Below the pieces are notes generated by a model, which was not told the origin of the DNA, ran no database searches, and was given only the letters and a program-made list of their open reading frames with translations. Source: a bacterium (GTDB lineage Bacteria > UBP4 > UBA4092 > JAOAEQ01). Taken from it: a stretch of 64,000 nt of DNA. Both the position numbers and the translations under genes were made by a program. The stretch's first letter is position 1, and the number at the start of each line of letters is the position of its first letter. Positions 1 to 64,000 of the stretch are shown here, piece by piece. The DNA is taken from assembly GCA_026416715.1 (NCBI GenBank), contig JAOAEQ010000015.1:1-64000 (forward strand). Reading direction: 5' to 3'.

Positions 1-138
1 GGCGCGTCCACCATGTATTGGCGTCGCCCAAACGCACCGTGTTTGCATCGGAATGCCAAATCCCGGGAATGCCCGCGTCGCAATTCGGACATGTGCCTTC
101 GTCCGTCAAACGATATTGCGAAATCAAATCCATGGATA
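1..138 (-). pseudogene. C-terminal fragment resembling AmrS (AmmeMemoRadiSam radical SAM enzyme)
   Basis: Read leftward, this stretch encodes YRLTDEGTCPNC followed by GIPGIW. That fits the C-terminal zinc-ribbon-like CPxCG...IPGxW signature of the AmmeMemoRadiSam-system radical SAM family. The frame runs off the left edge. To its right, where the rest of AmrS should lie, the minus frame gives no second CPxCG motif or TIM-barrel-like sequence, and forward coding begins. I therefore read it as a truncated fragment rather than a whole gene. The call rests on a short motif, so confidence is low. Confidence 0.3.
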
Positions 139-360
139 TGTCAAGAAGCAAGAGATAAATATACCGAATGGCATACCGCGATGATGCACTCGATGCCGGA
201 AGGTTATACCGTTGACCCGATGCAAACGGTGTTGAATGAAGGCGGACCCTACCATGCAAAAGGATATCTAAAAGAGTATTGCAAACATTTAGAGAAAACC
301 GGTCGCAGCTGGGCTATTCCTGAACTAAAAAAACGTCATCCGAAAGAGTTCGATGAATAG
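1..360 (+). CDS. 3' end of an unrecognised gene (5' part missing)
   Basis: The forward frame is open from the left edge to a stop at 360. The convincing coding part is roughly from 130 onward, with a charged hydrophilic C-terminus ending RHPKEFDE and a WHTAMMHSMPEGY stretch. I do not recognise the family. The first ATG at 13 is not a believable start: the residues encoded by about 1-125 are Arg/Cys-rich, and the opposite strand there makes better protein sense. Either the gene starts outside the window or this is the 3' half of a broken gene. Confidence 0.4.
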   Translation, partial: GASTMYWRRPNAPCLHRNAKSRECPRRNSDMCLRPSNDIAKSNPWICQEARDKYTEWHTAMMHSMPEGYTVDPMQTVLNEGGPYHAKGYLKEYCKHLEKTGRSWAIPELKKRHPKEFDE

Positions 361-405
361 TATCGAGGTATATCACGAGAGTATCTCCCCGATGGAATAT
401 TTCAT

Positions 406-1524
406 TCACATCACATCGCGCGCTTGTTCCCGACAAAGTTTAGCGATCCATTTAACCCGGTCAAGCGCAGATTCATCTGCACCTTCCGGCAATTCATCCG
501 ATATCCCGAGCACTAACCGCGGATGGAATAATTGAATGATTCGCTTAACACAATCTTCTAATTCCTCCATCTGATAGTGTGGGAGAAAATATATCGCCGG
601 AATACCGTCAAGTAGAATTTTATCTCCGATATATTCTTTGATTTCTTCTAAACTAACATCACCTTGCGGTTCAGGAGTTAACGCTTCATACCCATCAAAT
701 GGTAGGTATTTCAAATACTTAAGGATTGGTTTGAAAAATCCATCTATGTGGATATGCGTAAAAATTCCTGCTTGGCCTAATTGCCGACATCGTTTCTGAT
801 AAAACGGAATAAGGTATTTTTCAAAATACGCCGGTGATATCAATTGCGCATGGAGATTTTCCCCGAAATTGAGAATTTTAACTGCCGGACATGCGATGAT
901 ATCTTCATACATCGGGTCATATGCGGTATCAATAACGTTCATTACCTGTTCAACTTTCTCCGGTATATCTGCAAGTGCATAAATCAATGTTTCTAATGCC
1001 ATCCATTGCTGGCAGAGCGCTTGATACGGACTTTTCGGGATATAAAATTGCGGAACACCAAGCTCGCCAATATATCGATTTCCTTCTTCGAACTTCTCCG
1101 GGTTGAAATGAAATGAAGTATTTTCATAGAGCCAGCGGAGTTTCCGCAAATCATCCGGCGATTTAACCGCAAACTCGACTGTCCGCCAAGTTTTATCAAT
1201 CGTCATCCGATATTTTTCGGTTAATTCACCATACGGTGTCTGGATAATTTTGGTTCCGAGATTAGAATTAAAATGCTCAATTATTTTCACCTGCGCTGAA
1301 TAGGTTACTTCAATCGGTTCCGGTATGCCGGTATAATAACTGATATACCGCATGCTAATATCAAGTTGATTGAACAATTCACGTAACTCGATATTCTGAT
1401 ATTTTTCCGGCAATATATTGAACTGTTTATGCCAGGCATACCACGATTCAATCCGCGGCTGGAATAACACCTGCGGAATCGGTTTGTGTTCAAATATGCG
1501 AAGATTTATTTCTCGTTTCGTCAT
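406..1524 (-). CDS. Uroporphyrinogen decarboxylase (URO-D) superfamily protein, methyltransferase-like
   Basis: This 372-residue protein has the general pattern of the URO-D/MtaA fold: an N-terminal segment naming a target substrate, a central ALETLIYALADIPEKVEQ helix, HIHIDGFF in the barrel, and LTPEPQGDVSLEEI-KEYIGDKILLDGIPA near the end. It lacks the arginine-rich N-terminus typical of HemE, and no heme genes lie nearby, so it is more likely a member of the large URO-D-related family (cobalamin/CoM methyltransferases and uncharacterised catabolic proteins). It is divergent from the FucI-like gene across a 246-bp spacer, and a shared sugar or C1 role is possible. The start is the ATG complement at 1522-1524. 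The substrate cannot be told. Confidence 0.75.
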   Translation of the reverse strand: MTKREINLRIFEHKPIPQVLFQPRIESWYAWHKQFNILPEKYQNIELRELFNQLDISMRYISYYTGIPEPIEVTYSAQVKIIEHFNSNLGTKIIQTPYGELTEKYRMTIDKTWRTVEFAVKSPDDLRKLRWLYENTSFHFNPEKFEEGNRYIGELGVPQFYIPKSPYQALCQQWMALETLIYALADIPEKVEQVMNVIDTAYDPMYEDIIACPAVKILNFGENLHAQLISPAYFEKYLIPFYQKRCRQLGQAGIFTHIHIDGFFKPILKYLKYLPFDGYEALTPEPQGDVSLEEIKEYIGDKILLDGIPAIYFLPHYQMEELEDCVKRIIQLFHPRLVLGISDELPEGADESALDRVKWIAKLCREQARDVM

Positions 1525-1770
1525 AATTCGTCATAATAAATAGGAAAATAATTTTACACTATAAAGACGCTTGGATACCAAAAAATTTAATTTTTTTTGA
1601 TATTTCACTGTTTCCGATATAAATCGAGGTAAACTGTATGATATATTTGATAATATAGAAGCTGAAATATAGTCCAGCGATTGATTAGGAATAAGCGGAA
1701 CTCACGGAGTAATAAGTCAAATTGTATCGCAGATAGCGTATACATTCATTTTTAGAAAGGAGAACCTTAT

Positions 1771-3288
1771 ATGAAACCCAAAATTGCGTTATTTTGGCCT
1801 GGGGATTATCGAACGAAACCGAATGAATTAGCGATACCGAATGTTACTGCAGCAACTATCCAGCTCGAGAAAGCTTTAAAGAAATTAGGGTATTCTTCAT
1901 ATCGCATTCCAGGATTCATCACGCGCCCGCATGAAGCGATTGAAAAACTCGGACCGATAGATGACCCGATGATTGGTGTATTCGTTCATTGGTGTTATGG
2001 ACCACATACGACAGACGGTGTGGTCGGGAAAAGCAATCCACTCTTATTAGCGAGCAACTTTTCCGGCACCTGGCCTGGGCTGGTTGGGCTTCTCAATACT
2101 AGCGCTTGTTTAACGAGTCTGGATAGAAACCATTCCCGAATTTGGACGAGCGCATCGGATTGGACTCAAGACCAAAAATTTATGGCACGGTTAGAAGAAT
2201 GGTGTTCAACAGGTAGAATCAACTATCCGAAAAAAGAAATCGCTGCGCCACCGAAAAAAATCTCTACGTCAGCGAAACAGATTGCGCAACAGGTAGCAGA
2301 GCACATTCGGCATCGGCGGATTTTAGCGCTGATGTTTGGTGATACTTCCATGGGTATGATTAACGGTTATTTCGGCGCTCGACTATTGAACCACGTTGGG
2401 TTTGCGGAACATAAAGTTGACCAAGCATGGATTATCGACCATGGGAAGAATATTAAACCGGAACGGATAAAAGATGCGTTTGCATTTGTTAACCAAAAAG
2501 GGGTAACCTTTCATTATCGGGAACCGGGCGCACAAGATTTCACGGAAGAAGCGACGAAAGAACAACTGCGGGATTATCTCGCTATTCTCGATTTGGTGAA
2601 TGAATTTAAAGCGGATTGTATCGGATGGCAATATCAGCTAGGACTAATCAACCTGCGACCGCCATCAGATTTTGCAGAAGGATTATTTAATTCTGTATGT
2701 CGTCCGGAATCGAATGGTGATACGATCGTAGATTCAACTGAAGCTGACCAAGGAAACCTTATTCCCATGGAATTGATGAAACGGATTCTCAAAGCAAAAA
2801 AATTACATCACGCAGTATTCTTCCATGATGTCCGCTGGGGCAATGAATATCAAGGGCGGTTTGTTTGGGTTCTGCTTAATTCTGGGTCGAGTGGCGCGTA
2901 TGCGTTCAACCATGACCCGGATACACTGAGCAACGTACATTCGTATCGTCAGCCGAAAGGATATTTTCCGATACCGGGCGGAACGTTCTCCGGAGAGAGT
3001 TTACCGGGTAAAATCACTTGGGCGCGAACCTATTTAACTAAAAATCAGTTGTGGATGGACATCGGGCAAGGAGAAGTTCACGCGTTACCGGGAAATATCC
3101 GTGAATCCTGGTGGAAGAATACCACTCGCGAATGGCCATTCATGGCAGCAGACTTAGGTGTTTCGCAGGAAACAATTATGGCGCATTATCAGAGCAACCA
3201 TATCGCTGTTGCTTACGGTGATATTTTTGAAGAGATGGTCGCACTAAGTCACCTACTCGGATTTAAAGTAAGAATATTCAAACCCTAA
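1771..3288 (+). CDS. L-fucose/L-arabinose isomerase-like family protein
   Basis: This 505-residue protein resembles the FucI/AraA-like isomerase fold. It has an N-terminal domain beginning KPKIALFWPGDYR. The middle carries CIGWQYQLGL followed by DFAEGLFNS and an acidic EADQGNLIPMELM segment, where the metal-binding Glu and Asp would lie. The C-terminus has SNHIAVAYGDIFEEMVALSH, matching the family's NHxxxxxGD block that carries a metal-ligand His. The start is firm: AAAGGAGAA lies 7-9 bases upstream of ATG 1771. It would interconvert an aldose and a ketose, but the sugar is unknown. The divergent URO-D gene may be co-regulated. Confidence 0.7.
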   Translation: MKPKIALFWPGDYRTKPNELAIPNVTAATIQLEKALKKLGYSSYRIPGFITRPHEAIEKLGPIDDPMIGVFVHWCYGPHTTDGVVGKSNPLLLASNFSGTWPGLVGLLNTSACLTSLDRNHSRIWTSASDWTQDQKFMARLEEWCSTGRINYPKKEIAAPPKKISTSAKQIAQQVAEHIRHRRILALMFGDTSMGMINGYFGARLLNHVGFAEHKVDQAWIIDHGKNIKPERIKDAFAFVNQKGVTFHYREPGAQDFTEEATKEQLRDYLAILDLVNEFKADCIGWQYQLGLINLRPPSDFAEGLFNSVCRPESNGDTIVDSTEADQGNLIPMELMKRILKAKKLHHAVFFHDVRWGNEYQGRFVWVLLNSGSSGAYAFNHDPDTLSNVHSYRQPKGYFPIPGGTFSGESLPGKITWARTYLTKNQLWMDIGQGEVHALPGNIRESWWKNTTREWPFMAADLGVSQETIMAHYQSNHIAVAYGDIFEEMVALSHLLGFKVRIFKP

Positions 3289-3404
3289 GATTTCTTATTC
3301 TTTTTTAATATAAATGAACAAATGCCGATAGAATTAAGTCGATTTGAGAGTTGAGATCGAGTTGAATTACGCAAAGTTAAATAATGTATAAAAAAGAGAA
3401 ATAA

Positions 3405-3869
3405 ATATTCGAAAATGCTTATACAGGAGCTACAGTAACCTTTACTAGAGCGAGTGCTGCCAGTTGTTATTACCTTCTCCGTGATAAATATGCTCAGGAA
3501 CAGTTCAGTCCGACGATTGTAGTAACGTTACGTCCGTTACTATTGAATCTTATCGGTTCGCCCATACTTATGGTCAGTCAAACTCGGCAACTTACTGCAG
3601 CTGAAGGATATCCGCCATATAGTTGGTCAATCACAACTACGAGTGGTGCGCCTGGATATTTGAACGCATATACCGGTGGAACTGTTATCTTTACTGCAAC
3701 CGGACTCGGTGAATGCTATATAACGCTGCGCGATACGTTAGGGAACATCCAGGTTAGTCCGACGATTCGAGTTACTGCAACTAGTGCACCCTTGTATAAT
3801 AATATATATCCGCTAGATATGCTAGAAATAAAATCTGAATATATCTCGGAATTGTTCGAAGAGAATTAA
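3405..3869 (+). pseudogene. Remnant of a surface protein with tandem Ig-like repeats
   Basis: The frame is open from the stop at 3402-3404 to a stop at 3867. Read from its first codon, it contains two similar units of about 65 residues. Each has an NAYTGxTVxFT segment, then a Cys-Tyr-containing strand ending in LRD, then SPTIxVT, as in bacterial Ig-like or cadherin-like repeats. No start codon with a ribosome binding site precedes the first unit; the only in-frame starts are internal (TTG at 3543). There is no signal peptide. It looks like the 3' end of a longer repeat-protein gene whose 5' part was lost. A short expressed protein cannot be excluded. Confidence 0.5.
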
Positions 3870-3915
3870 AGTATCATATAAACCTATAAACCGATCGGGA
3901 TGAAAAAGCCTCGAA

Positions 3916-4139
3916 GAACGGGACGATTGAATCTAGTTTTTCAACGGTTCAGTCGTCCCGTAGCGGGACTATGGTGTGGTTCCCGTATCTTATCCCAGCC
4001 ATAAATGGCTGGGCTAGACTCAATCATCGGCTTCCGGCGGATTAATAGTCCTGCAAGGGCGATTGAATCTAGCCCAGCATACAATGCTGGGTAAGATTTG
4101 ATACGAAGTTTGTTTAGTCCCGTTCGGGACGGCTGGTGA
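3916..4139 (+). repeat. Composite palindromic repeat array, copy A
   Basis: This is a chain of short hairpins separated by conserved spacers: GTCCCG/CGGGAC (3955-3969), CCCAGCCAT/ATGGCTGGG (3994-4013), a weak one at 4024-4043, a CCTGCAAGG-type hairpin (4048-4060), CCCAGCAT/ATGCTGGG (4073-4091) and GTCCCG/CGGGAC (4118-4131). The order and spacers match copy C (14600-15057) in the same orientation, including a block of about 50 bases at 3975-4026. It ends 11 bases before the LacI-family start codon. No transposase is nearby. Confidence 0.75.
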
Positions 4140-4150
4140 CAATCTTTTAT

Positions 4151-5170
4151 ATGCCAATCAATTCTACCATCTGGGATGTCGCTAAAAAAGCGGGGGTATC
4201 TATTTCTACGGTCAGCAAAGCGCTGAACAACCGTGCGCATGTTAATCCGAAAACTCGCGAACTGGTTAAACAGGTCGCGAAACAACTGAAATATCATCCG
4301 AGCGCGTTCGGTCGTGGGTTAGTGCTTCAGAAAACCGGTAATATCGGATTTATCATAGACCGGACTCCGTTGCGGATATTTTCAAATCCATTTCATTCGC
4401 GCGTATTAGACGGAATTGAAGAAGAATTACTCCGGCAGGACTACAATCTGCTCATTTCTGCACATAGTCTGTTAGATAATAAAGAAACCGTCCCGAAATT
4501 CGTCCGGGAAAAAAATGTTGATGGGTTAATTCTCTCTGGGAAAATTGCGGATAAATTTATTTTAGAAATCTATCAATGGGGAATTCCGCTCGTATTAGTT
4601 GATAATCATATACCCCAACCGAATATTGATTGTGTGGTAACAGATAATATTAACGGCGCTAAACAAGCGGTTAACCATCTGATTGAACTCGGGCATAAAA
4701 AAATCGGAATGTTAACCGGTATCGGTAAACATGTCAGTATCATCGAACGGCGCCAGGGATATTTTGAAGCGATGAAATCCGCCAATCTAACTCCGAATCC
4801 GAAATGGATTGCGGAAGGAGATGTGACTACTGAAGGTGGGATGGAAGCGATGGAAAAGTTATTCGCGCAAACGAAAGAGTTACCGACAGCGTTATTTGCA
4901 TTTAACGATGCGATGGCTACGGGAGCGATGAAAGTACTGCGCGCACATCAGATTCGGGTTCCGGAAGATATTTCCATTGTCGGGTTTGATGATACCGATG
5001 AAGCGATTCACGTTATCCCACCGTTAACCACTGTCCATGTAGCGAAAGAAGAAATGGGTCGTATCGCCGCACAACTGCTCATCAGCCGTATCCAGCGGAA
5101 AAAAGATGTGCGACAGCGGGTCGTGTTGACCACGCATCTGGTTATACGCGAATCTACGAGAAGAATCTAA
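4151..5170 (+). CDS. LacI-family transcriptional regulator
   Basis: This 339-residue protein has an N-terminal LacI helix-turn-helix (TIWDVAKKAGVSISTVSKAL, residues about 5-25), the hinge region, and a periplasmic-binding-protein-like effector domain. Typical landmarks are NVDGLILSG, VVTDNINGAKQAVNHLIELGH, IERRQGYFEAM, AFNDAMATGAM and VPEDISIVGFDDT. The ATG at 4151 puts the HTH at the usual distance from the N-terminus; the upstream GTG at 4136 lies inside the repeat array. Effector and targets are not visible. The nearest sugar gene is the FucI-like gene, separated by the repeat-protein remnant. Confidence 0.93.
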   Translation: MPINSTIWDVAKKAGVSISTVSKALNNRAHVNPKTRELVKQVAKQLKYHPSAFGRGLVLQKTGNIGFIIDRTPLRIFSNPFHSRVLDGIEEELLRQDYNLLISAHSLLDNKETVPKFVREKNVDGLILSGKIADKFILEIYQWGIPLVLVDNHIPQPNIDCVVTDNINGAKQAVNHLIELGHKKIGMLTGIGKHVSIIERRQGYFEAMKSANLTPNPKWIAEGDVTTEGGMEAMEKLFAQTKELPTALFAFNDAMATGAMKVLRAHQIRVPEDISIVGFDDTDEAIHVIPPLTTVHVAKEEMGRIAAQLLISRIQRKKDVRQRVVLTTHLVIRESTRRI

Positions 5171-5183
5171 AACAAGTGAGTAA

Positions 5184-5265
5184 ACCACCAAGCCACTAAA
5201 CTAAGATACTAAGTTGATAAAAAGATTTCTCGTGGTACCATGGTGGTTATTTTATTCCTTTTGGG
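5184..5265. repeat. ACCACCAAG...GGTGGT intergenic inverted repeat
   Basis: The spacer between the LacI gene and the protease gene has ACCACCAAGCCACTAA at the left and a GGTGGTTA arm at the right. It belongs to a dispersed family also seen at 6997-7097 and 8885-8979. It is probably transcribed into a loose hairpin. No protein is encoded. Confidence 0.5.
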
Positions 5266-5309
5266 ATATACTATTTAGAATGTGTTATTGGGAAAAAGGA
5301 GATAAACCT

Positions 5310-6803
5310 ATGCAGAAAAAAAGTTTGATGATTTTAGTGGCAGTAATGATTGTTGGAGTAGCAGTATTCAGTTTCGCACAGGAACAGCTAAAACCGACTC
5401 GGGCACCGGTCAATCCGGAGTTTATCCAATATCTGGAAGCAGTGAAATCAAATAAAGTATCGTTCGTTACCGCCGATGGACTCGGGCTTGGACATATACC
5501 TTCACCCAAACTTCCACCACCGATGAAAGGATTGAAAGTTATCCAATCTGATAACTTCGTAGCGCCATCGTTCTATGATTTACGGAGTACCGGTAAAGTT
5601 ACCGGCGTTCGCAATCAAGGTGGCGCTGGTAGTTGCTGGGCGCATGCGGGGCTCGGTTCACTAGAATCATGTTTACTACCTAGCGAAACCTGGGACTTCT
5701 CGGAAATGAATGTTAAGAATCTATTAAGTTCGTCGTATCCTGATGGATACGACCGTACGCATCTTGACGGCGGAAATCATTATATGGTTACGGCATATCT
5801 TTCCCGCTGGACTGGCCCGATTCTCGAATCTGATGACCCGTATATTTGGAATGTAGGAACTTCGCCGACTAATAAACCGATACAGAAACATATTACCGAT
5901 GTTGATTGGATACCCGCTCGGGCGAGTTCTACCGATAATGATAATATTAAAAATGCTATTATGAACTATGGCGGAGTGTATGCAACGTATTATCATTATT
6001 CCGGTACCGCATATTATAATTCTACTACCTATGCATATTATTCACCAAGCGGAAGTAGCACGAACCATGCAATAATGTTGGTCGGGTGGGATGATAATTT
6101 CCCTGCAAGTAAATTTAATACGACGCCACCAGGAAATGGTGCGTTTATCGTTAAGAATAGCTGGGGAACAAGCTGGGGACAATCCGGATATTTCTATATA
6201 TCCTATTACGACTCAGCGCTAGCGAAAACTGATTATTCCGCACAGTTCCGCTATGCGAATCCGACTACGGATTACAATAAGGTATATCAATACGACCCGC
6301 TCGGCAATGTTACCGACTATGGATTTGGCACAAACTACGCTTGGGGCGCAAACATTTTTACTGCGACGGCTGCGGATAAATTAGCTGCAGTAAGTTTCTA
6401 TGCGCTGATGCCAAATACCGGATATGAAATCTATATTTACGATAATGTTACGCCCGGTGCGCCACAGAGTGGAACATTAGTCAACACTAAAACTGGTACC
6501 TGCACGATGGCGGGATATCATATTATTTCACTCGATTCAACGTATTCGCTAACCAGTGGACAGCGGTTCTCGGTAGTTGTTCGGTTCTATACCCCAGCAT
6601 ATAACTATCCGATACCGTGCGAAATTCCATATACCGGGTATAGCAGTCAGGCATCAGCAAATCCAGGAGAAAGTTTTATTCGTTCATCCGGTGGGTCTTG
6701 GCAAGATATTAGCGCATCAGATGATGCGAATGTCTGTGTTAAAGTATTCACACAACCCACAATTCATATCACCGGAACGGATAACTGGCAGTTGTATCAG
6801 TAA
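5310..6803 (+). CDS. Secreted C1-family (papain-like) cysteine protease with C-terminal lectin-like domain
   Basis: This 497-residue protein starts with a signal peptide (MQKKSLMILVAVMIVGVAV...FAQ). The papain-like catalytic domain has an oxyanion Gln at about residue 103 and Cys 109 (QGGAGSCWAHA), His 253 (STNHAIMLVGWDD) and Asn 283 (VKNSWGTSWG). The usual four residues are present, so it should be active. After about residue 315 follows a beta-rich domain (KVYQYDPLG..., TGYEIYIYDN, GQRFSVVVRF) resembling the lectin-like domain that follows C1 proteases in many anaerobes. The ATG at 5310 is chosen because AAGGAG lies 8-9 bases upstream and the signal peptide starts there; an in-frame TTG at 5214 would add 32 unlikely residues. 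Confidence 0.9.
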   Translation: MQKKSLMILVAVMIVGVAVFSFAQEQLKPTRAPVNPEFIQYLEAVKSNKVSFVTADGLGLGHIPSPKLPPPMKGLKVIQSDNFVAPSFYDLRSTGKVTGVRNQGGAGSCWAHAGLGSLESCLLPSETWDFSEMNVKNLLSSSYPDGYDRTHLDGGNHYMVTAYLSRWTGPILESDDPYIWNVGTSPTNKPIQKHITDVDWIPARASSTDNDNIKNAIMNYGGVYATYYHYSGTAYYNSTTYAYYSPSGSSTNHAIMLVGWDDNFPASKFNTTPPGNGAFIVKNSWGTSWGQSGYFYISYYDSALAKTDYSAQFRYANPTTDYNKVYQYDPLGNVTDYGFGTNYAWGANIFTATAADKLAAVSFYALMPNTGYEIYIYDNVTPGAPQSGTLVNTKTGTCTMAGYHIISLDSTYSLTSGQRFSVVVRFYTPAYNYPIPCEIPYTGYSSQASANPGESFIRSSGGSWQDISASDDANVCVKVFTQPTIHITGTDNWQLYQ

Positions 6804-7100
6804 AAATGAATAGCCACTATCCTTGCTTTTTCTTCCCAATTTGAACCTCTGGAGTAGTCAGTTCTCGGATAAGTAATTATCAGCAATGAGTTGAATTAGA
6901 GTCTTCGGTTTATTCCGAGTACAAAATTGTTATACCACGGGAGTAGGATGGGAATTGAACGGTTCAATTCCCATTCCACTCCGCTATAACTATCTACCAC
7001 CGGAACACAAAGTCACACAGATACCTTATGCAATACAAAACGGAAATGCGAGATTAACGATCAAGTTTGGTGGTTTGGTAACGTGGTGGTTAGTAAGGTG
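6804..7100. other. Convergent intergenic spacer with repeats only
   Basis: No coding sequence or RNA gene was found here. It holds the GAATTGAAC hairpin (6938-6983) and a looser ACCACC...GTGGTGGTTA repeat towards 6997-7097 that reaches the HD-GYP stop codon. An ORF at 6955-7167 is built from repeat sequence and is not credible. Confidence 0.6.
6938..6983. repeat. GAATTGAAC hairpin repeat, copy 1
   Basis: The left arm GGAGTAGGATGGGAATTGAA and a right arm ending CCATTCCACTCC are near-perfect reverse complements meeting at a tiny centre (GGGAATTGAAC G GTTCAATTCCC). It lies in the convergent spacer (6804-7100) between the protease and HD-GYP genes, where it could act as a bidirectional terminator although no clear T-run follows. 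Related copies lie at 25272-25308 and 51115-51157. Confidence 0.8.
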
Positions 7101-8876
7101 TTATTCGAACTTGAATCCTTTTTCACGGAATAGGCGGAGGCAGACGGTAGCAACCTGCGGGTCGTAGAGAATCCCTTGATTCTTTTCAATTTCAGCTAAT
7201 GCGACATTGAGTCCGAGCGCTGGACGATATGGCCGATGCGAACTCATCGCTTCAATCACATCCGCTACCATTAGAATTCGCGCTTCTAAAATAATCTCAC
7301 CGTCTTTAAGGCCACGGGGATAACCAGACCCATCGAGCCGTTCCTGATGCTGATATACAATTTGGGCTATTGGCCAAGGAAACTCGATATCTTTCAAGAT
7401 ATCGAATCCGACTTGCGGATGCGTTTTTATCAACGTATATTCTAGCGGAGTTAATTTAGCTGGTTTGGTCAATATTTCTGCAGGAATCGCTATTTTCCCG
7501 ATATCATGCAAAAGTGAACCGATACGAATCCCTTCAATCTGGCTTTCAGTTAACCCCATTTCTTGCGCAATTGCACTGGCGATAATCGCATCACGCCGTT
7601 CATGCCCAGCGGTGTATGGATCTCTGGTTTCAACTGCTGATGCGAGCGCCTTCACCGTTTCATCTAATATCCGACGAAGTTGCGCATAACTCTGTTCAAG
7701 CGCTAGTTCCGCTTGTTTACGTGCGGTAATATCTTGATTAACTCCATAGGTTTTAATGGTTCGTCCGTGACTATCCTTAACAATAAAAAATTTAACGGTG
7801 ATATATCCTATTCCGCCATCGGCATAGAGTATCCGATGTTCTATCTGCCTGGAATAATTCGGGTCTGTGGTTTCAATCGCTTTACGGACTTCTTCCGCTA
7901 CCATATACGCATCGTCTGGATGGCAGAATCGTTTAGCATATTCCGCTGACCGCATGGTATATCCGCCAACCTGTTCCGCAGTGGTATGGAATATGCGATA
8001 GAACTGGTCATTGAACGTAAAAGTATCGTTGAGAACATCATATTCCCAATACCCGAGATATGCCATTTCTATTGCGGTGGCTAGTTTCTCTTCACTATCC
8101 CGCAACGCTAACTCTATTTGTTTCCGTGCGGTGATATCCTGAATAATATGAATACAATGGTTAAAATTACCTGCTGAATCAATGATTGGTTCAACGATTA
8201 CATTAAACCATTTATCGTTTACCGAAAATTCCGCATTCGCACTATGTCCAGTTTTAACCACCTGTTGGAACGGGCAGATTTCTGGCGGTTCGTTCGTTTC
8301 GTGAATCAATTCCCAGCATTTTGCGCCAATAATTTGCTTGAACGAATGCTTAACTAAATCGCGATAAGACCGATTTGCGCGTAGCACTCTCCCTGCTCGG
8401 TCAAGTAAACAGATCGCATCTGATATCGCATCGAACGTTGCACGCCATTCGATACCCGCAGCACGTAACGCTTCATCTGTTTCCCGCTGTTTCCGCCGAT
8501 TCTCCGCTTCACGTAACTCGCGCTCTATCGCCGGAACTAACCGAGCGAGGTTATCTTTCATAATAAAATCCTGGGCACCAGCGCGCATTATCTCAACCGC
8601 TTTCTGTTCGCCGATACTTCCGGAAACTAAAATGAATGGGATATCCAGCTTGTGAGCGAGTAAAATTTCTAATGCAGCGAACGCATCGAATCTCGGCATT
8701 GAATGGTCGGATAAAACGATATCCCAAGTTTGATTCGCTAACGCTTGCTGCAAATCTTGCGGAGTTTGGACACGGAGATAGATAGGTTCATACCCGCCTT
8801 GCCGCAGTTCACGTAAAATTAGCTGGGCATCATCATCCGAATCTTCTACAATAAGAACACGAAGTGATTTCGGCAT
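7101..8876 (-). CDS. Response regulator with REC-PAS-PAS-HD-GYP architecture (probable c-di-GMP phosphodiesterase)
   Basis: This 591-residue protein has a receiver domain (residues about 5-125; VLIVEDSDDD acidic pocket, phospho-acceptor Asp in DIVLSDHSMP, Lys in FIMKDN). Two PAS domains follow (about 140-260 and 270-395), each ending in a QDITARK-type PAC motif. The C-terminal HD-GYP domain (about 405-585) has HDIGKIAIP near residue 457 and HQERLDGSGYP, so the metal-binding and GYP motifs are intact. Such proteins hydrolyse cyclic di-GMP under phosphorelay control. It is last in the leftward operon after the receiver gene (8982-9419), and the kinase at 9983-13318 is the likely partner. Confidence 0.9.
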   Translation of the reverse strand: MPKSLRVLIVEDSDDDAQLILRELRQGGYEPIYLRVQTPQDLQQALANQTWDIVLSDHSMPRFDAFAALEILLAHKLDIPFILVSGSIGEQKAVEIMRAGAQDFIMKDNLARLVPAIERELREAENRRKQRETDEALRAAGIEWRATFDAISDAICLLDRAGRVLRANRSYRDLVKHSFKQIIGAKCWELIHETNEPPEICPFQQVVKTGHSANAEFSVNDKWFNVIVEPIIDSAGNFNHCIHIIQDITARKQIELALRDSEEKLATAIEMAYLGYWEYDVLNDTFTFNDQFYRIFHTTAEQVGGYTMRSAEYAKRFCHPDDAYMVAEEVRKAIETTDPNYSRQIEHRILYADGGIGYITVKFFIVKDSHGRTIKTYGVNQDITARKQAELALEQSYAQLRRILDETVKALASAVETRDPYTAGHERRDAIIASAIAQEMGLTESQIEGIRIGSLLHDIGKIAIPAEILTKPAKLTPLEYTLIKTHPQVGFDILKDIEFPWPIAQIVYQHQERLDGSGYPRGLKDGEIILEARILMVADVIEAMSSHRPYRPALGLNVALAEIEKNQGILYDPQVATVCLRLFREKGFKFE

Positions 8877-8884
8877 ATTCTTTT

Positions 8885-8979
8885 ACCACCAAGGCACTAA
8901 GGCACTAAGAAATATTGCAATTTACATTCAATATTAAAAATTTAGATTTATCTTGGTGTCTTGGAGTCTTGGTGGTTAA
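8885..8979. repeat. ACCACCAAG...CTTGGTGGT intergenic inverted repeat
   Basis: One arm reads ACCACCAAGGCACTAAGGC and the other ends GGAGTCTTGGTGGTTAA, with an AT-rich loop. It fills the spacer between the receiver gene and the HD-GYP gene. The arms carry internal GGCACTAA periodicity. It belongs to the same family as 5184-5265. Confidence 0.6.
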
Positions 8980-8981
8980 TG

Positions 8982-9419
8982 TTATCCTTTCGGAGGTGGT
9001 TCGTTCAGTAACAGCCAGTAGAGACCTAGCTGTCGAACAGCGTCGGTGAACTGTTCAAAATCAACCGGTTTCCGAATATAACTATTCGCTCCGAGCGAAT
9101 ACCCGTTAATTAAATCCTTTTCTTCCTTAGACGACGTCAGGATAACGACCGGAATAAGTTTCGTTCGTTGATGAGCGCGAATCCGACGTAATACTTCTAA
9201 TCCATCTAGTTTCGGTAGTTTCAAATCGAGTAGAACTACTTCCGGAAGCACCGGCGAGGGTTTTTGTATTCCGAACAGGTAATTCAACGCTTCTCCACCA
9301 TCACGGGCAATAACCAGTTCATTGACAACTTTCCCTTTTTTTAACGCTTGTTTGGTTAGTTCAATATCATCCGGATTATCTTCTACCAAAAGAATTGTTT
9401 TCGTTTCCCGATTCGACAT
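8982..9419 (-). CDS. Single-domain response regulator (Rcp1-like CheY-type receiver)
   Basis: This 145-residue protein is a receiver domain only. It has [14 protein letters not shown] with the acidic pocket, the phospho-acceptor in [17 protein letters not shown], Thr in VVILTSS, and the conserved Lys in SYIRKPVDF. The [12 protein letters not shown] and GEALNYLFG phrases are typical of the Rcp1 subgroup that pairs with phytochrome or multi-PAS kinases. The start is the ATG at 9419, with GGAAAG upstream; a longer ORF to 9512 would run through a CACAGAG-type repeat. It probably accepts phosphate from the 1111-residue kinase encoded upstream. Confidence 0.9.
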
Positions 9420-9434
9420 ATATCTTTTCTTTCC

Positions 9435-9466
9435 ACCGCAGAGTACACAGAACACGCAGAGAACCT
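9435..9466 (+). repeat. CGCAGAG/CACAGA repeat, left border of GxxExxY gene
   Basis: The bases starting ACCGCAGAGTACACAGAAC and continuing CACGCAGAGAA are of the low-complexity intergenic type often seen beside GxxExxY genes (from memory). The repeat at 9949-9978 begins with the same ACCGCAGAG on the opposite strand, so the two form an imperfect inverted pair around the gene. Confidence 0.55.
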
Positions 9467-9492
9467 CTGAACTCTCCAATTTCATAAATTCA

Positions 9493-9936
9493 TTATTTGG
9501 TTTTCTTTGCACACTCTGTGAGTTCTGGGGTAACGCTTTTTCGGTCAGGAAATTGATTTACAATACGACGTATCCCATCTTTTAAAACCTTTACATTAAA
9601 GTTAATTAATAATCCTACCTTACATCCTGACAATTTTAAATATGATAACAATTGTGCTTCGTGTATTGGGATAAGTTTATCTACCGACTTTACTTCAACA
9701 ATTACACTATCATTAACTACTAAATCGAGTCGATAACCGCAATCCAATTTGACTTGACGATATATAACCATTAACGGTTTTTGTTGCTCAACTTTCAATC
9801 CGTGATCAACTAATTCAAAGAATAAACAGGATTCATATGCTGATTCTAATAATCCCGGACCTAGCGCTCGATGCACATTAATCGCCGCATTAATGATTTT
9901 ATCAGTAATTTGGTTCAATACATCTCCTTCAGTCAT
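9493..9936 (-). CDS. GxxExxY family protein (PD-(D/E)XK-like)
   Basis: This 147-residue protein has the family hallmark [13 protein letters not shown] near residue 25 and a C-terminal half with [10 protein letters not shown]...[11 protein letters not shown]. The latter fits a PD-(D/E)XK nuclease-like core (Asp, then Glu-x-Lys). Function is not established for the family. The ATG at 9936 is preferred over the longer frame to 10047, which is repeat-derived. The gene lies inside an otherwise coherent two-component operon, bordered on both sides by CGCAGAG/CACAGA-type repeats in opposite orientation (9435-9466 and 9949-9978), so it may have arrived as a cassette. Confidence 0.8.
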
Positions 9937-9948
9937 ATATTTCTGTTT

Positions 9949-9978
9949 TTCTGCGAACACAGCGTTCTCTGCGGTAAA
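9949..9978 (-). repeat. CGCAGAG/CACAGA repeat, right border of GxxExxY gene
   Basis: Read on the minus strand it begins ACCGCAGAGAAC and continues through GTGTTCGCAGAAA. It is the counterpart of 9435-9466 in opposite orientation. It lies between the GxxExxY start and the histidine kinase stop at 9983. Confidence 0.55.
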
Positions 9979-9982
9979 ATGA

Positions 9983-12900
9983 TTATACCGTAAAATAAAA
10001 TGTGGCGCCGGCGTTCGGTTTCCCTTCAGCCCATACACGACCGCCATGCCGGTTGATTATCCGTCTAACAATAGCTAATCCCACCCCCGTTCCCGGAAAC
10101 TCATCGAGCGGATGCAACCGCTGGAATGGAGTAAATAATTTATCCACATAGGTCATATCGAATCCTGCTCCATTGTCCCGAACAAAATATATCGTCGGTT
10201 CACCTTCTCCCGGTTCGATTTTTCCGACTTCTATTGTAGCAGACGCTCGGTATTTTGTAAACTTCCACGCGTTAGTTAATAGATTTTCGATAACCAAGTG
10301 GAAAAGATTACGGTCACCATTCACAGTTAACCCCGGCGTAATATGAACGGTTACCGTTCGTTCCGGTTCAGCGTTCCGTAATTCAGCGATAACCGATTCT
10401 GCAATCTCCGATAAATTCACTTGTTCACGGCGCATCTCTTTTCGGGTTACGTGGGATAATTCGAGCATATCATCAATCAGTTGCTCCATCCGTATGGTTG
10501 CCGCTAGAATGCGATGTAAATAATCTTTTCCAACTTCATCGAATTGCGCTGCGTAATCTTCTTCCAGAATCTTACTGAACCCGGCTATCGCACGTAACGG
10601 CGCGCGTAAATCATGCGAAACAGAATAGGAAAACGCTTCCAGCTCCTGATTCGCTGCCGCTAATTCTGCTGTCCGCTGTTCAACTCGCAGTTCCAGTTCA
10701 GCATTCAGTTGCCGGATTTCTTCTTCCGCTTTTTTTCTATCGGTAATATCTCGAACGATTGCCTGTATTATTTTCTTGCCTTCAACGGTTATACAATTAA
10801 GCGAAACTTCGGTGAAAAATTGCGTGCCGTCAATTCGGGTATGAACCCACTCGAACTTTTGCGGGATGCCGGAATACGCTGCATCAATTTTTTCTTTTGC
10901 TTTCTGAATCGAATCCTGCCCATCCGGCTGGTTTGCGGGCGAAAAATCGGTCGGTTTATGCCCGAGAATCTGGCGTTTATCCGTACAACCAAACATTTCG
11001 AGTGTTTTCTGGTTACATTGAACAAAAACATCGTTTTCCATTAAAAAGATGGCATCTTGCGCAGAATCGAATAAAGTTCGGTATCGAATTACACTCTCCC
11101 GCAATGCGGTTTCCGCCATCTTGCGGTCGGTAATATCTTCAAGCGTTTCCACCGCTCCGATAACTTCGCCATTATCATCGCGAATAACAACAGCACTGAA
11201 ATCTAACCATACCCCTTTTTCACCGAGAGCTGGAAAAAAATCGACCACCCTATATGCACCGTCAATAAGAGCAGATTTACTATACTTCTGCGAATACCAT
11301 CGAGGGAGCTCATCAATTTTTCCATCTACTAGCAAGTCCGACATACACGGTCTTTTCTCAGGATAGAATGCTTTCCAATGATTATCCGTTCCAATAATCT
11401 CTTTCGCTTTAATTCCACTATAGTATTCTAGTGCCTTATTCCAATAAATAACCTTATGATTTTTATCAATAACGAATTGACATATCGGAGACCCATCAAT
11501 AATAGCGTTTAATTGTCGTTCACGTTCCCGTAATGCGGTTTCTGCCATCTTGCGGTCGGTAATATCCAGATGGGAACCGAGCATTCGTATCGGATTTCCT
11601 TGTTCATCTTTAATTAAAGATGCCCGGGCAAGTATCCAGCGATATGAACCATCTTTATGACGGAACCGGAATTCAAGTTCATAGTTCGGCCAAGGATTTT
11701 TTAGATAGGCATTAACGGTAGCTAACGCGCGATCTAAATCATCCGGATGAACCCGACTCTGCCATTCGGAGAAGTCGTTTGAAATTTCCCAATCTTCATA
11801 CCCGATTTGATGTTTCCATTCCGGGGAATAATAAACTGTATTGGTTTTCAAGTCCCAATCCCATAAACCGGTATTCGATGCACGAATCGCGGTTTCTAAC
11901 CGCAGTTTGCTTTCGCGCAGCGCTTCTTCCGCCTGCTTACGGTCGGTAATATCGCGAATGATATGTTGCAGATATTTTTTCCCTTCAACTTCAATATCGC
12001 GCGCACTCACTTCTACTGGAAACGTTGTTCCATCATTCCGCTGATGCACCGCTTCATAAACCAGCCCGTGTTTATCCAGCGTTTCTCGGAGTTGGTCTTC
12101 AATTCCTTGAACAAATTCTGGCGCACGTAAGTCTCGAATATTTTTCCGCAGTAATTCTTCTCGAGAATAGCCATACGTCAAGACCGCTCGCTCGTTTACT
12201 TCAATAATCTTCCCAGTTTCATCTATCAGCAGAATAATATCATTCGCATATTTTACCAGATATTCGAAATGCGATAGTAACGCTTTCCGGTCGAGTTCAG
12301 CCTGATACTGCGAACGATAGAACTGAACCCGCTGTTCCCGCCACCAGACCGTTACCATCGCTCCCGCAATAATTATGATCATTATCGTTATCATCGTGAT
12401 TATCCACGCCCGATGCCGTAACGGAGTATAAATTTCGTCTTGGTCAACTTTCGATACCATAATCCACGGAGTTCCCGGCACCGAATGGATTGATGCGAGA
12501 ACCGGTTTCCCGCGATAATCTATCCCTTCTCGGATACCAAACTCACCTCGAACTCCCATCGCGGCAGGTAGATTTTTCGTGGTTATCGGAAAGCGAAGTT
12601 GTAATGCAGTATTTTTCTTATGCCGAAGTTCGTTTAAATATACCAAATCATTCCCTTCCTGACGAACCAGTAACGTTTCTGCGGTTGCACTGGGTGTAGG
12701 CCAACTCTGAATCAGCGGATAGAGATTTTTATGCGGGTCTATCCGAAGTAGTATCACGGCAATACATTCCGTTCGATTATTTTTTGATATAAGCAAGGGA
12801 ACTATTAGGTCAAGATGGACACCTAACCTTTCTGTTTTATGGAAATCAGAGAGTCTGACCTGGTTATCCTGTAGGCATTGTTTGAATAACGCATACGCAT

Positions 12901-13318
12901 GTTTACCGATTTGGGCATCTTGTTCATTTGAAGCTAATCGCACGTTCCCTTGCGTATCCAGAAGCAGAATACTCTGATACTTATAATGCGTTAGTAAACT
13001 ATTCATCCAGCGGATAATCGGCTCGCGTAGTTGCGCTGACTCCGGTTGAGTTAACCAGCGGGAAATATGCGCCGTGATTATCGGATTCTCCTGAATTACT
13101 TTCGCATCGCTGAGTCGTTCATTTCGCCAGGAAACTATCTGCCGCACTTTCAACTCGGCAACTGAAGAAAGATTATCGCTGATATTTTGTTCTATACTAT
13201 GTTTCGTAAATAAAAAGAAAAAATAACTGATGAGTGATATGCCAATAGCGAGAATAGTAAATATAATAATGATATTCAACGGGATATTTAGTAATTTACG
13301 GTGTATGCGAGTATTCAT
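9983..13318 (-). CDS. Multi-PAS membrane sensor histidine kinase
   Basis: This 1111-residue protein has TM1 at about residues 13-36, a long periplasmic dCache-like sensor region (about 37-305), and TM2 at about 308-330 (WIITMITIMIIIIAGAMVT). Four PAS/PAC domains follow between about 350 and 855, each ending in a variant of RDITDRK. Next are a coiled coil, a HisKA domain with the phospho-acceptor His at about 902 (SYSVSHDLRAPLRA) and a HATPase domain with N, G1 and G2 boxes (ENLLTNAWKFT, DNGAGFD, GTGVGLAIV). It ends GATFYFTV, the normal end of the ATPase domain. It heads the leftward operon with two response regulators. The stimulus cannot be read from sequence. Confidence 0.93.
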   Translation of the reverse strand: MNTRIHRKLLNIPLNIIIIFTILAIGISLISYFFFLFTKHSIEQNISDNLSSVAELKVRQIVSWRNERLSDAKVIQENPIITAHISRWLTQPESAQLREPIIRWMNSLLTHYKYQSILLLDTQGNVRLASNEQDAQIGKHAYALFKQCLQDNQVRLSDFHKTERLGVHLDLIVPLLISKNNRTECIAVILLRIDPHKNLYPLIQSWPTPSATAETLLVRQEGNDLVYLNELRHKKNTALQLRFPITTKNLPAAMGVRGEFGIREGIDYRGKPVLASIHSVPGTPWIMVSKVDQDEIYTPLRHRAWIITMITIMIIIIAGAMVTVWWREQRVQFYRSQYQAELDRKALLSHFEYLVKYANDIILLIDETGKIIEVNERAVLTYGYSREELLRKNIRDLRAPEFVQGIEDQLRETLDKHGLVYEAVHQRNDGTTFPVEVSARDIEVEGKKYLQHIIRDITDRKQAEEALRESKLRLETAIRASNTGLWDWDLKTNTVYYSPEWKHQIGYEDWEISNDFSEWQSRVHPDDLDRALATVNAYLKNPWPNYELEFRFRHKDGSYRWILARASLIKDEQGNPIRMLGSHLDITDRKMAETALRERERQLNAIIDGSPICQFVIDKNHKVIYWNKALEYYSGIKAKEIIGTDNHWKAFYPEKRPCMSDLLVDGKIDELPRWYSQKYSKSALIDGAYRVVDFFPALGEKGVWLDFSAVVIRDDNGEVIGAVETLEDITDRKMAETALRESVIRYRTLFDSAQDAIFLMENDVFVQCNQKTLEMFGCTDKRQILGHKPTDFSPANQPDGQDSIQKAKEKIDAAYSGIPQKFEWVHTRIDGTQFFTEVSLNCITVEGKKIIQAIVRDITDRKKAEEEIRQLNAELELRVEQRTAELAAANQELEAFSYSVSHDLRAPLRAIAGFSKILEEDYAAQFDEVGKDYLHRILAATIRMEQLIDDMLELSHVTRKEMRREQVNLSEIAESVIAELRNAEPERTVTVHITPGLTVNGDRNLFHLVIENLLTNAWKFTKYRASATIEVGKIEPGEGEPTIYFVRDNGAGFDMTYVDKLFTPFQRLHPLDEFPGTGVGLAIVRRIINRHGGRVWAEGKPNAGATFYFTV

Positions 13319-13342
13319 AAAACACCTCCCGCAACATTTTCA

Positions 13343-13597
13343 TTGAGTCTATCCCAGCCATTTATGGCTGGGATAAGATACGGAAACCAACCCGCTAGTC
13401 CCGTGCAAGGAACGAATCAACCGGTGAACCACGAGATTATTATCAGTCGTCCCGCACGGGACTAAACGCTCTTCGGATGAATCTTTTCCCAGCATTGCAT
13501 GCTGGGCTAAATTCAATCGCCCTAACCAGGGCGAGTAACATGCTTTTGGTTAATCCCGTAGGGATGATTGAGTCTAGCCCAGCCATTAAGGTCGGGA
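13343..13597 (-). repeat. Composite palindromic repeat array, copy B (inverted)
   Basis: It contains the same hairpins as copies A and C: CCCAGCCAT/ATGGCTGGG (13352-13371), GTCCCG/CGGGAC (13446-13462), CCCAGCAT/ATGCTGGG (13488-13506), GCCCT/AGGGC (13520-13532), an ATCCC/GGGAT hairpin (about 13554-13564) and a degenerate CCCAGCC one ending at 13596. The spacers, for example GGTGAACCACGAGATTATTA, match copy C only after reverse-complementing. The array therefore lies in opposite orientation and is circularly permuted relative to C. Copies B and C enclose the 13680-14567 gene. Confidence 0.75.
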
Positions 13598-13679
13598 TTT
13601 TAACCATAACAACTATCGCATATTCGATACTTTGGTATATCATACATTATCGCATTTCGTCTAGAGGAGATGACTTAAA

Positions 13680-14567
13680 ATGATAAATAAATTTATATTG
13701 CTCGTAATTCTTGCAATCGTATTTGAGAAAACCGGTGCTAGTTTTGCGCAAACAACCGATACGACGGTATCCCGAACAACGGTTACCCGCAGTTCCGGGA
13801 TTATCGCACCGAAACGAATCGCTGTTCCCGGAGAACGATTCACATTATCTACCGGCCAGCTGTTTGTCCCAGATTATTTCAAACCGAAAAAAGATGGTCG
13901 ATTCAACCTAGTCGTTTTTTTCCATGGTGCAACATGGTGTTCTGAGCAGGTATTCTATCCGGCGAAAAAGAATGCCGTGCTAGTTTCGATAACGGTACCA
14001 TCGTATCAAGCGGTATTTCAGGATACCACGCGATTCCAACAGATTCTCGATGAAGTTCATTTAACCTTGCAAACCGCAAACATCATACCGCATCCGAAAT
14101 TATCCAAACTTGCACTCGCTTCGTTTAGTGGCGGATACGTTGCGGTACGTGAAATATTGAACGTGCCGGAATATTATGAACAGGTAGATGCGGTAATTTT
14201 AGCGGATTCGTTATACTGCGCGTTCACTGATACTACTCGCACTGTTTTAGTTGAAGAGCAAATGGCACCGTTTTTGAAATTTGCACTCGATGCCGCATCC
14301 GGGAGAAAATCGTTCTGGTTTACGCATCTATTTCCGCCGGAAGAAAAATATCGGGATAATACAACAACGAAAACGGCCGGTTATCTTATCGAACGAGTTC
14401 ATGCGAAAAGAATATACCAACATAAAACGAATACATTAGGAATGATTCTTCTTTATTCAAGCGATAAAAAAGGATTCCACATTCGCGGATACGCCGGTAT
14501 GACTAACCAAGACCACTTCAACCATTTCTATAATCTGGCTGAATATTATAAAAAGCTTTCGTTTTAA
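13680..14567 (+). CDS. Secreted alpha/beta-hydrolase-like protein
   Basis: This 295-residue protein has a signal peptide (MINKFILLVILAIVF...SFAQ) and a hydrolase core. FNLVVFFHGATWCSE fits the HG oxyanion region. KLALASFSGGYVAVREIL carries a plausible nucleophile Ser in a variant SxSGG elbow. DQVDAVILADSLY-like spacing follows, and DHFNHF near the C-terminus may supply the His. The start is supported by GGAGATG 9-14 bases upstream of ATG 13680. No precise family was recognised; a secreted esterase or a peptidase-like hydrolase is likeliest. The gene stands alone between inverted copies of the palindromic repeat array. Confidence 0.6.
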   Translation: MINKFILLVILAIVFEKTGASFAQTTDTTVSRTTVTRSSGIIAPKRIAVPGERFTLSTGQLFVPDYFKPKKDGRFNLVVFFHGATWCSEQVFYPAKKNAVLVSITVPSYQAVFQDTTRFQQILDEVHLTLQTANIIPHPKLSKLALASFSGGYVAVREILNVPEYYEQVDAVILADSLYCAFTDTTRTVLVEEQMAPFLKFALDAASGRKSFWFTHLFPPEEKYRDNTTTKTAGYLIERVHAKRIYQHKTNTLGMILLYSSDKKGFHIRGYAGMTNQDHFNHFYNLAEYYKKLSF

Positions 14568-14599
14568 TTGGTTGTCAGCTATGCAAAACAGCCCCAAAC

Positions 14600-15057
14600 A
14601 CGACGATTGAATCTAGCCCAGCATGGAATGCAAAGAAGTAGGTTGAACGATTGATTGGTTGTAGCCCTGCAAGGGCGATTGAATTTAGCCCAGCATAGAA
14701 TGCTGGGAAAGTGGAATGTGATGAGAGATAAATTAATCCCGTAGGGATGACTGAACATAGCCCAGTATGCAATACTGGGTTTTAAATGATGCATAGTTCA
14801 TCGAGTCCCGTTCGGGACGACTGATAATAATCTCGTGGTTCACCGGTTCATTCGTCCCTGAACGGGACTTCACGGTGTGGTTCCCGTATCTTATCCCAGC
14901 CATATAATGGCTGGGCTAACATCAATCATCCGCATAAAGCGGATTAACAAAAAGCATGTTACTCGCCCTGCAAGGGCGACTGAATTTAGCCCAGCATGCA
15001 ATGCTGGGAAGGAATTGTTATGAAGTTGCGTTTAGTCCCGAAAAGGACGGCTGGTGA
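14600..15057 (+). repeat. Composite palindromic repeat array, copy C (about 1.6 units)
   Basis: This is the longest array. Hairpins in order include GCCCT/AGGGC (14664-14676), CCCAGCAT/ATGCTGGG (14689-14707), ATCCC/GGGAT (14737-14748), CCCAGTAT/ATACTGGG (14761-14779), GTCCCG/CGGGAC (14806-14819), GTCCC/GGGAC (14853-14868), CCCAGCCAT/ATGGCTGGG (14895-14913), ATCCGC/GCGGAT (14928-14943), GCCCT/AGGGC (14965-14977), CCCAGCAT/ATGCTGGG (14990-15008) and GTCCCG (15034). Spacers recur with a period near 290 bases. It occupies nearly all of the 14568-15126 spacer, and no protein is encoded there. Confidence 0.78.
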
Positions 15058-15126
15058 GATATTTTCGACCTACCGGCCTAACTTTAATTGCGGATTAATA
15101 CTTTGCGAAATAAATCTTGACCACAT

Positions 15127-17331
15127 TTAATTGTCTTGAAAGAATTGGTCGTGAAACTCACGGGGTGAAATAATCGCTTCAAACTGACTTAATTCAACGG
15201 GAAGCTCTACAGGTACCATACTACTTACATTTTTATATTCTAACACCCAATTATCCGGGTCAAAAGCAACTGAACTGATGGTATATCCGATTCCGATAGG
15301 AATTGCATAAGTTTGTTTGGCTTTCTGCGTATTCCAAACTGTAATCGTAGTATTTCCGCTGGGTGAAAAATATACTCTAAAGTCAATCGGCATAATGTAG
15401 GTTGAGGTCGCTTGCGTTTGGGTAATTTCAAGATTGAGTACAGTCGTTGAACCGGATTTCGTTGTCCAGCAGTTCCAAGTATAATTCGGTCGTGGCGCTT
15501 GATAAAGCCATTCATCGAAAAACCAGCTTAGTGAAGTACTCCCGCCCATCGTTCGTTCGACATCGCGCTGAAAATCTATACTTAACGCTGTGCCGTAGCG
15601 TAACGCAGTATTTTCCGCATAATTTCGTAATGCAGCGAAAAACGTTGAATCGCCAACGATATGCCGTAACATATGCAACACCCACGCTCCTTTGCGATAC
15701 ACAATGCTTCCGGAAAAACTATCCGCACTACTGCTTACAATGGGATACGTATCGCTGGTAGTCCAAGCATTAATCCAACTATGATACGAATCCTTGCCAT
15801 AGAACCCTTCCTGCCATAACGCTTCGCAATAGGTTGCAAACCCTTCATTCAACCAGAGATGGTCAAAATGCTGCATGGTTATCATATCGCCGAACCATTG
15901 ATGCGCTAGTTCGTGGATATTGGAACGGGTAAACCCGCCACTTTCTAACCCGTTAGCGCGTAAACTGGTTGCCGTCTGATGTTCCATACTTGAAGTAATG
16001 GTATGTTCCGCAGTAACGTATTTCTCGGTTAAAAACGGATATTCGCCGAACTTCTTCGCAAAGAAATCTATCATCGTTATCGTTCCTCGATACCCGCCAC
16101 TTTCCGTTCCGGCATTTTCCGGAAAAATATATGCGCCTACGGTCATCCGTGAAAGTAAATTCTGTGAAGTATATATTCCATATTCATAAAGATAATTGGT
16201 GCACGCGACTGAAACTAAATAGGTAGTTATCGGATACGATTCATAGTAATTAAAGGTATGGTTACCAGCAGAAGTGGTTACCGAAACGAGTTTACCGTTC
16301 GAAACCGGTATATATGCGGTCGGGCACGTCCAGCGCGTTTCCAAAGTCGCTTTATCATCCGGAACATCTTTGCATGGCCACCATTGCCGCGCACCATACG
16401 GTTCACTGAAACTATAGACAATTGCCGTTCCGCTATGAGTCGTTCGTCGATACGGTGCTCCGAACGTACCGTTGGGATTCGGTGTACCCCGATAAAATAC
16501 TCGCACGGTAAAAATGCTGTTTAATGGTAATGGGGCATTAGGCAACGAAACATACAAACGGTTCTGCGAACTATTATGCGTATACGTTAGCGTACTCGTT
16601 CCTGGACCTTGGTCAACCGATTGCACCGAGAAACTTCCGCTATTATCATCTAAATCAAACACTGCAGTACGTAAGGTTACCGTAGTGCATTTCGCAATCA
16701 TGGTTAGATTAGCAGTGATAATACTGCTGGTCATCGTCACAATATGGTTTAACTCATAATGGAGAACATCATATTTAGTTTGTTCCGGATGTGTTGCCGG
16801 TTGCGCCATAACGATTGCAGTTTTTGCACCGAACACCCGATCGAAATGGACTTCTTCGTTACTAAACAATAACGCGAACATTTCTAGAGATTCAACTTGT
16901 GGAGCAAATCCTTTTTCGGTGGTTAATTCTATTGTATTCTCTCCGGGAAGCAAATACTGTTTTTGAATACAGAAATAACTGCCGTCCGATCCGATGACCG
17001 GTTCCGCTTCAATCAGTTTATCATTGACAAGGAGCAGCGGTATTTCTCCTTGTATTCGTATTCGGAGCGCATAATCATATCCGAGCATAGATTTATCGAG
17101 GTAGGTTCTGATACTGATTTTCTCCGCAGAGCGAGTCAACGTAATCGGTTGGCCAGCACTGGTGAAACTCGGTGGTTTAACTCCTTGCAATTCTGCGGAA
17201 TTGAGCCGAACCGCTACCGGTCGGTTCGTCCAGTCGAAATCAATCGGTAATGCGAATCCAGAAAAACAGAAAAACGAAAAAACCAAGAAACTACAGAACG
17301 TCGAAATGAAAAACCGAATCATCCATTGCAT
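15127..17331 (-). CDS. Secreted M1-family metallopeptidase
   Basis: This 734-residue protein starts with a signal peptide (MQWMIRFFISTFCSFLVFSFF). After an N-terminal beta-rich region comes the M1 core: HELAHQWFGD near residue 472 (HExxH), with NEGFATYCEALW supplying the third zinc ligand. The exopeptidase GxMEN motif is replaced by SSMEHQT. The C-terminus contains PVELPVELSQFEA, a phrase that in Bacteroidota/Chlorobi-like secreted proteins often precedes a sorting domain, but only about 20 residues follow here. The ATG at 17331 is chosen because the signal peptide begins there; an in-frame upstream start at 17364 adds 11 residues. Confidence 0.9.
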   Translation of the reverse strand: MQWMIRFFISTFCSFLVFSFFCFSGFALPIDFDWTNRPVAVRLNSAELQGVKPPSFTSAGQPITLTRSAEKISIRTYLDKSMLGYDYALRIRIQGEIPLLLVNDKLIEAEPVIGSDGSYFCIQKQYLLPGENTIELTTEKGFAPQVESLEMFALLFSNEEVHFDRVFGAKTAIVMAQPATHPEQTKYDVLHYELNHIVTMTSSIITANLTMIAKCTTVTLRTAVFDLDDNSGSFSVQSVDQGPGTSTLTYTHNSSQNRLYVSLPNAPLPLNSIFTVRVFYRGTPNPNGTFGAPYRRTTHSGTAIVYSFSEPYGARQWWPCKDVPDDKATLETRWTCPTAYIPVSNGKLVSVTTSAGNHTFNYYESYPITTYLVSVACTNYLYEYGIYTSQNLLSRMTVGAYIFPENAGTESGGYRGTITMIDFFAKKFGEYPFLTEKYVTAEHTITSSMEHQTATSLRANGLESGGFTRSNIHELAHQWFGDMITMQHFDHLWLNEGFATYCEALWQEGFYGKDSYHSWINAWTTSDTYPIVSSSADSFSGSIVYRKGAWVLHMLRHIVGDSTFFAALRNYAENTALRYGTALSIDFQRDVERTMGGSTSLSWFFDEWLYQAPRPNYTWNCWTTKSGSTTVLNLEITQTQATSTYIMPIDFRVYFSPSGNTTITVWNTQKAKQTYAIPIGIGYTISSVAFDPDNWVLEYKNVSSMVPVELPVELSQFEAIISPREFHDQFFQDN

Positions 17332-17411
17332 AATGGTATCTTTACTAGGAAACCAAAAGACCAAAATTATTCAAATGATGATTTCTGGATTCCTAACGAT
17401 TAGAGATTAGT

Positions 17412-18698
17412 TTAGTATTTGAGATATTTTTTCTGCCAAACTTCGTTTTCCTGCCGCATGAAATCGGTTATCTCATGGTCTGCGCCGGGAACTAAAACCA
17501 ATCGTTTCGGAACGGTTTTCGGTATCCGATTCAAGGCAACAATACCGTTCACCGGCGGACATACTCTATCCTGTAACGCAACACAGACCAATGTCGGTGA
17601 TTGAATCCACGGCGCTAAATTCGCTACATCAATATAGGATAACGTTCGTCGAACCTTATCGCCAAGGTTCGGGTCGGTATAAAATTGACCGAACGTCGGT
17701 CCGGATCCGTTGGTTGATACATAAACGAAATCCGGAAAATTGCTTAGATAGGTTACGTTCGAAACCACTGCTGCAATCGGATACGGGCTTAACGCGGCTG
17801 TCGCTAACGCAAACGCTCCCCCTTGACTTCCGCCCTGTAGTCCGATGCGATGTTTATCCACTTCCGGGCGGCTAACCAGAAAATCTAGTGCGCGTAAACA
17901 ATCCATATATGCTTGACGATAATAATATTCTTTCGGTTCAGTTATATTCCATAAATGATGCTGGTCAATCGGTGTTGTAAAATATTGTTTACTCGGTCCA
18001 TGCGTTCGTGGATTAACTGAAAGGGTTATTATTCCTTGTGCGGTTCGGTCGTTCGGCAGTTCTTCTGCACCCCAACCGGGCATAATTTGGATTGCCGGAT
18101 ATTTCTTTTTCGATGGGACACCGGATAACGGATTAACCTCGTTCGGAACCATATAATAGCAAACGATAGGAATCCCACCGAACGAATTCAGTTTTACGCG
18201 ATAACATCTACCGGTCTGCGAGGTTTGTTTCTGCTGATGGTAATCAACCCAGTCCGAGATTGGGGTTAGTTCCGGTTCCATTGGGACGGAATCGAGTTCC
18301 GCTCGAGTTTGAACCCAGAACTGTTTAAAATCCGGCGGTCGTTTTAATAATTTCGACCCACGATAGTTGATTAATTTCCCTTTCGGGAAATAGAGCGCTC
18401 GCCATTCTCCCAGTACGGTTCGTTCAGAACCGTTACCCAGTTCAACTCGGATTCCGAGTATCTCTTTTTTCTTACGATGGGGTAGAATGTATTTCGTGGT
18501 GGGTGTAACCGGTACTTCCTGCGTATCCAGAACGATGATTTCCGGCGGGTCTAACGCATATGCGGTCAAGCGAATTGATTGATGCGAAGTATCAACAGGT
18601 TGCAGATTCGGCTCGATAATAAGATAGGGGGTTCCACCTTCCACTGCGGGGTCAAAAACCAGTTTTACTGGGGAAACGCTTGAAAGATTATTCGCCAT
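17412..18698 (-). CDS. Acetyl-xylan esterase (AXE1)-like alpha/beta hydrolase
   Basis: This 428-residue protein has a beta-sandwich-like N-terminal region (about 1-120) and a C-terminal hydrolase of the AXE1/cephalosporin-C deacetylase type. The nucleophile Ser is in GLQGGSQGGAFALA, Asp in CVALQDRVCPP and His in GADHEITDF. The YRQAYMDCLRALDFL helix before the nucleophile elbow is typical of the family. No signal peptide is visible, so it is probably cytoplasmic. It would deacetylate sugars or related esters. It is co-directional with the M1 peptidase gene, about 80 bases away. Confidence 0.85.
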   Translation of the reverse strand: MANNLSSVSPVKLVFDPAVEGGTPYLIIEPNLQPVDTSHQSIRLTAYALDPPEIIVLDTQEVPVTPTTKYILPHRKKKEILGIRVELGNGSERTVLGEWRALYFPKGKLINYRGSKLLKRPPDFKQFWVQTRAELDSVPMEPELTPISDWVDYHQQKQTSQTGRCYRVKLNSFGGIPIVCYYMVPNEVNPLSGVPSKKKYPAIQIMPGWGAEELPNDRTAQGIITLSVNPRTHGPSKQYFTTPIDQHHLWNITEPKEYYYRQAYMDCLRALDFLVSRPEVDKHRIGLQGGSQGGAFALATAALSPYPIAAVVSNVTYLSNFPDFVYVSTNGSGPTFGQFYTDPNLGDKVRRTLSYIDVANLAPWIQSPTLVCVALQDRVCPPVNGIVALNRIPKTVPKRLVLVPGADHEITDFMRQENEVWQKKYLKY

Positions 18699-19002
18699 AT
18701 TTAAAAAAAAGCAATAGTGTTAACAAAACCTTATCTTCCGCTGAAAATGTGCTATTGGGATATATTATATTGATAGTATATCGTAAAGTTAGATTAGTTC
18801 GCAAATTTAATTGTACAATGTACTCTGCACTGCGACTGCGTTGATAGTATGCAAGTTAGTTTGTATATATGCGACTCCGAAAACAAAAACGTAAAACTCA
18901 ATCCAACGAGAATCCGATATCGCAATCCGCATAAAAAAATGGCTAGGCTGCAGTCCTAGCCATTGACTCGATACCGTTTATTTGTTGTTAGTATCTGTTA
19001 AC
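18699..19002. other. Intergenic region with a terminator only
   Basis: This roughly 300-base AT-rich spacer lies between the esterase start and the phage-like gene stop. Apart from the terminator at 18933-18964 I see no gene, repeat or RNA. It should hold the promoter of the leftward esterase gene, but no convincing -35/-10 pair stands out. Confidence 0.5.
18933..18964 (-). terminator. Rho-independent terminator of the phage-like gene
   Basis: The arms AATGGCTAGG and CCTAGCCATT form a perfect 10-bp stem around a seven-base loop. On the minus strand the stem is followed directly by a run of Ts. It lies about 40 bases downstream of the stop of the leftward gene at 19003. Confidence 0.85.
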
Positions 19003-19344
19003 CTACGCTGGCGGCATAAACGGGCTGGTTGGTTCAACGCCGGCATGGTCTATCATATACAAGATATATTTTCCGACATAGGCATTAAACCCGCTCTGCG
19101 GTCGGGATAAATTCCCTGCGTACGTTTCCCAAGCGGATTTTGTCGTTGCATTTTCCGCTTGATACGCATTGACTGCCGTAGTAAAATAACTGCGAATTGT
19201 CTGCTGGTCAACCGTATTCGGGTTCTGCGGAACCACATATCGCCGCACATAATTGATTCCTTTCCAAACAGCATAGACTAACGCTTTCCCGATTTGACCA
19301 CGGGCATCGAACGAAAATAACGGGCTGGTAACTTTTGCCATACC
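19003..19344 (-). CDS. Small phage-type structural-like protein (orphan)
   Basis: This 113-residue protein begins MAKVTSPLFSFDARGQIGKAL and continues with VWKGINYVRRYVVPQNPNT, VDQQTIRSYFTTAVNAYQAE and SGFNAYVGKYI. It resembles small proteins common in tailed-phage and prophage gene sets that share the pattern xxWKGxxYVRxRVxPxNPNTxxQQxxR. The ATG at 19344 has an AAAGGGGG-type ribosome binding site upstream; the longer frame to 19431 is not needed. Its own terminator follows. No other phage gene is in the window, so it is an orphan, perhaps domesticated. The exact role is unknown. Confidence 0.6.
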   Translation of the reverse strand, partial: GMAKVTSPLFSFDARGQIGKALVYAVWKGINYVRRYVVPQNPNTVDQQTIRSYFTTAVNAYQAENATTKSAWETYAGNLSRPQSGFNAYVGKYILYMIDHAGVEPTSPFMPPA

Positions 19345-19854
19345 GCAATTGTCCCCCTTTCTCAAGATAAGATTTTGAACCTGCTCTAGAAACAGGTTAA
19401 ACGAACTATCTTGCGTTCGTTCACCAACCATTCTGGCATCAAACGCGCTTATGCCTATGTCTCAACAATCTTACGGAAACCTAGACAGGAAATTGAACCG
19501 AGGAACGATATCAAGCGGTAGCTCGGGGGAATAATCCTGAAACGATTTCTAAAAGAGGTAACTCTAAACTCCCTGAATCCTTTGGAGGTATTAGAGCAAA
19601 CTCTAGGGTCTGGAGTTTGGTTAAGTTGAATAACCCAAGTTGTTTTTAGGAGCAACAATTCCTATATTATGGTTGCACGAGTTCGGTATGGAACTAATCG
19701 TCCCGAGATGTATCTGGAGAAAAATTGCTGCAAAAACAATTCGAGGATTAACCCAAATTACAAAATTTGGGCTACGCTACTTGCAGAGCGATTGATTGTA
19801 AGGTATCCTAATTATATTTTATATTGCATAATAATACCTAAAAAATAGAACGAT
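19345..19854. other. Divergent intergenic region, contents listed
   Basis: This 510-base spacer lies between the phage-like gene and the GAF protein gene. It contains the two-copy element (19550-19721) and a hairpin CCCAAATT/AATTTGGG (19754-19773), followed by a CTTGCAGAGCGATTGA stretch resembling a degenerate piece of the composite palindrome family. No credible ORF was found. Confidence 0.55.
19550..19721. repeat. Two-copy 165-bp intergenic element, copy 1
   Basis: It shares a long alignable stretch with 25970-26132 in the same orientation: GAGGTAACT at the left, an exact core over 20 bases long containing GGAGGTATTAGAGCAAACTC, a hairpin whose right arm is TGGAGTTTG, then TTGAATAAC, then GAGTTCG...GGAA, CTAATCGTCC and GAGATGTATC at the right. 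Neither strand has a sustained reading frame. Both copies lie between genes. It could be a structured RNA or a non-autonomous mobile element. Confidence 0.65.
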
Positions 19855-21354
19855 ATGAAACTACTCCAGACACCTGAACTATATCAACGACGATTATTAG
19901 AATCGGTTTTGGTTATTTTCGCATTAATTGTTATTGTCAATTATTTTTTCAATGAATCGGATATCTTTAAAACTGTAACCTTAACCGACCTTTACTTTCT
20001 GCCAGTAGCTATTGCTGCGGTAGCGTTCGGTTGGCGCTGGGGATTGATTACCGCAGTAGCGAGCGCGATTGCGGTGCTAATACCGCTTGTGCCTTTCCGT
20101 GAGAGCGATACGCCATTTCGCGATGCGGTTACTTTCGGGTTACTGGTGAAAATCTTTTTATTCTTTTTCATTGGAATAAGTGCCGGGATATTATCCGATG
20201 CGGAACGGCGACGAAAAGAAGCGGTGAAAAAACTCAATGGAGAACTTGAAAAAGCTAACCAGAAATTACAACAGCGGGTCTTAGAACTAACTACACTCTA
20301 TGAAACCGCACGACAACTTAGCGCTACATTGGATATCAATATGGTTATGGCGAACGTTTTAGATACTGCGATCAAATCGCTCGATGGTAATGCAGGATTT
20401 TTATATCTCTATGACCCTGAACGGAACGAATATTCGATTCGTGCAGCCCGTGGAAATATCCATAATACTCCACGACAGGTAACGTTTCAGACCGGAGAAG
20501 AAATGCTCGCGGTGGTAGCGCGAACGAAAAAAGGTATTCTGGTCGGTAATATAGAAAAAACTGAACAGTTTACGCTAGAATTCGATAATCCTGCGCAAGT
20601 GGATATTCGGTCAATTATGTGTGTGCCGTTAATCGCACGAGACCAAGTTATCGGAATCATTAGTCTAACTAATAGGAAAAGTTCGCCGGAATGGGATTTA
20701 TCGCATTTGAATTTGATAACCATGCTCGCAGCAGAAGCCGCTATCGCAGTTGATAACGCTACTTTATATCAGCGGATTAATACTGCATACATCGAAATCA
20801 TCGGGAATCTGGTTAGTTCGATTGAGCCGAAAGATGTTACTGCGGTCGTCCATTCGAGTCAGACTATGCGGTTAGCGAGTGAACTAGCGGCGCGATTAGG
20901 GTTAGACGAAATGGATACCAATGCGGTTCGCTATGTTGTTCTGATTCATAACCTTGGAAAAGTTGGGATTGATACCAAACTCGCTATGCGCACTGATGTC
21001 TTCTTAAACGAAGTCCGGAAATCGTTACGCAATATCGCTCATACCGACGCAACCGCTCTCGCTTCCATTCGGTTTCTCGAACGGGTTAATCCGATTGTTA
21101 AATATCAACACGAATGGTTTGATGGTACCGGAGTACCGGAAGGGAGAAAAGGGAACCAAATTCCGCTCGGGTCACGCATTGTCGCAGTGATAGATACGTT
21201 TCATATGTTAGTCTATCCGACAGAACCAACCAGAAGTGTTCCGGAGAATATCGAAAAAGCTATTGCGTATATTCGGTCGCGCTCCGGAACCCAATTCGAC
21301 CCAGAAGTGGTGACAACGTTTATCCAACTCGTTAGGACTCTACCGCAGGATTAA
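19855..21354 (+). CDS. Membrane GAF protein with degenerate HD-GYP domain
   Basis: This 499-residue protein has four hydrophobic segments in residues about 14-125, then a coiled coil (KKLNGELEKANQKLQQRV) and a GAF domain (about 150-310). The C-terminal HD-GYP-like domain (about 320-495) is altered. HD becomes HN in LIHNLGKVGI, GYP becomes GVP in FDGTGVPEG, and the later Asp-Asp motif reads VIDTFHML. Loss of the metal-binding Asp suggests it does not hydrolyse cyclic di-GMP but may bind it or a partner. The start at ATG 19855 has only a weak ribosome binding site. It stands alone, convergent with pstB. Confidence 0.8.
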   Translation: MKLLQTPELYQRRLLESVLVIFALIVIVNYFFNESDIFKTVTLTDLYFLPVAIAAVAFGWRWGLITAVASAIAVLIPLVPFRESDTPFRDAVTFGLLVKIFLFFFIGISAGILSDAERRRKEAVKKLNGELEKANQKLQQRVLELTTLYETARQLSATLDINMVMANVLDTAIKSLDGNAGFLYLYDPERNEYSIRAARGNIHNTPRQVTFQTGEEMLAVVARTKKGILVGNIEKTEQFTLEFDNPAQVDIRSIMCVPLIARDQVIGIISLTNRKSSPEWDLSHLNLITMLAAEAAIAVDNATLYQRINTAYIEIIGNLVSSIEPKDVTAVVHSSQTMRLASELAARLGLDEMDTNAVRYVVLIHNLGKVGIDTKLAMRTDVFLNEVRKSLRNIAHTDATALASIRFLERVNPIVKYQHEWFDGTGVPEGRKGNQIPLGSRIVAVIDTFHMLVYPTEPTRSVPENIEKAIAYIRSRSGTQFDPEVVTTFIQLVRTLPQD

Positions 21355-21392
21355 ACCGTATCCCGAGTTTGTGCCTGCGGAACCATCCTATT

Positions 21393-22163
21393 TCATTTCG
21401 GTTGTTCAGCAAGGAATTTCCCGCTAATATACGCTAGGGTTTTCGGGTCTTTCGGGTTATTAAAAAACTCTTCTGCCGGTCCGTGTTCGATTAATTCCCC
21501 TAGATAAAGGAACACTACATAATCCGCTAATCGTTTCGCTTGCCGTAAAATATGGGTCACTAGAACGATGGTATAGGTTTGTTTCAGTGAAAGAAACTGT
21601 TGTTCGATTCCTTCTGCAGAAATCGGGTCGAGTGCAGAAGTCGGTTCATCACCGAGAATGACTTCCGGATCAACCGCTAACCCGCGCGCGAGACATAACC
21701 GCTGTTGCTGTCCGAGCGATAACCGTGATGCTGGACTATGCAGCCGGTCTTTCACTTCATCCCAGAGCGAAGCGAGTTTGAGATATTTTTCTACTATCCG
21801 GTCAAGTTCTTTTTTATCTCTCACGCCATGAATCCGCGGACCGTAAGCGATATTATCATAAATAGATAATGGAAGTACCTGCGGTCGTTGCGATAACAAT
21901 CCCATTTTTTTCCGCAAGCGCATCATATCTACGGTCGGACTATAGATATTCTCGCCATCAACAAGGATTTCGCCAGAAACCGTTACGCCTTCTTGCAAAT
22001 CCAGTAACCGGTTAAATGATTTCAGCAAGGTAGATTTCCCGCAGCCAGACGGACCAATGATCGCGGTTATCTTCTTATTTGGAATATCGACAGTGATATT
22101 CTTAAGTGCCTGCTGGCTGCCATAATATACGTTGAGATTGCGAGTCCTGATATGAAAATCCAT
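21393..22163 (-). CDS. pstB: Phosphate ABC transporter ATP-binding protein PstB
   Basis: This 256-residue ATPase has Walker A in IIGPSGCGKSTLL, a Q-loop in LLSQRPQVLP, an ABC signature LSLGQQQR (Leu where most PstB have Gly), Walker B VILGDEPTSALDP and the switch His in LVTHILRQA. The N-terminal RNLNVYYGSQQALKNI is typical of PstB. It is last in the leftward pstS-pstC-pstA-pstB order and energises phosphate import from the cytoplasmic face. No phoU or phoBR is nearby. Confidence 0.93.
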   Translation of the reverse strand: MDFHIRTRNLNVYYGSQQALKNITVDIPNKKITAIIGPSGCGKSTLLKSFNRLLDLQEGVTVSGEILVDGENIYSPTVDMMRLRKKMGLLSQRPQVLPLSIYDNIAYGPRIHGVRDKKELDRIVEKYLKLASLWDEVKDRLHSPASRLSLGQQQRLCLARGLAVDPEVILGDEPTSALDPISAEGIEQQFLSLKQTYTIVLVTHILRQAKRLADYVVFLYLGELIEHGPAEEFFNNPKDPKTLAYISGKFLAEQPK

Positions 22164-22220
22164 ACTGTTAAATAGGAATGATGCTATTCTCTTTCGATAT
22201 TCGGAAATCGGTTCGCGTAT

Positions 22221-23072
22221 TTATTTAACGATGTTTTTCGTAAACTTTTTTGTCAAGAACCGCGATACTATACTTATACCCAAAATGATTGCAGTCAGAA
22301 TCACCGCAGCTGCATACCCGCGTTCGCGCACTTCCGGAAACGGGGTTCCCAGCTGGAAAAAGATTGCTAACGGTAACGTTGCTACCGGCTGGAATACCGA
22401 GGTCGGAATAGAATCAGTATATCCTGCGGTGAATAAAACCGAAGCGGCATCGCCGATTCCACGACCGAATGCGAGCAGGATACCGGTTAATATCCCGGGA
22501 AACGCTTGCCGGAACACAATATGCCAAGCGACTTCAAATCGGGTTGACCCGAGCGCAAATCCAGTCTCTTTCAATTCAAACGGTACCATTTTCAATACTT
22601 CATCCATCGCGCGTGCCATAATCGGTAGAATGAGAATAGCGACGACAATAATTCCGGCAAATAACGACGCCCGCCATCCGAAATAAAGCATCACGGCAAA
22701 TCCGAACGCACCATAGACGATTGAAGGCACACCGAAAAGGACATCGAATATAAACCGGACGAACGTTGCTAAGGTCGAATTCTGTTTCAGATATACGTTA
22801 AGGTATAAAACTACCGGAATAGCGAGTATCGCCGCAAGAACCGTTGCGCCGACTGCGAGATAGAACGACCCGAGGATAGCATTCAATATCCCGCCTTCTT
22901 TCCCGAGATAATATCCGCCTTTCGGCGTTTGGGTCAACATCGCCCAATTGATTGCGGTGAACCCTTTCCAGACAATCGTCGTTAGTATCAAGCCAAGTAT
23001 CCCGATGATAAACCCAGTTGAAATTAGCATTAGGGTTTTAAAGATATTCTCTTCTATTTTCCGTCTATCCAT
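22221..23072 (-). CDS. pstA: Phosphate ABC transporter permease PstA
   Basis: This 283-residue permease has about six membrane segments and the binding-protein-dependent permease EAA loop (ELKETGFALGSTRFEVAWHIVF, of the form EAxxxLGxxxxxxxxxI). The GKEGGILNAILGSFYL and GVPSIVYGAFGFA phrases are typical of PstA. It pairs with PstC to form the membrane channel for phosphate. It lies between pstC and pstB with short gaps. Confidence 0.92.
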   Translation of the reverse strand: MDRRKIEENIFKTLMLISTGFIIGILGLILTTIVWKGFTAINWAMLTQTPKGGYYLGKEGGILNAILGSFYLAVGATVLAAILAIPVVLYLNVYLKQNSTLATFVRFIFDVLFGVPSIVYGAFGFAVMLYFGWRASLFAGIIVVAILILPIMARAMDEVLKMVPFELKETGFALGSTRFEVAWHIVFRQAFPGILTGILLAFGRGIGDAASVLFTAGYTDSIPTSVFQPVATLPLAIFFQLGTPFPEVRERGYAAAVILTAIILGISIVSRFLTKKFTKNIVK

Positions 23073-23164
23073 AGTTTGATGAAACTATACTGAATGGTAA
23101 AACTCTCATGCTATTTGAGATTGATTTATCATTTGGATTTCCATTTGGATTTTAGTATTCGACA

Positions 23165-24088
23165 TTAAACGAGTTCTCGCTGAATCCGTAACAAGATGCT
23201 CCACGCAACCACGTTAAATAGTATGGTTACGGCTAATAGAATCAAGGCACCGAACATTAATGCGGAATCATATAACGGGATTGACATCATTTCCCCATAG
23301 TTATTGGCAATAAGCGCGGGTAGCGGATACGCTGCATCGAAAACTGATTTCGGCACCTGTGCTACATTCCCGACCACCATCAGGACTGCCATCGTTTCCC
23401 CGAACGCACGCGATAACCCGAGGATAATTGCCGCAAGTATTCCCGGGAACGCTTTTCGAAACACGATATGTTTCACGGTCTGCCATTTGGTTGCACCGAG
23501 CGCAAAACTCGCTTCCCGAACTTCAAACGGTACCGCCCGCATCACTTCTTCACTGACCGAAATGATTACCGGAATTATCATGATTGATAGAACGATTCCA
23601 CCGGAGAGAATACTAAATCCCGTTGGATTTGATGACTTGAATAACGGAATGAACCCGACCGCTGATTCGAGAAACGGGCGCAGGTTAACTTCAACTGTTG
23701 GCACGATGAGTATCATTCCCCAGACACCATACACTACCGGCGAAATACCCGCAAGAACATCGAGCACCGGTTTAACCACTTCTCGGGTTCGGCGTTTCGC
23801 ATATTCCGCTAGATAGATTGCAGTGAGTAAACATAACGGCACCGCAATCAGCATCGCTACAGCGGTTACCCAAACCGTTCCCATAATGAATGGGAAAAAC
23901 CCGAACTCAGCGCGCATCGGCTGCCATGATGATGAGAACAATAATGCTGAAATCGGTTTCAATTTAAGAATCGGCGCTGATTTCAGATATAACCCGACCG
24001 CAATGATGAAAATTATACTTGCTGCGGAACAGGTCAAAATCCACATTACCCGACTGGCGATGATATCTTTTATTTTTCTAATCTGCAT
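23165..24088 (-). CDS. pstC: Phosphate ABC transporter permease PstC
   Basis: This 307-residue protein has six predicted membrane segments. FGFFPFIMGTVWVT, PLCLLTAIYLAEYA, LDVLAGISPVVYGVWG and the permease loop EVREASFALGATKWQTV identify it as PstC. LSRAFGETMAVLMVVGN is a strongly conserved PstC segment near the C-terminus. It is second in the leftward pst operon after pstS, and the 24089-24177 gap holds only AT-rich ATTCAATATTCAA-type sequence. Confidence 0.92.
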   Translation of the reverse strand: MQIRKIKDIIASRVMWILTCSAASIIFIIAVGLYLKSAPILKLKPISALLFSSSWQPMRAEFGFFPFIMGTVWVTAVAMLIAVPLCLLTAIYLAEYAKRRTREVVKPVLDVLAGISPVVYGVWGMILIVPTVEVNLRPFLESAVGFIPLFKSSNPTGFSILSGGIVLSIMIIPVIISVSEEVMRAVPFEVREASFALGATKWQTVKHIVFRKAFPGILAAIILGLSRAFGETMAVLMVVGNVAQVPKSVFDAAYPLPALIANNYGEMMSIPLYDSALMFGALILLAVTILFNVVAWSILLRIQRELV

Positions 24089-24177
24089 TGAATTACCTAA
24101 TTACAATTTCAATATTCAATATTCAACTCAAGATTCTTTTAAATTGAGAATAGAGCATTGAATATGTTGCATTGAGT

Positions 24178-25128
24178 CTATTCGAGAGATTTAATAACCT
24201 TCTCTCGTTCCGATTTCGGTAGCGGCAAACTCGTCCCGACTTCATCAACGAATTTGGTTCCTTCTTCACTTAATGCAAACTGGATAAACTCTTTCACTAA
24301 CCCTTTCGGTTTCCCTTTGGTGAAGAAATAATTTTTCCGTCCGGCGGGATAGGTTCCTTGTTCAATAGCAGATTTCGCTTGCACCCGAGTATCAAGAATT
24401 TCTTGCGGGTCAGCTATACCATTATTATTCGCATCGATGGGGATAATAGTTATCCCGGGTACGACGTTCCCTTCTCGAGTATAAACGAAACTGAAATTGT
24501 TATATCCGATACCTAGAACATCGCGATTGACCGCATCTAACATCCCGGGGTCGCCATAAACGCCTACACCTCGTAAATCTTCCTGCTTCTTATTCCCGAG
24601 AAATTTCGCCCAGGTCGCTGCAGCACCACAGGCATCCGACCGGGTGAAAATATGGATTTGTTTATACGCAGGAAGTGTTTTTACTACCTGATTCCAAGCG
24701 GTTATTGTCCCATAAATCCAAATGTCTGCAAGCTGCTTTTGCGTCATTCCATTCCGTTTCAATAGATTCACTGCTGGATTTTTACTATTTATTGTCGGAA
24801 ACACTGCATCGTGTAAAATTAGAATTGGAAATGCGCCTTTTTGGATTTCCGCTGGGTCGGGCTCACGGCTGACCATCCCGATATCAACGAGACCAGATAT
24901 CGCATCCGTTGCCCCTTTTCCTGCACCACCGGCAGAGACATCAATCCGCACTTCCGGATGGAGTTTCTGAAATTCTTCCGCCCATTTCACTGCGGTCGGA
25001 TATATTGCCCATGCCCCAGAAATACTTATTGTTTTTTTAGGTGCCTGAGATTTCTGCCCGCAACCGCTTAATGAAATAACTAATCCTACTCCTAAACATA
25101 CGATATACCGCCCAAACTGCTTTTTCAT
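24178..25128 (-). CDS. pstS: Phosphate-binding lipoprotein PstS
   Basis: This 316-residue protein has a lipoprotein signal (LGVGLVISLSGCGQK, lipobox Cys at about 23) and periplasmic-binding-protein landmarks: SAGGAGKGATDAISGLVDIGMVSREP in parts, IFTRSDACGAAATWAKFLG for phosphate contacts, and GIGYNNFSFVYT. It captures phosphate for PstCAB. The start is firm: AGGAGG lies 5-10 bases upstream. It is first in the operon, and its leader carries a large hairpin at 25155-25203. Confidence 0.92.
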   Translation of the reverse strand: MKKQFGRYIVCLGVGLVISLSGCGQKSQAPKKTISISGAWAIYPTAVKWAEEFQKLHPEVRIDVSAGGAGKGATDAISGLVDIGMVSREPDPAEIQKGAFPILILHDAVFPTINSKNPAVNLLKRNGMTQKQLADIWIYGTITAWNQVVKTLPAYKQIHIFTRSDACGAAATWAKFLGNKKQEDLRGVGVYGDPGMLDAVNRDVLGIGYNNFSFVYTREGNVVPGITIIPIDANNNGIADPQEILDTRVQAKSAIEQGTYPAGRKNYFFTKGKPKGLVKEFIQFALSEEGTKFVDEVGTSLPLPKSEREKVIKSLE

Positions 25129-25154
25129 ATTTACCTCCTAAACGCAATCTGGAC

Positions 25155-25203
25155 TTGATTGACCTGCTTTTGCTAAACATTAGCATAAGCTTAGACCAAT
25201 CAA
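25155..25203 (-). promoter_or_regulatory. Two-stage hairpin in the pstS leader
   Basis: The outer arms TTGATTGACCT and AGACCAATCAA pair imperfectly, and inside them GCTTTTGCTAA pairs with TTAGCATAAGC around a three-base loop. The structure sits about 15 bases upstream of the pstS Shine-Dalgarno. It could be a protein-binding cruciform or an RNA leader hairpin. No match to a classical Pho box was recognised. Confidence 0.5.
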
Positions 25204-25271
25204 ACCCATTTTACACGTTAAATTGATAATTCAGGTTCAGTCAATCGAACCTAATCAAAATAATAACCAGC

Positions 25272-25308
25272 GTAGAATCGGAATTGAACGATTCAATTCC
25301 GATTCTAC
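25272..25308. repeat. GAATTGAAC hairpin repeat, copy 2
   Basis: The arms GTAGAATCGGAATTGAA and TTCAATTCCGATTCTAC are perfect 17-base reverse complements around the loop CGA. It lies between the rrf2 stop and the pst leader. It shares the GGAATTGAA core with 6938-6983 and 51115-51157. The differences between arms of the three copies are compensatory, suggesting that folding matters. Confidence 0.85.
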
Positions 25309-25381
25309 CCCGTTATATAACCATAATCATCCCCTAACACCACTATCCCGATAAAAATACTAGAGATTATTCGAAAAATTA

Positions 25382-25840
25382 TTAGATATGATACATTTCA
25401 GAACTGGTTGACGCTTCTTTTTCCAAAGCTTTTTGTCGCTCGCAAAGGTCGGCAAAAGTCGTCTTATCTAGGATATCCGCAATTGCATTCCGCACTTCAA
25501 GCCATAGCGTTCGTAGTCCACAATACGGTTCTTCTTTACACTTCTCATATGCCATCTGGCTGACACAGCTTATCGGAGCTAGCGGTCCATCCATAACGCG
25601 AATAACTTGACCGACAGTAATCATATCCGGCGGTTTCGCTAGATAATACCCGCCAGCAATACCACGTTTACTATGCACAAACCCAGCATTCTTGAGCGCT
25701 AATAGAATCTGTTCAAGATATTTAACCGGTAAATCCATTCGTTTTGCAATATCCTGAATTGAGACTACCCCTTGGTTATATTTGAGCGATAACTCAAGCA
25801 TCGCTCGCGAAGCATATTCACCTTTCGTAGAAAGTTTCAT
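25382..25840 (-). CDS. Rrf2-family transcriptional regulator, probably Fe-S-binding
   Basis: This 152-residue protein begins MKLSTKGEYASRAMLELS, the standard Rrf2 N-terminus. It has a winged HTH (VSIQDIAKRMDLPVKYLEQIL) and the wing GIAGGYYLAKPP. Three cysteines in ISCVSQMAYEKCKEEPYCG match the cluster-binding loop of IscR/CymR-like members, so it probably senses iron, redox state or cysteine supply. The target is unknown; its own promoter is the usual site. It is transcribed leftward towards pst, but the long spacer argues against one operon. Confidence 0.9.
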   Translation of the reverse strand: MKLSTKGEYASRAMLELSLKYNQGVVSIQDIAKRMDLPVKYLEQILLALKNAGFVHSKRGIAGGYYLAKPPDMITVGQVIRVMDGPLAPISCVSQMAYEKCKEEPYCGLRTLWLEVRNAIADILDKTTFADLCERQKALEKEASTSSEMYHI

Positions 25841-25879
25841 AAAACTCGCTAAATAATATATTTCCTATTAAGATAATAT

Positions 25880-25909
25880 AGTTTAAACGATATACTGGTT
25901 TTCTGTCAA
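25880..25909 (-). promoter_or_regulatory. Possible promoter of the rrf2 gene
   Basis: On the minus strand TTGACA (25904-25909) is followed after 18 bases by TAAACT (25880-25885). It is about 40-70 bases upstream of the start codon, and an AT-rich stretch follows. The -10 is a modest match. Confidence 0.4.
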
Positions 25910-25969
25910 GAGTAACAGGAGTAAAAAGTATAATTTTTCGTTCGGTCGTTTTCGGCAGGTGGTAATACT

Positions 25970-26132
25970 TACGGGAGGTAACTGTGAACTTCTGACTCCC
26001 TTTGGAGGTATTAGAGCAAACTCCAGAGTTTGGAGTTTGATAAAGCTGAATAACGAAAGTTTTCTGTCGCAGCCTTTCCTGTGGTTGGGCGAGTTCGTCA
26101 GGAAGCTAATCGTCCTGAGATGTATCCGTAGG
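25970..26132. repeat. Two-copy 165-bp intergenic element, copy 2
   Basis: This is the counterpart of 19550-19721. The TTTGGAGGTATTAGAGC core is exact. The following hairpin is improved here (CAAACTCCA/TGGAGTTTG), and a second hairpin TCAGGA/TCCTGA flanks AGCTAATCG. It lies between rrf2 and lptE, two leftward genes, and fills the spacer 25841-26141 together with the rrf2 promoter. It has no coding potential on either strand. Confidence 0.65.
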
Positions 26133-26141
26133 AGCGGAAGG

Positions 26142-26738
26142 TCATTTTTCAAAAATCCGAGCGACGATTTCGTCAGCAAGGTCGGTGATAAGGCGGGTGC
26201 GGGCATCCTGTTCGTTTTCATACTCGATACGGGAACGTTTGGGAACATAGGTTGTCGTAGCGAGAACTGCTTTCCGTTGCCGGATAATTTCGTTCGTGCG
26301 GGTATCTTTCAGAGTAAACGATGCGGTCAGTGATAACGAATATAAATCTACTTCACCTGAACGGTCGGTCGCCAGAATATTTTGGGTATAATTAGTTATC
26401 GTTCCGGATAAAACCACATCGGCGGTCGCAGGATTATTCACTACCTGCAACCGTTTATCCATAATCAACTCTTTCACAACCGCATTGGTTAACTTCTCTT
26501 CCATCCCATATTGGAACGTGTCGTTGCTAAACATCTGAACATATATAGTTCTCACCGAACCGGGTAGATTATTCGGCGGAATCTGCGCACAACCGGTTAT
26601 CCAGTAAGCAATAAGCAGGAGGAAGTTTGCGGTAGCGCAGATTCGGAAAAATATGCTGATAACGAAATTTTTATCCCTTTTGTGTTGAATTATTTTGTGT
26701 TGAATTATTCGGGTCATGGGCGATTTTCTCCAAATCAT
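26142..26738 (-). CDS. lptE: LptE-like LPS-assembly lipoprotein
   Basis: This protein of 198 residues (191 if started at ATG 26717) has a hydrophobic segment with a lipobox (LIAYWITGCAQIPP) and then a domain with TIYVQMFSNDTFQYGMEEKLTNAVVKELI. That fits the LptE pattern of conserved N-terminal strand, helix and the TADVVLSGTI strand. LptE plugs LptD in the outer membrane. In Escherichia coli lptE lies next to holA; here holA is two genes upstream, which supports the call. The start overlaps the kinase gene's 3' end by up to 68 bases through a 15-base tandem duplication. Confidence 0.65.
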   Translation of the reverse strand: MIWRKSPMTRIIQHKIIQHKRDKNFVISIFFRICATANFLLLIAYWITGCAQIPPNNLPGSVRTIYVQMFSNDTFQYGMEEKLTNAVVKELIMDKRLQVVNNPATADVVLSGTITNYTQNILATDRSGEVDLYSLSLTASFTLKDTRTNEIIRQRKAVLATTTYVPKRSRIEYENEQDARTRLITDLADEIVARIFEK

Positions 26739-29700
26739 TCATTAATTCTTTTGCCGTCTGATACCGCTGGTTCGGGTCTTTTTCCAGACATTTCATAATA
26801 ATTGCGGATAACGATTCCGGCACTTTTTTCGGCGGTTGCGGTTTAACATGGACATGCTGATAACTGATATTTCCCGTTGAAAATGGCGGCGAACCGGTAA
26901 CGAGTTCATAGAGCATAACGCCGAGCGAATATAAATCTGACCGACCATCAACCTGCGCTCCTTCCGTCTGTTCCGGCGACATATACAACGGGGTGCCAAT
27001 CATCGAGCCGGTCTGGGTTAATCCAGCACGTTCGAGCATCGTTGCTATTCCGAAATCGGTTATTTTAACCTGACCGGTTTCGGTCAACATAATATTTGCA
27101 GGTTTAATATCCCGATGGACAATTTTCATTGAATGCGCATAATCAAGCGCAGCACAGATCTGCAGTGCTATGTCGATAACCTCTTTCGGAGAAAACTTCT
27201 TTTTCTTCGCTAACATATCTTTAAGATTTTCCCCTTTAATATATTCCATCGAAATGAACCGACGACCGAGTTCCTCGTTCAAATCATAAATATGGACAAT
27301 ATGCGGATGCGCTAACCGTCGCGCTGACCGAACTTCCTGTTTGAACCGTTCGATAACCGTCTGGTCATAAATCAGTTCATCCGGTAAAAATTTTAAGGCA
27401 ACAAGTTCATCTAACTCTTTATCCCGTGCAAGGCAAATAATTCCCATATTTCCACGCCCGATTTCTTGGATAATCTCATAGCGAGTTTTCGTTTCTAACA
27501 CCGATGCCGGGTCGATAACCGTCGCGTCAACATCGGTAGATATCCCTGCTATTCTAGTCGCAGTTGAAGTCGGCGCGGAAGGTATCGGCATCGTTCGCAG
27601 TTTATCAATCAAATCCTTAACATCTTTATAAAGCACATCAACGGAAAAAATCTGTTCAAAAACGATTATCGCTTTCGCATACTGCCGCTGTTTCATATAA
27701 TGACACCCGATTTCATAGAGACTCTCTTTCACTTCATCGGTAAGCTGGAGTTTACTCAATTGCCGATACGCTAAATCATACAACCCTTTTTTCTGGAAAC
27801 ATAATCCGAGATATTTGGTTGATTCAGGCTCGTTATATCCGCTGCGTAATGTTTTCTGGAACTGAGCAATAGCTCGGTCAATTTCTCCTTGCATAAAGAG
27901 TATCTTACCGTATCGAAACCGAAGTTCTAGATTCGTTTCATCCTGATTGAGTTTAGCGGTATATAGTTTATCTAACTGAACGATAACGTCTTTATTTTTC
28001 GGCTGGTGTGCAAGGAGTACTTCAAAATCGGCTATTGCTGCATCGAGGTTTTCTGCCATCAGATATAGTTTCGCACGCTCTAAACGTGCAATCAGATTAT
28101 TGGGGTCTTTATCTAATATTGCGGTATAACCTTGGATAACAAAGGCAAGTTGACTGGGGTCAACTTCCGCTAATATACTCAATGAATGCAGCGCTTCCGG
28201 AATTCGGTTCAACTTTAAGTATAACGGAATAATCTGTTGATGCATGAACGGATTCGTTGGATATTTCTCTAAGAGATTTTGATATAGTGCAGAAATCAAT
28301 TCGGTATCGGTTGGATTCAATTTTTCATACGCTTGCAATTGTTCTAACGCTAAATTGAGTTCTCCTTGTTCAACATACGCTTTTGCTAACAGGAGATGAT
28401 ATATCGGTACCTGCGGTGTATCCGCAACCGCACGCTGATAGAGCGATATCGCTCGAGGTGATAAATCGTTTTGATGCGCATACGCTGTCGCTAACTCCTG
28501 AATATACGCTCGGTCGGTGTGTTCGGATTCATACACTTTTTCTAGATACATTACCGCCGTCGGATAATCTGCCATCCCTAAATAGGCTTGTCCGAGAAGC
28601 CGAAGTGCAGTTTTGTTCGCTGGACTAAACTCGAGCACTTTTTTCGCATTGGTTATCGCTTCCTGATACTTACGCTCGTAAAGATAATATCGCGCAATCG
28701 CGAGATAAAATTCAATACATTTCGGATCCCACTGAACCGCTCGCTGATAAAGTTCTACTGCATGGGCGTCGCGCTTCCCTTGCAATAAATAGAGTTGCGC
28801 AAGTTTACCTACCAGCGCTTGATTTTCCAGAATCAACGGATACGCTTCCGCATACAGGTTCATGGCAATATCATCAGTTCGGTTCAACTCAAGATACGCT
28901 TGCGCCAAGGTCATTAGCACTTCTGGATCCCGTTCACCCTGTTGCGCGAGTTTTTCAAATAGTTCGACAACGTGACGATAATCGTTCAAGGCACGATATG
29001 CACGACCTAGCGCCCGCAGAAAATATGGATTATTCCGTTTAAGTCGCAATGCTTCTTGATACAATGGAATAGCTTGTTCATCATACTTCTCGCGTTCCGC
29101 ATACGCTTTCGCTAGCATCAATGCAAGGTCTGGCTTCATCGTTCCATCCGGATTCATGAACTCTTCGGTATAAACAGCTACCGCTAAATCATCATACCGT
29201 TCCCGGACAGCGAACGCTTTTGCCAGCGCTGGACCGAGTTTATATTTTTTACGCCGATTGATATATCCGGGATATTGAGCGAGAACTTCATCTAGCAGAT
29301 TCTGGTCAAGCATCTCCCGAATGTTCTGGAGCGCTCTGCTTCTCACCAGCATTATAAACATGAACCAACTTGCAGCAAGGATAATGATACCAAGGATAGC
29401 GAGAACAACTATCGTTTTTCCAAGATGTTGTTGTGCGCTGATTTTTTGCAATCCTTTTTCGGCAGGTTTATATCTCGGGTTTAATGCAAGGATAGAAGAA
29501 AATAACGTACTTGCCTGCGACCAGTTTTTTTGGTTCATCGCGGATATCGCTTGATTGTAAAGTCGGTCAATCCTTTTGCGATTAGCGGCGATTTTCTCGT
29601 TCATTTCGGTGGCATAGGTATCATCTTTCAGCCCTGTTCGACGAAGATTAGCGCCAATCATCGGGAGTATCAGTTGCCGGGTTTGACACATCGTTGATGT

Positions 29701-30864
29701 ATGGGCAACATAAATTCTTTTTTCTTCTCCAGCAGCAACCACAATATCGAGAACACCATCGGCATCAACATCGGCGATAAGTGGCGTATGTAATGGTTTT
29801 CGACCTAACGCTACCGCAGCGATTATTTCCCCCGACTGCGGATGATATGCCCGAAGTTTCCCATCTTCACAGCCAACTACCACTTCGAAACTTTTATCAT
29901 TATTAACATCAGCGAGGACAGGATCTCCCCGACTTATCCCATAGGTAGGCATATTCCAAATCGCTGTTCCTGATTCTCCATCAAGAAAATATATCATGTT
30001 ATCCGCACTCACCACCGCAAGGTTATATCCCGCATTGTTTTTTCGGGGATATAATGCTGGTTGACCAGCGATAACTCCACCGGTCAAAAATTGCCAAAGC
30101 ATTTCACCGGTGTTCCCATTTAAACAGTACACCCGATTATCTTCACTCCCGATAACCACCTCTATTACTCCATCTTGATTGATATCAGCGACCGCTGCTG
30201 AACCAGTTATTCTACCTCGCGAACGAAATGACCATAATTTGGTTCCCGTTGCGCCGTTATATGCGTACACAAACCCATCTGCTGCGCCGATAATAATATC
30301 CGGAATCTGGTCTTGAGTTAAATCTATTACACAGGGAGTAGAATAAATCGGGCCGGTAGATTTAATGGTCTGCTGGCTCGTTCCCGTTTTACCATTAATA
30401 ATATGCAGGTATCCATTTTCGGTAGTTACCACGATATCAAGGATGGTATCGCGATTCATATCCACTACTGCCGGAGATGAACTGATTTCACCTTTACACG
30501 AACATTGCCAAACCGATTGACCGGTTCGTCCATTCAACCGATACAATCTGCCATTCGCAACGGTAACATAAATATCATAGAGACCAGAATTATCAATATC
30601 CGCTATAGCCGGCGAACTGTAAACGATACTGCGGGTTGGATATGACGTTTTCCAGAGCGGTTGTTTCGTTTTTCCATCAAACGCATAGATGTTGCCTCGG
30701 TTATCCCCGCAAACAATATCGAGCGTTTCATCGCCACTAATTTCGCCAACGGCTGGATTCCCGCTAATATATCCTTCACACTGAACCGACCAGCCAGACC
30801 GAATCACATCCGCAAAGCAAGAAGTACCTAGTACCAAGCACAAAACACTAACCACTACATACAT
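26671..30864 (-). CDS. Giant transmembrane Ser/Thr protein kinase: periplasmic beta-propeller, TM, TPR array, C-terminal kinase
   Basis: This protein of about 1397 residues starts with a signal sequence (MYVVVSVLCLVLGTSCFA). Residues about 20-420 are seven or more PQQ/FG-GAP-like units of the pattern SSPAVxDxxxDxxxDIVVxxxxGxLYxxNGxTG. A membrane segment (TIVVLAILGIIILAASWFMF) follows at about 485-505. Some 15-17 TPR-type helical pairs run to about 1080. The C-terminal kinase domain (about 1125-1390) has GRGNMG, Lys in VALKFL, HRDIKPANIM, DFGIA and GTPLYMSPEQ, so it should be active. The order is the reverse of usual bacterial PASTA kinases. ATG 30864 is chosen for the signal peptide; an in-frame start at 30987 adds 41 residues. 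It lies between holA and lptE. Confidence 0.88.
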   Translation of the reverse strand: MYVVVSVLCLVLGTSCFADVIRSGWSVQCEGYISGNPAVGEISGDETLDIVCGDNRGNIYAFDGKTKQPLWKTSYPTRSIVYSSPAIADIDNSGLYDIYVTVANGRLYRLNGRTGQSVWQCSCKGEISSSPAVVDMNRDTILDIVVTTENGYLHIINGKTGTSQQTIKSTGPIYSTPCVIDLTQDQIPDIIIGAADGFVYAYNGATGTKLWSFRSRGRITGSAAVADINQDGVIEVVIGSEDNRVYCLNGNTGEMLWQFLTGGVIAGQPALYPRKNNAGYNLAVVSADNMIYFLDGESGTAIWNMPTYGISRGDPVLADVNNDKSFEVVVGCEDGKLRAYHPQSGEIIAAVALGRKPLHTPLIADVDADGVLDIVVAAGEEKRIYVAHTSTMCQTRQLILPMIGANLRRTGLKDDTYATEMNEKIAANRKRIDRLYNQAISAMNQKNWSQASTLFSSILALNPRYKPAEKGLQKISAQQHLGKTIVVLAILGIIILAASWFMFIMLVRSRALQNIREMLDQNLLDEVLAQYPGYINRRKKYKLGPALAKAFAVRERYDDLAVAVYTEEFMNPDGTMKPDLALMLAKAYAEREKYDEQAIPLYQEALRLKRNNPYFLRALGRAYRALNDYRHVVELFEKLAQQGERDPEVLMTLAQAYLELNRTDDIAMNLYAEAYPLILENQALVGKLAQLYLLQGKRDAHAVELYQRAVQWDPKCIEFYLAIARYYLYERKYQEAITNAKKVLEFSPANKTALRLLGQAYLGMADYPTAVMYLEKVYESEHTDRAYIQELATAYAHQNDLSPRAISLYQRAVADTPQVPIYHLLLAKAYVEQGELNLALEQLQAYEKLNPTDTELISALYQNLLEKYPTNPFMHQQIIPLYLKLNRIPEALHSLSILAEVDPSQLAFVIQGYTAILDKDPNNLIARLERAKLYLMAENLDAAIADFEVLLAHQPKNKDVIVQLDKLYTAKLNQDETNLELRFRYGKILFMQGEIDRAIAQFQKTLRSGYNEPESTKYLGLCFQKKGLYDLAYRQLSKLQLTDEVKESLYEIGCHYMKQRQYAKAIIVFEQIFSVDVLYKDVKDLIDKLRTMPIPSAPTSTATRIAGISTDVDATVIDPASVLETKTRYEIIQEIGRGNMGIICLARDKELDELVALKFLPDELIYDQTVIERFKQEVRSARRLAHPHIVHIYDLNEELGRRFISMEYIKGENLKDMLAKKKKFSPKEVIDIALQICAALDYAHSMKIVHRDIKPANIMLTETGQVKITDFGIATMLERAGLTQTGSMIGTPLYMSPEQTEGAQVDGRSDLYSLGVMLYELVTGSPPFSTGNISYQHVHVKPQPPKKVPESLSAIIMKCLEKDPNQRYQTAKELMNDLEKIAHDPNNSTQNNSTQKG

Positions 30865-31024
30865 GACGCTGTTATACCTCAGATGAAAAGTAGGTAGCAT
30901 AAATCCAATACCATTTACCTGACGACGACCCAAAAACGTTAAACTTACCAAACGAAAAACGGAATGATAGATTCCCAGCGGTTTCACCGTTACGTTGTTA
31001 GCGATGAATTCTTATTATATATAG

Positions 31025-31924
31025 TTAATCACAAAATTTGATTATCCACGACTCTAACAGCAGTTCTGGGTCTTCACCCAAAATATCGGTTGCCCGAGGA
31101 TTAAGTTTATCTTCGAGTTCAACTAATTCTGCAACCGCATCTATCAGTTTCTGTCGACTGAAATTTCGCGCTTGTCGCTCAATTTTACTCTGCACAAACG
31201 GTTTCTGCTGTTTCAAATTTAATGTTGCTGATTCGGGTAACCATTCATCTGGCGCTTCGGTTGCATGCAGTAACGCTTGTAACCAAAACCGAACATAACG
31301 TGATATCATCCGATGGATACCAATCGGTTCGGTCTTATCCAGTTCAGAACGGAACAATTGGGTTACATAAGCGAGCGCTAATGCACTGTTCCTTTCGCCT
31401 AACGCATCAAGGAATTTAAACATTGAACCGGAAAAAGGAAATTCAATGATGACTCCCCGTTTTTTTATAGCGGTAAACAATGGATTGGTTTTGGCAACAG
31501 TTTTCCCTTTTTCTTTATCCTCTTCAAACGAGAAAACGAATACCGTCCAGTTCGCTTGTTGTTCATTGAAATATTCTGCAAATCGTTCGAGGTCTGCGGT
31601 TGCTTTTGCCGAGAGTTTTTTTGTGCCACCCAGAAAAGGATAATTTTCGATAATAATCACTCGACGAGAAGCTAGAAATGGATAGGTATCGCTTAACGTG
31701 ATAACCTCGAAAACATCTAAGTTTTTCCCATTAAACTCCGTTAAATTCCCATCACGGAACTCCGCCGGTATAAGCTGGTTGATTAAATTCCGTTTCGCTA
31801 AATTTAATGCGACTACATCTTCGCCGTAGAGGAGATAGACCGGTGCGATAGTACCCGATTCAACTTGGGATAGAACCGTAGCGAATTCGACCGGTTTTTC
31901 TTTTTCTTTTGATGGTGGTGGCAT
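31025..31924 (-). CDS. holA: DNA polymerase III delta subunit HolA
   Basis: This 299-residue protein has TIAPVYLLYGEDVVALNLAKRNL at the N-terminus, the usual YLLYGEE-like start of the delta clamp-loader subunit. RRVIIIENYPFL follows, and the C-terminus ends with RNFSRQKLIDAVAELVELEDKLN. Delta opens the sliding clamp in the clamp loader. It starts two bases after the nusB stop, suggesting translational coupling. Confidence 0.88.
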   Translation of the reverse strand: MPPPSKEKEKPVEFATVLSQVESGTIAPVYLLYGEDVVALNLAKRNLINQLIPAEFRDGNLTEFNGKNLDVFEVITLSDTYPFLASRRVIIIENYPFLGGTKKLSAKATADLERFAEYFNEQQANWTVFVFSFEEDKEKGKTVAKTNPLFTAIKKRGVIIEFPFSGSMFKFLDALGERNSALALAYVTQLFRSELDKTEPIGIHRMISRYVRFWLQALLHATEAPDEWLPESATLNLKQQKPFVQSKIERQARNFSRQKLIDAVAELVELEDKLNPRATDILGEDPELLLESWIIKFCD

Positions 31925-31926
31925 AA

Positions 31927-32346
31927 TTAAATCGGTTTATGTATCTTTCTCGATTTAACAATCGTATCTAAAATCCCATTGACAAACTTGCCGGAATCTT
32001 TTGTACTAAACTTTTTCGCGAGTTCAACAGCTTCATTGATGGTAACATTCACCGGGATAGTATCAAAATACAACAACTCTGCAATCGCTACCCGCAATAT
32101 GTTGCGGTCAACAACCGCTATCCGGTCGAAATTCCAATGTTTGACGGTATCGCGAATCATAGCATCGATTTCGGGGTGATGCTGAACAACTGCGGTAAGT
32201 AATTCTATCATAAAACGATTCTTGTCGTTTGAGTCAGGATTCTGCTCACAATATACCGATAATCCATTATTCAATGGTGTATCGGTAATATCTAATTGAT
32301 ACAGAAACTGTATCGCTTGTTCTCGAGCTTTCCGTCGCGTTTGCAT
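31927..32346 (-). CDS. nusB: Transcription antitermination factor NusB
   Basis: This 139-residue, all-helical protein has the family landmarks RRKAREQAIQFLYQLDIT, the central DAMIRDTVKHWNFDRIAVVDRNILRVAIAELL in parts, and the C-terminal VTINEAVELAKKFSTKDSGKFVNGILD. NusB with NusE binds boxA RNA. The ribH-nusB order is common in many bacteria. A hairpin-bearing spacer of about 180 bases separates it from ribH. Confidence 0.95.
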   Translation of the reverse strand: MQTRRKAREQAIQFLYQLDITDTPLNNGLSVYCEQNPDSNDKNRFMIELLTAVVQHHPEIDAMIRDTVKHWNFDRIAVVDRNILRVAIAELLYFDTIPVNVTINEAVELAKKFSTKDSGKFVNGILDTIVKSRKIHKPI

Positions 32347-32428
32347 AATCGATCATTCTACCTGACTTGCGTCGAGGGATATCAGGCTTTACCCTAAAGA
32401 GAAAACCACCTAACCTTACAGGATATAA

Positions 32429-32477
32429 ACCCTACGCTAACGTTCGGTCGAACACTGAAGTTTATCAACCGTAGGGT
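32429..32477 (-). other. Hairpin between ribH and nusB
   Basis: The outer arms ACCCTACG and CGTAGGGT pair perfectly, with a smaller GTTCG/CGAAC stem inside the loop. On the minus strand it follows the ribH stop by about 50 bases. No T-run follows, so it may be a processing or attenuation hairpin rather than a terminator. Confidence 0.4.
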
Positions 32478-32527
32478 AAAAAAGCCGTCGTAGAGAGAAT
32501 ATATTCTTCCTAAACTTAATTTAATTT

Positions 32528-32998
32528 CTATTCGCCTAATGCCGATTGGAGTTGTACCATCTCGATTGCGGATAATGCCGCATCCCATCCTTTATTGCCG
32601 ATTTTCGTTCCCGCACGTTCAATCGCCTGTTCGATGGTATCGGTAGTTAGTACACCGAATATGGTCGGAACTCCGGTCGTCAAATTTACCTGCGCTATCC
32701 CTTTACTAACTTCCGCAGCGATATAATCGAAATGGGGCGTCGCGCCGCGAATCACCGCACCGAGACATATCACCGCATCGTATTTTTTCGCTTTTGCAAT
32801 TTGCATCGCTATCCCCGGAATCTCAAATGAACCCGGTACCCAAACTACCACAATATTTTTATCATCTGCCCCGTGTCGGGTTAAACAATCGAGTGCGCCA
32901 TCTAGCAATTTTCCCGAGATAAACTCGTTGAACCGACTGATGACTATCGCAAATTTTTTCCCGCTCGCATCAAGTTTCCCTTGATATACCTTTGGCAT
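32528..32998 (-). CDS. ribH: 6,7-dimethyl-8-ribityllumazine synthase RibH
   Basis: This 156-residue protein has [20 protein letters not shown] (substrate-binding start), [30 protein letters not shown] (catalytic His region) and [21 protein letters not shown]. It condenses the butanone phosphate made by RibBA with the pyrimidine from RibD. AGGAGG six bases upstream of ATG 32998 fixes the start. It is fourth in the FMN-regulated operon. Confidence 0.96.
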
Positions 32999-33073
32999 AA
33001 TCAACCTCCTCTTTATGATAGAACGGATGGACGCTAGAACTTTCTGGTCTTCCGTCCCATTGTTTCTTTATTC

Positions 33074-34270
33074 TTACGTTATCAAATGGCCTAATTTTTC
33101 CTTTTTACTTTTTAAATATTTCTGATTGATTGGCGTTCTCCCAACTTCTAATGGAACCCGTTCAACAACTTTTAATCCATACCCTTCTAATCCGATGATT
33201 TTCCGTGGATTATTGGTTATCAACCGAATCGTGGTCAACCCTAAATCAACGAGAATTTGCGCTCCGATTCCATAATCTCGTAAATCCGGTTTAAATCCGA
33301 GCCGTTCGTTCGCCTCAACGGTATCGAGCCCTTCTTCCTGCAAGACATACGCCCGCAATTTATTCTGCAACCCAATTCCACGCCCTTCCTGCCGCATATA
33401 GAGCAGCACACCGAGTTTCTCGCGTTCGATCATTTCCAATGCGGTCGCAAGTTGCTCGCCACAATCGCAACGTAACGAATGGAATACATCACCGGTTAAA
33501 CATTCTGAATGTACCCGAACTAAAACATTCTGTTTTCCGGCAACTTCTCCTTTAACCAACGCCAGATGATATTGGTTATCAATGGTAGTTTCGTATCCGA
33601 TAAGTTTAAATTCACCGAATTTTGTCGGGAACCGAACGGTTACCGCGCGACTGACTAATTTCTCGGTTTTCCGCCGATATGCAATTAAATCTTTGATAGT
33701 GATTATAACCAAATTATGTCGTTTTGCGAAAGCTAATAATTGCGGCACTCGAGCCATTGTTCCATCTTCGTTTAAAATTTCACAGATTACCCCTGCCGGA
33801 TATAAGCCCGCTAATTTCGCTAAATCTACCGCCGCTTCAGTATGTCCCGCTCGAGCTAGAACTCCTCCTTCCTGCGCTTTCAATGGGAAAATATGTCCCG
33901 GTTTGACTAAATCTTCCGGTTTGGTTTTCGGGTCGAGCACTACCCGAATGGTATGCGCACGGTCTTGTGCGGAAATACCGGTGGTAATCCCATATTTCGC
34001 ATCGATTGAAACGGTAAAGGCAGTCTCAAGATGGCTCGTATTTTTCAAGACCATCGGGGTTATCTGCAATTCTTCTAACCGTTTCGCATGGATGGGTAAA
34101 CAGATTAATCCGCGACCGTGCATTGCCATAAAGTTTATCGCTGCTGGCGTAACCTTTTCAGCTGCCATAACCAAATCGCCTTCATTCTCCCGGTCTTCAT
34201 CGTCAACAACCACCACCATTTTCCCCTTTTTAATCTCTTGAATTGCTTCTTCAATGGTATTAAATTTCAT
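33074..34270 (-). CDS. ribBA: Bifunctional 3,4-DHBP synthase / GTP cyclohydrolase II RibBA
   Basis: This protein is about 398 residues long. The N-terminal DHBP synthase domain (about 1-200) has [28 protein letters not shown] and [14 protein letters not shown]. The C-terminal GTP cyclohydrolase II domain has the zinc Cys motif [18 protein letters not shown] and [14 protein letters not shown]. Both active sites look complete, so it supplies both riboflavin precursors. The start is ATG 34270 or ATG 34276 (MTMKF); neither has a strong Shine-Dalgarno. It follows ribE after about 15 bases. Confidence 0.95.
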
Positions 34271-34289
34271 AGTCATTTTAATGGTAAAC

Positions 34290-34886
34290 TTATCGATAGA
34301 TTTGGGTAATTTGTTTGATGATATATTTAGCTAAGATATCCGTTTCAATATTAACGAAACTCCCAACCGTCTTATTTCCTAACGTAGTCTGTTCTCGCGT
34401 AAACGGAATTAACGCTACCCGAAAACTATCTCTGGTCACATCGACTACCGTCAAACTCACGCCGTCAACTGCAATGCTTCCTTTAGGAACGATATAGTGT
34501 ACCAGCTCGGAAGGAACGGTAATTTGCAGTTCGAATGTATCCGATTGCCGAATTATTCTGCTAATCTTGCCGACTCCATCAACATGCCCCTGGACAAAAT
34601 GACCATGGAATCGGTCGTGCATTTGCATTGCGCGTTCTAAATTCACGGGGTCGCCTACTTTAACGTGAGAAAACGTTGTCCGTTGAACGGTTTCCGGAAT
34701 AATATCCGCTTCGAAACCAGAGCCGGTGAAGGTTACCACCGTTAAACAGACCCCGTTCACCGCAATACTATCCCCAATCTTGAGACCGGATAAAACTTTC
34801 GCCGCTTCAATCTGGATATGGAGCGACTGATTCAATCGCAACATTCGCCTGATTTTACCAACTTCTTCAATAATTCCAGTAAACAT
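34290..34886 (-). CDS. ribE: Riboflavin synthase alpha chain
   Basis: This 198-residue protein begins [12 protein letters not shown], the canonical N-terminus. It contains two internally similar lumazine-binding halves: [14 protein letters not shown] and [14 protein letters not shown] mark the same position in each. [15 protein letters not shown] is the substrate-binding segment. It dismutates two lumazines to riboflavin. The start at ATG 34886 is chosen by the conserved N-terminus over the longer frame to 34934. Confidence 0.95.
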
Positions 34887-34941
34887 GCGCTCAATCCACG
34901 GAAAAACAATAGAACTTAAGCTCGATAAACTCATTGGGAAA

Positions 34942-36096
34942 TCATGTTGTTCTTCTGTTCCTTCGTTCTTCCATTCCTTCGTTCTTCCGTTCTTCCGTTT
35001 TTCGGTTCATATACGCTTCAATTTTAATATCTTCACCTAATTTCGTTACCGAAACCTCATACAATCGGAACGCATCACGTAATTTCGTAATACCTTTTCC
35101 TCCAATCGCACTTAATGCTTCTTGTCCTCCGATTAGTTTAGGCGCTAGATATAATATCACCTTATCAATCAATCCCGCAGATAAACAACTCCACGCGAGC
35201 GTTGCGCCTCCTTCTATAAGCACAGATTGAACTTGTTCTTTTCCCAACCGAGTAAATAAGGCACGGAGATTAACCCCATCTCGGTTGCGTGGCAGAACCC
35301 AGACGGCAACCCCAGCGGTGGTAAATAGGTTAATTCGATTCGAGGACGCGCGTCGCGTTGTTGCCAGAATGGTTTCAGCTGGGTTTACACGAAATACCCG
35401 AGCGGTTATTGGAACTCGGGCGATACTATCAACCACAATCCGTTTCGGTTGTCGGCCATGATACTGGGGAATACGAACGGTGAGTTCTGGGTCATCATGA
35501 ATCACGGTATTTGCGCCAACGATAATCGCATCTACCCCAGCTCGAAGATAATGGACATCGTGTCTTGAAACTGCACTGGTTATCCAACGCGATTCTCCGG
35601 TGCGAGTAGCGATTTTCCCATCGAAACTCATTCCGAGTTTTAAGATACCATACGGTAGCCCGGTTCGGATATATTTAAAAAATGGTTCATTCAGTTTTTT
35701 CGCTTCCGACTCATGGATCCCAACTGCAACTGTAACTCCAGCGTTCCGTAACTGCTTGATACCTTTCCCGTTAACCAGCGGATTCGGGTCTCGAACCGCA
35801 ACGATAACCTTTGTTATTCCCGATTGAATTATCCGATCAGTACATGGCGGCGTTTTCCCATAATGACAACACGGTTCTAAGGTAACATAGAGAGTTGCCC
35901 CTTTCGCTTGAGCGCCTGCTTGTTCAAGAGCGATGATTTCCGCATGGGCACCGCCGGCATAGTGATGATATCCCTGCCCAACGATTTTCCCATTTTTAAC
36001 TAATACAGCGCCTACCATCGGGTTCGGGCTAGTTGTTCCATATCCTTTTTTCGCTAACTCGAGCGCTAGGCGCATATACTCTGAATCACGAGCCAT
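34942..36096 (-). CDS. ribD: Bifunctional riboflavin deaminase/reductase RibD
   Basis: This protein is about 384 residues long. The deaminase domain has TTSPNPMVGAVLV, zinc ligands HAEI and PCCHYGKTPPC. The reductase domain (about 145-360) has LKLGMSFDGKIATRTGESRWIT, IIVGANTVIHDDPELTVR and VLIEGGATLAWS. The last 20 or so residues (NRKTEERKNEG...) lie outside the family's normal end and are encoded by GAACGAA-type repeat DNA at about 34945-35005. It is first in the operon behind the FMN riboswitch. ATG 36096 is used; an in-frame start at 36114 is possible, and no clear Shine-Dalgarno is visible. Confidence 0.94.
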   Translation of the reverse strand: MARDSEYMRLALELAKKGYGTTSPNPMVGAVLVKNGKIVGQGYHHYAGGAHAEIIALEQAGAQAKGATLYVTLEPCCHYGKTPPCTDRIIQSGITKVIVAVRDPNPLVNGKGIKQLRNAGVTVAVGIHESEAKKLNEPFFKYIRTGLPYGILKLGMSFDGKIATRTGESRWITSAVSRHDVHYLRAGVDAIIVGANTVIHDDPELTVRIPQYHGRQPKRIVVDSIARVPITARVFRVNPAETILATTRRASSNRINLFTTAGVAVWVLPRNRDGVNLRALFTRLGKEQVQSVLIEGGATLAWSCLSAGLIDKVILYLAPKLIGGQEALSAIGGKGITKLRDAFRLYEVSVTKLGEDIKIEAYMNRKTEERKNEGMEERRNRRTT

Positions 36097-36123
36097 AGTA
36101 CCGTATAAAACCAAATCGGCTTG

Positions 36124-36261
36124 GGAGTATCTACGAACGAGATATTATCTCGTTCGTAGATGCTCCATAAATAGAACAGCCCCATTCAGGGTTTTGTCTG
36201 TCCTGAAAGGGGCAGTGAAATAAAGCCAACATCCCGAGGTCACATTGACTTACATCGGGAT
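36124..36261 (-). promoter_or_regulatory. Three successive hairpins: expression platform of the FMN riboswitch
   Basis: In transcript order the hairpins are ATCCCGA/TCGGGAT (36231-36261), GCCCCTTTCAGG/CCTGAATGGGGC (36179-36213; one mismatch), and a very long one at 36124-36166. In the last, ATCTACGAACGAGATA pairs with its complement across a three-base loop, flanked by further GGAG/CTCC pairing. None is followed by a clean U-run. The middle hairpin is the best terminator candidate. Confidence 0.6.
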
Positions 36262-36269
36262 AAATAATG

Positions 36270-36396
36270 TACCCTCTTTCATCCAGACTATAACTGTCGG
36301 CGCTGGAATTTCACCAGCTCAATCCCTAACCTAAAGTATGTAAGAGATAGGTGGGCTATACCACCGGTAAGGAATTTCACCTAACCCTGAAGGTTT
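36270..36396 (-). ncRNA. FMN riboswitch (RFN element)
   Basis: The minus strand carries the class hallmarks in order: TTCAGGGTTAGGTGAAATTC, ACCGGTGGTATAGCCC, a variable arm, GCTGGTGAAATTCCAGC, GCCGACAGTTATAGTC and GGATGAAAGAGG. It lies about 175 bases upstream of ribD and downstream of a good promoter. It should lower ribD-ribE-ribBA-ribH expression when FMN binds. Confidence 0.96.
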
Positions 36397-36419
36397 TTCT
36401 GATATTCAATTATACTAAA

Positions 36420-36449
36420 TTTATAGCAAACATTGCGCTCTTTTGTCAA
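36420..36449 (-). promoter_or_regulatory. Promoter of the riboflavin operon
   Basis: On the minus strand TTGACA (36444-36449) is followed after 18 bases by TATAAA (36420-36425). Transcription would start about 15 bases before the FMN aptamer, which is the expected geometry. Confidence 0.75.
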
Positions 36450-36603
36450 ATAACTTGACGAACAGGAGAATATCCCCTATTATTTATAATAAATTCGAAT
36501 ATCGAATATCGAAAAAAACAATATCTATACTGCCAAACCTGCAGAGTTCTGCGGTTCGGTTTGGTTTCAGACTTCATCGGTTGGTATTCGGATTTACTCT
36601 GGT

Positions 36604-37710
36604 ATGAATATTGGAATTGATATTTCGTGTTTATCAGCACCGAAAACCGGCGTCGGTCTCTATACTTACCATCTCATTCATGCCCTGTTATCCATCGATA
36701 CCAACAATACCTATCATTTATTTTCCGCACAGCCGATTGATGTTTCGGAATTCTCGCAATATCGGGTAGCGATATCTTGCTCGCAGTATCCAAGAACATG
36801 CGCTACCCTCTGGGAACAATTGGTACTGCCAAACCTTCTGCAAAAAAACAATATTGACGTATTTCATTCACCGAATTATACGCTTCCGTTTTCTATTCGG
36901 ATTCCATCAGTGGTAACCGTTCATGATTTATCAGTGTTTCTGTTTCCGAAATTTCATCCATGGTGGCGCCGAGTTCGGCATCGGTTGTTATTTCCGAGCT
37001 CAATCAACCATGCTACGAACATTATCGCTGTTTCCGAACAAACGAAACGAGATTTAACCGAACTGTTTCCTTTCGCTGCGGATAAAACCGTTACCATCTA
37101 TAACGGTTTACCGAAATGCTTTCATAATCCGAGTTCTCGGAACGCAGCGCAGGAAATAATGTTACCAGCGGAATATATCCTCTTCGTAGGCACGATGGAA
37201 CCGCGGAAAAATCTCGAGTTGATGTTAACCGCATTTGCGCGATTTAAACAAGAGACGAACTTGCCGCATAAATTGGTGATTATTGGCGGGGAAGGATGGG
37301 GGAAAAATCATATTTCCGCCCAGCTTCGCCAATATAAGATTCAAGATGACGTGATTTTCACTGGGCATCTGGAACATGCCCAATTACCACAAATATATCG
37401 TTCTGCGGCGGTATTAGTTTTCCCATCAACTTATGAAGGGTTTGGGTTTCCGCCGCTGGAAGCTATGGCGTGCGGAACGCCGGTAATCGCATCGAATGTC
37501 GCAGCGATTCCTGAAGTCGTCGGTGATGCTGGTATCTTGCTCGACCCTACAAAACTAGACTTATGGCCTGAATCTATTTATAATGTTATAATCAATAAAC
37601 CATTACGAGAAGAATTGCAAGCAAAAGGACTTGCCCGGGCAAAACAATTCTCCTGGGAAACAACCGCACAAAAAACGATTGAACTCTATCAGCAGGCAGT
37701 AACCGGATAA
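36604..37710 (+). CDS. GT4-family glycosyltransferase
   Basis: This 368-residue protein is a GT-B fold enzyme. The N-terminal domain begins [24 protein letters not shown]. The nucleotide-sugar domain has [27 protein letters not shown] and the family signature [23 protein letters not shown] with its conserved Glu residues. It probably transfers a sugar such as mannose to a lipid-linked glycan on the cytoplasmic face. It opens a rightward set with another GT4 and a polyprenyl-phosphate sugar transferase. Sugar specificity cannot be told. Confidence 0.92.
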
Positions 37711-37800
37711 CTCCCTGACTCGATGAACTCGAGAAGGAGTACATGGGAACATAAGTTTTTAGTCGGTATAATCGGATTTAGACATCTAGATAATCTTTAT

Positions 37801-38910
37801 ATGAAAATTGCATTAATCCATGACTGGCTAAACGGAATGCGTGGTGGAGAAAAAGTCCTAGAAATATTCTGCGAACTTTATCCGACAGCGACTATTTATA
37901 CGCTACTCTATGAACCGGAAAAAGTAAGCGAAACTATTCGAAATATGCGGGTTATCAGTTCAGGCGTATTACCTCGTCTCCCGTTCGGTCGTGCCAAATA
38001 TCGACAATATCTTCCGCTATTTCCAACCCTAATCGAACAGTTCGATTTGCGTGAGTATGATTTAATTATCAGCACCAGCCATTGTGTGGCAAAAGGGATA
38101 ATTCCAGGACCGCAATCGACCCATATCTGCTATTGTTTCACGCCGATGCGATATATCTGGGATTTATACCATGATTATTTCTCCGGCGAACAGCATAGCT
38201 GGTTATGGAATCTCTTCATTCCACCGGTGATTCATTATTTGCGGCTCTGGGATCGATTAAGCAGCGACCGAGTTGATTATTTCATTGCTGATTCCCAGCA
38301 TGTAGCGAATAAAATCAAAAAATACTATCGACGTGAGGCTACCGTAATCTATCCACCGGTCGATACGTCGTTTTATCAGCCAACCCAATCTAACCCGGAA
38401 GAAGATTATTATTTAGTGGTATCTGCGTTTGTTCCCTATAAACGAATCGAATTAGCAATTCAAGCGTTTAATCGGAATGGTAAACGGTTAAAACTCGCGG
38501 GAAATGGTCCGGAATTGAAAAGATTACACCGCATCGCGACCTCGGCGCAAATCGAGTTTCTCGGCTGGGTTGATGACCAAACGTTACGTACCCTCTATTC
38601 CGGATGCCGAGCGTTAATTTTTCCCGGTGTTGAAGATTTTGGGATTACTCCGTTAGAAGCGATGAGTTGCGGTCGGCCAGTGATAGCGTATCGGAAAGGT
38701 GGCGTGGTAGAATCGGTGATTGATACAGTTACCGGAATCTTTTTTGATGAACCAACGCCGGAAGCGATTAACCATGCGATCACTCGGTTCGAACAGACCA
38801 CTTTTTCTTCTGAACAAATCCGTCAACATGCATTGAAATTCGATAAGCAGCGGTTTATCGACCAAATCGAGAGATATATCGAAACGATCATGTCTAAGAT
38901 GAACAATTAA
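37801..38910 (+). CDS. GT4-family glycosyltransferase
   Basis: This 369-residue protein begins MKIALIHDWLNGMRGGEKVLE, a common start for a subgroup of GT4 enzymes in polysaccharide clusters. HICYCFTPMRYIWDLY follows. The donor domain has YLVVSAFVPYKRIELAI, FLGWVDDQTLRTLYSGC and FPGVEDFGITPLEAMSCGRPVIAY. The ATG at 37801 is chosen for this N-terminus; the open frame from 37723 adds 26 unsupported residues. It lies 90 bases after the previous GT gene and 10 before the sugar transferase. Confidence 0.92.
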   Translation: MKIALIHDWLNGMRGGEKVLEIFCELYPTATIYTLLYEPEKVSETIRNMRVISSGVLPRLPFGRAKYRQYLPLFPTLIEQFDLREYDLIISTSHCVAKGIIPGPQSTHICYCFTPMRYIWDLYHDYFSGEQHSWLWNLFIPPVIHYLRLWDRLSSDRVDYFIADSQHVANKIKKYYRREATVIYPPVDTSFYQPTQSNPEEDYYLVVSAFVPYKRIELAIQAFNRNGKRLKLAGNGPELKRLHRIATSAQIEFLGWVDDQTLRTLYSGCRALIFPGVEDFGITPLEAMSCGRPVIAYRKGGVVESVIDTVTGIFFDEPTPEAINHAITRFEQTTFSSEQIRQHALKFDKQRFIDQIERYIETIMSKMNN

Positions 38911-38920
38911 CGTAGCGGTC

Positions 38921-40381
38921 GTGTCTGATTTCGCTATTCATCCCGATATCGTTCGGGGTACAAATTTCGAATTTGGTTTTATCCCTATGCCACGGAAAGA
39001 ACAAGAACCACAACTTCAACTCCTGCTCGTTATTTCTGATATTATCGTAATCATCGTATCGTTTTATTTAGCCTTCTGGCTCCGATTCTATAGCGGGCTT
39101 ATTCCCGTTACTAAAGGACCACCGAATATCCCGATATATTTACGGGCATTATTCTTTACCTTAGTTATCTGGATATTTATTTTCAATCACTATGGATTAT
39201 ACCAATTAACCGTTCAAATGAATTTTTTCCGAACTAGTAGTCGGCTGGTGCAAAGCGTGCTTACCGGCAGCATTCTATTGATGGCGGTGACCTTCCTATT
39301 TCGCACGTTAGAATTATCTCGGTGGATGGTATTTTTAGGTCTGTTATTTAACTTAATTGGCTTACATATTTCCCGATTCTTATTAAAAAAATATTTCTTA
39401 TATTTACAGCAGCAATCTGGGCGAATCACCCGCATTCTGATTGTTGGAACCGGCAGTACCGCCCGATTCTTAGCTGAAAAATTAAAACAATCGCCGGTAT
39501 ATCAATTTCTTGGTTTCGTAGAAGAATCTAATTCAGGAAATAGTAATACAATACCGATGGATGAACCTATTCTCGGTTCAGTAGATACCCTTGAACAACT
39601 CACTTCACAGCATCAGGTTAATGAAGTGCTCATTGCAAGTTCAAAACTATCCCACGACCAGATACTCGATTTAATGCTAAAATGTGAACAGCAGAATATC
39701 CGATTCCGTTTTGTTCCGGACCTACTCGAAATTATCACCAATCGCGTCGTGGTAGATGAACTTGATGGATTCCCATTATTCACGGTGAAAGAAACCCCGT
39801 TAACCGGGTGGAATGTATTGGTTAAACGCGGGTTCGACATTGTTGGTTCCTTGCTTGGGCTCATAGTACTCGGGTGGCTCATGCTGATTATTGCGTATTT
39901 AATCAAACGGGATTCACCAGGTAAAGTCATTTATACCCAAGAACGAATTGGCGCTGATGGCAAACGGTTTTTAATTTATAAATTCCGAACTATGGTCGAG
40001 AACGCTGAAGCGGAAACTGGTCCTGTCTGGGCGAAACGAAACGACCCACGATGCACGAAAATCGGAAGTTTCCTACGAAAACATAATCTAGATGAACTAC
40101 CGCAATTATTTAATGTATTGAAAGGGGAAATGAGTCTAGTCGGTCCCCGTCCGGAACGGCCTTATTTCGTTGACCAGTTTAAAAATCGGATCCCACGATA
40201 TATGCTGCGGCATAAAGTTAAATCAGGGATGACCGGCTGGGCGCAAGTTAACGGATGGCGGGGTGATTCGTCTATTGAAGAGCGGACAAAATATGACCTG
40301 TATTACATCGAAAACTGGAGTATTTTGTTTGATATAAAAATCCTGTTTCTAACCTTATTTGCACGGAAAAACGCTTATTAA
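38921..40381 (+). CDS. Polyprenyl-phosphate glycosyl-1-phosphate transferase (WbaP/WcaJ-like)
   Basis: This 486-residue protein has about four N-terminal membrane segments, a CoA-binding-like Rossmann region ([19 protein letters not shown]) and one further TM. The conserved C-terminal bacterial sugar transferase domain has [64 protein letters not shown] and [14 protein letters not shown]. It starts glycan assembly by moving a sugar-1-phosphate to undecaprenyl phosphate. The GTG at 38921 is used; ATG 38987 (MPRKEQ) is an alternative. Its stop overlaps the accC stop on the other strand by three bases. Confidence 0.93.
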
Positions 40382-41727
40382 TCGAGTTCATTTAATAGTT
40401 TTTCAACGAAATGCGTTGAAATCCTGCCCCGACGAAAATCTTGATGCGTTAAGACCTGCCGATGAAATGGTATGGTTGTTTTAATCCCTTCAATAATATA
40501 TTCATCCAGCGCTCGGAGCATTCGGTTAATCGCGACATCGCGATTCGGGCCGTGCACAATCAGTTTAGCGATTAATGAATCATAATGTGGCGGAACTATA
40601 TACTCCTGATACGCATGACTATCAACACGAACCCCCGGTCCCCCCGGAGCATGATATGCGGTTATTTTCCCCGGACAGGGCATAAAGTTACGTGCCGGAT
40701 CTTCCGCATTAATTCGACATTCAATCGCATGCCCTCGTAACGATAACTCGCGCTGGTTATATCCGAGCTTTTCACCCGCTGCTATCCGAAGCATTTCTTT
40801 GATAATATCGATACCGGTTACCATTTCGGTTACCGGATGTTCTACCTGAATTCGGGTATTCATTTCCATAAAATAGAACCGCTTATGTTTATCAACGAGA
40901 AATTCAATTGTTCCAGCATTAGCATAGTTAACGGATTTCGCTGCCAGAACAGCCGCATCGCCCATCCGTTTCCGTAATGAACTATCCAGCACAACTGAAG
41001 GCGATTCTTCAATTAACTTCTGATGTCGTCGTTGTACCGTACAATCGCGTTCTCCAAGATGGATAACATTGCCATAATGGTCAGCTAAAATTTGGAATTC
41101 GATATGGCGTGGCTCTTCAATATATTTCTCTATATAAACGGCTGGGTTACCAAACGCCGCTTCCGCTTCCGCTTGCGCAGTTCCTAATGCTGAAGCGAGA
41201 CTGATATCCGTGTGAGCGATTCGCATTCCCCGACCACCACCGCCACCAGCTGCTTTCACAATCACTGGATATCCAACTTTTCGCGCAACTAATTTCGCTT
41301 CTTCCAACGTTTTCACAGGACCATCGCTCCCCGGAACAACTGGAACCCCGACATTCTGCACCGTTCTTCGCGCTTGCGCTTTATCTCCCATAGCGCGAAT
41401 CGCTTCCGGCGGCGGCCCAATAAACTTAATATTACATGACTCACAAATTTCAGCAAAATGCGCATTTTCCGCTAAAAATCCATACCCCGGATGAATCGCT
41501 TCCGCATCGGTTATTTCAGCGGTACTGATTAACGCAGGAATATTTAAATAACTCTGGGTACTCGGCGCCTTCCCAATACAGACACTTTCATCCGCAAACC
41601 GAACGTGCAAACTATCCCGGTCAGCTTCGGAATATACCGCAACCGTCCGAATACCTAACTCCCGACATGCTCGGATTATCCGTAATGCGATTTCACCACG
41701 ATTGGCAATAAGAATTTTCTGAAACAT
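40378..41727 (-). CDS. accC: Acetyl-CoA carboxylase biotin carboxylase subunit AccC
   Basis: This 449-residue protein has [22 protein letters not shown] at the start, the glycine-rich ATP loop [12 protein letters not shown], catalytic [20 protein letters not shown] and [12 protein letters not shown]. Length and motifs are normal. It carboxylates biotin on AccB for fatty acid synthesis. It is transcribed with accB, about 90 bases apart. It is convergent with the sugar transferase gene. Confidence 0.96.
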
Positions 41728-41817
41728 AAAGAAAACGATTCAAATGGATACAATCTCCGATGCCGACAAAGGAGACTCACTCCATTTGAATCTACCTAAG
41801 AGCCGTATGAATCTTGA

Positions 41818-42291
41818 TTATAGCTTTTCAACTTTAAATAACGGTTGACCGAATTCAACTGGTTGCGCATTCTTAACTAAAACGTCGATGATTTTACACC
41901 GGAATTCAGATTTCAACTCATTCATTAACTTCATCGCTTCTAGGATACAGAGCGTTTTATTCTCTTCGACGATATCGCCAATCTCGACGAACGGCGCTGC
42001 GTCTGGTGCTGGTGCCCGATAAAATGTTCCTACCATAGGTGAAGTTATGGTTACCAGATTATCTGGTTTAACTTCTGCCGCTTTCTCTTCAGCTGGTTTT
42101 GTTCCGGAGTCAAGTGCAAGTTGTTTCGGCACAGGTTGCGTTCCAGGAAAATGTGGTATTAATGGCATTTGGACTTGTGCGGGATGACCACGAACAATCC
42201 GGAGTTTCGTTCCTTCCTTTTCATATTCGAACTCAAGCAGTTCCTCTTTTTTCATCAGCGCAATAACCCGTTTAATCTCTTTGTAGTCCAT
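41818..42291 (-). CDS. accB: Biotin carboxyl carrier protein AccB
   Basis: This 157-residue protein has an N-terminal helix (DYKEIKRVIALMKKEELLEFEYE), a Pro/Ala/Lys-rich linker and a C-terminal biotinyl domain. The acceptor Lys is in LCILEAMKLMNEL, about 35 residues from the end. SPMVGTFYRAPAPDAAPFVEIGD is typical of AccB. AAGGAG lies about a dozen bases before ATG 42291. It leads the accBC pair. Confidence 0.96.
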   Translation of the reverse strand: MDYKEIKRVIALMKKEELLEFEYEKEGTKLRIVRGHPAQVQMPLIPHFPGTQPVPKQLALDSGTKPAEEKAAEVKPDNLVTITSPMVGTFYRAPAPDAAPFVEIGDIVEENKTLCILEAMKLMNELKSEFRCKIIDVLVKNAQPVEFGQPLFKVEKL

Positions 42292-42558
42292 AAACTGGCA
42301 TCTCCTTACAATATGGATAAGGTTAGGGTATGCAAAACCATACCTAACTTACTTTATAATGAAACGAATCTATGTATCAATCGTCGGGAACAACTCCGCG
42401 CGCTCAGTCTGAAGTCAATTTCATCAACTCATTCCGAGACTCAATCTGTTTCGAACAGAGGTTTATTCTCGTTGAACTAAAAAATACGAAAATTTATAAA
42501 AAAATAAGCAAAAATACTATAAAATCGAATGATTTTTACCTAAATTAATTGTGCATAC

Positions 42559-42588
42559 AATATATCGAGTAACGAAACTGTTTGTCAA
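42559..42588 (-). promoter_or_regulatory. Promoter of accBC
   Basis: On the minus strand TTGACA (42583-42588) is followed after 18 bases by TATATT (42559-42564). This would give a 5' leader of about 260 bases. A second TTGACA lies about 20 bases further upstream, so two start sites are possible. Confidence 0.6.
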
Positions 42589-42743
42589 GCGAAATTCTAT
42601 AAAATCTGTCAAAAAGTAGCTAATTTTAGTTTATTTTCGTTTAAAATTAGTTATAAATACCCATTTTTTATGAATTCGCTGAATTGAACTAAATAATCCT
42701 AATAATTTTTTTTAGAGATAAATCACCAGCATTATAGTTTAGC

Positions 42744-42772
42744 TTGTTATCCGTGCCTTTGTAAGATAAAAT
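42744..42772 (+). promoter_or_regulatory. Promoter of the ispH-ubiA fusion gene
   Basis: TTGTTA (42744-42749), a 17-base spacer and TAAAAT (42767-42772) lie about 30 bases before ATG 42803. The rest of the AT-rich 42292-42802 spacer shows no gene, repeat or RNA. Confidence 0.6.
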
Positions 42773-42802
42773 AGTTATTATAAACGAGAAACGAGGAATA
42801 AT

Positions 42803-44551
42803 ATGCCGATAATTTTAGCGAAAACCGCTGGGTTTTGTATGGGAGTCCGGCGAGCAATGAATTTAGTACTCGATGCCGTGAATAAAGATAACACTGACAT
42901 TTATACCGTTGGACCGTTGGTACATAACCATCAAGCGGTAGAAATGCTCAGAAACCGTAAAGTGAATATTATCGAAAATTTAGATAATCTTCCTGCAGGG
43001 AAAGTGTTTATTCGCGCCCATGGGGTAACGCCGGAAGTTAGACAACGGTTAGAACAGCCGAATGTCGAAGTGGTAGATGCAACGTGTCCGTTTGTTCGGA
43101 GTGCGCAACTTATCATAGATAAATATGCAAAACAGGGATATGCCTGTATTATTATCGGCGATGTCGGTCATCCGGAAGTTGTCGGACTGCTTGGATATGC
43201 TCAAGGAAACGGGTATGTAGTTTCAACCGAATCGGATATCGCAAACTTGCCTATGCTTGATAAGGTTTGTGTCGTAGCGCAAACGACGCAAAGTAGTGAC
43301 CGGTTCCATCGACTCGTTGAAAAAATTAAAGAAAAAATACCGAATGCGGTTATCCATAATACGGTCTGTAGTTCTACAGATGAACGGCAAACGGAAACGT
43401 TAGAACTGGCTAAACAGGTAGATGCAATGATTGTCGTTGGTGGTCGGCATAGTGCGAATACAAAACGACTCGTAGAAATCGCTCAATCTACCGGTACCCC
43501 AACGTATCTGGTTGAAACCAGTGATGAACTTAATCCGACTGAAATCCAGAAATATCATACTATCGGGATAACAGCTGGCGCTTCAACTCCGCATTGGGTG
43601 ATTCTGAATGTGGTTCGAACGGTTAAACGGATTAAACGCGAATCCGGTGGAGTCGTTTATCGCGCAACAAGTTCATTGTTTCGTTTTCTGATAGATACCC
43701 ATTTATATCTGGGATTAGGTGCAGCAGCATTGACCTATGCCTGCGGTATCCTGCAAGGATTCGTTCCTGAATGGCGATATTTACTTATTGCGTTCTTTTA
43801 CATCTGTTCAATGCATATTTTCAATAGTTTTACGGATAAAACTGCTAAAGAATACGACCAGCCGGAACGGGTTCTATTCCGCCGGCGGTTTCGGATACCG
43901 CTACTATGGTTTGCCAGCGGTTCCGCATTGGTTTCTTTAGGGATTGCGCTAAGTTTAGGTTGGATTCCCATCAGTATCCTTTTGGTAGCAAGTTTAGGCG
44001 GACTATTTTATAGTCTGCAGATGATTCCGAAAAGTTTGCAAAAAACCGTCCGCTACCGTAGCTTTAAAGCGATTCCTGGGTCGAAAGATGTGTTTATGTC
44101 CATTGCGTGGGTTATGGTAACCGTGATTATTCCGTTTCTATCGCAAACGAAATATCGTATTGAAATGGACGATATGATTGCGGCATTATTTGCGTTCAGT
44201 ATCGTGTTTATCCGTTCGATTATGTTTGACCTGAAAGAACTAGAAGGCGACCGAATTATCGGGAAAGAAACACTGCCGATTATCCTTGGAAGAAAGAAGA
44301 CAAATGCGATGATTAACGGTTTGCTGATTTTATTATGTCTCCTGCTTATGCTATCATATCTGGTCAAATGGACTACGTTTGTAAGTCTAGTTTTCCTAGG
44401 AACGATTGGGTATATTTTCTTCTATCGCTATTTACATAAAACGAAAACTATTGGAGAAGAACTATTATTTGAAACGATTGTTGACGGTCAGTTTCTGTTA
44501 ACTGGCATCTTAGCATATGTAGCCCAGTTGAGTTTACCTGGGTATATCTAA
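42803..44551 (+). CDS. ispH: Fusion of IspH (HMBPP reductase) and a UbiA-type prenyltransferase
   Basis: This protein has 582 residues. The first 290 are IspH: cluster Cys in AGFCMGVRRAM (C12), DATCPFVRSAQ (about C97) and NTVCSSTDERQ (about C195), plus GDVGHPEVVGLLGYA and TAGASTP. IspH makes IPP and DMAPP in the last MEP-pathway step. The C-terminal half has about seven membrane segments and both UbiA aspartate motifs: NSFTDKTAKEYDQPE and DLKELEGDRIIGKETLP. UbiA enzymes attach prenyl chains to aromatic or other acceptors. There is no stop or frameshift between the halves. A GAGGAA site precedes ATG 42803. The UbiA acceptor cannot be told from sequence. Confidence 0.92.
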   Translation: MPIILAKTAGFCMGVRRAMNLVLDAVNKDNTDIYTVGPLVHNHQAVEMLRNRKVNIIENLDNLPAGKVFIRAHGVTPEVRQRLEQPNVEVVDATCPFVRSAQLIIDKYAKQGYACIIIGDVGHPEVVGLLGYAQGNGYVVSTESDIANLPMLDKVCVVAQTTQSSDRFHRLVEKIKEKIPNAVIHNTVCSSTDERQTETLELAKQVDAMIVVGGRHSANTKRLVEIAQSTGTPTYLVETSDELNPTEIQKYHTIGITAGASTPHWVILNVVRTVKRIKRESGGVVYRATSSLFRFLIDTHLYLGLGAAALTYACGILQGFVPEWRYLLIAFFYICSMHIFNSFTDKTAKEYDQPERVLFRRRFRIPLLWFASGSALVSLGIALSLGWIPISILLVASLGGLFYSLQMIPKSLQKTVRYRSFKAIPGSKDVFMSIAWVMVTVIIPFLSQTKYRIEMDDMIAALFAFSIVFIRSIMFDLKELEGDRIIGKETLPIILGRKKTNAMINGLLILLCLLLMLSYLVKWTTFVSLVFLGTIGYIFFYRYLHKTKTIGEELLFETIVDGQFLLTGILAYVAQLSLPGYI

Positions 44552-44563
44552 CTATCATGCGTT

Positions 44564-45319
44564 ATGAAACCAACCATACTCGTTACCAATGATGATGGAA
44601 TACATTCGCCAGGATTACTTGCTTTAACCCGGGCACTCCGTAGTATCGGTGAAGTGTATATTATCGCTCCGGATCGGGAAAAAAGCGCTGCAGGACATTC
44701 GGTGACATTCCATCATCCACTTCGGGCAGAAAAATTGAATAAACGAACGATCCAGATTGATGGAACCCCGACTGATTGTGTTATGTATGGCGTGTTACAT
44801 TTTTTGAAACGCAAACCTGACCTCGTCGCTTCTGGAATCAATCGCGGACCTAATCTCGGCGATGATATTACCTATTCCGGCACCGTTTCCGCAGCGATTG
44901 AAGGTATCCTTCACGGGATACCATCGTTTGCAATTTCCGTCGCAAGTTTCGTTAAACCGCAATATGCAGCGGCTGCACGATTCGCAAAATATATTGCTAC
45001 CTTATTATTATCCAAAGAACTTCCCCCTGATACGTTACTCAATATCAATGTCCCGAACCTACCGTACACGAAAATCAAGGGGGTTGAAATAACCCGGCAA
45101 GGGAAACGAATCTATCGGGATTCCATTATCGAAAAGGTTGACCCTCGGGGACGGATGTATTATTGGATTGGCGGTGAAGAACCGACCTATAAAAACGAAC
45201 CGGGAACGGATTTCTATGCGATCGCCCAGAATAAAATTTCAATTACGCCAGTCCATCTCGATTTAACCAATTATGCGGCGATAGCGATCCTGAAACAATG
45301 GGAGATTAAGTTAAAATGA
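44564..45319 (+). CDS. surE: 5'/3'-nucleotidase SurE
   Basis: This 251-residue protein begins PTILVTNDDGIHSPGLLALTRAL with the metal-binding Asp-Asp pair. APDREKSAAGHSVTF, SGINRGPNLGDDITYSGTVSAA and the C-terminal TDFYAIAQNKISITPVHLDLT follow. All family motifs are present. It starts 12 bases after the ispH-ubiA stop and is followed by pcm, a frequent pairing in bacteria. Confidence 0.95.
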   Translation: MKPTILVTNDDGIHSPGLLALTRALRSIGEVYIIAPDREKSAAGHSVTFHHPLRAEKLNKRTIQIDGTPTDCVMYGVLHFLKRKPDLVASGINRGPNLGDDITYSGTVSAAIEGILHGIPSFAISVASFVKPQYAAAARFAKYIATLLLSKELPPDTLLNINVPNLPYTKIKGVEITRQGKRIYRDSIIEKVDPRGRMYYWIGGEEPTYKNEPGTDFYAIAQNKISITPVHLDLTNYAAIAILKQWEIKLK

Positions 45320-45361
45320 TTACCCATTGGAATATCAGATTATACCGATTATGGTAATCTT

Positions 45362-46024
45362 ATGAATTTTGCACAACAACGACAGATAATGGTTCAAACC
45401 CAACTTATCCGTCGGGGGATAACCGATACTCGGGTGCTGGCAGCAATGGGAAAGGTTCCCCGAGAAAAATTTGTCCCGATTGAACTGCAAAAATCAGCGT
45501 ATGAAGATTGTCCGTTATCTATCGGAGAAGGACAAACAATCTCGCAGCCATATATGGTAGCGATTATGACCCAATGTCTCGAATTACACGGAACAGAAAA
45601 AATCCTTGAAATTGGTACCGGTTCCGGATATCAGACGGCGATATTAGCCGAACTAGCGCAATCGGTTATCTCAATTGAACGGATTGCAACACTAGCGGAT
45701 CAGGCGCGAGCTCGACTTGCAGAACTGGGATATACCAATATTACTGTGATTTGTGCGGATGGCACGCTAGGCTATCCAGCAGAACAACCGTATGCGGGTA
45801 TCATAGTTACCGCTGGTGCGCCGAAAATACCGCAGACCTTGATTGACCAACTACAACCTGGTGGAAAACTGGTTATTCCCGTTGGCAACAGATTTTCACA
45901 AACGTTAACGGTAGTTGAAAAGAAAGTAAAAGGATATAAAACGCGAACGGTTTGCGGTTGTGTTTTTGTTCCGTTACTCGGGCAAGAAGGGTGGCATTTA
46001 GAAGCAGAGAACTTAGACGACTGA
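45362..46024 (+). CDS. pcm: Protein-L-isoaspartate O-methyltransferase
   Basis: This 220-residue protein has VLAAMGKVPREKFVP, LSIGEGQTISQPYMVA, the SAM motif ILEIGTGSGYQTAILAEL and TVICADGTLGYP, then APKIPQTLIDQLQPGGKLVIPVG. It methylates damaged isoaspartyl residues to start their repair. It is in the surE-pcm pair. No strong Shine-Dalgarno precedes the ATG. Confidence 0.95.
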   Translation: MNFAQQRQIMVQTQLIRRGITDTRVLAAMGKVPREKFVPIELQKSAYEDCPLSIGEGQTISQPYMVAIMTQCLELHGTEKILEIGTGSGYQTAILAELAQSVISIERIATLADQARARLAELGYTNITVICADGTLGYPAEQPYAGIIVTAGAPKIPQTLIDQLQPGGKLVIPVGNRFSQTLTVVEKKVKGYKTRTVCGCVFVPLLGQEGWHLEAENLDD

Positions 46025-46044
46025 TATGCTAAGGAGAATCGAAC

Positions 46045-46638
46045 TTGCAGTGGATTAGACGATTATACGATTGGGTTCTACATTGGGCGGAAACACCGTA
46101 TGCGAGTTGGGCATTATTCTGGCTAGCGTTTGCCGAATCTTCGTTTTTTCCTGTTCCGCCAGACGTTTTGCTGATAGCGTTATCGATTTCGATACCGAAA
46201 AAAGCGTTTCGCTACGCAGCAATCTGTTCAGTCGGGTCAGTCATCGGCGGGATATTCGGTTATTTTTTAGGATATGCTTTTTTCGACCTGCTCGGAAAAC
46301 CGATTTTGAGCTGGTATGGATACGGGGCGCAGGAAAAATATCAGCTGATTCAACAGTTATATCAAAAATATGATTTCTGGGCAGTGAGTATTGCCGGATT
46401 TACTCCTATCCCCTATAAAGTATTTACGATAGCGGCAGGCGTATTCCAGATAAATTTTGGAATGTTCTGTTTCGCTTCACTCTTGAGTCGGTCAGCGCGA
46501 TTTTTTCTCGTTGCAGCGTTACTCTGGAAATTCGGACCGCCAATTCGATATTTTATTGAAAAATATTTCAATCTCCTTACCATAATCTTTGTTCTACTTG
46601 TTATCTTAGGGTTTATTATACTAAAATATTATATCTAA
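46045..46638 (+). CDS. VTT/DedA-family membrane protein (YqaA-like)
   Basis: This 197-residue protein has about five hydrophobic segments. FAESSFFPVPPDVLLIALSI, GSVIGGIFGYFLGY and the re-entrant-loop style GFTPIPYKVFTIAAGVF are typical of the small YqaA branch of the SNARE-associated/DedA family, thought to act in lipid scrambling or membrane homeostasis. The start is TTG at 46045, supported by AAGGAG nine bases upstream and the lack of an ATG. It is last in the ispH-surE-pcm series. Confidence 0.88.
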   Translation: MQWIRRLYDWVLHWAETPYASWALFWLAFAESSFFPVPPDVLLIALSISIPKKAFRYAAICSVGSVIGGIFGYFLGYAFFDLLGKPILSWYGYGAQEKYQLIQQLYQKYDFWAVSIAGFTPIPYKVFTIAAGVFQINFGMFCFASLLSRSARFFLVAALLWKFGPPIRYFIEKYFNLLTIIFVLLVILGFIILKYYI

Positions 46639-46664
46639 CATATGGCTATCTATTTCGGAATTAT

Positions 46665-46741
46665 CGGGGCGTAGCGCAGCTGGCTAGCGCGCATGGTTCG
46701 GGACCATGAGGCCACCAGTTCAAATCTGGTCGCCCCGACCA
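46665..46741 (+). tRNA. tRNA-Pro (anticodon CGG), CCA encoded
   Basis: A complete cloverleaf can be folded. Acceptor arms are CGGGGCG and CGCCCCG, the D stem is GCGC/GCGC, the anticodon stem CATGG/CCATG encloses TTCGGGA (anticodon CGG), the variable loop is AGGCC, and the T arm is ACCAG TTCAAAT CTGGT. Discriminator A is followed by CCA. Confidence 0.97.
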
Positions 46742-46907
46742 GCTCATTGACTAATTGTTCACCAACATAACATAACGATATCATTACATCAGATGCAACA
46801 GTGTTGGGTGTATGTTCTACAAAGGAATACGCATGGTGGGTATGATATTTGTTATTGAATATTGTTTTAGAATGTAGAGTTTGGCATTTGCCGTTTTGTT
46901 AGGTACT

Positions 46908-47183
46908 ATGCTCGAACAATTTAAAGCTATCATTCAAGGACGGGTGCAAGGAGTTGGATATCGATTTTACGCAGAACGAATCGCCAACCAGCTTGGCGTG
47001 AAAGGATATGTTAAAAACCTATGGAACGGCGAGGTTGAAGTCCTTGCGCAAGGAGATAAACCGACCTTAGAATTGTTTCTCACGAAACTTCGTGAAGGAC
47101 CGCGATTGGCTAAAGTAACCGATATAAAAGTTGAATGGCAACCGATAACAGAAACATACTCTACATTCGATATTGATTACTAA
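46908..47183 (+). CDS. acyP: Acylphosphatase
   Basis: This 91-residue protein has the signature IIQGRVQGVGYRFYAERIA (catalytic Arg) and GYVKNLWNGEVEVLAQGD (catalytic Asn). It hydrolyses acyl phosphates. The ATG at 46908 with AGG upstream gives the family's normal length; the TTG start at 46881 would add nine residues. It lies between the tRNA and ribF. Confidence 0.95.
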   Translation: MLEQFKAIIQGRVQGVGYRFYAERIANQLGVKGYVKNLWNGEVEVLAQGDKPTLELFLTKLREGPRLAKVTDIKVEWQPITETYSTFDIDY

Positions 47184-47203
47184 CGCATCTGAAAAACAAC
47201 CCT

Positions 47204-48172
47204 GTGCTTATAGTATCGGAATTAAACAAATTACCGCAACGCTGCTCCCAGAAGAAAACCATTATCACCGTTGGAGTTTTTGATGGTATCCATCGGGGAC
47301 ATCAACAGATTCTCAAGAAGCTCGCTAGTCGAACCCGAAAATATGCAAACGCACAATCAGTCGTTCTAACCTTTCAAGAACATCCGTTGAAAATCTTATC
47401 GCCGTCAATCTGCCCGCCATTATTATTACTAAACGAAGAGAAAATAGCGTATCTCGCTAACTTTGGTCTCGATATTATCGTCAATCTGCATTTTACGAAA
47501 CAGTTCGCTAACCTAACCGCAACCGAGTTTATTACCCGAGTCCTTTCCAAATCGTTTCAATTAACGGAAATCGTCGTTGGGCACGACCACGGATTCGGAA
47601 AACATGCACGGGGTGATGTTCGGTTATTAGAGCAACTCGGACGAACGCTCGGATTTCGGGTTATTGTCGTCCCACCGGTATGTTATCGCCACATTCCAAT
47701 CAGTAGCACCCGCATTCGCGAATTGCTCCGTGCTGGAAAAGTTGATGATGCTGCAAAAATGCTAGGGCGACCGCATCATATTACAGCAACCGTAGTTCGA
47801 GGCGCGCAGCGCGGGAGAACGCTCGGGTTCCCGACCGCAAACCTGGTAACCGCAAACGAAGTTATTCCCGGAAACGGAGTCTATGCAGTTATTGCGGAAT
47901 TTTCTGGGAAACAATACCAAGGAATAATGAATATCGGTTACCGGCCGACATTTGGTAAATCATCTAAACCGACTTTGGAAGCCTATCTTTTCAATTATCG
48001 AGGAAATCTATATCAGAAACATATAAAAGTCTATTTTATCGCTAGATTGCGTGATGAAAAGCGATTCCCGACTCCAGAAGCGCTGATTGCTCAAATCAAC
48101 AAAGATATTTTACGAGCGAAAACAAGATTGCATAGGGTAAATAGAGTATACCGGCACATGATACCGATGTAA
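47204..48172 (+). CDS. ribF: Bifunctional riboflavin kinase / FAD synthetase RibF
   Basis: This protein is 322 residues long. The N-terminal nucleotidyltransferase domain has TVGVFDGIHRGHQQIL, VVGHDHGFGKHARGD and the ISSTRIRELL motif. The C-terminal riboflavin kinase domain has GAQRGRTLGFPTANL, PGNGVYAV and MNIGYRPTFG. It turns riboflavin into FMN and FAD. GTG 47204 is the only reasonable start. It is unlinked to the riboflavin operon at 32.5-36 kb but would make the FMN that switches it off. Confidence 0.96.
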   Translation: MLIVSELNKLPQRCSQKKTIITVGVFDGIHRGHQQILKKLASRTRKYANAQSVVLTFQEHPLKILSPSICPPLLLLNEEKIAYLANFGLDIIVNLHFTKQFANLTATEFITRVLSKSFQLTEIVVGHDHGFGKHARGDVRLLEQLGRTLGFRVIVVPPVCYRHIPISSTRIRELLRAGKVDDAAKMLGRPHHITATVVRGAQRGRTLGFPTANLVTANEVIPGNGVYAVIAEFSGKQYQGIMNIGYRPTFGKSSKPTLEAYLFNYRGNLYQKHIKVYFIARLRDEKRFPTPEALIAQINKDILRAKTRLHRVNRVYRHMIPM

Positions 48173-48198
48173 CTTATCCTCTATAGAACCATTTCTAT

Positions 48199-49314
48199 AT
48201 GAAGGTAGTCCACGTGTATAAAGATTATTTTCCGCCGATTCGTGGCGGAATCGAGAACCATATCAATCTGCTCTGTCAGCAGCAGAAACAATATTTTCAA
48301 GTTGAAGTTCTGGTAGCAAACCGGAAATCTCGAACCGAACTAGAAACTATTGACGGGATTACCGTATATAAAATCGCGCAACTCGGTCGGATTCTCTCCG
48401 CACCGATTACCCCATCGTTCCATCGGTGGTTCAACCGTCTCGCTGCGGATATATACCATTTCCATCATCCGAATCCGACTGCTGAACTTGCGTATCTATC
48501 CGCTAAACCGAAAGGAAAACTGGTTCTCACTTGGCATAGTGATATCGTTCGGCAAGCGGTCTTCATGCCGGTTTACCGTCCATTTTTATACCGATTTCTC
48601 AATAAGGTTGACCGCATTCTCGTTACGTCACAAAACTATCTGGATAGTTCACCGATTTTACAGAATTATAAAACAAAATGTTCAATTGTTCCGTTAGGGA
48701 TAGATTTAACCCAGTTCAAGTTAACGCCGAGAATTGAACGGAATATCGCTGAAATTAAACGGCAATATCCGAATCCGATAATCCTTTTCGTTGGGAAACT
48801 GCGGTATTATAAAGGAGTCCATATCTTAATCCACGCAATGCAACAGGTTCACCATGCACAGCTCCTCATCATCGGTTCGGGTCCGAAACAACTCGAATGG
48901 CAGGAACTAACCGCCCAACTCGGGTTGCAAGGGAAAGTAACCTTTCTCGGTGAAGTCGATGATTCTGAACTCGTCGCTTATCTTTACGCCTGCGAAATAT
49001 TCTGCCTTCCATCGCATCTACGAAGTGAAGCGTTCGGTGCAGTCCAGCTGGAAGCGTTCGCTTGCGGTAAACCGGTGGTTAGCACCAATTTAGCGACTGG
49101 AGTCCCGTTTGTAAACCTGCATGAGAAAACCGGGCTGGTAGTTGAACCGAATTCGCCAGACGCGCTTGCTGACGCTATCAACCGTTTACTTACTAATCCA
49201 GATTGGGCGAAACAACTCGGGGAAGCTGGTCGTCGTCGAGTTGAACAGGAGTTCACGATTGAGAAAATCGCTGCCCAAATCAATGCTATCTACCAACAAA
49301 TAATGCTAAAATAG
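48199..49314 (+). CDS. GT4-family glycosyltransferase
   Basis: This 371-residue protein begins MKVVHVYKDYFPPIRGGIENHI, a frequent GT4 start. ADIYHFHHPNPTAELAYL and TWHSDIVRQ follow in the acceptor domain. The donor domain has ILFVGKLRYYKGVHILIHAM, LLIIGSGPKQLEWQEL and LPSHLRSEAFGAVQLEAFACGKPVVSTN. It probably acts in surface glycan assembly. A terminator-like hairpin follows at 49411-49437. Confidence 0.92.
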   Translation: MKVVHVYKDYFPPIRGGIENHINLLCQQQKQYFQVEVLVANRKSRTELETIDGITVYKIAQLGRILSAPITPSFHRWFNRLAADIYHFHHPNPTAELAYLSAKPKGKLVLTWHSDIVRQAVFMPVYRPFLYRFLNKVDRILVTSQNYLDSSPILQNYKTKCSIVPLGIDLTQFKLTPRIERNIAEIKRQYPNPIILFVGKLRYYKGVHILIHAMQQVHHAQLLIIGSGPKQLEWQELTAQLGLQGKVTFLGEVDDSELVAYLYACEIFCLPSHLRSEAFGAVQLEAFACGKPVVSTNLATGVPFVNLHEKTGLVVEPNSPDALADAINRLLTNPDWAKQLGEAGRRRVEQEFTIEKIAAQINAIYQQIMLK

Positions 49315-49410
49315 TATGAGAGAATCTTTAACCGCAAAGAGACAAAGATAAATTCGCTAAGAATGCTCAGAATAAATTATTTTTGCGCGTTTTGCTAAAC
49401 TGAGCGGTTT

Positions 49411-49437
49411 ACCCCGATTGCTCGGGGTTAACTTTTT
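49411..49437 (+). terminator. Rho-independent terminator after the GT4 gene
   Basis: ACCCCGA and TCGGGGT form a seven-base-pair stem around TTGC, with TTTTT shortly after. It ends four bases before ATG 49441, so it might also attenuate the polyferredoxin gene. Confidence 0.6.
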
Positions 49438-49440
49438 AAT

Positions 49441-51027
49441 ATGAGAGTAACAAGAATTATATTTCAAACCATCTTCTTTTTTCTCTTTTGGTTTCTGCTG
49501 ATTATCACTGTATACCCGTTGACGTCAAAAATACCGGTGGATATGTTTTTGCGCGCTGACCCGTTAGCGGCGTTGGTAACCACTCTCGTTACCCATACGT
49601 TTACCACACTCTTTATTCCAGCAATGATAATTTTCGGATTAACCCTCATTTTCGGCCGCTGGTTCTGCGGGTGGATATGCCCGCTTGGAAGCCATATCGA
49701 TTTCGTTGACCGGTTGAAATGGCGAAAGAGAATCCCTCGCGGAAAGAAGGATGAAGGAAAAAGGCAACGACCGGAAAATGTCACGATTAACCATGAGAGC
49801 GGCTGGCGGAAAGTGAAATTTTACGGATTCTTGATTTTTATTATTCTAGCGGTGCTCGGAGTTCAGATGATTTGGGTTCTCGACCCGCTGGTTCTGATTA
49901 CCCGCTCAATGTCGCTCGCAGTATATCCCTATATAAATTTAATACTTCGTGGAACGTTCGATACCCTCTATAACATTCCTATAATTGCTAAAGTTTCTGA
50001 ACCGGTCTATGGATTGTTGAAACAAGGAGTTCTAGCGTTCAACCAGCCGGTATATCTAAACCACCTGACGTTTGCACTTATCATCCTTTTGGTTCTCGGT
50101 GCTACGGGATTAACCCCGCGATTCTGGTGCCGATATGTATGCCCGCTTGGTGCGATGCTCGGCTGGTTGGGAAAATGGTCGCCGGTCAAACGGCGGGTGA
50201 ATCAGGAAAAATGCATCGAATGTCTCGGCTGTGTTCGTCGATGCCGAACGAATGCGATTCGCGATCATGGCAGAAGTTATCTGCCATTAGAATGTGTCGG
50301 ATGTATGGAGTGCGTTTCGGTCTGTCCAACTAGAGCAGTCCACTTTGGATTGAACTTTGCTATCCGAAATTCGAAATCCGAACTTGGAACTAAGACTGGG
50401 ATTTCGCGTCGAGGTTTCATCTATGCTACTGCCGGTAGTATTATTGCTGTCCCTGCACTAAAACTTAATTCGGTACATTGGAATTCGATGCCGGTACCTA
50501 TTCGTCCGCCGGGGATTAACCATGAAACGATATTTCTGGATAAATGCATCCGGTGCGGGGAATGTATGAAAGTCTGTCCGACAAACGGATTACAGCCGAG
50601 TTTACTCCAATCCGGTTGGCAAGGGGTTTGGTCACCGCAACTCGTCCCGCGTATTGGGTATTGCGAGTTCGGATGTACCTTATGCAGTCAGGTTTGTCCG
50701 AGTGGCGCAATTCAACGTATCCTGTTGGAAAAAAAACAGAAAACGGTTATCGGGACTGCGGTGATTGATAAGAATAAATGTATCCCCTGGACCCAACCGA
50801 TGAACTGTATGGTCTGTGAAGAGATGTGTCCGATACCAGGAAAAGCAATTAAGGGAATTCTTGCAACGGTACACTATCAAGGTTACCCGCCAACGCAGGT
50901 ACTCCAGCCGTATGTGATTAAAGAGAAATGTATCGGGTGCGGAATTTGCGAAAATAAATGCCCGGTGCAAAGTATCCCACCAGCAATTTATGTTGTCGGC
51001 ACTCGAACGCAAACTGAAACTGTTTAG
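49441..51027 (+). CDS. NapH-NapG-like membrane polyferredoxin with internal Tat-type motif
   Basis: This protein is 528 residues long. The first 250 or so residues resemble NapH, with about four membrane segments and the FGRWFCGWICPLG and CRYVCPLGAMLGW signatures. Two 4Fe-4S sites follow (CIECLGCVRRC, CVGCMECVSVC). At about residue 320 comes GISRRGFIYATAGSIIAVPAL, a twin-arginine-like signal. A NapG/MauM-like set of four more clusters follows (CIRCGECMKVC, CEFGCTLCSQVC, CMVCEEMC, CIGCGICENKC). It looks like two redox proteins, usually separate, in one chain. It probably relays electrons between the quinone pool and a periplasmic enzyme not in this window. Confidence 0.88.
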   Translation: MRVTRIIFQTIFFFLFWFLLIITVYPLTSKIPVDMFLRADPLAALVTTLVTHTFTTLFIPAMIIFGLTLIFGRWFCGWICPLGSHIDFVDRLKWRKRIPRGKKDEGKRQRPENVTINHESGWRKVKFYGFLIFIILAVLGVQMIWVLDPLVLITRSMSLAVYPYINLILRGTFDTLYNIPIIAKVSEPVYGLLKQGVLAFNQPVYLNHLTFALIILLVLGATGLTPRFWCRYVCPLGAMLGWLGKWSPVKRRVNQEKCIECLGCVRRCRTNAIRDHGRSYLPLECVGCMECVSVCPTRAVHFGLNFAIRNSKSELGTKTGISRRGFIYATAGSIIAVPALKLNSVHWNSMPVPIRPPGINHETIFLDKCIRCGECMKVCPTNGLQPSLLQSGWQGVWSPQLVPRIGYCEFGCTLCSQVCPSGAIQRILLEKKQKTVIGTAVIDKNKCIPWTQPMNCMVCEEMCPIPGKAIKGILATVHYQGYPPTQVLQPYVIKEKCIGCGICENKCPVQSIPPAIYVVGTRTQTETV

Positions 51028-51114
51028 CCAGGAACAAGGTCAATCGTACTTCGTTTGAATCGAATATACCCCCAATATCCCTCAAGGTAAGACCTTGCTA
51101 TCCAGAACTGACAA

Positions 51115-51157
51115 GGAGTAAGATGAGAATTGAACGGTTTAATTCCCATCCTACTCC
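51115..51157. repeat. GAATTGAAC hairpin repeat, copy 3
   Basis: GGAGTAAGATGAGAATTGAA at the left pairs with a right arm ending CCCATCCTACTCC, with about three mismatches. It lies between the polyferredoxin gene and wzm. In the same 51028-51321 spacer there are also CAAGG/CCTTG (51083-51097) and GATGAACGA/TCGTTCATC (51189-51214) hairpins, and no gene. Confidence 0.75.
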
Positions 51158-51321
51158 CTATATACAAACGATACACTACCGCAACAAGGATGAACGAGAA
51201 CGATATCGTTCATCTTTGCTCGATATATGTTATGGTACAGATTTAATACTATCTTGCACGAATTTGGTTATGAATGGTATACTTTTAAGTTCAAATTTAT
51301 CTGGTAAACCTATTAACTTCA

Positions 51322-52101
51322 ATGTTTATCGAACCGATACAAGCAGTCATTCGATATCGCCCGTTAATCCAGAGTTTGGTAATTCGTGAACTTAAATCCC
51401 GATATCGGGGAACCTTTCTCGGATTCCTCTGGTCGTTTATGAACCCGCTACTGTTAATGCTGGTATATTCGTTTGTTTTCTATGTCTATATGCGGGTAGA
51501 AATGCCGAATTATACCGCATTTCTGCTCTGCGGGTTACTCCCGTGGATATGGTTTTCGACGGCATTAACGGAAGCGACTTCATCAATTATCAATAACGCT
51601 GGGTTGATTCGGAAAGTATATCTAGCATCGGAGGTATTCCCGACTATCCATGTTCTTTCGAACCTGATTAATTATCTGTTAAGTTTGCCGATTCTCTTCA
51701 TCTTCTTGTTCTTATACAAAATCAAGTTCACGCTAGCGCTCATCGCATTGCCGATATTAATCTTATTGCAACTGCTATTCACCTGGGGAGTAGCGCTATT
51801 CGTCTCCTCGTTAGGCACGAAATATCGCGATTTATTACATCTGGTTCCGAACCTGTTATTACTATGGTTTTTCGCGACGCCGATTATCTATCCGATATGG
51901 CAAATTCCGGATAAATTTAAAATTCTACTCGCTTGGAACCCGATGTTGCCGCTGATAACCGGATATCAGAATATTTTATATGCTGGAACATTTCCGGATT
52001 GGAAATCGTTATTTCTTTTCGCTGGGATAACGATGTTCGTTATTCTGTTCGGAACCTATACGTTTACGCTGCGAAAAGAACGGTTCGCCGAAGAAGTTTA
52101 A
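51322..52101 (+). CDS. wzm: ABC-2-type polysaccharide exporter permease (Wzm-like)
   Basis: This 259-residue protein has six membrane segments. RYRPLIQSLVIRELKSRYRGTFLGFLWSF is the hallmark N-terminus of the O-antigen/teichoic-acid exporter permease family (TagG/Wzm). LLPWIWFSTALTEATSSI and the LLLWFFATPIIYPI segment follow. It forms the channel for lipid-linked glycan across the inner membrane with the ATPase encoded next. Confidence 0.93.
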   Translation: MFIEPIQAVIRYRPLIQSLVIRELKSRYRGTFLGFLWSFMNPLLLMLVYSFVFYVYMRVEMPNYTAFLLCGLLPWIWFSTALTEATSSIINNAGLIRKVYLASEVFPTIHVLSNLINYLLSLPILFIFLFLYKIKFTLALIALPILILLQLLFTWGVALFVSSLGTKYRDLLHLVPNLLLLWFFATPIIYPIWQIPDKFKILLAWNPMLPLITGYQNILYAGTFPDWKSLFLFAGITMFVILFGTYTFTLRKERFAEEV

Positions 52102-52194
52102 TAACCCAACACTCTGCGATGCAAAATGCAACATTAGCAATTAGCAATTTTCATTTTAAACAGCTCATTGAATATTGAACAGTGATTGTTGCAA

Positions 52195-53514
52195 ATGAAC
52201 GAAGCTATCATCCTGGATAACATTTCAAAAAAGTTTAAAATTTCTACCGAACAGGGCAAGTATACGACGCTGAAAGATGAATTCCTGCGAATATTCTGGC
52301 GGAAAAAAGCACCGAATTACCATTGGTTCTGGGCGCTGGAAAATGTGAGTCTTTCCGTTCCGCAAGGGGCGACGGTCGGAATCATCGGAAAAAACGGTTC
52401 AGGAAAAAGCACCTTACTACGGATAATTGCGCATATTTTACAACCGGATACCGGTACAGTTAAAACGCGGGGGCGATTATCTGCGTTGATTGACCTTGGT
52501 GCAGGGTTCCATCCGGAGTTTTCCGGTCGTGAGAATGTCTATATTAACGGAATGATACTCGGTCTTTCGAAAAAGGAAATTGACCGTCAGTATCAATCGA
52601 TTGTAGAATTTTCGGAGTTGCAGGAGTTTATCAATAATCCGGTGAAAACCTATTCTGCGGGAATGTATACCCGGTTAGGATTTGCGGTAGCGGTGAATGT
52701 TGATCCGGATATTTTGCTCATTGATGAAGTGTTTGCGGTCGGCGATGCCTCGTTTGTCCAGAAATGTTATGCGAAATTAGAAGAGTTTAAACGGCGTGGG
52801 AAAACCATTATTCTGGTAACCCATAGTCTCGAAGCGGTAGAACGATGGTGTGATGTTGCGGTCTGGTTCCATAACGGGAAATTGATGGAACAGGGAAGTC
52901 CGTTGCGGGTGATTCATGCGTATCGAGACCATTTAGCGAAATCAGATGAAACTCGGTTATTCGCGGAACAACAGATTCGCGCTGCAGAAGTCCAGACTCC
53001 CCCACATCCCCCTGAGTCCCAGCTACCAGCTGGTGTACCTCCAGCCACGGCACCGCAACGCTGGGGTGACCGACAAGTAGAAATCATATATGCGAAACTG
53101 ATTGATTCCGAACAGAAGGAACGATATTTATTCGAGTCTGGAGAGTCCGTAACGATTGAGCTGGCATATAAAGTCCATACGCCGGTAGACCACCCAGTGT
53201 TCGGTATCGGAATATTTCGCGAAGATGGTATCCGCTGTTACGGAACCAACACACATATTGAGCAGTATCAGCTAGGAAAATTAACCAACGATGGTGTAAT
53301 TCGCTGCAACCTCGATTCGTTGCCGTTGGTAGAAGGGAATTATTATCTCGATGTTGCGGTGCATTCGCCGGAAGAATATGCGTATGATTATATTGTCCAT
53401 ATTCTTTCGTTTGTGATTCGGAGCAAAATAAAAGATGTCGGGATATTTCGCCCGAAGCATCAATGGGAGTTCCCTGCGGAGTTACTGGAAACAGGAGAAC
53501 GGAAAAACGGATGA
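52195..53514 (+). CDS. wzt: Polysaccharide exporter ATPase with C-terminal glycan-recognition domain (Wzt-like)
   Basis: This protein is 439 residues long. The ATPase domain (about 1-245) has Walker A VGIIGKNGSGKSTLL, LIDLGAGFHPEFSGRENVY, the signature YSAGMYTRLGFAVAV, Walker B ILLIDEVFAVGD and switch His VTHSL. A Pro-rich linker (about 265-285) leads to a Wzt_C-like beta-sandwich (about 290-430). In known Wzm/Wzt systems that domain recognises the finished or capped end of the glycan. The ATG at 52195 is chosen; a TTG at 52186 would add three residues. The neighbouring methyltransferase is a candidate cap enzyme. Confidence 0.94.
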   Translation: MNEAIILDNISKKFKISTEQGKYTTLKDEFLRIFWRKKAPNYHWFWALENVSLSVPQGATVGIIGKNGSGKSTLLRIIAHILQPDTGTVKTRGRLSALIDLGAGFHPEFSGRENVYINGMILGLSKKEIDRQYQSIVEFSELQEFINNPVKTYSAGMYTRLGFAVAVNVDPDILLIDEVFAVGDASFVQKCYAKLEEFKRRGKTIILVTHSLEAVERWCDVAVWFHNGKLMEQGSPLRVIHAYRDHLAKSDETRLFAEQQIRAAEVQTPPHPPESQLPAGVPPATAPQRWGDRQVEIIYAKLIDSEQKERYLFESGESVTIELAYKVHTPVDHPVFGIGIFREDGIRCYGTNTHIEQYQLGKLTNDGVIRCNLDSLPLVEGNYYLDVAVHSPEEYAYDYIVHILSFVIRSKIKDVGIFRPKHQWEFPAELLETGERKNG

Positions 53515-53598
53515 ACCTAAAACGGACACCGAATGAACCGCAATGCAATGTGATGATTTCGTTCAGCGGTTCTTTCGTTCTCTCCAGCGTTCAATACC

Positions 53599-55041
53599 AT
53601 GAACCAGAAGCCACGACTCGAAATCGAGCCGATTATGGAACAAATTCGGCAGCAGATTAACCGGCAGGGAAAGAAACAGCCGGAATCTTTTGACTTCGTT
53701 CTAGATAAAGGAGTATCTGCTATGAATTTAGATGAATTAAAAGTTAAATTAAATGAATCCTGGAATGTTGGACAACGGCCGTTTACTTCACATCGACCGA
53801 TAATCGGTCCGTTCATTGTCTGGTATAAAAAGATACTCTTTCAACTCATTAAACTCCCGTTATGCAATGTCCTTGAAGACCAGCGCAATTTTAATATGTA
53901 TCTAGCGCAAACGATTAACCAAATTAATCTGCAGCATCTCCTTGCCCGAACGGATTTCCTGTTTACCGAACTGGATAAAAGAATCGAAACACTGGCGGCA
54001 AAATTCCAAGCTGCACAAAAAAACCAACAGGAGTTCAACGATATGACGTTAAGTATTCGCAATGCGCTCTGGGAAGAGCAAGCGAAACTCGCTGAGGTAC
54101 ACCAGCAAACCCAATCGCTCGAATCGAGCATCCAATACATCAATCAGTCGTTAAGCGAAATTCTCCATGCGTTAGACAAACTCAACCAGATAGATGAGTT
54201 GACGCTTACTATCCGCAATGCGCTCTGGGAAGAACAAGCGAAACTCGCTGCGGTACACCAGCACACTCAATCACTCGAATCAAACTTCCAACATATCAAT
54301 CAATCGGTAAACGAGCTTATCGATTGGTATCATAAAGAAAAGGAAGGACTTGATGCGCATCAATATCATTTGTTCAATGAACGATTTCGCGATACGATTG
54401 AACATGTGAAAAAACGGCAACAGATTTATATCGATTATTTTCGGGATTGCAAAAATATCGTTGATTTAGGATGCGGACGAGGCGAATTTCTGGAATTGTT
54501 ACAAGAAAACAATCTGCCGGCATTAGGCATTGATATTAATCCGGAACTAGTCGAACTAGCGAAACAGCGCGGGTTAAATGTAACATGTGCGGATTTATTA
54601 ACGTTCCTAGCGCAAACACCGGATGCTACGTTTGACGGAATTTTTTCCGCACAGGTTATCGAACATTTCAAACTGCCGGATATTCGGCAGATAGTTGGGT
54701 TAATCTACCAGAAACTGCAACCGGACGGAATTGCGGTGGTTGAAACGCTGAATCCGCTTTCATTCTATAGTTATAGCCGGAATTATCTCCTCGATTTAAC
54801 CCATCAACGGGCGTTACATCCGCAAGCGTTAAAATTTTTATTTGACTGCCACGGTTTTCGCGAAGTTGAGATAAAGTTTACTTCTGCGGTTCCGTTAGAA
54901 GAAATGCTGGAAGGAATTGAACTTCCTAAAGAGTTAACCCCAGAGGAGGAAACTGCTTGGCAGAAAATCAATTTAGCATTCAGTCGGCTCAACGAACTTT
55001 TCTACGGATGGCAAGAGTATGCGATTATCGCCAAAAAATAA
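53599..55041 (+). CDS. Coiled-coil SAM-dependent methyltransferase of the glycan-export cluster
   Basis: This 480-residue protein begins with an EIEPIMEQIRQQI segment and a WNVGQRPFTSHRPIIGPFIVWYKKI region seen in methyltransferases of polysaccharide clusters. Residues about 110-250 are a predicted coiled coil. Within it a 52-residue segment is duplicated (IRNALWEEQAKLAEVHQQTQ and IRNALWEEQAKLAAVHQHTQ). The methyltransferase domain starts at about 285 with IVDLGCGRGEFLELL, then GIDINPE and FSAQVIEHF. By analogy with WbdD it may cap chains and set length; this is inference. ATG 53599 keeps the conserved N-terminus, but AAAGGAG before ATG 53722 could allow a shorter form. Confidence 0.82.
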   Translation: MNQKPRLEIEPIMEQIRQQINRQGKKQPESFDFVLDKGVSAMNLDELKVKLNESWNVGQRPFTSHRPIIGPFIVWYKKILFQLIKLPLCNVLEDQRNFNMYLAQTINQINLQHLLARTDFLFTELDKRIETLAAKFQAAQKNQQEFNDMTLSIRNALWEEQAKLAEVHQQTQSLESSIQYINQSLSEILHALDKLNQIDELTLTIRNALWEEQAKLAAVHQHTQSLESNFQHINQSVNELIDWYHKEKEGLDAHQYHLFNERFRDTIEHVKKRQQIYIDYFRDCKNIVDLGCGRGEFLELLQENNLPALGIDINPELVELAKQRGLNVTCADLLTFLAQTPDATFDGIFSAQVIEHFKLPDIRQIVGLIYQKLQPDGIAVVETLNPLSFYSYSRNYLLDLTHQRALHPQALKFLFDCHGFREVEIKFTSAVPLEEMLEGIELPKELTPEEETAWQKINLAFSRLNELFYGWQEYAIIAKK

Positions 55042-55148
55042 CCAATCAACAGGAAAACGAAAGAAGAACGAAACAACCATCGTTATCATGAATGCTTCTG
55101 TTCTAACGGTTTTTAGTTCTTTTGTTCTTTCGTTACTCAATTGCTACT

Positions 55149-56225
55149 ATGGCTAAGAAAAAAATTTGTATTTGCAATGCGCAAATTCCGTTTCTCTGGG
55201 GTGGTGCGGAAATATTAGCAGATTCATTAGGTCGCGAATTAACGCGACGTGGCTTCGCCGTCGAACAGATTCGGATACCATTCAAATGGTATCCGAAAGA
55301 ACAGCTGGTTAAAGATGCGTTTGTGTGGCGATTGATTGATATAACGGATTCTTGTTTAGAAAAAATAGATTTGGTTATCGGCACCAAATTCCCTTCCTAT
55401 CTGGTGAAACATCCGAACAAAATTGTTTGGTTGGTGCATCAACATCGACCAGCGTACGACTTATACGGAACAAATACCAATCTGCATGATGCCCTGTTAG
55501 TCCAGACACATTTTCAGTATACGTTACCTGACCATCAGGCGCAGGAAATTGTAGTTAAACTGGATAATGCAGCATTTAAAGAATGCAAAGCGATCTATAC
55601 GATATCCAAGCGGGTTGCCGATCGGCTAGAGAAATATAACGGAATTCGTGGCACGGTATTGTATCCGCCACCACGAGATTTACCGCTATCAAATAAAACG
55701 GAATATGCAGATTTCATTTTCACCTTAGGTAGATTAGAATCGTTGAAAAGATTCCATCTTTTGATTGAAGCATTCCGGTATGTAAAAAGTAACGCTAAAT
55801 GTATTATTGCCGGGTCAGGTTTCTTAACAAAAGAATTCAACCAGAAAATCGCTCAATATAAAATTGGCGATCGAGTTAAATTAGTCGGATTTGTTGACGA
55901 TGCAACGGTAAGTAACCTTTATGCGACGTGTTTCGCTACCTTCTATGCACCAATCGACGAAGATTATGGCTATGTTACGGTGGAATCGTTCCGGGCTAAA
56001 AAACCCGTGATAACTACAAACGACGCTGGCGGTACTCTAGAATTTGTGGAACATGAGGTAACTGGTTTAGTTGCAGAACCGACACCGGAAGATATCGCGA
56101 GACAAATCGATGCGTTATATGAACATAAACAGAAATGCCGTGAATTAGGACACGCTGGATTTCAGAAAGTTCAATCTATCAACTGGGATACCGTTATCCC
56201 TGAACTAACGAAAACAATAACATAA
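55149..56225 (+). CDS. GT4-family glycosyltransferase
   Basis: This 358-residue protein begins KKKICICNAQIPFLWGGAEILADSL. VIGTKFPSYLVKHPNKIVWLVHQHRPAYDLY is typical of a GT4 subgroup. The donor domain has DFIFTLGRLESLKRFHLLIEAF, CIIAGSGF and YAPIDEDYGYVTVESFRAKKPVITT. The ATG at 55149 is chosen by homology; the open frame from 55122 comes from the GAACGAAAG repeat. It lies between two methyltransferase-containing genes of the export cluster. Confidence 0.9.
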   Translation: MAKKKICICNAQIPFLWGGAEILADSLGRELTRRGFAVEQIRIPFKWYPKEQLVKDAFVWRLIDITDSCLEKIDLVIGTKFPSYLVKHPNKIVWLVHQHRPAYDLYGTNTNLHDALLVQTHFQYTLPDHQAQEIVVKLDNAAFKECKAIYTISKRVADRLEKYNGIRGTVLYPPPRDLPLSNKTEYADFIFTLGRLESLKRFHLLIEAFRYVKSNAKCIIAGSGFLTKEFNQKIAQYKIGDRVKLVGFVDDATVSNLYATCFATFYAPIDEDYGYVTVESFRAKKPVITTNDAGGTLEFVEHEVTGLVAEPTPEDIARQIDALYEHKQKCRELGHAGFQKVQSINWDTVIPELTKTIT

Positions 56226-56310
56226 ACCTAGAAACGAAAGAACGAAAGAACGGAAGAACGCAATACTAAATGGTACGGTGTTCAGTTCTTCCGTGGTTTA
56301 GATACGCAGC

Positions 56311-58854
56311 ATGCGAATCGCTTATTTCAGTCCAATATCTCCGATAAAATCTGGCATCTCGAAATATAGCGAAGATATACTCCCGTATCTTGCGAAACAT
56401 GCGGAAGTAGACTTGTTTATTGATGCTTATCAGCCAACAAATCCGGCGATAACCGCTGCATTTACCATTCATCCCTATATCCGGTACTATGAACTTGCGT
56501 CTCGATACGATATGGCACTATACCATCTCGGCAATAATGCGTATCATCAGTATCTCTATCCCTTCACGCTAACCCATCCGGGGATAATTGTCTTACATGA
56601 TTTCATTCTGTTTCATCTTCTTGCGGGAATAACCTATGTTAACTACAATTTTCCTGAGTTTATCATTGATATGGAAACCAACCACGGATTGCAAGGACGT
56701 TATGCAGCAGAACGATTTATTGCTGGTACGTTCAGTGAAATAGATAAATTCCAGTTCCCGATGAATAAAACGATTATCGAATCGAGTTATGGCGTTGTCG
56801 TGCATAGTGAGTATTATCAACAATATATTCAAGAACATTATCCGCATAAACCGGTAGTAACGATTCCGATGAGTACCGGGGAAAAATTTGATATTCTCGA
56901 CCAGGACACTAAAACGAAATTACGTAAACAATATGGATTTACCTCGGATGAAATTCTCATAGCTTCATTTGGGTTCATCAGTCCGATTAAACATATTGAT
57001 ATCGCATTACGTGCGATAGCGCGATTAACCAACGAGTTTCCCAATATCCGTTATATTCTCGTTGGGGAAAGTAATAAAACCTATGATATCTATCGCGAGA
57101 TTAAAGAATTATCGCTTGAACCGTATGTTCGGGTAACAGAATTTGTTGACGACCAAACCTATTATGATTACCTGAATATTGCGGATATCAGTATCAATTT
57201 GCGATATCCGAGTGCGGGAGAAACGTCATTAACGTTACATCAGAGTTTTGCGGCAGGGATTCCGACACTGGTTTCGAATTATCGGCAGTATGCAGAATAT
57301 CCGGACAACTGTTGTCTTAAAGTAGATTTAGCCCCGAATGAAGAAGAACATCTGGTGCAATTATTACGGCAGCTTATCACCGATGAAACGTTACGGCATG
57401 AAATCGGGAGCAATGCACGGAAGTATGTTTTGGAAAACTGTACTTTAGAAATCGTCGCAAAAGAATATATTGATTTTATCGAAGAGATTATCCATCATCA
57501 ACCACGGAAATCAGGAAAAACGAACCGAGAGATGCTCCCGCTTGTATTAGAAAACATTCAACAAGAAATCGATACCCTTGATCTAACTCCGATGGAGAAT
57601 TCGATTCTCCACGAAGCATCAATTTTGATACCTTATCGTTATGAAAAAGAAATAAAAGGTGGTGTCACAGAATTATTAACTATGAAAAACAAGAAAAAAA
57701 ATTGGGATATTGCCGCAGAAGAAGTAGCAAAAAAATACGACCCGGAATTATCGATTCGGATTCCGCTAGTTTGGAAATGGCCACCGAACATGAGCGGGCG
57801 GTATATCTATGATTTCAGCGTGGTTGCGCTCAGTTTGGAGTTGCCAGTGAATAGTCTTATTCTAGATGTTGCCGCAGGTTCCTGTTGGGTTTCAGAATGG
57901 CTCCATCAACTCGGATATCGAACCGTAGCATTTGATATTTCACCGACGCAACTGAAATATGGAAAACGACGGTTTGAATCTAACCCGAGGTTATATAAAG
58001 AATTCTGGTATGGGTTCGTTTGTGCCGATGGAGAACAACTCCCCTTTGCTGATAGTACTTTTGACGGAGTGGTTTGTCTCAATTCGTTACATCACATGCC
58101 GAATTTCCAGAAGGTATTAAATGAATTATCGCGTATCCTCAAACCCGAGGGGAAAGCGGTATTTTCAGAACCGGGCGCTATGCATGGCGATTCAGAGTTA
58201 TCGAAACGGGAAATGCAAGAGTTCGGTACGCTTGAAAAAAGCGTTGATATCGATGAGATATATCAATTAGCGATACAAGCTGGATTTAAAAAGATGACAA
58301 TTAAACCAGTAGTATATCCTGATGTGATGGGATATTCATATCAAGAATGGCAATATGTAGAACAGTTACATCCGGACGCTATAAAACAATTTACAACCTG
58401 TTATGCGGTTCATGTTAGAAACACGCATCCGATATTTATTTTGCATAAAAGCGAATCGGTAGTTTATGATAGTCGTCGTCCAAGGATACTGAAAGCGGAA
58501 ATAAAAGAAGTTAACGTTCCGCAGCGGATTAAACGCAACGAACCAATTACCATCACCGCTCGAATTAAAAATATCGGGGATACGATCTGGCTCCATCAGG
58601 AATCACCGTTCGGTGGATACGTTCGGTTTGGCGTTAAATTAGTTTCACTCACCGGACAATTGCTGCAAGCAGTGAAACAGCAATCGCTAGAAAAAGATAT
58701 TCATCCGGGAGAAGAGTTCAAGATTACCGTTGAAACTGCTATTGATTTTGAACCTGGCAAGTATGCATTAAAATTCGATATGGTTGATGAACAGTTATGT
58801 TGGTTCGCAGATTGCGGGTCGAAAGAATATTTCCAGAGTATCGAAATTATATAG
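56311..58854 (+). CDS. Three-domain protein: GT4 glycosyltransferase, SAM methyltransferase, Wzt_C-like domain
   Basis: This protein is 847 residues long. Residues about 1-395 are a GT4 enzyme (MRIAYFSPISPIKSGISKYS; LIASFGFISPIKHIDIALRA; GETSLTLHQSFAAGIPTLVSN). A linker leads to a class I methyltransferase from about 510 (ILDVAAGSCWVSEWLHQLGY, AFDISPTQL, VVCLNSLHHMPNF, EPEGK-like LKPEGKAVF). From about 722 to the end a beta-sandwich resembles the Wzt C-terminal domain (RIKRNEPITITARIKNIGDT, PGKYALKFDMVD). One chain could thus add, methylate and hold a glycan end. No stop or frameshift separates the parts. It ends three bases before the next gene. Confidence 0.85.
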   Translation: MRIAYFSPISPIKSGISKYSEDILPYLAKHAEVDLFIDAYQPTNPAITAAFTIHPYIRYYELASRYDMALYHLGNNAYHQYLYPFTLTHPGIIVLHDFILFHLLAGITYVNYNFPEFIIDMETNHGLQGRYAAERFIAGTFSEIDKFQFPMNKTIIESSYGVVVHSEYYQQYIQEHYPHKPVVTIPMSTGEKFDILDQDTKTKLRKQYGFTSDEILIASFGFISPIKHIDIALRAIARLTNEFPNIRYILVGESNKTYDIYREIKELSLEPYVRVTEFVDDQTYYDYLNIADISINLRYPSAGETSLTLHQSFAAGIPTLVSNYRQYAEYPDNCCLKVDLAPNEEEHLVQLLRQLITDETLRHEIGSNARKYVLENCTLEIVAKEYIDFIEEIIHHQPRKSGKTNREMLPLVLENIQQEIDTLDLTPMENSILHEASILIPYRYEKEIKGGVTELLTMKNKKKNWDIAAEEVAKKYDPELSIRIPLVWKWPPNMSGRYIYDFSVVALSLELPVNSLILDVAAGSCWVSEWLHQLGYRTVAFDISPTQLKYGKRRFESNPRLYKEFWYGFVCADGEQLPFADSTFDGVVCLNSLHHMPNFQKVLNELSRILKPEGKAVFSEPGAMHGDSELSKREMQEFGTLEKSVDIDEIYQLAIQAGFKKMTIKPVVYPDVMGYSYQEWQYVEQLHPDAIKQFTTCYAVHVRNTHPIFILHKSESVVYDSRRPRILKAEIKEVNVPQRIKRNEPITITARIKNIGDTIWLHQESPFGGYVRFGVKLVSLTGQLLQAVKQQSLEKDIHPGEEFKITVETAIDFEPGKYALKFDMVDEQLCWFADCGSKEYFQSIEII

Positions 58855-58857
58855 CCA

Positions 58858-60711
58858 ATGTACAACTCGGCCAAGCTACCAACCTATTGTCTCTTTTCCA
58901 TTTTCGTTATCATAACCATATTTGCGGTTATCTATGGTGAACGTATCGGAAGCTACGATGGCGTCGAATATTACGTTTATCTCCGTTCATTTGTCTTTGA
59001 CCGGGATGTTGATTTTGAGAACGACTATGCGCTGCTCGGCAATCCTCCGCCGGCAACTGCGTTCCCGTTAACTGTTACTGGTAGGAAACAAAACCATATG
59101 TCAGTCGGTCCCGCAATACTCTGGTCACCGTTCTTCCTGCTCGCTCATGCAATCGTGCTATTGCTAAACCTATTCGGCGCAAAAATACCTGCGAATGGTA
59201 TCAGTGGCATGTATACAAATTTCGTTCTCTTGGGAAGTGTTCTGTATAGTTTTGCTGCATTCTATTTAATTTACCTATTCTGTCAGAAATATTATGCCAA
59301 GTGGATAGCATTCATTTCGGTTATTTCCATCTGGCTAGGTTCGTTTATGATTTATTATACAATCTTCGAACCATTCTACTCACATACCACGTCGTTATTT
59401 GCGATAACTATCTTTATCTATTACTGGAACGCTACACGAAACAAATCGCGCACGATTGCCCAATGGTGTATGCTTGGTGTATTCTCCGGAATTATGATAT
59501 TAGTCCGCTGGCAGAATGGGATTTTTATGCTTATCCCGGCGCTTGAATCCATCTTAGAATATTATCAATCGCTGAAACGGAAAAACCAGACAGCGTTTTT
59601 GCATTTATTAAAAGGAAATCTCGCTTTTCTGCTTATCGTTGCCGTATTATCCTTACCGCAACTTATCGTCTGGAAAATTTTATACGGCAATTATTTCGTT
59701 GTTCCACAAGGGAAATTTTTCGTACAATGGGATAAACCGAATATTCCGGAAATCTTTTTTGCATCGCGGAACGGTCTGTTTTCCTGGTCACCGATAACCT
59801 TATTCGCTACGTTCGGGTTCTTCTTATTCTACAAACGGGATAAAACCCTGATGTGTTATTTACTACTCGGATATCTAGCGATGAGTTATGTGAATAGTGC
59901 GGTAGGACAATGGTGGGGTGGTGGCGGATACGGTGCACGACGGTTCGATAGTATCATACCGATATTTGCGCTCGGATTAGCTGCAGGGCTAGAAACTACC
60001 GGAAAATGGTTCAACCGCAAATTCTGGATAGTTTCTGGCATACTCCTCGCTGGTTTAATGTATTGGAACCTATGGTTTATGCGGGAATTTCGGCTCTGCA
60101 GGATTCCCCATGGCGAATCAGTTCGGTTAACCGAAATTTTCGCTCGGAAAGTATGGAAACCGATACAATATTTCGGGTATCCATTTTCATTTCCTGCAAA
60201 TTACATTTTCAGTATCAAATACGATGTTCCGCCAAGTTATTATGATATTGTTGTTGGGAAATATCTCGATTTTCTTGATGGTTCCCTCAACGGTACGATT
60301 GAATTCTATTCGATTGATAAAGAATTTCTGAAATCCGGTTGGGCTGACCCACAATATTATTACGATATTCCAGTTCGCTGGTCGATTGGATCGGAATCGA
60401 GTCTATTCGTTTATCTCTATGAGCCCAAAACCTATCTGGTTAAAATCCACGTTATCCCATTTTATTATCCTGATTCACCTGAGCAATCAGTTCAGGTTAT
60501 TGTAAACAAGAAATCCGTTACCACCTTGAAATTAGCGAATCAATGGCAAGAATATGTTTTTGATATACCACGGGAAGTATGGCGTCGGGGAGTCAATGTT
60601 ATCCAATTCAAATACGGTTATACTGCGGTTCCGAAACAGGTCTTACAAGATAGTGCGGATGACCGACCACTAGCGGTATGCTGGCATTATATGTTCTTCT
60701 TGCCGAAATGA
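58858..60711 (+). CDS. GT-C-like polytopic membrane protein, probable polyprenyl-linked glycosyltransferase
   Basis: This 617-residue protein has about ten or eleven membrane segments up to residue 420, then a C-terminal extracytoplasmic beta-rich domain (about 440-617). An early loop after TM1 has SYDGVEYYVYLRSFVFDRDVDFENDY, with Asp residues where GT-C (GT39/ArnT-like) enzymes place their catalytic acid. YGARRFDSIIPIFALGLA resembles the family's later loop. Such enzymes use polyprenyl-phosphate sugars outside the membrane. It overlaps nothing and starts three bases after the fusion gene, so it is probably co-transcribed. The family call is tentative. Confidence 0.65.
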   Translation: MYNSAKLPTYCLFSIFVIITIFAVIYGERIGSYDGVEYYVYLRSFVFDRDVDFENDYALLGNPPPATAFPLTVTGRKQNHMSVGPAILWSPFFLLAHAIVLLLNLFGAKIPANGISGMYTNFVLLGSVLYSFAAFYLIYLFCQKYYAKWIAFISVISIWLGSFMIYYTIFEPFYSHTTSLFAITIFIYYWNATRNKSRTIAQWCMLGVFSGIMILVRWQNGIFMLIPALESILEYYQSLKRKNQTAFLHLLKGNLAFLLIVAVLSLPQLIVWKILYGNYFVVPQGKFFVQWDKPNIPEIFFASRNGLFSWSPITLFATFGFFLFYKRDKTLMCYLLLGYLAMSYVNSAVGQWWGGGGYGARRFDSIIPIFALGLAAGLETTGKWFNRKFWIVSGILLAGLMYWNLWFMREFRLCRIPHGESVRLTEIFARKVWKPIQYFGYPFSFPANYIFSIKYDVPPSYYDIVVGKYLDFLDGSLNGTIEFYSIDKEFLKSGWADPQYYYDIPVRWSIGSESSLFVYLYEPKTYLVKIHVIPFYYPDSPEQSVQVIVNKKSVTTLKLANQWQEYVFDIPREVWRRGVNVIQFKYGYTAVPKQVLQDSADDRPLAVCWHYMFFLPK

Positions 60712-60722
60712 AACGCGCACGA

Positions 60723-61292
60723 TTATTGGATTAACACAGCGGTCGCTAATAAGATTGGCCGAATCTCGGAATCAGCTACATACTGTGGTTCTCGTCCGCT
60801 TGTGTCTATGGGTTCTGGTTTATCAATAATTTCGACCGAAGTCCCGATACTAACCAATGGAAACAACTCTTCTACATCTTTATTTCTCATCCGAATACAT
60901 CCTTTCGACACCATTTTCCCAATCGAACTCGGCTGATTCGTTCCATGGATTCCATATCCTTTTACACTTAATCCGAGCCAGCGGGTACCAACCGGATTTG
61001 AAGCGACTTTCGGCGGAATAGGATCTTTTCCCAGCGGATACCAGCTAGGATTAACGACTTTATTAACGATACGAAAATTCCCGAGCGGCGTCGGGGTATC
61101 CGTTTTCCCAACGGCAATACGATAGGTCTTCGCTATACTATCGTTGATATAGAGACATAACGTATTGGTTGACCGGATAATGATGATTTTGGTGGTATCC
61201 GCATTTTCTTCTTCCGGTTCAGCTAAACTAAGGATATATGCAAAGAAAACGAATATTCCAATTAAAGTTAGTTGGGAATGTTTCGGTTTCAT
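60723..61292 (-). CDS. L,D-transpeptidase (YkuD family)
   Basis: This 189-residue protein has a signal peptide (LTLIGIFVFFAYILSLA) and a YkuD domain: IIIRSTNTLCLYIND, TPTPLGNFRIVNKVVNPSWYP, GIHGTNQPSSIG and the catalytic SKGCIRMRNKDVEEL with His and Cys in place. It cross-links peptidoglycan or attaches proteins to it. It is convergent with the GT-C gene. Confidence 0.93.
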   Translation of the reverse strand: MKPKHSQLTLIGIFVFFAYILSLAEPEEENADTTKIIIIRSTNTLCLYINDSIAKTYRIAVGKTDTPTPLGNFRIVNKVVNPSWYPLGKDPIPPKVASNPVGTRWLGLSVKGYGIHGTNQPSSIGKMVSKGCIRMRNKDVEELFPLVSIGTSVEIIDKPEPIDTSGREPQYVADSEIRPILLATAVLIQ

Positions 61293-61518
61293 TAAATATC
61301 ACCTTCTCACTAATTAAGTATAGAGCAACCAATATGCCAATTCAAATTAATCCACAGGCTACATACTAAAATCACCATTTCGTCCCGTTGGAAAAGCTGA
61401 GTTCGTTGAGATTCGAACAACCTTATAATTAAACCATCTGTTTAAGTTAGGTTCGGTATAGCGGGATCAGGTTTTTCTGCAGTTTTATCTTGCTCAACGG
61501 TTAGGTAAGGTTATATTT

Positions 61519-61540
61519 TTCGTGTCAAAATTGACACGAA
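61519..61540. promoter_or_regulatory. Perfect 22-bp palindrome, probable operator
   Basis: TTCGTGTCAA and TTGACACGAA are exact reverse complements around AA. It lies just upstream of the TTGACA of the promoter at 61546-61574 and itself contains a TTGACA. It resembles a dimeric repressor or activator site of TGTCAnnnnTGACA type. The regulator is unknown. Confidence 0.6.
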
Positions 61541-61545
61541 TATGG

Positions 61546-61574
61546 TTGACAATTGATATACCCTATGGTAGATT
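61546..61574 (+). promoter_or_regulatory. Probable promoter of the rluB-type gene
   Basis: TTGACA (61546-61551), a 17-base spacer and TAGATT (61569-61574) lie about 70 bases before ATG 61644. The rest of the 61293-61643 spacer has no gene; it must also hold the promoter of the leftward L,D-transpeptidase gene, which I could not pin down. Confidence 0.5.
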
Positions 61575-61643
61575 TATTCAAATAAATAATTATTATTGTT
61601 CGAGATAAACGATGTTGTAAAAACACGAAAAGCTAAAACAACT

Positions 61644-62366
61644 ATGGTAGAACGATTACAGAAATATATCGCCCGTTGCGGGGTATGTTCTCGCCGAAAA
61701 GCGGAAGAATTAATCGCTACCGGTCGAGTCCGAGTTGATGGACAACTTATCACTCAGTTGGGATATTGTATTGAACCAAACCAAGCAGAAGTGAGGATAG
61801 ATAATCAAGTTATCCGCCCGCCAGATACTAAAGTTTATTTAATCTTAAATAAACCGAAAGGATATATCACTACGGTTACTGACCCACATAGCAGAAAAAC
61901 CGTATATCACTTACTCCCGAAATTGAAAGAGCGGATTTTCCCTGTCGGGCGGCTTGATACGGATACAGAAGGATTACTCCTATTTACGAACGACGGAGAA
62001 CTAGCGAACCGACTTCTCCATCCGCGCTATGGTGTTACAAAGAAATATCTGGTTACGATTCACGGTGAGTTGGATTGGCAAACCGCTCGCGCTATAGAAC
62101 GAGGAATTAGATTAAAAGATGGCAAAACCGCACCTGCAAAAGTTCGAGTTATGCGCCGATCGCGAACAATGACCCTATTAGAACTCGAAATTTCGGAAGG
62201 GAAAAAACGGCAGATTCGACGCATGTTTTTCGCGGTTGGACATCCGGTATTGAAACTTATTCGGATTCAGTTCGGTCCCTTGTCTCTAGGCACCTTAAAA
62301 CCAGGACAATACCGATTTCTCAATAAAACTGAAATTAATAATCTGACGAATTCTTTCCGGCATTAG
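61644..62366 (+). CDS. rRNA pseudouridine synthase, RsuA/RluB family
   Basis: This 240-residue protein has an N-terminal S4 RNA-binding domain (RLQKYIARCGVCSRRKAEELI...GRVRVDG) and the synthase domain with the catalytic Asp in FPVGRLDTDTEGLLLFTNDG. GVTKKYLVTIHGE and EGKKRQIRRMFFAVGHPVLKL follow. It converts a specific rRNA uridine to pseudouridine. ATG 61644 is chosen over a frame from 61596. RluB is likelier than RsuA from length and RRMF motif, but I leave the symbol open. Confidence 0.93.
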   Translation: MVERLQKYIARCGVCSRRKAEELIATGRVRVDGQLITQLGYCIEPNQAEVRIDNQVIRPPDTKVYLILNKPKGYITTVTDPHSRKTVYHLLPKLKERIFPVGRLDTDTEGLLLFTNDGELANRLLHPRYGVTKKYLVTIHGELDWQTARAIERGIRLKDGKTAPAKVRVMRRSRTMTLLELEISEGKKRQIRRMFFAVGHPVLKLIRIQFGPLSLGTLKPGQYRFLNKTEINNLTNSFRH

Positions 62367-62494
62367 TAACATTGCAATTTCCCTAATCTAATCGGCAGGC
62401 GTTGTTTATGACCATTGTTTATTGCAAATTCTGGAGTCTGGAGTTTGGTGCGATATCCGAAATTCGGATTCTGAACAAGGGCGGTATGGTGGTA

Positions 62495-62570
62495 TGGTGG
62501 GCGATACCGGGCTCGAACCGATGACCCCCGCTATGTGAAAGCGGTGCTCTACCAACTGAGCTAATCGCCC
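62495..62570 (-). tRNA. tRNA-Val (anticodon CAC), CCA encoded
   Basis: Read on the minus strand it is a full cloverleaf. Acceptor arms are GGGCGAT/ATCGCCC, the D arm is TTAGCTCAGTTGGTAGAGC, the anticodon stem CCGCT/AGCGG encloses TTCACAT (anticodon CAC), the T loop is TTCGAGC within CCGG..., then A and CCA. It lies between the rluB-type gene and the deacetylase-like gene. Confidence 0.97.
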
Positions 62571-62819
62571 ACAACCCTGAAACCCAGGGAATGTCAAATG
62601 GCAAAACTCAAAATCCAACGTTTGTGGACACAGTCAATTCTCTTGGCAGGATTGATTTTATTGTTTGGATTTTGGTATTTCTTATTATCCTATAAGATTA
62701 TATGTTATAATAATGAAAATATCAAGATTAACGGTAGAAAGAATCGAGAATTGAGAGTCGAGGAAGCAGGAACAAAAGGATTCTTCACCCCTCAAATCTC
62801 GCCGCTCAAATCTGACATT

Positions 62820-63713
62820 ATGGTAACATTCATCTATTCAAACAACTATTATTGCGATATCGGCGAACATGTTTTCCCGATGGAAAAATATCGTATGATT
62901 TACGAAACGTTGATGAACAAGAAGCTGGTTCCGCCACATGCGGTCTTAGAACCCCAACCAGCGACCTATGACCAACTCCAACTGGTTCATACCGAACCAT
63001 ATTTAAACGATTTACTTAACTTGCGCTGGACATATCGCACGATGTATTCCGAACTACCGTTAACTAAACAGATTGTCGATGCATATTTCCTCGCAGCTGG
63101 CGGGACGATTCTCGCTGCTCGAAAAGCGATTGAAACCAACGGTATTGGAGTTAATATCGGCGGTGGATTCCATCATGCGTTTGCAGACCATGCGGAAGGA
63201 TTCTGTTATATCAACGATATTGCGGTCGCGATTCGCGTGATGCAATATGAGAACAAAATTAAAACAGCGTTCGTTATCGATTGTGACCTCCATCAGGGCA
63301 ACGGTACCGCACATATTTTCCTACACGACGATACCGTATTCACCTTTTCAATTCATCAGGAGAACAATTATCCGATCAAACAGAAAAGCGATTTAGATAT
63401 CGGATTAGACGATTTTGCGAATGATTCGGTATATCTAGCGGCAATGCAAACGGTTATCCCAAAACAGATTGATGCGTTTAACCCTGACCTGATTGTGTAT
63501 GTAGCTGGCGCTGACCCTTATGAACATGACCAGCTCGGAAAATTGAAACTTACCATGGATGGACTGCGACATCGGGATGACTTAGTAACGGATTATTGCC
63601 GAAAGAAAAAAATACCACTGGTAATTGTTCTCGCTGGTGGATATGCGGTTTCAGTTAAGGATACGGTTCGTATCCACGTTAACACCTGCAAATCTGCGCT
63701 CGGGATAAAATAG
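62820..63713 (+). CDS. Histone deacetylase / acetylpolyamine amidohydrolase family protein
   Basis: This 297-residue protein has MVTFIYSNNYYCDIGEHVFPMEKY at the start. GGGFHHAFADHAEGFCYINDIAVAI (tandem His charge relay) and FVIDCDLHQGNGTAHIF (zinc-binding Asp-x-His) follow, then VYVAGADPYEHDQLG with the third zinc Asp. It probably deacetylates a small molecule or lysine side chain. ATG 62820 is preferred because the family begins there. The frame is open from ATG 62598 and would add 74 residues with one hydrophobic segment (SILLAGLILLFGFWYFLL); this region is rich in repeat-like sequence and probably not translated. Confidence 0.9.
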   Translation: MVTFIYSNNYYCDIGEHVFPMEKYRMIYETLMNKKLVPPHAVLEPQPATYDQLQLVHTEPYLNDLLNLRWTYRTMYSELPLTKQIVDAYFLAAGGTILAARKAIETNGIGVNIGGGFHHAFADHAEGFCYINDIAVAIRVMQYENKIKTAFVIDCDLHQGNGTAHIFLHDDTVFTFSIHQENNYPIKQKSDLDIGLDDFANDSVYLAAMQTVIPKQIDAFNPDLIVYVAGADPYEHDQLGKLKLTMDGLRHRDDLVTDYCRKKKIPLVIVLAGGYAVSVKDTVRIHVNTCKSALGIK

Positions 63714-64000
63714 TTCCCAAATTGAATTACGGGCGATGGTATTCTCCTTGTGTGAGTTTACTTCAATCCTGAAGGATTACCAACTGTAACTTAAAAAAAT
63801 AGTTCGAAAGTTTTTTGTTTAGTTTTAGCAAAGGTTCGTAAAGTTCAGATTGAAAAGGCAGCAACCGTGAACGTTCAAGTTCCGTCACAAATCCATAATA
63901 CTATTTTTATTTAGCTGCCGATAATTCGAATCGGGATAACTCTATCGGGACGCCGGTGAATAAGAAATTCAGAATACGGGACATCACTGTGTTTCGTGCT
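63714..64000. other. Right-end intergenic sequence, no gene seen
   Basis: About 290 bases to the window edge hold no credible ORF or RNA. Small hairpins AATCC/GGATT (63765-63780) and GGCAGC...GCTGCC (63858-63863 with 63916-63921) are visible; a T-rich stretch lies between. The next gene presumably starts beyond the edge. Confidence 0.5.

Follow-up and report, generated by a model that had tools for sequence, protein, structure and literature searches.

A receptor-type Ser/Thr kinase family with an N-terminal propeller, a TPR solenoid and a C-terminal kinase domain, conserved across two bacterial phyla

What kind of protein is encoded by the very long kinase gene that lies between holA and lptE in this window (the whole 64,000-nt stretch of DNA that was analysed), and does its position beside an LPS transport gene say anything about its function? 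The initial annotation had described a PQQ/FG-GAP-like propeller outside the membrane, followed by a membrane helix, about 15 to 17 TPR pairs and a kinase domain at the C terminus, and had suggested envelope sensing tied to LPS transport. The features of the locus are as follows.

26142 to 26738, minus strand: lptE (PF04390, 1e-17, 65.4 bits against a cut-off of 23), downstream of the kinase gene
26671 to 30864, minus strand: gene for the receptor-type kinase (propeller-TM-TPR-Ser/Thr kinase), encoding 1397 aa when started at the ATG at 30864
26737 to 27480, minus strand: C-terminal Hanks-type Ser/Thr kinase domain, with GRGNMG, VALK, HRDIKPAN, DFG and GTPLYMSPEQ
27583 to 29331, minus strand: predicted cytoplasmic TPR solenoid of about 15 to 17 helix pairs
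29347 to 29412, minus strand: single transmembrane helix predicted from hydropathy, at about residues 526 to 547 of the 1438-aa reading frame
29692 to 30810, minus strand: predicted periplasmic beta-propeller, eight blades predicted, with mixed PQQ and FG-GAP repeats and Asp-rich loops
30811 to 30864, minus strand: predicted signal peptide MYVVVSVLCLVLGTSCFA, from sequence and hydropathy
31025 to 31924, minus strand: holA (DNA polymerase III delta), upstream neighbour of the kinase gene
31927 to 36114, minus strand: nusB, ribH, ribBA, ribE and ribD, named by sequence recognition and conserved order, which is that of the second genome of the phylum (G001)
36267 to 36398, minus strand: FMN riboswitch at the head of the cluster, with an equivalent in G001 at L038 3990-4112 (plus strand)

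The kinase reading frame (26671-30987, minus strand) is open to a GTG at 30987, which would give 1438 aa, and the ATG at 30864 appears to be a reasonable start because a GAGGT Shine-Dalgarno-like stretch lies upstream of it. A further in-frame ATG about 38 nt upstream of 30864 would give the signal peptide a more basic n-region; the hydropathy profile places the signal-peptide-like segment at residues 44-62 and the transmembrane helix at 526-544 in the numbering of the 1438-aa frame. The Pfam Pkinase model (PF00069) matched residues 1170-1417 (2.6e-61, 207.7 bits against a cut-off of 31.7), many TPR families matched the middle of the protein, and FG-GAP_3, PQQ_2 and Beta-prop matches fell in its N-terminal third. 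The Gly loop, the VAxK lysine, HRD, DFG and the activation-loop GTxxYMSPEQ are all present, and, judged by these motifs, the protein is apparently an active Hanks-type Ser/Thr kinase.

Structure models, each made from one sequence, gave a consistent picture of the N-terminal and central parts, with the kinase and the first TPRs modelled poorly without an alignment. AlphaFold2 predicted an eight-bladed propeller (pLDDT 67), its ring closed by the first strand and its blades counted from the strand list, with three helices between the propeller and the membrane. Foldseek matched the modelled ectodomain best with BamB and YxaL, at 16-21% identity; since designed propellers and WD-type proteins matched as well, this likeness is one of fold. 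Both BamB and YxaL are eight-bladed propellers like the model, but they are stand-alone proteins with no kinase, and the BamB model TIGR03300 gave the window protein 95 bits against a cut-off of 285.2. A second AlphaFold2 model of the solenoid contained about 30 regular TPR helices, that is, 15-17 pairs, with pLDDT near 90 in its middle; the best-conserved stretch of the solenoid is its last 100 residues or so. Pfam, hydropathy and AlphaFold2 together give a C-terminal kinase behind the membrane helix and TPR pairs, and the Pfam repeats, signal peptide and transmembrane helix bear out, as a predicted topology, a propeller outside the membrane.

Several known kinases share parts of this anatomy. 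AfsK and RqkA have an N-terminal kinase and a C-terminal propeller. Together with PknD, they combine a Hanks-type kinase with a beta-propeller, as the window protein does, but in these three the kinase is N-terminal, the propeller is C-terminal and no long TPR solenoid is present, whereas the window protein has the inverted order with 15-17 TPR pairs in between. Against the AfsK model it scored 157 bits, below the cut-off of 1300, with its propeller N-terminal and its kinase C-terminal. The PASTA kinases PknB and Stk1 have the same single-pass receptor layout, and of the NCBIfam models theirs, NF033483, comes nearest to the kinase domain (346 bits, below the cut-off of 450). Their order, N-terminal kinase, transmembrane segment and extracellular PASTA domains, is again the reverse, and PASTA domains were absent from the best 25 of the 31 Pfam families matched by the window protein. 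The extracellular sensor of PknD is a six-bladed propeller (residues 403-664; PMC3601408), RqkA activity is raised by PQQ in vitro (PMC11007091), and a classification paper names TPRs as a common kinase partner and mentions the PknD propeller (PMC2877116). TPR- and PQQ-containing kinases appear in a survey of prokaryotic kinase architectures, which reports PQQ-repeat kinases from Deinococcus and Streptomyces (PMC1262709). The propeller-TM-TPR-kinase layout was not among the architectures in the passages found there, which is weak evidence given the partial literature coverage.

We therefore looked beyond the window for the same layout. The comparison within the window's phylum comprised two genomes, and the second of these, G001, encodes a full-length orthologue of 1411 aa and 35% identity, its domains arranged as in the window protein. 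A profile built from three members was then searched against 40 genomes of a second phylum, that of genome G013, and in 36 of them a long reading frame matched most of the TPR-kinase part; 28 of these frames are about 1,520-1,830 aa long and the other eight are shorter, several of them at contig ends. The transmembrane helix lies at the same place in the orthologues. An exported propeller, a single transmembrane helix, TPRs and a C-terminal kinase in one reading frame were found, on the basis of hydropathy and kinase motif, in the window, in G001 and in 27 near-full-length second-phylum orthologues, in which the helix lies mid-protein and the kinase motif at the C-terminal end. Among 16 members scanned with Pfam, all had Pkinase and TPR matches, 13 had FG-GAP_3 and 11 had PQQ_2. 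All 16 aligned relatives share the catalytic lysine, HRD, Asn and DFG without exception, so that a loss of catalytic residues, which would have spoken against the proposal, was not seen. The ectodomain sequence is variable and poorly conserved; the kinase and the terminal TPR cap are conserved, the kinase most of all. The propeller-TM-TPR-kinases form a genuine receptor family, conserved over a long time and present in nearly every genome of one phylum and in both genomes compared from another; its domain order and its great length are unusual, and in kind it is an ordinary variant of the receptor Ser/Thr kinase. In a comparison of RpoB sequences the second phylum did not stand out as the nearest to that of the window, and hence shared descent and ancient transfer between phyla both stand.

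Across 386 genomes, apparently a broad sample with few genomes per group and thin coverage of large phyla, full-length matches occurred only in the window's phylum and the second phylum, and a propeller-plus-TM profile was covered in full only in the window's phylum and in three second-phylum genomes. At the fetched loci of nine other partial propeller matches the kinase motif was absent from every reading frame, and a whole-protein scan of genome contigs returned only kinase-domain relatives. Because large phyla were thinly sampled, further cases of the layout are likely elsewhere. The claim of a reverse order holds against PknB, PknD and AfsK, but a kinase at the tail end behind TPRs is common in itself: we met TM-TPR-kinases, an HSP70-TPR-kinase and a CHASE2-kinase. 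Bacterial TPR-kinases (e.g., those of G041, G045 and G109) and the HSP70-TPR-kinase share the TPR cap and the C-terminal kinase with the window protein but are without the exported propeller. One such gene, at L041 7399-10848 (plus strand), encodes an N-terminal HSP70 linked via TPRs to a Ser/Thr kinase at the C terminus (1149 aa in all), and reading frames of about 1,150-1,300 aa are among the matches listed for many genomes of its phylum.

In a tree, the propeller kinases, one HSP70-kinase and a TM-TPR-kinase of G001 formed one branch (98% SH-aLRT), and a single clade of propeller kinases was not rejected (p-AU 0.336). A similar domain order, PQQ-propeller-TPR-TM-TPR-kinase, occurs in genome G356 of a third phylum (L183 4806-8588, plus strand; one of four genomes of that phylum), where the N-terminal part is a separate reading frame with a break near 5279/5292, which is due to a sequencing error or else to decay of the gene. 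The G356 gene adjoins valS-like and FHA-like genes. We ruled it out as an orthologue, as it falls outside the main branch. The statement that no described system has this exact layout goes uncontradicted in the literature searched, which was covered in part.

The neighbourhood of the gene is shared by the two genomes of the window's phylum. In G001, as in the window, the order is FMN riboswitch-ribD-ribE-ribBA-ribH-nusB-holA-kinase-lptE, the lptE neighbour matching PF04390 with 48.2 bits. The overlap of kinase and lptE reported earlier amounts to 68 nt in the window, or 47 nt if lptE starts at an inner ATG at 26717; it is 20 nt in G001, where the kinase reading frame also starts within the end of holA. 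As architecture, gene order and overlap recur in an orthologue only 35% identical, the arrangement in the window is not due to chance. A pattern scan of the window found no terminator-like sites on the coding strand in the intergenic gaps from ribD to lptE. Lying just before lptE in a housekeeping cluster headed by an FMN riboswitch, the kinase gene is probably co-transcribed with lptE in this phylum; such co-transcription is co-expression and is no evidence that LPS export is a target of the kinase. With the riboswitch at the head of the cluster in both genomes, FMN may influence transcription through to the kinase and lptE. Elsewhere in the window, the Acido-Lenti-1 RNA motif (RF01687) occurs three times within 350 bases (14663-15008, minus strand).

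This adjacency does not extend beyond the phylum. Among 30 lptE loci, taken from one genome each of 30 different families including that of the window, a kinase stands beside lptE only in the window, and none adjoins it at the other 29. The neighbours of lptE at these loci include leuS in at least 12 and holA in at least 7 by sequence comparison, both counts being lower bounds given how short the loci are and how fast holA diverges. The gene had been described as inserted between holA and lptE; holA is indeed upstream and lptE downstream, but this wording implies a standard holA-lptE pair, and the order met at other lptE loci is leuS-lptE-holA rather than holA-X-lptE. In the second phylum the orthologue is without conserved neighbours, its flanking genes varying by genus, and in G013 about 1.58 Mb separates lptE, at 0.35 Mb, from the kinase, at 1.94 Mb. 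The kinase-lptE adjacency is thus lineage specific and a weak functional clue, and with the same kinase found elsewhere without an lptE neighbour, LPS transport is not established as its core function. The literature searched, of partial coverage, contained nothing on links between kinases and LptE.

We consider it probable that the protein is a receptor Ser/Thr kinase that senses the periplasm, with a C-terminal kinase and a TPR solenoid serving as a substrate scaffold. The N-terminal beta-propeller would be exported into the periplasm by the signal peptide and would bind a ligand or an envelope protein there; one helix through the inner membrane would carry the signal; the cytoplasmic TPR solenoid, as scaffold and spacer, may recruit substrates or promote dimerisation; and the kinase, joined to the conserved terminal TPR cap, would phosphorylate cytoplasmic targets. 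Ligand sensing, activation and substrates are what we infer here, and a variable ectodomain combined with a conserved kinase and TPR cap fits a sensor that changes while the output stays fixed. Weighing against such sensing are the single-sequence structure models, with a pLDDT of 67 for the propeller. Since propellers can be structural adaptors too, the role of the ectodomain could be to position the protein instead of sensing. We think it unlikely that the protein is a scaffold in the main, its propeller localising it or contacting a partner, its TPR solenoid the chief part and its kinase setting an assembly state: the poorly conserved propeller, the very long TPR region and the G001 paralogue that keeps TM-TPR-kinase without a propeller would suit such a role, but conservation is highest in the kinase and its motifs.

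The suggested tie to LPS transport draws on the fact that the kinase and lptE genes adjoin and overlap in both genomes of the window's phylum, and the solved folds nearest to the propeller are mostly those of BamB. On these grounds the kinase could be a monitor of envelope assembly, its BamB-like propeller docking on a component of outer-membrane assembly or LPS transport and its kinase tuning how LPS is made or exported, while lptE is co-expressed. We hold this to be quite unlikely, as the second-phylum orthologue has no conserved neighbours and lies far from lptE in G013, the BamB likeness is that of any eight-bladed propeller (about 18% identity, with TIGR03300 far under its cut-off) and the cluster holds unrelated housekeeping genes too. 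The broader form, in which the kinase would be a core receptor of both phyla, monitoring outer-membrane or LPS assembly through its BamB-like propeller and regulating LPS export by phosphorylation, the gene having become fixed beside lptE in one of them, strikes us as very improbable. For the neighbourhood taken by itself, a rearrangement in the ancestor of the phylum may have put the kinase between holA and lptE with no functional tie, which is compatible with a periplasm-sensing kinase and which we regard as an even call: it agrees with the lack of conserved neighbours in the second phylum and of a kinase at the 29 other lptE loci, but tight packing and an overlap kept at 35% identity, in the two genomes compared, suggest selection.

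If the periplasm-sensing reading is true, these lineages, whose signalling is essentially unstudied, would have long kept a Ser/Thr phospho-signalling route in which a variable sensor is mounted on a fixed TPR-kinase module. Against this reading, PP2C_2 phosphatases were not found in the window's genome, although kinases are able to work without a partner phosphatase. Both genomes of the phylum encode a tandem double-FHA protein beside a comF-like gene (L220 1408-2499 and L219 1438-2463), a possible candidate for a phosphothreonine reader. In G001, the gene for the TM-TPR-kinase without a propeller (L040 3614-8637, minus strand) adjoins one for a 703-aa FHA protein. A further protein, encoded at L002 73-2142 (minus strand) and the only other Pkinase match in its genome, has by eye a kinase at its N terminus, a membrane segment and a C terminus resembling sulfatase-modifying factors.
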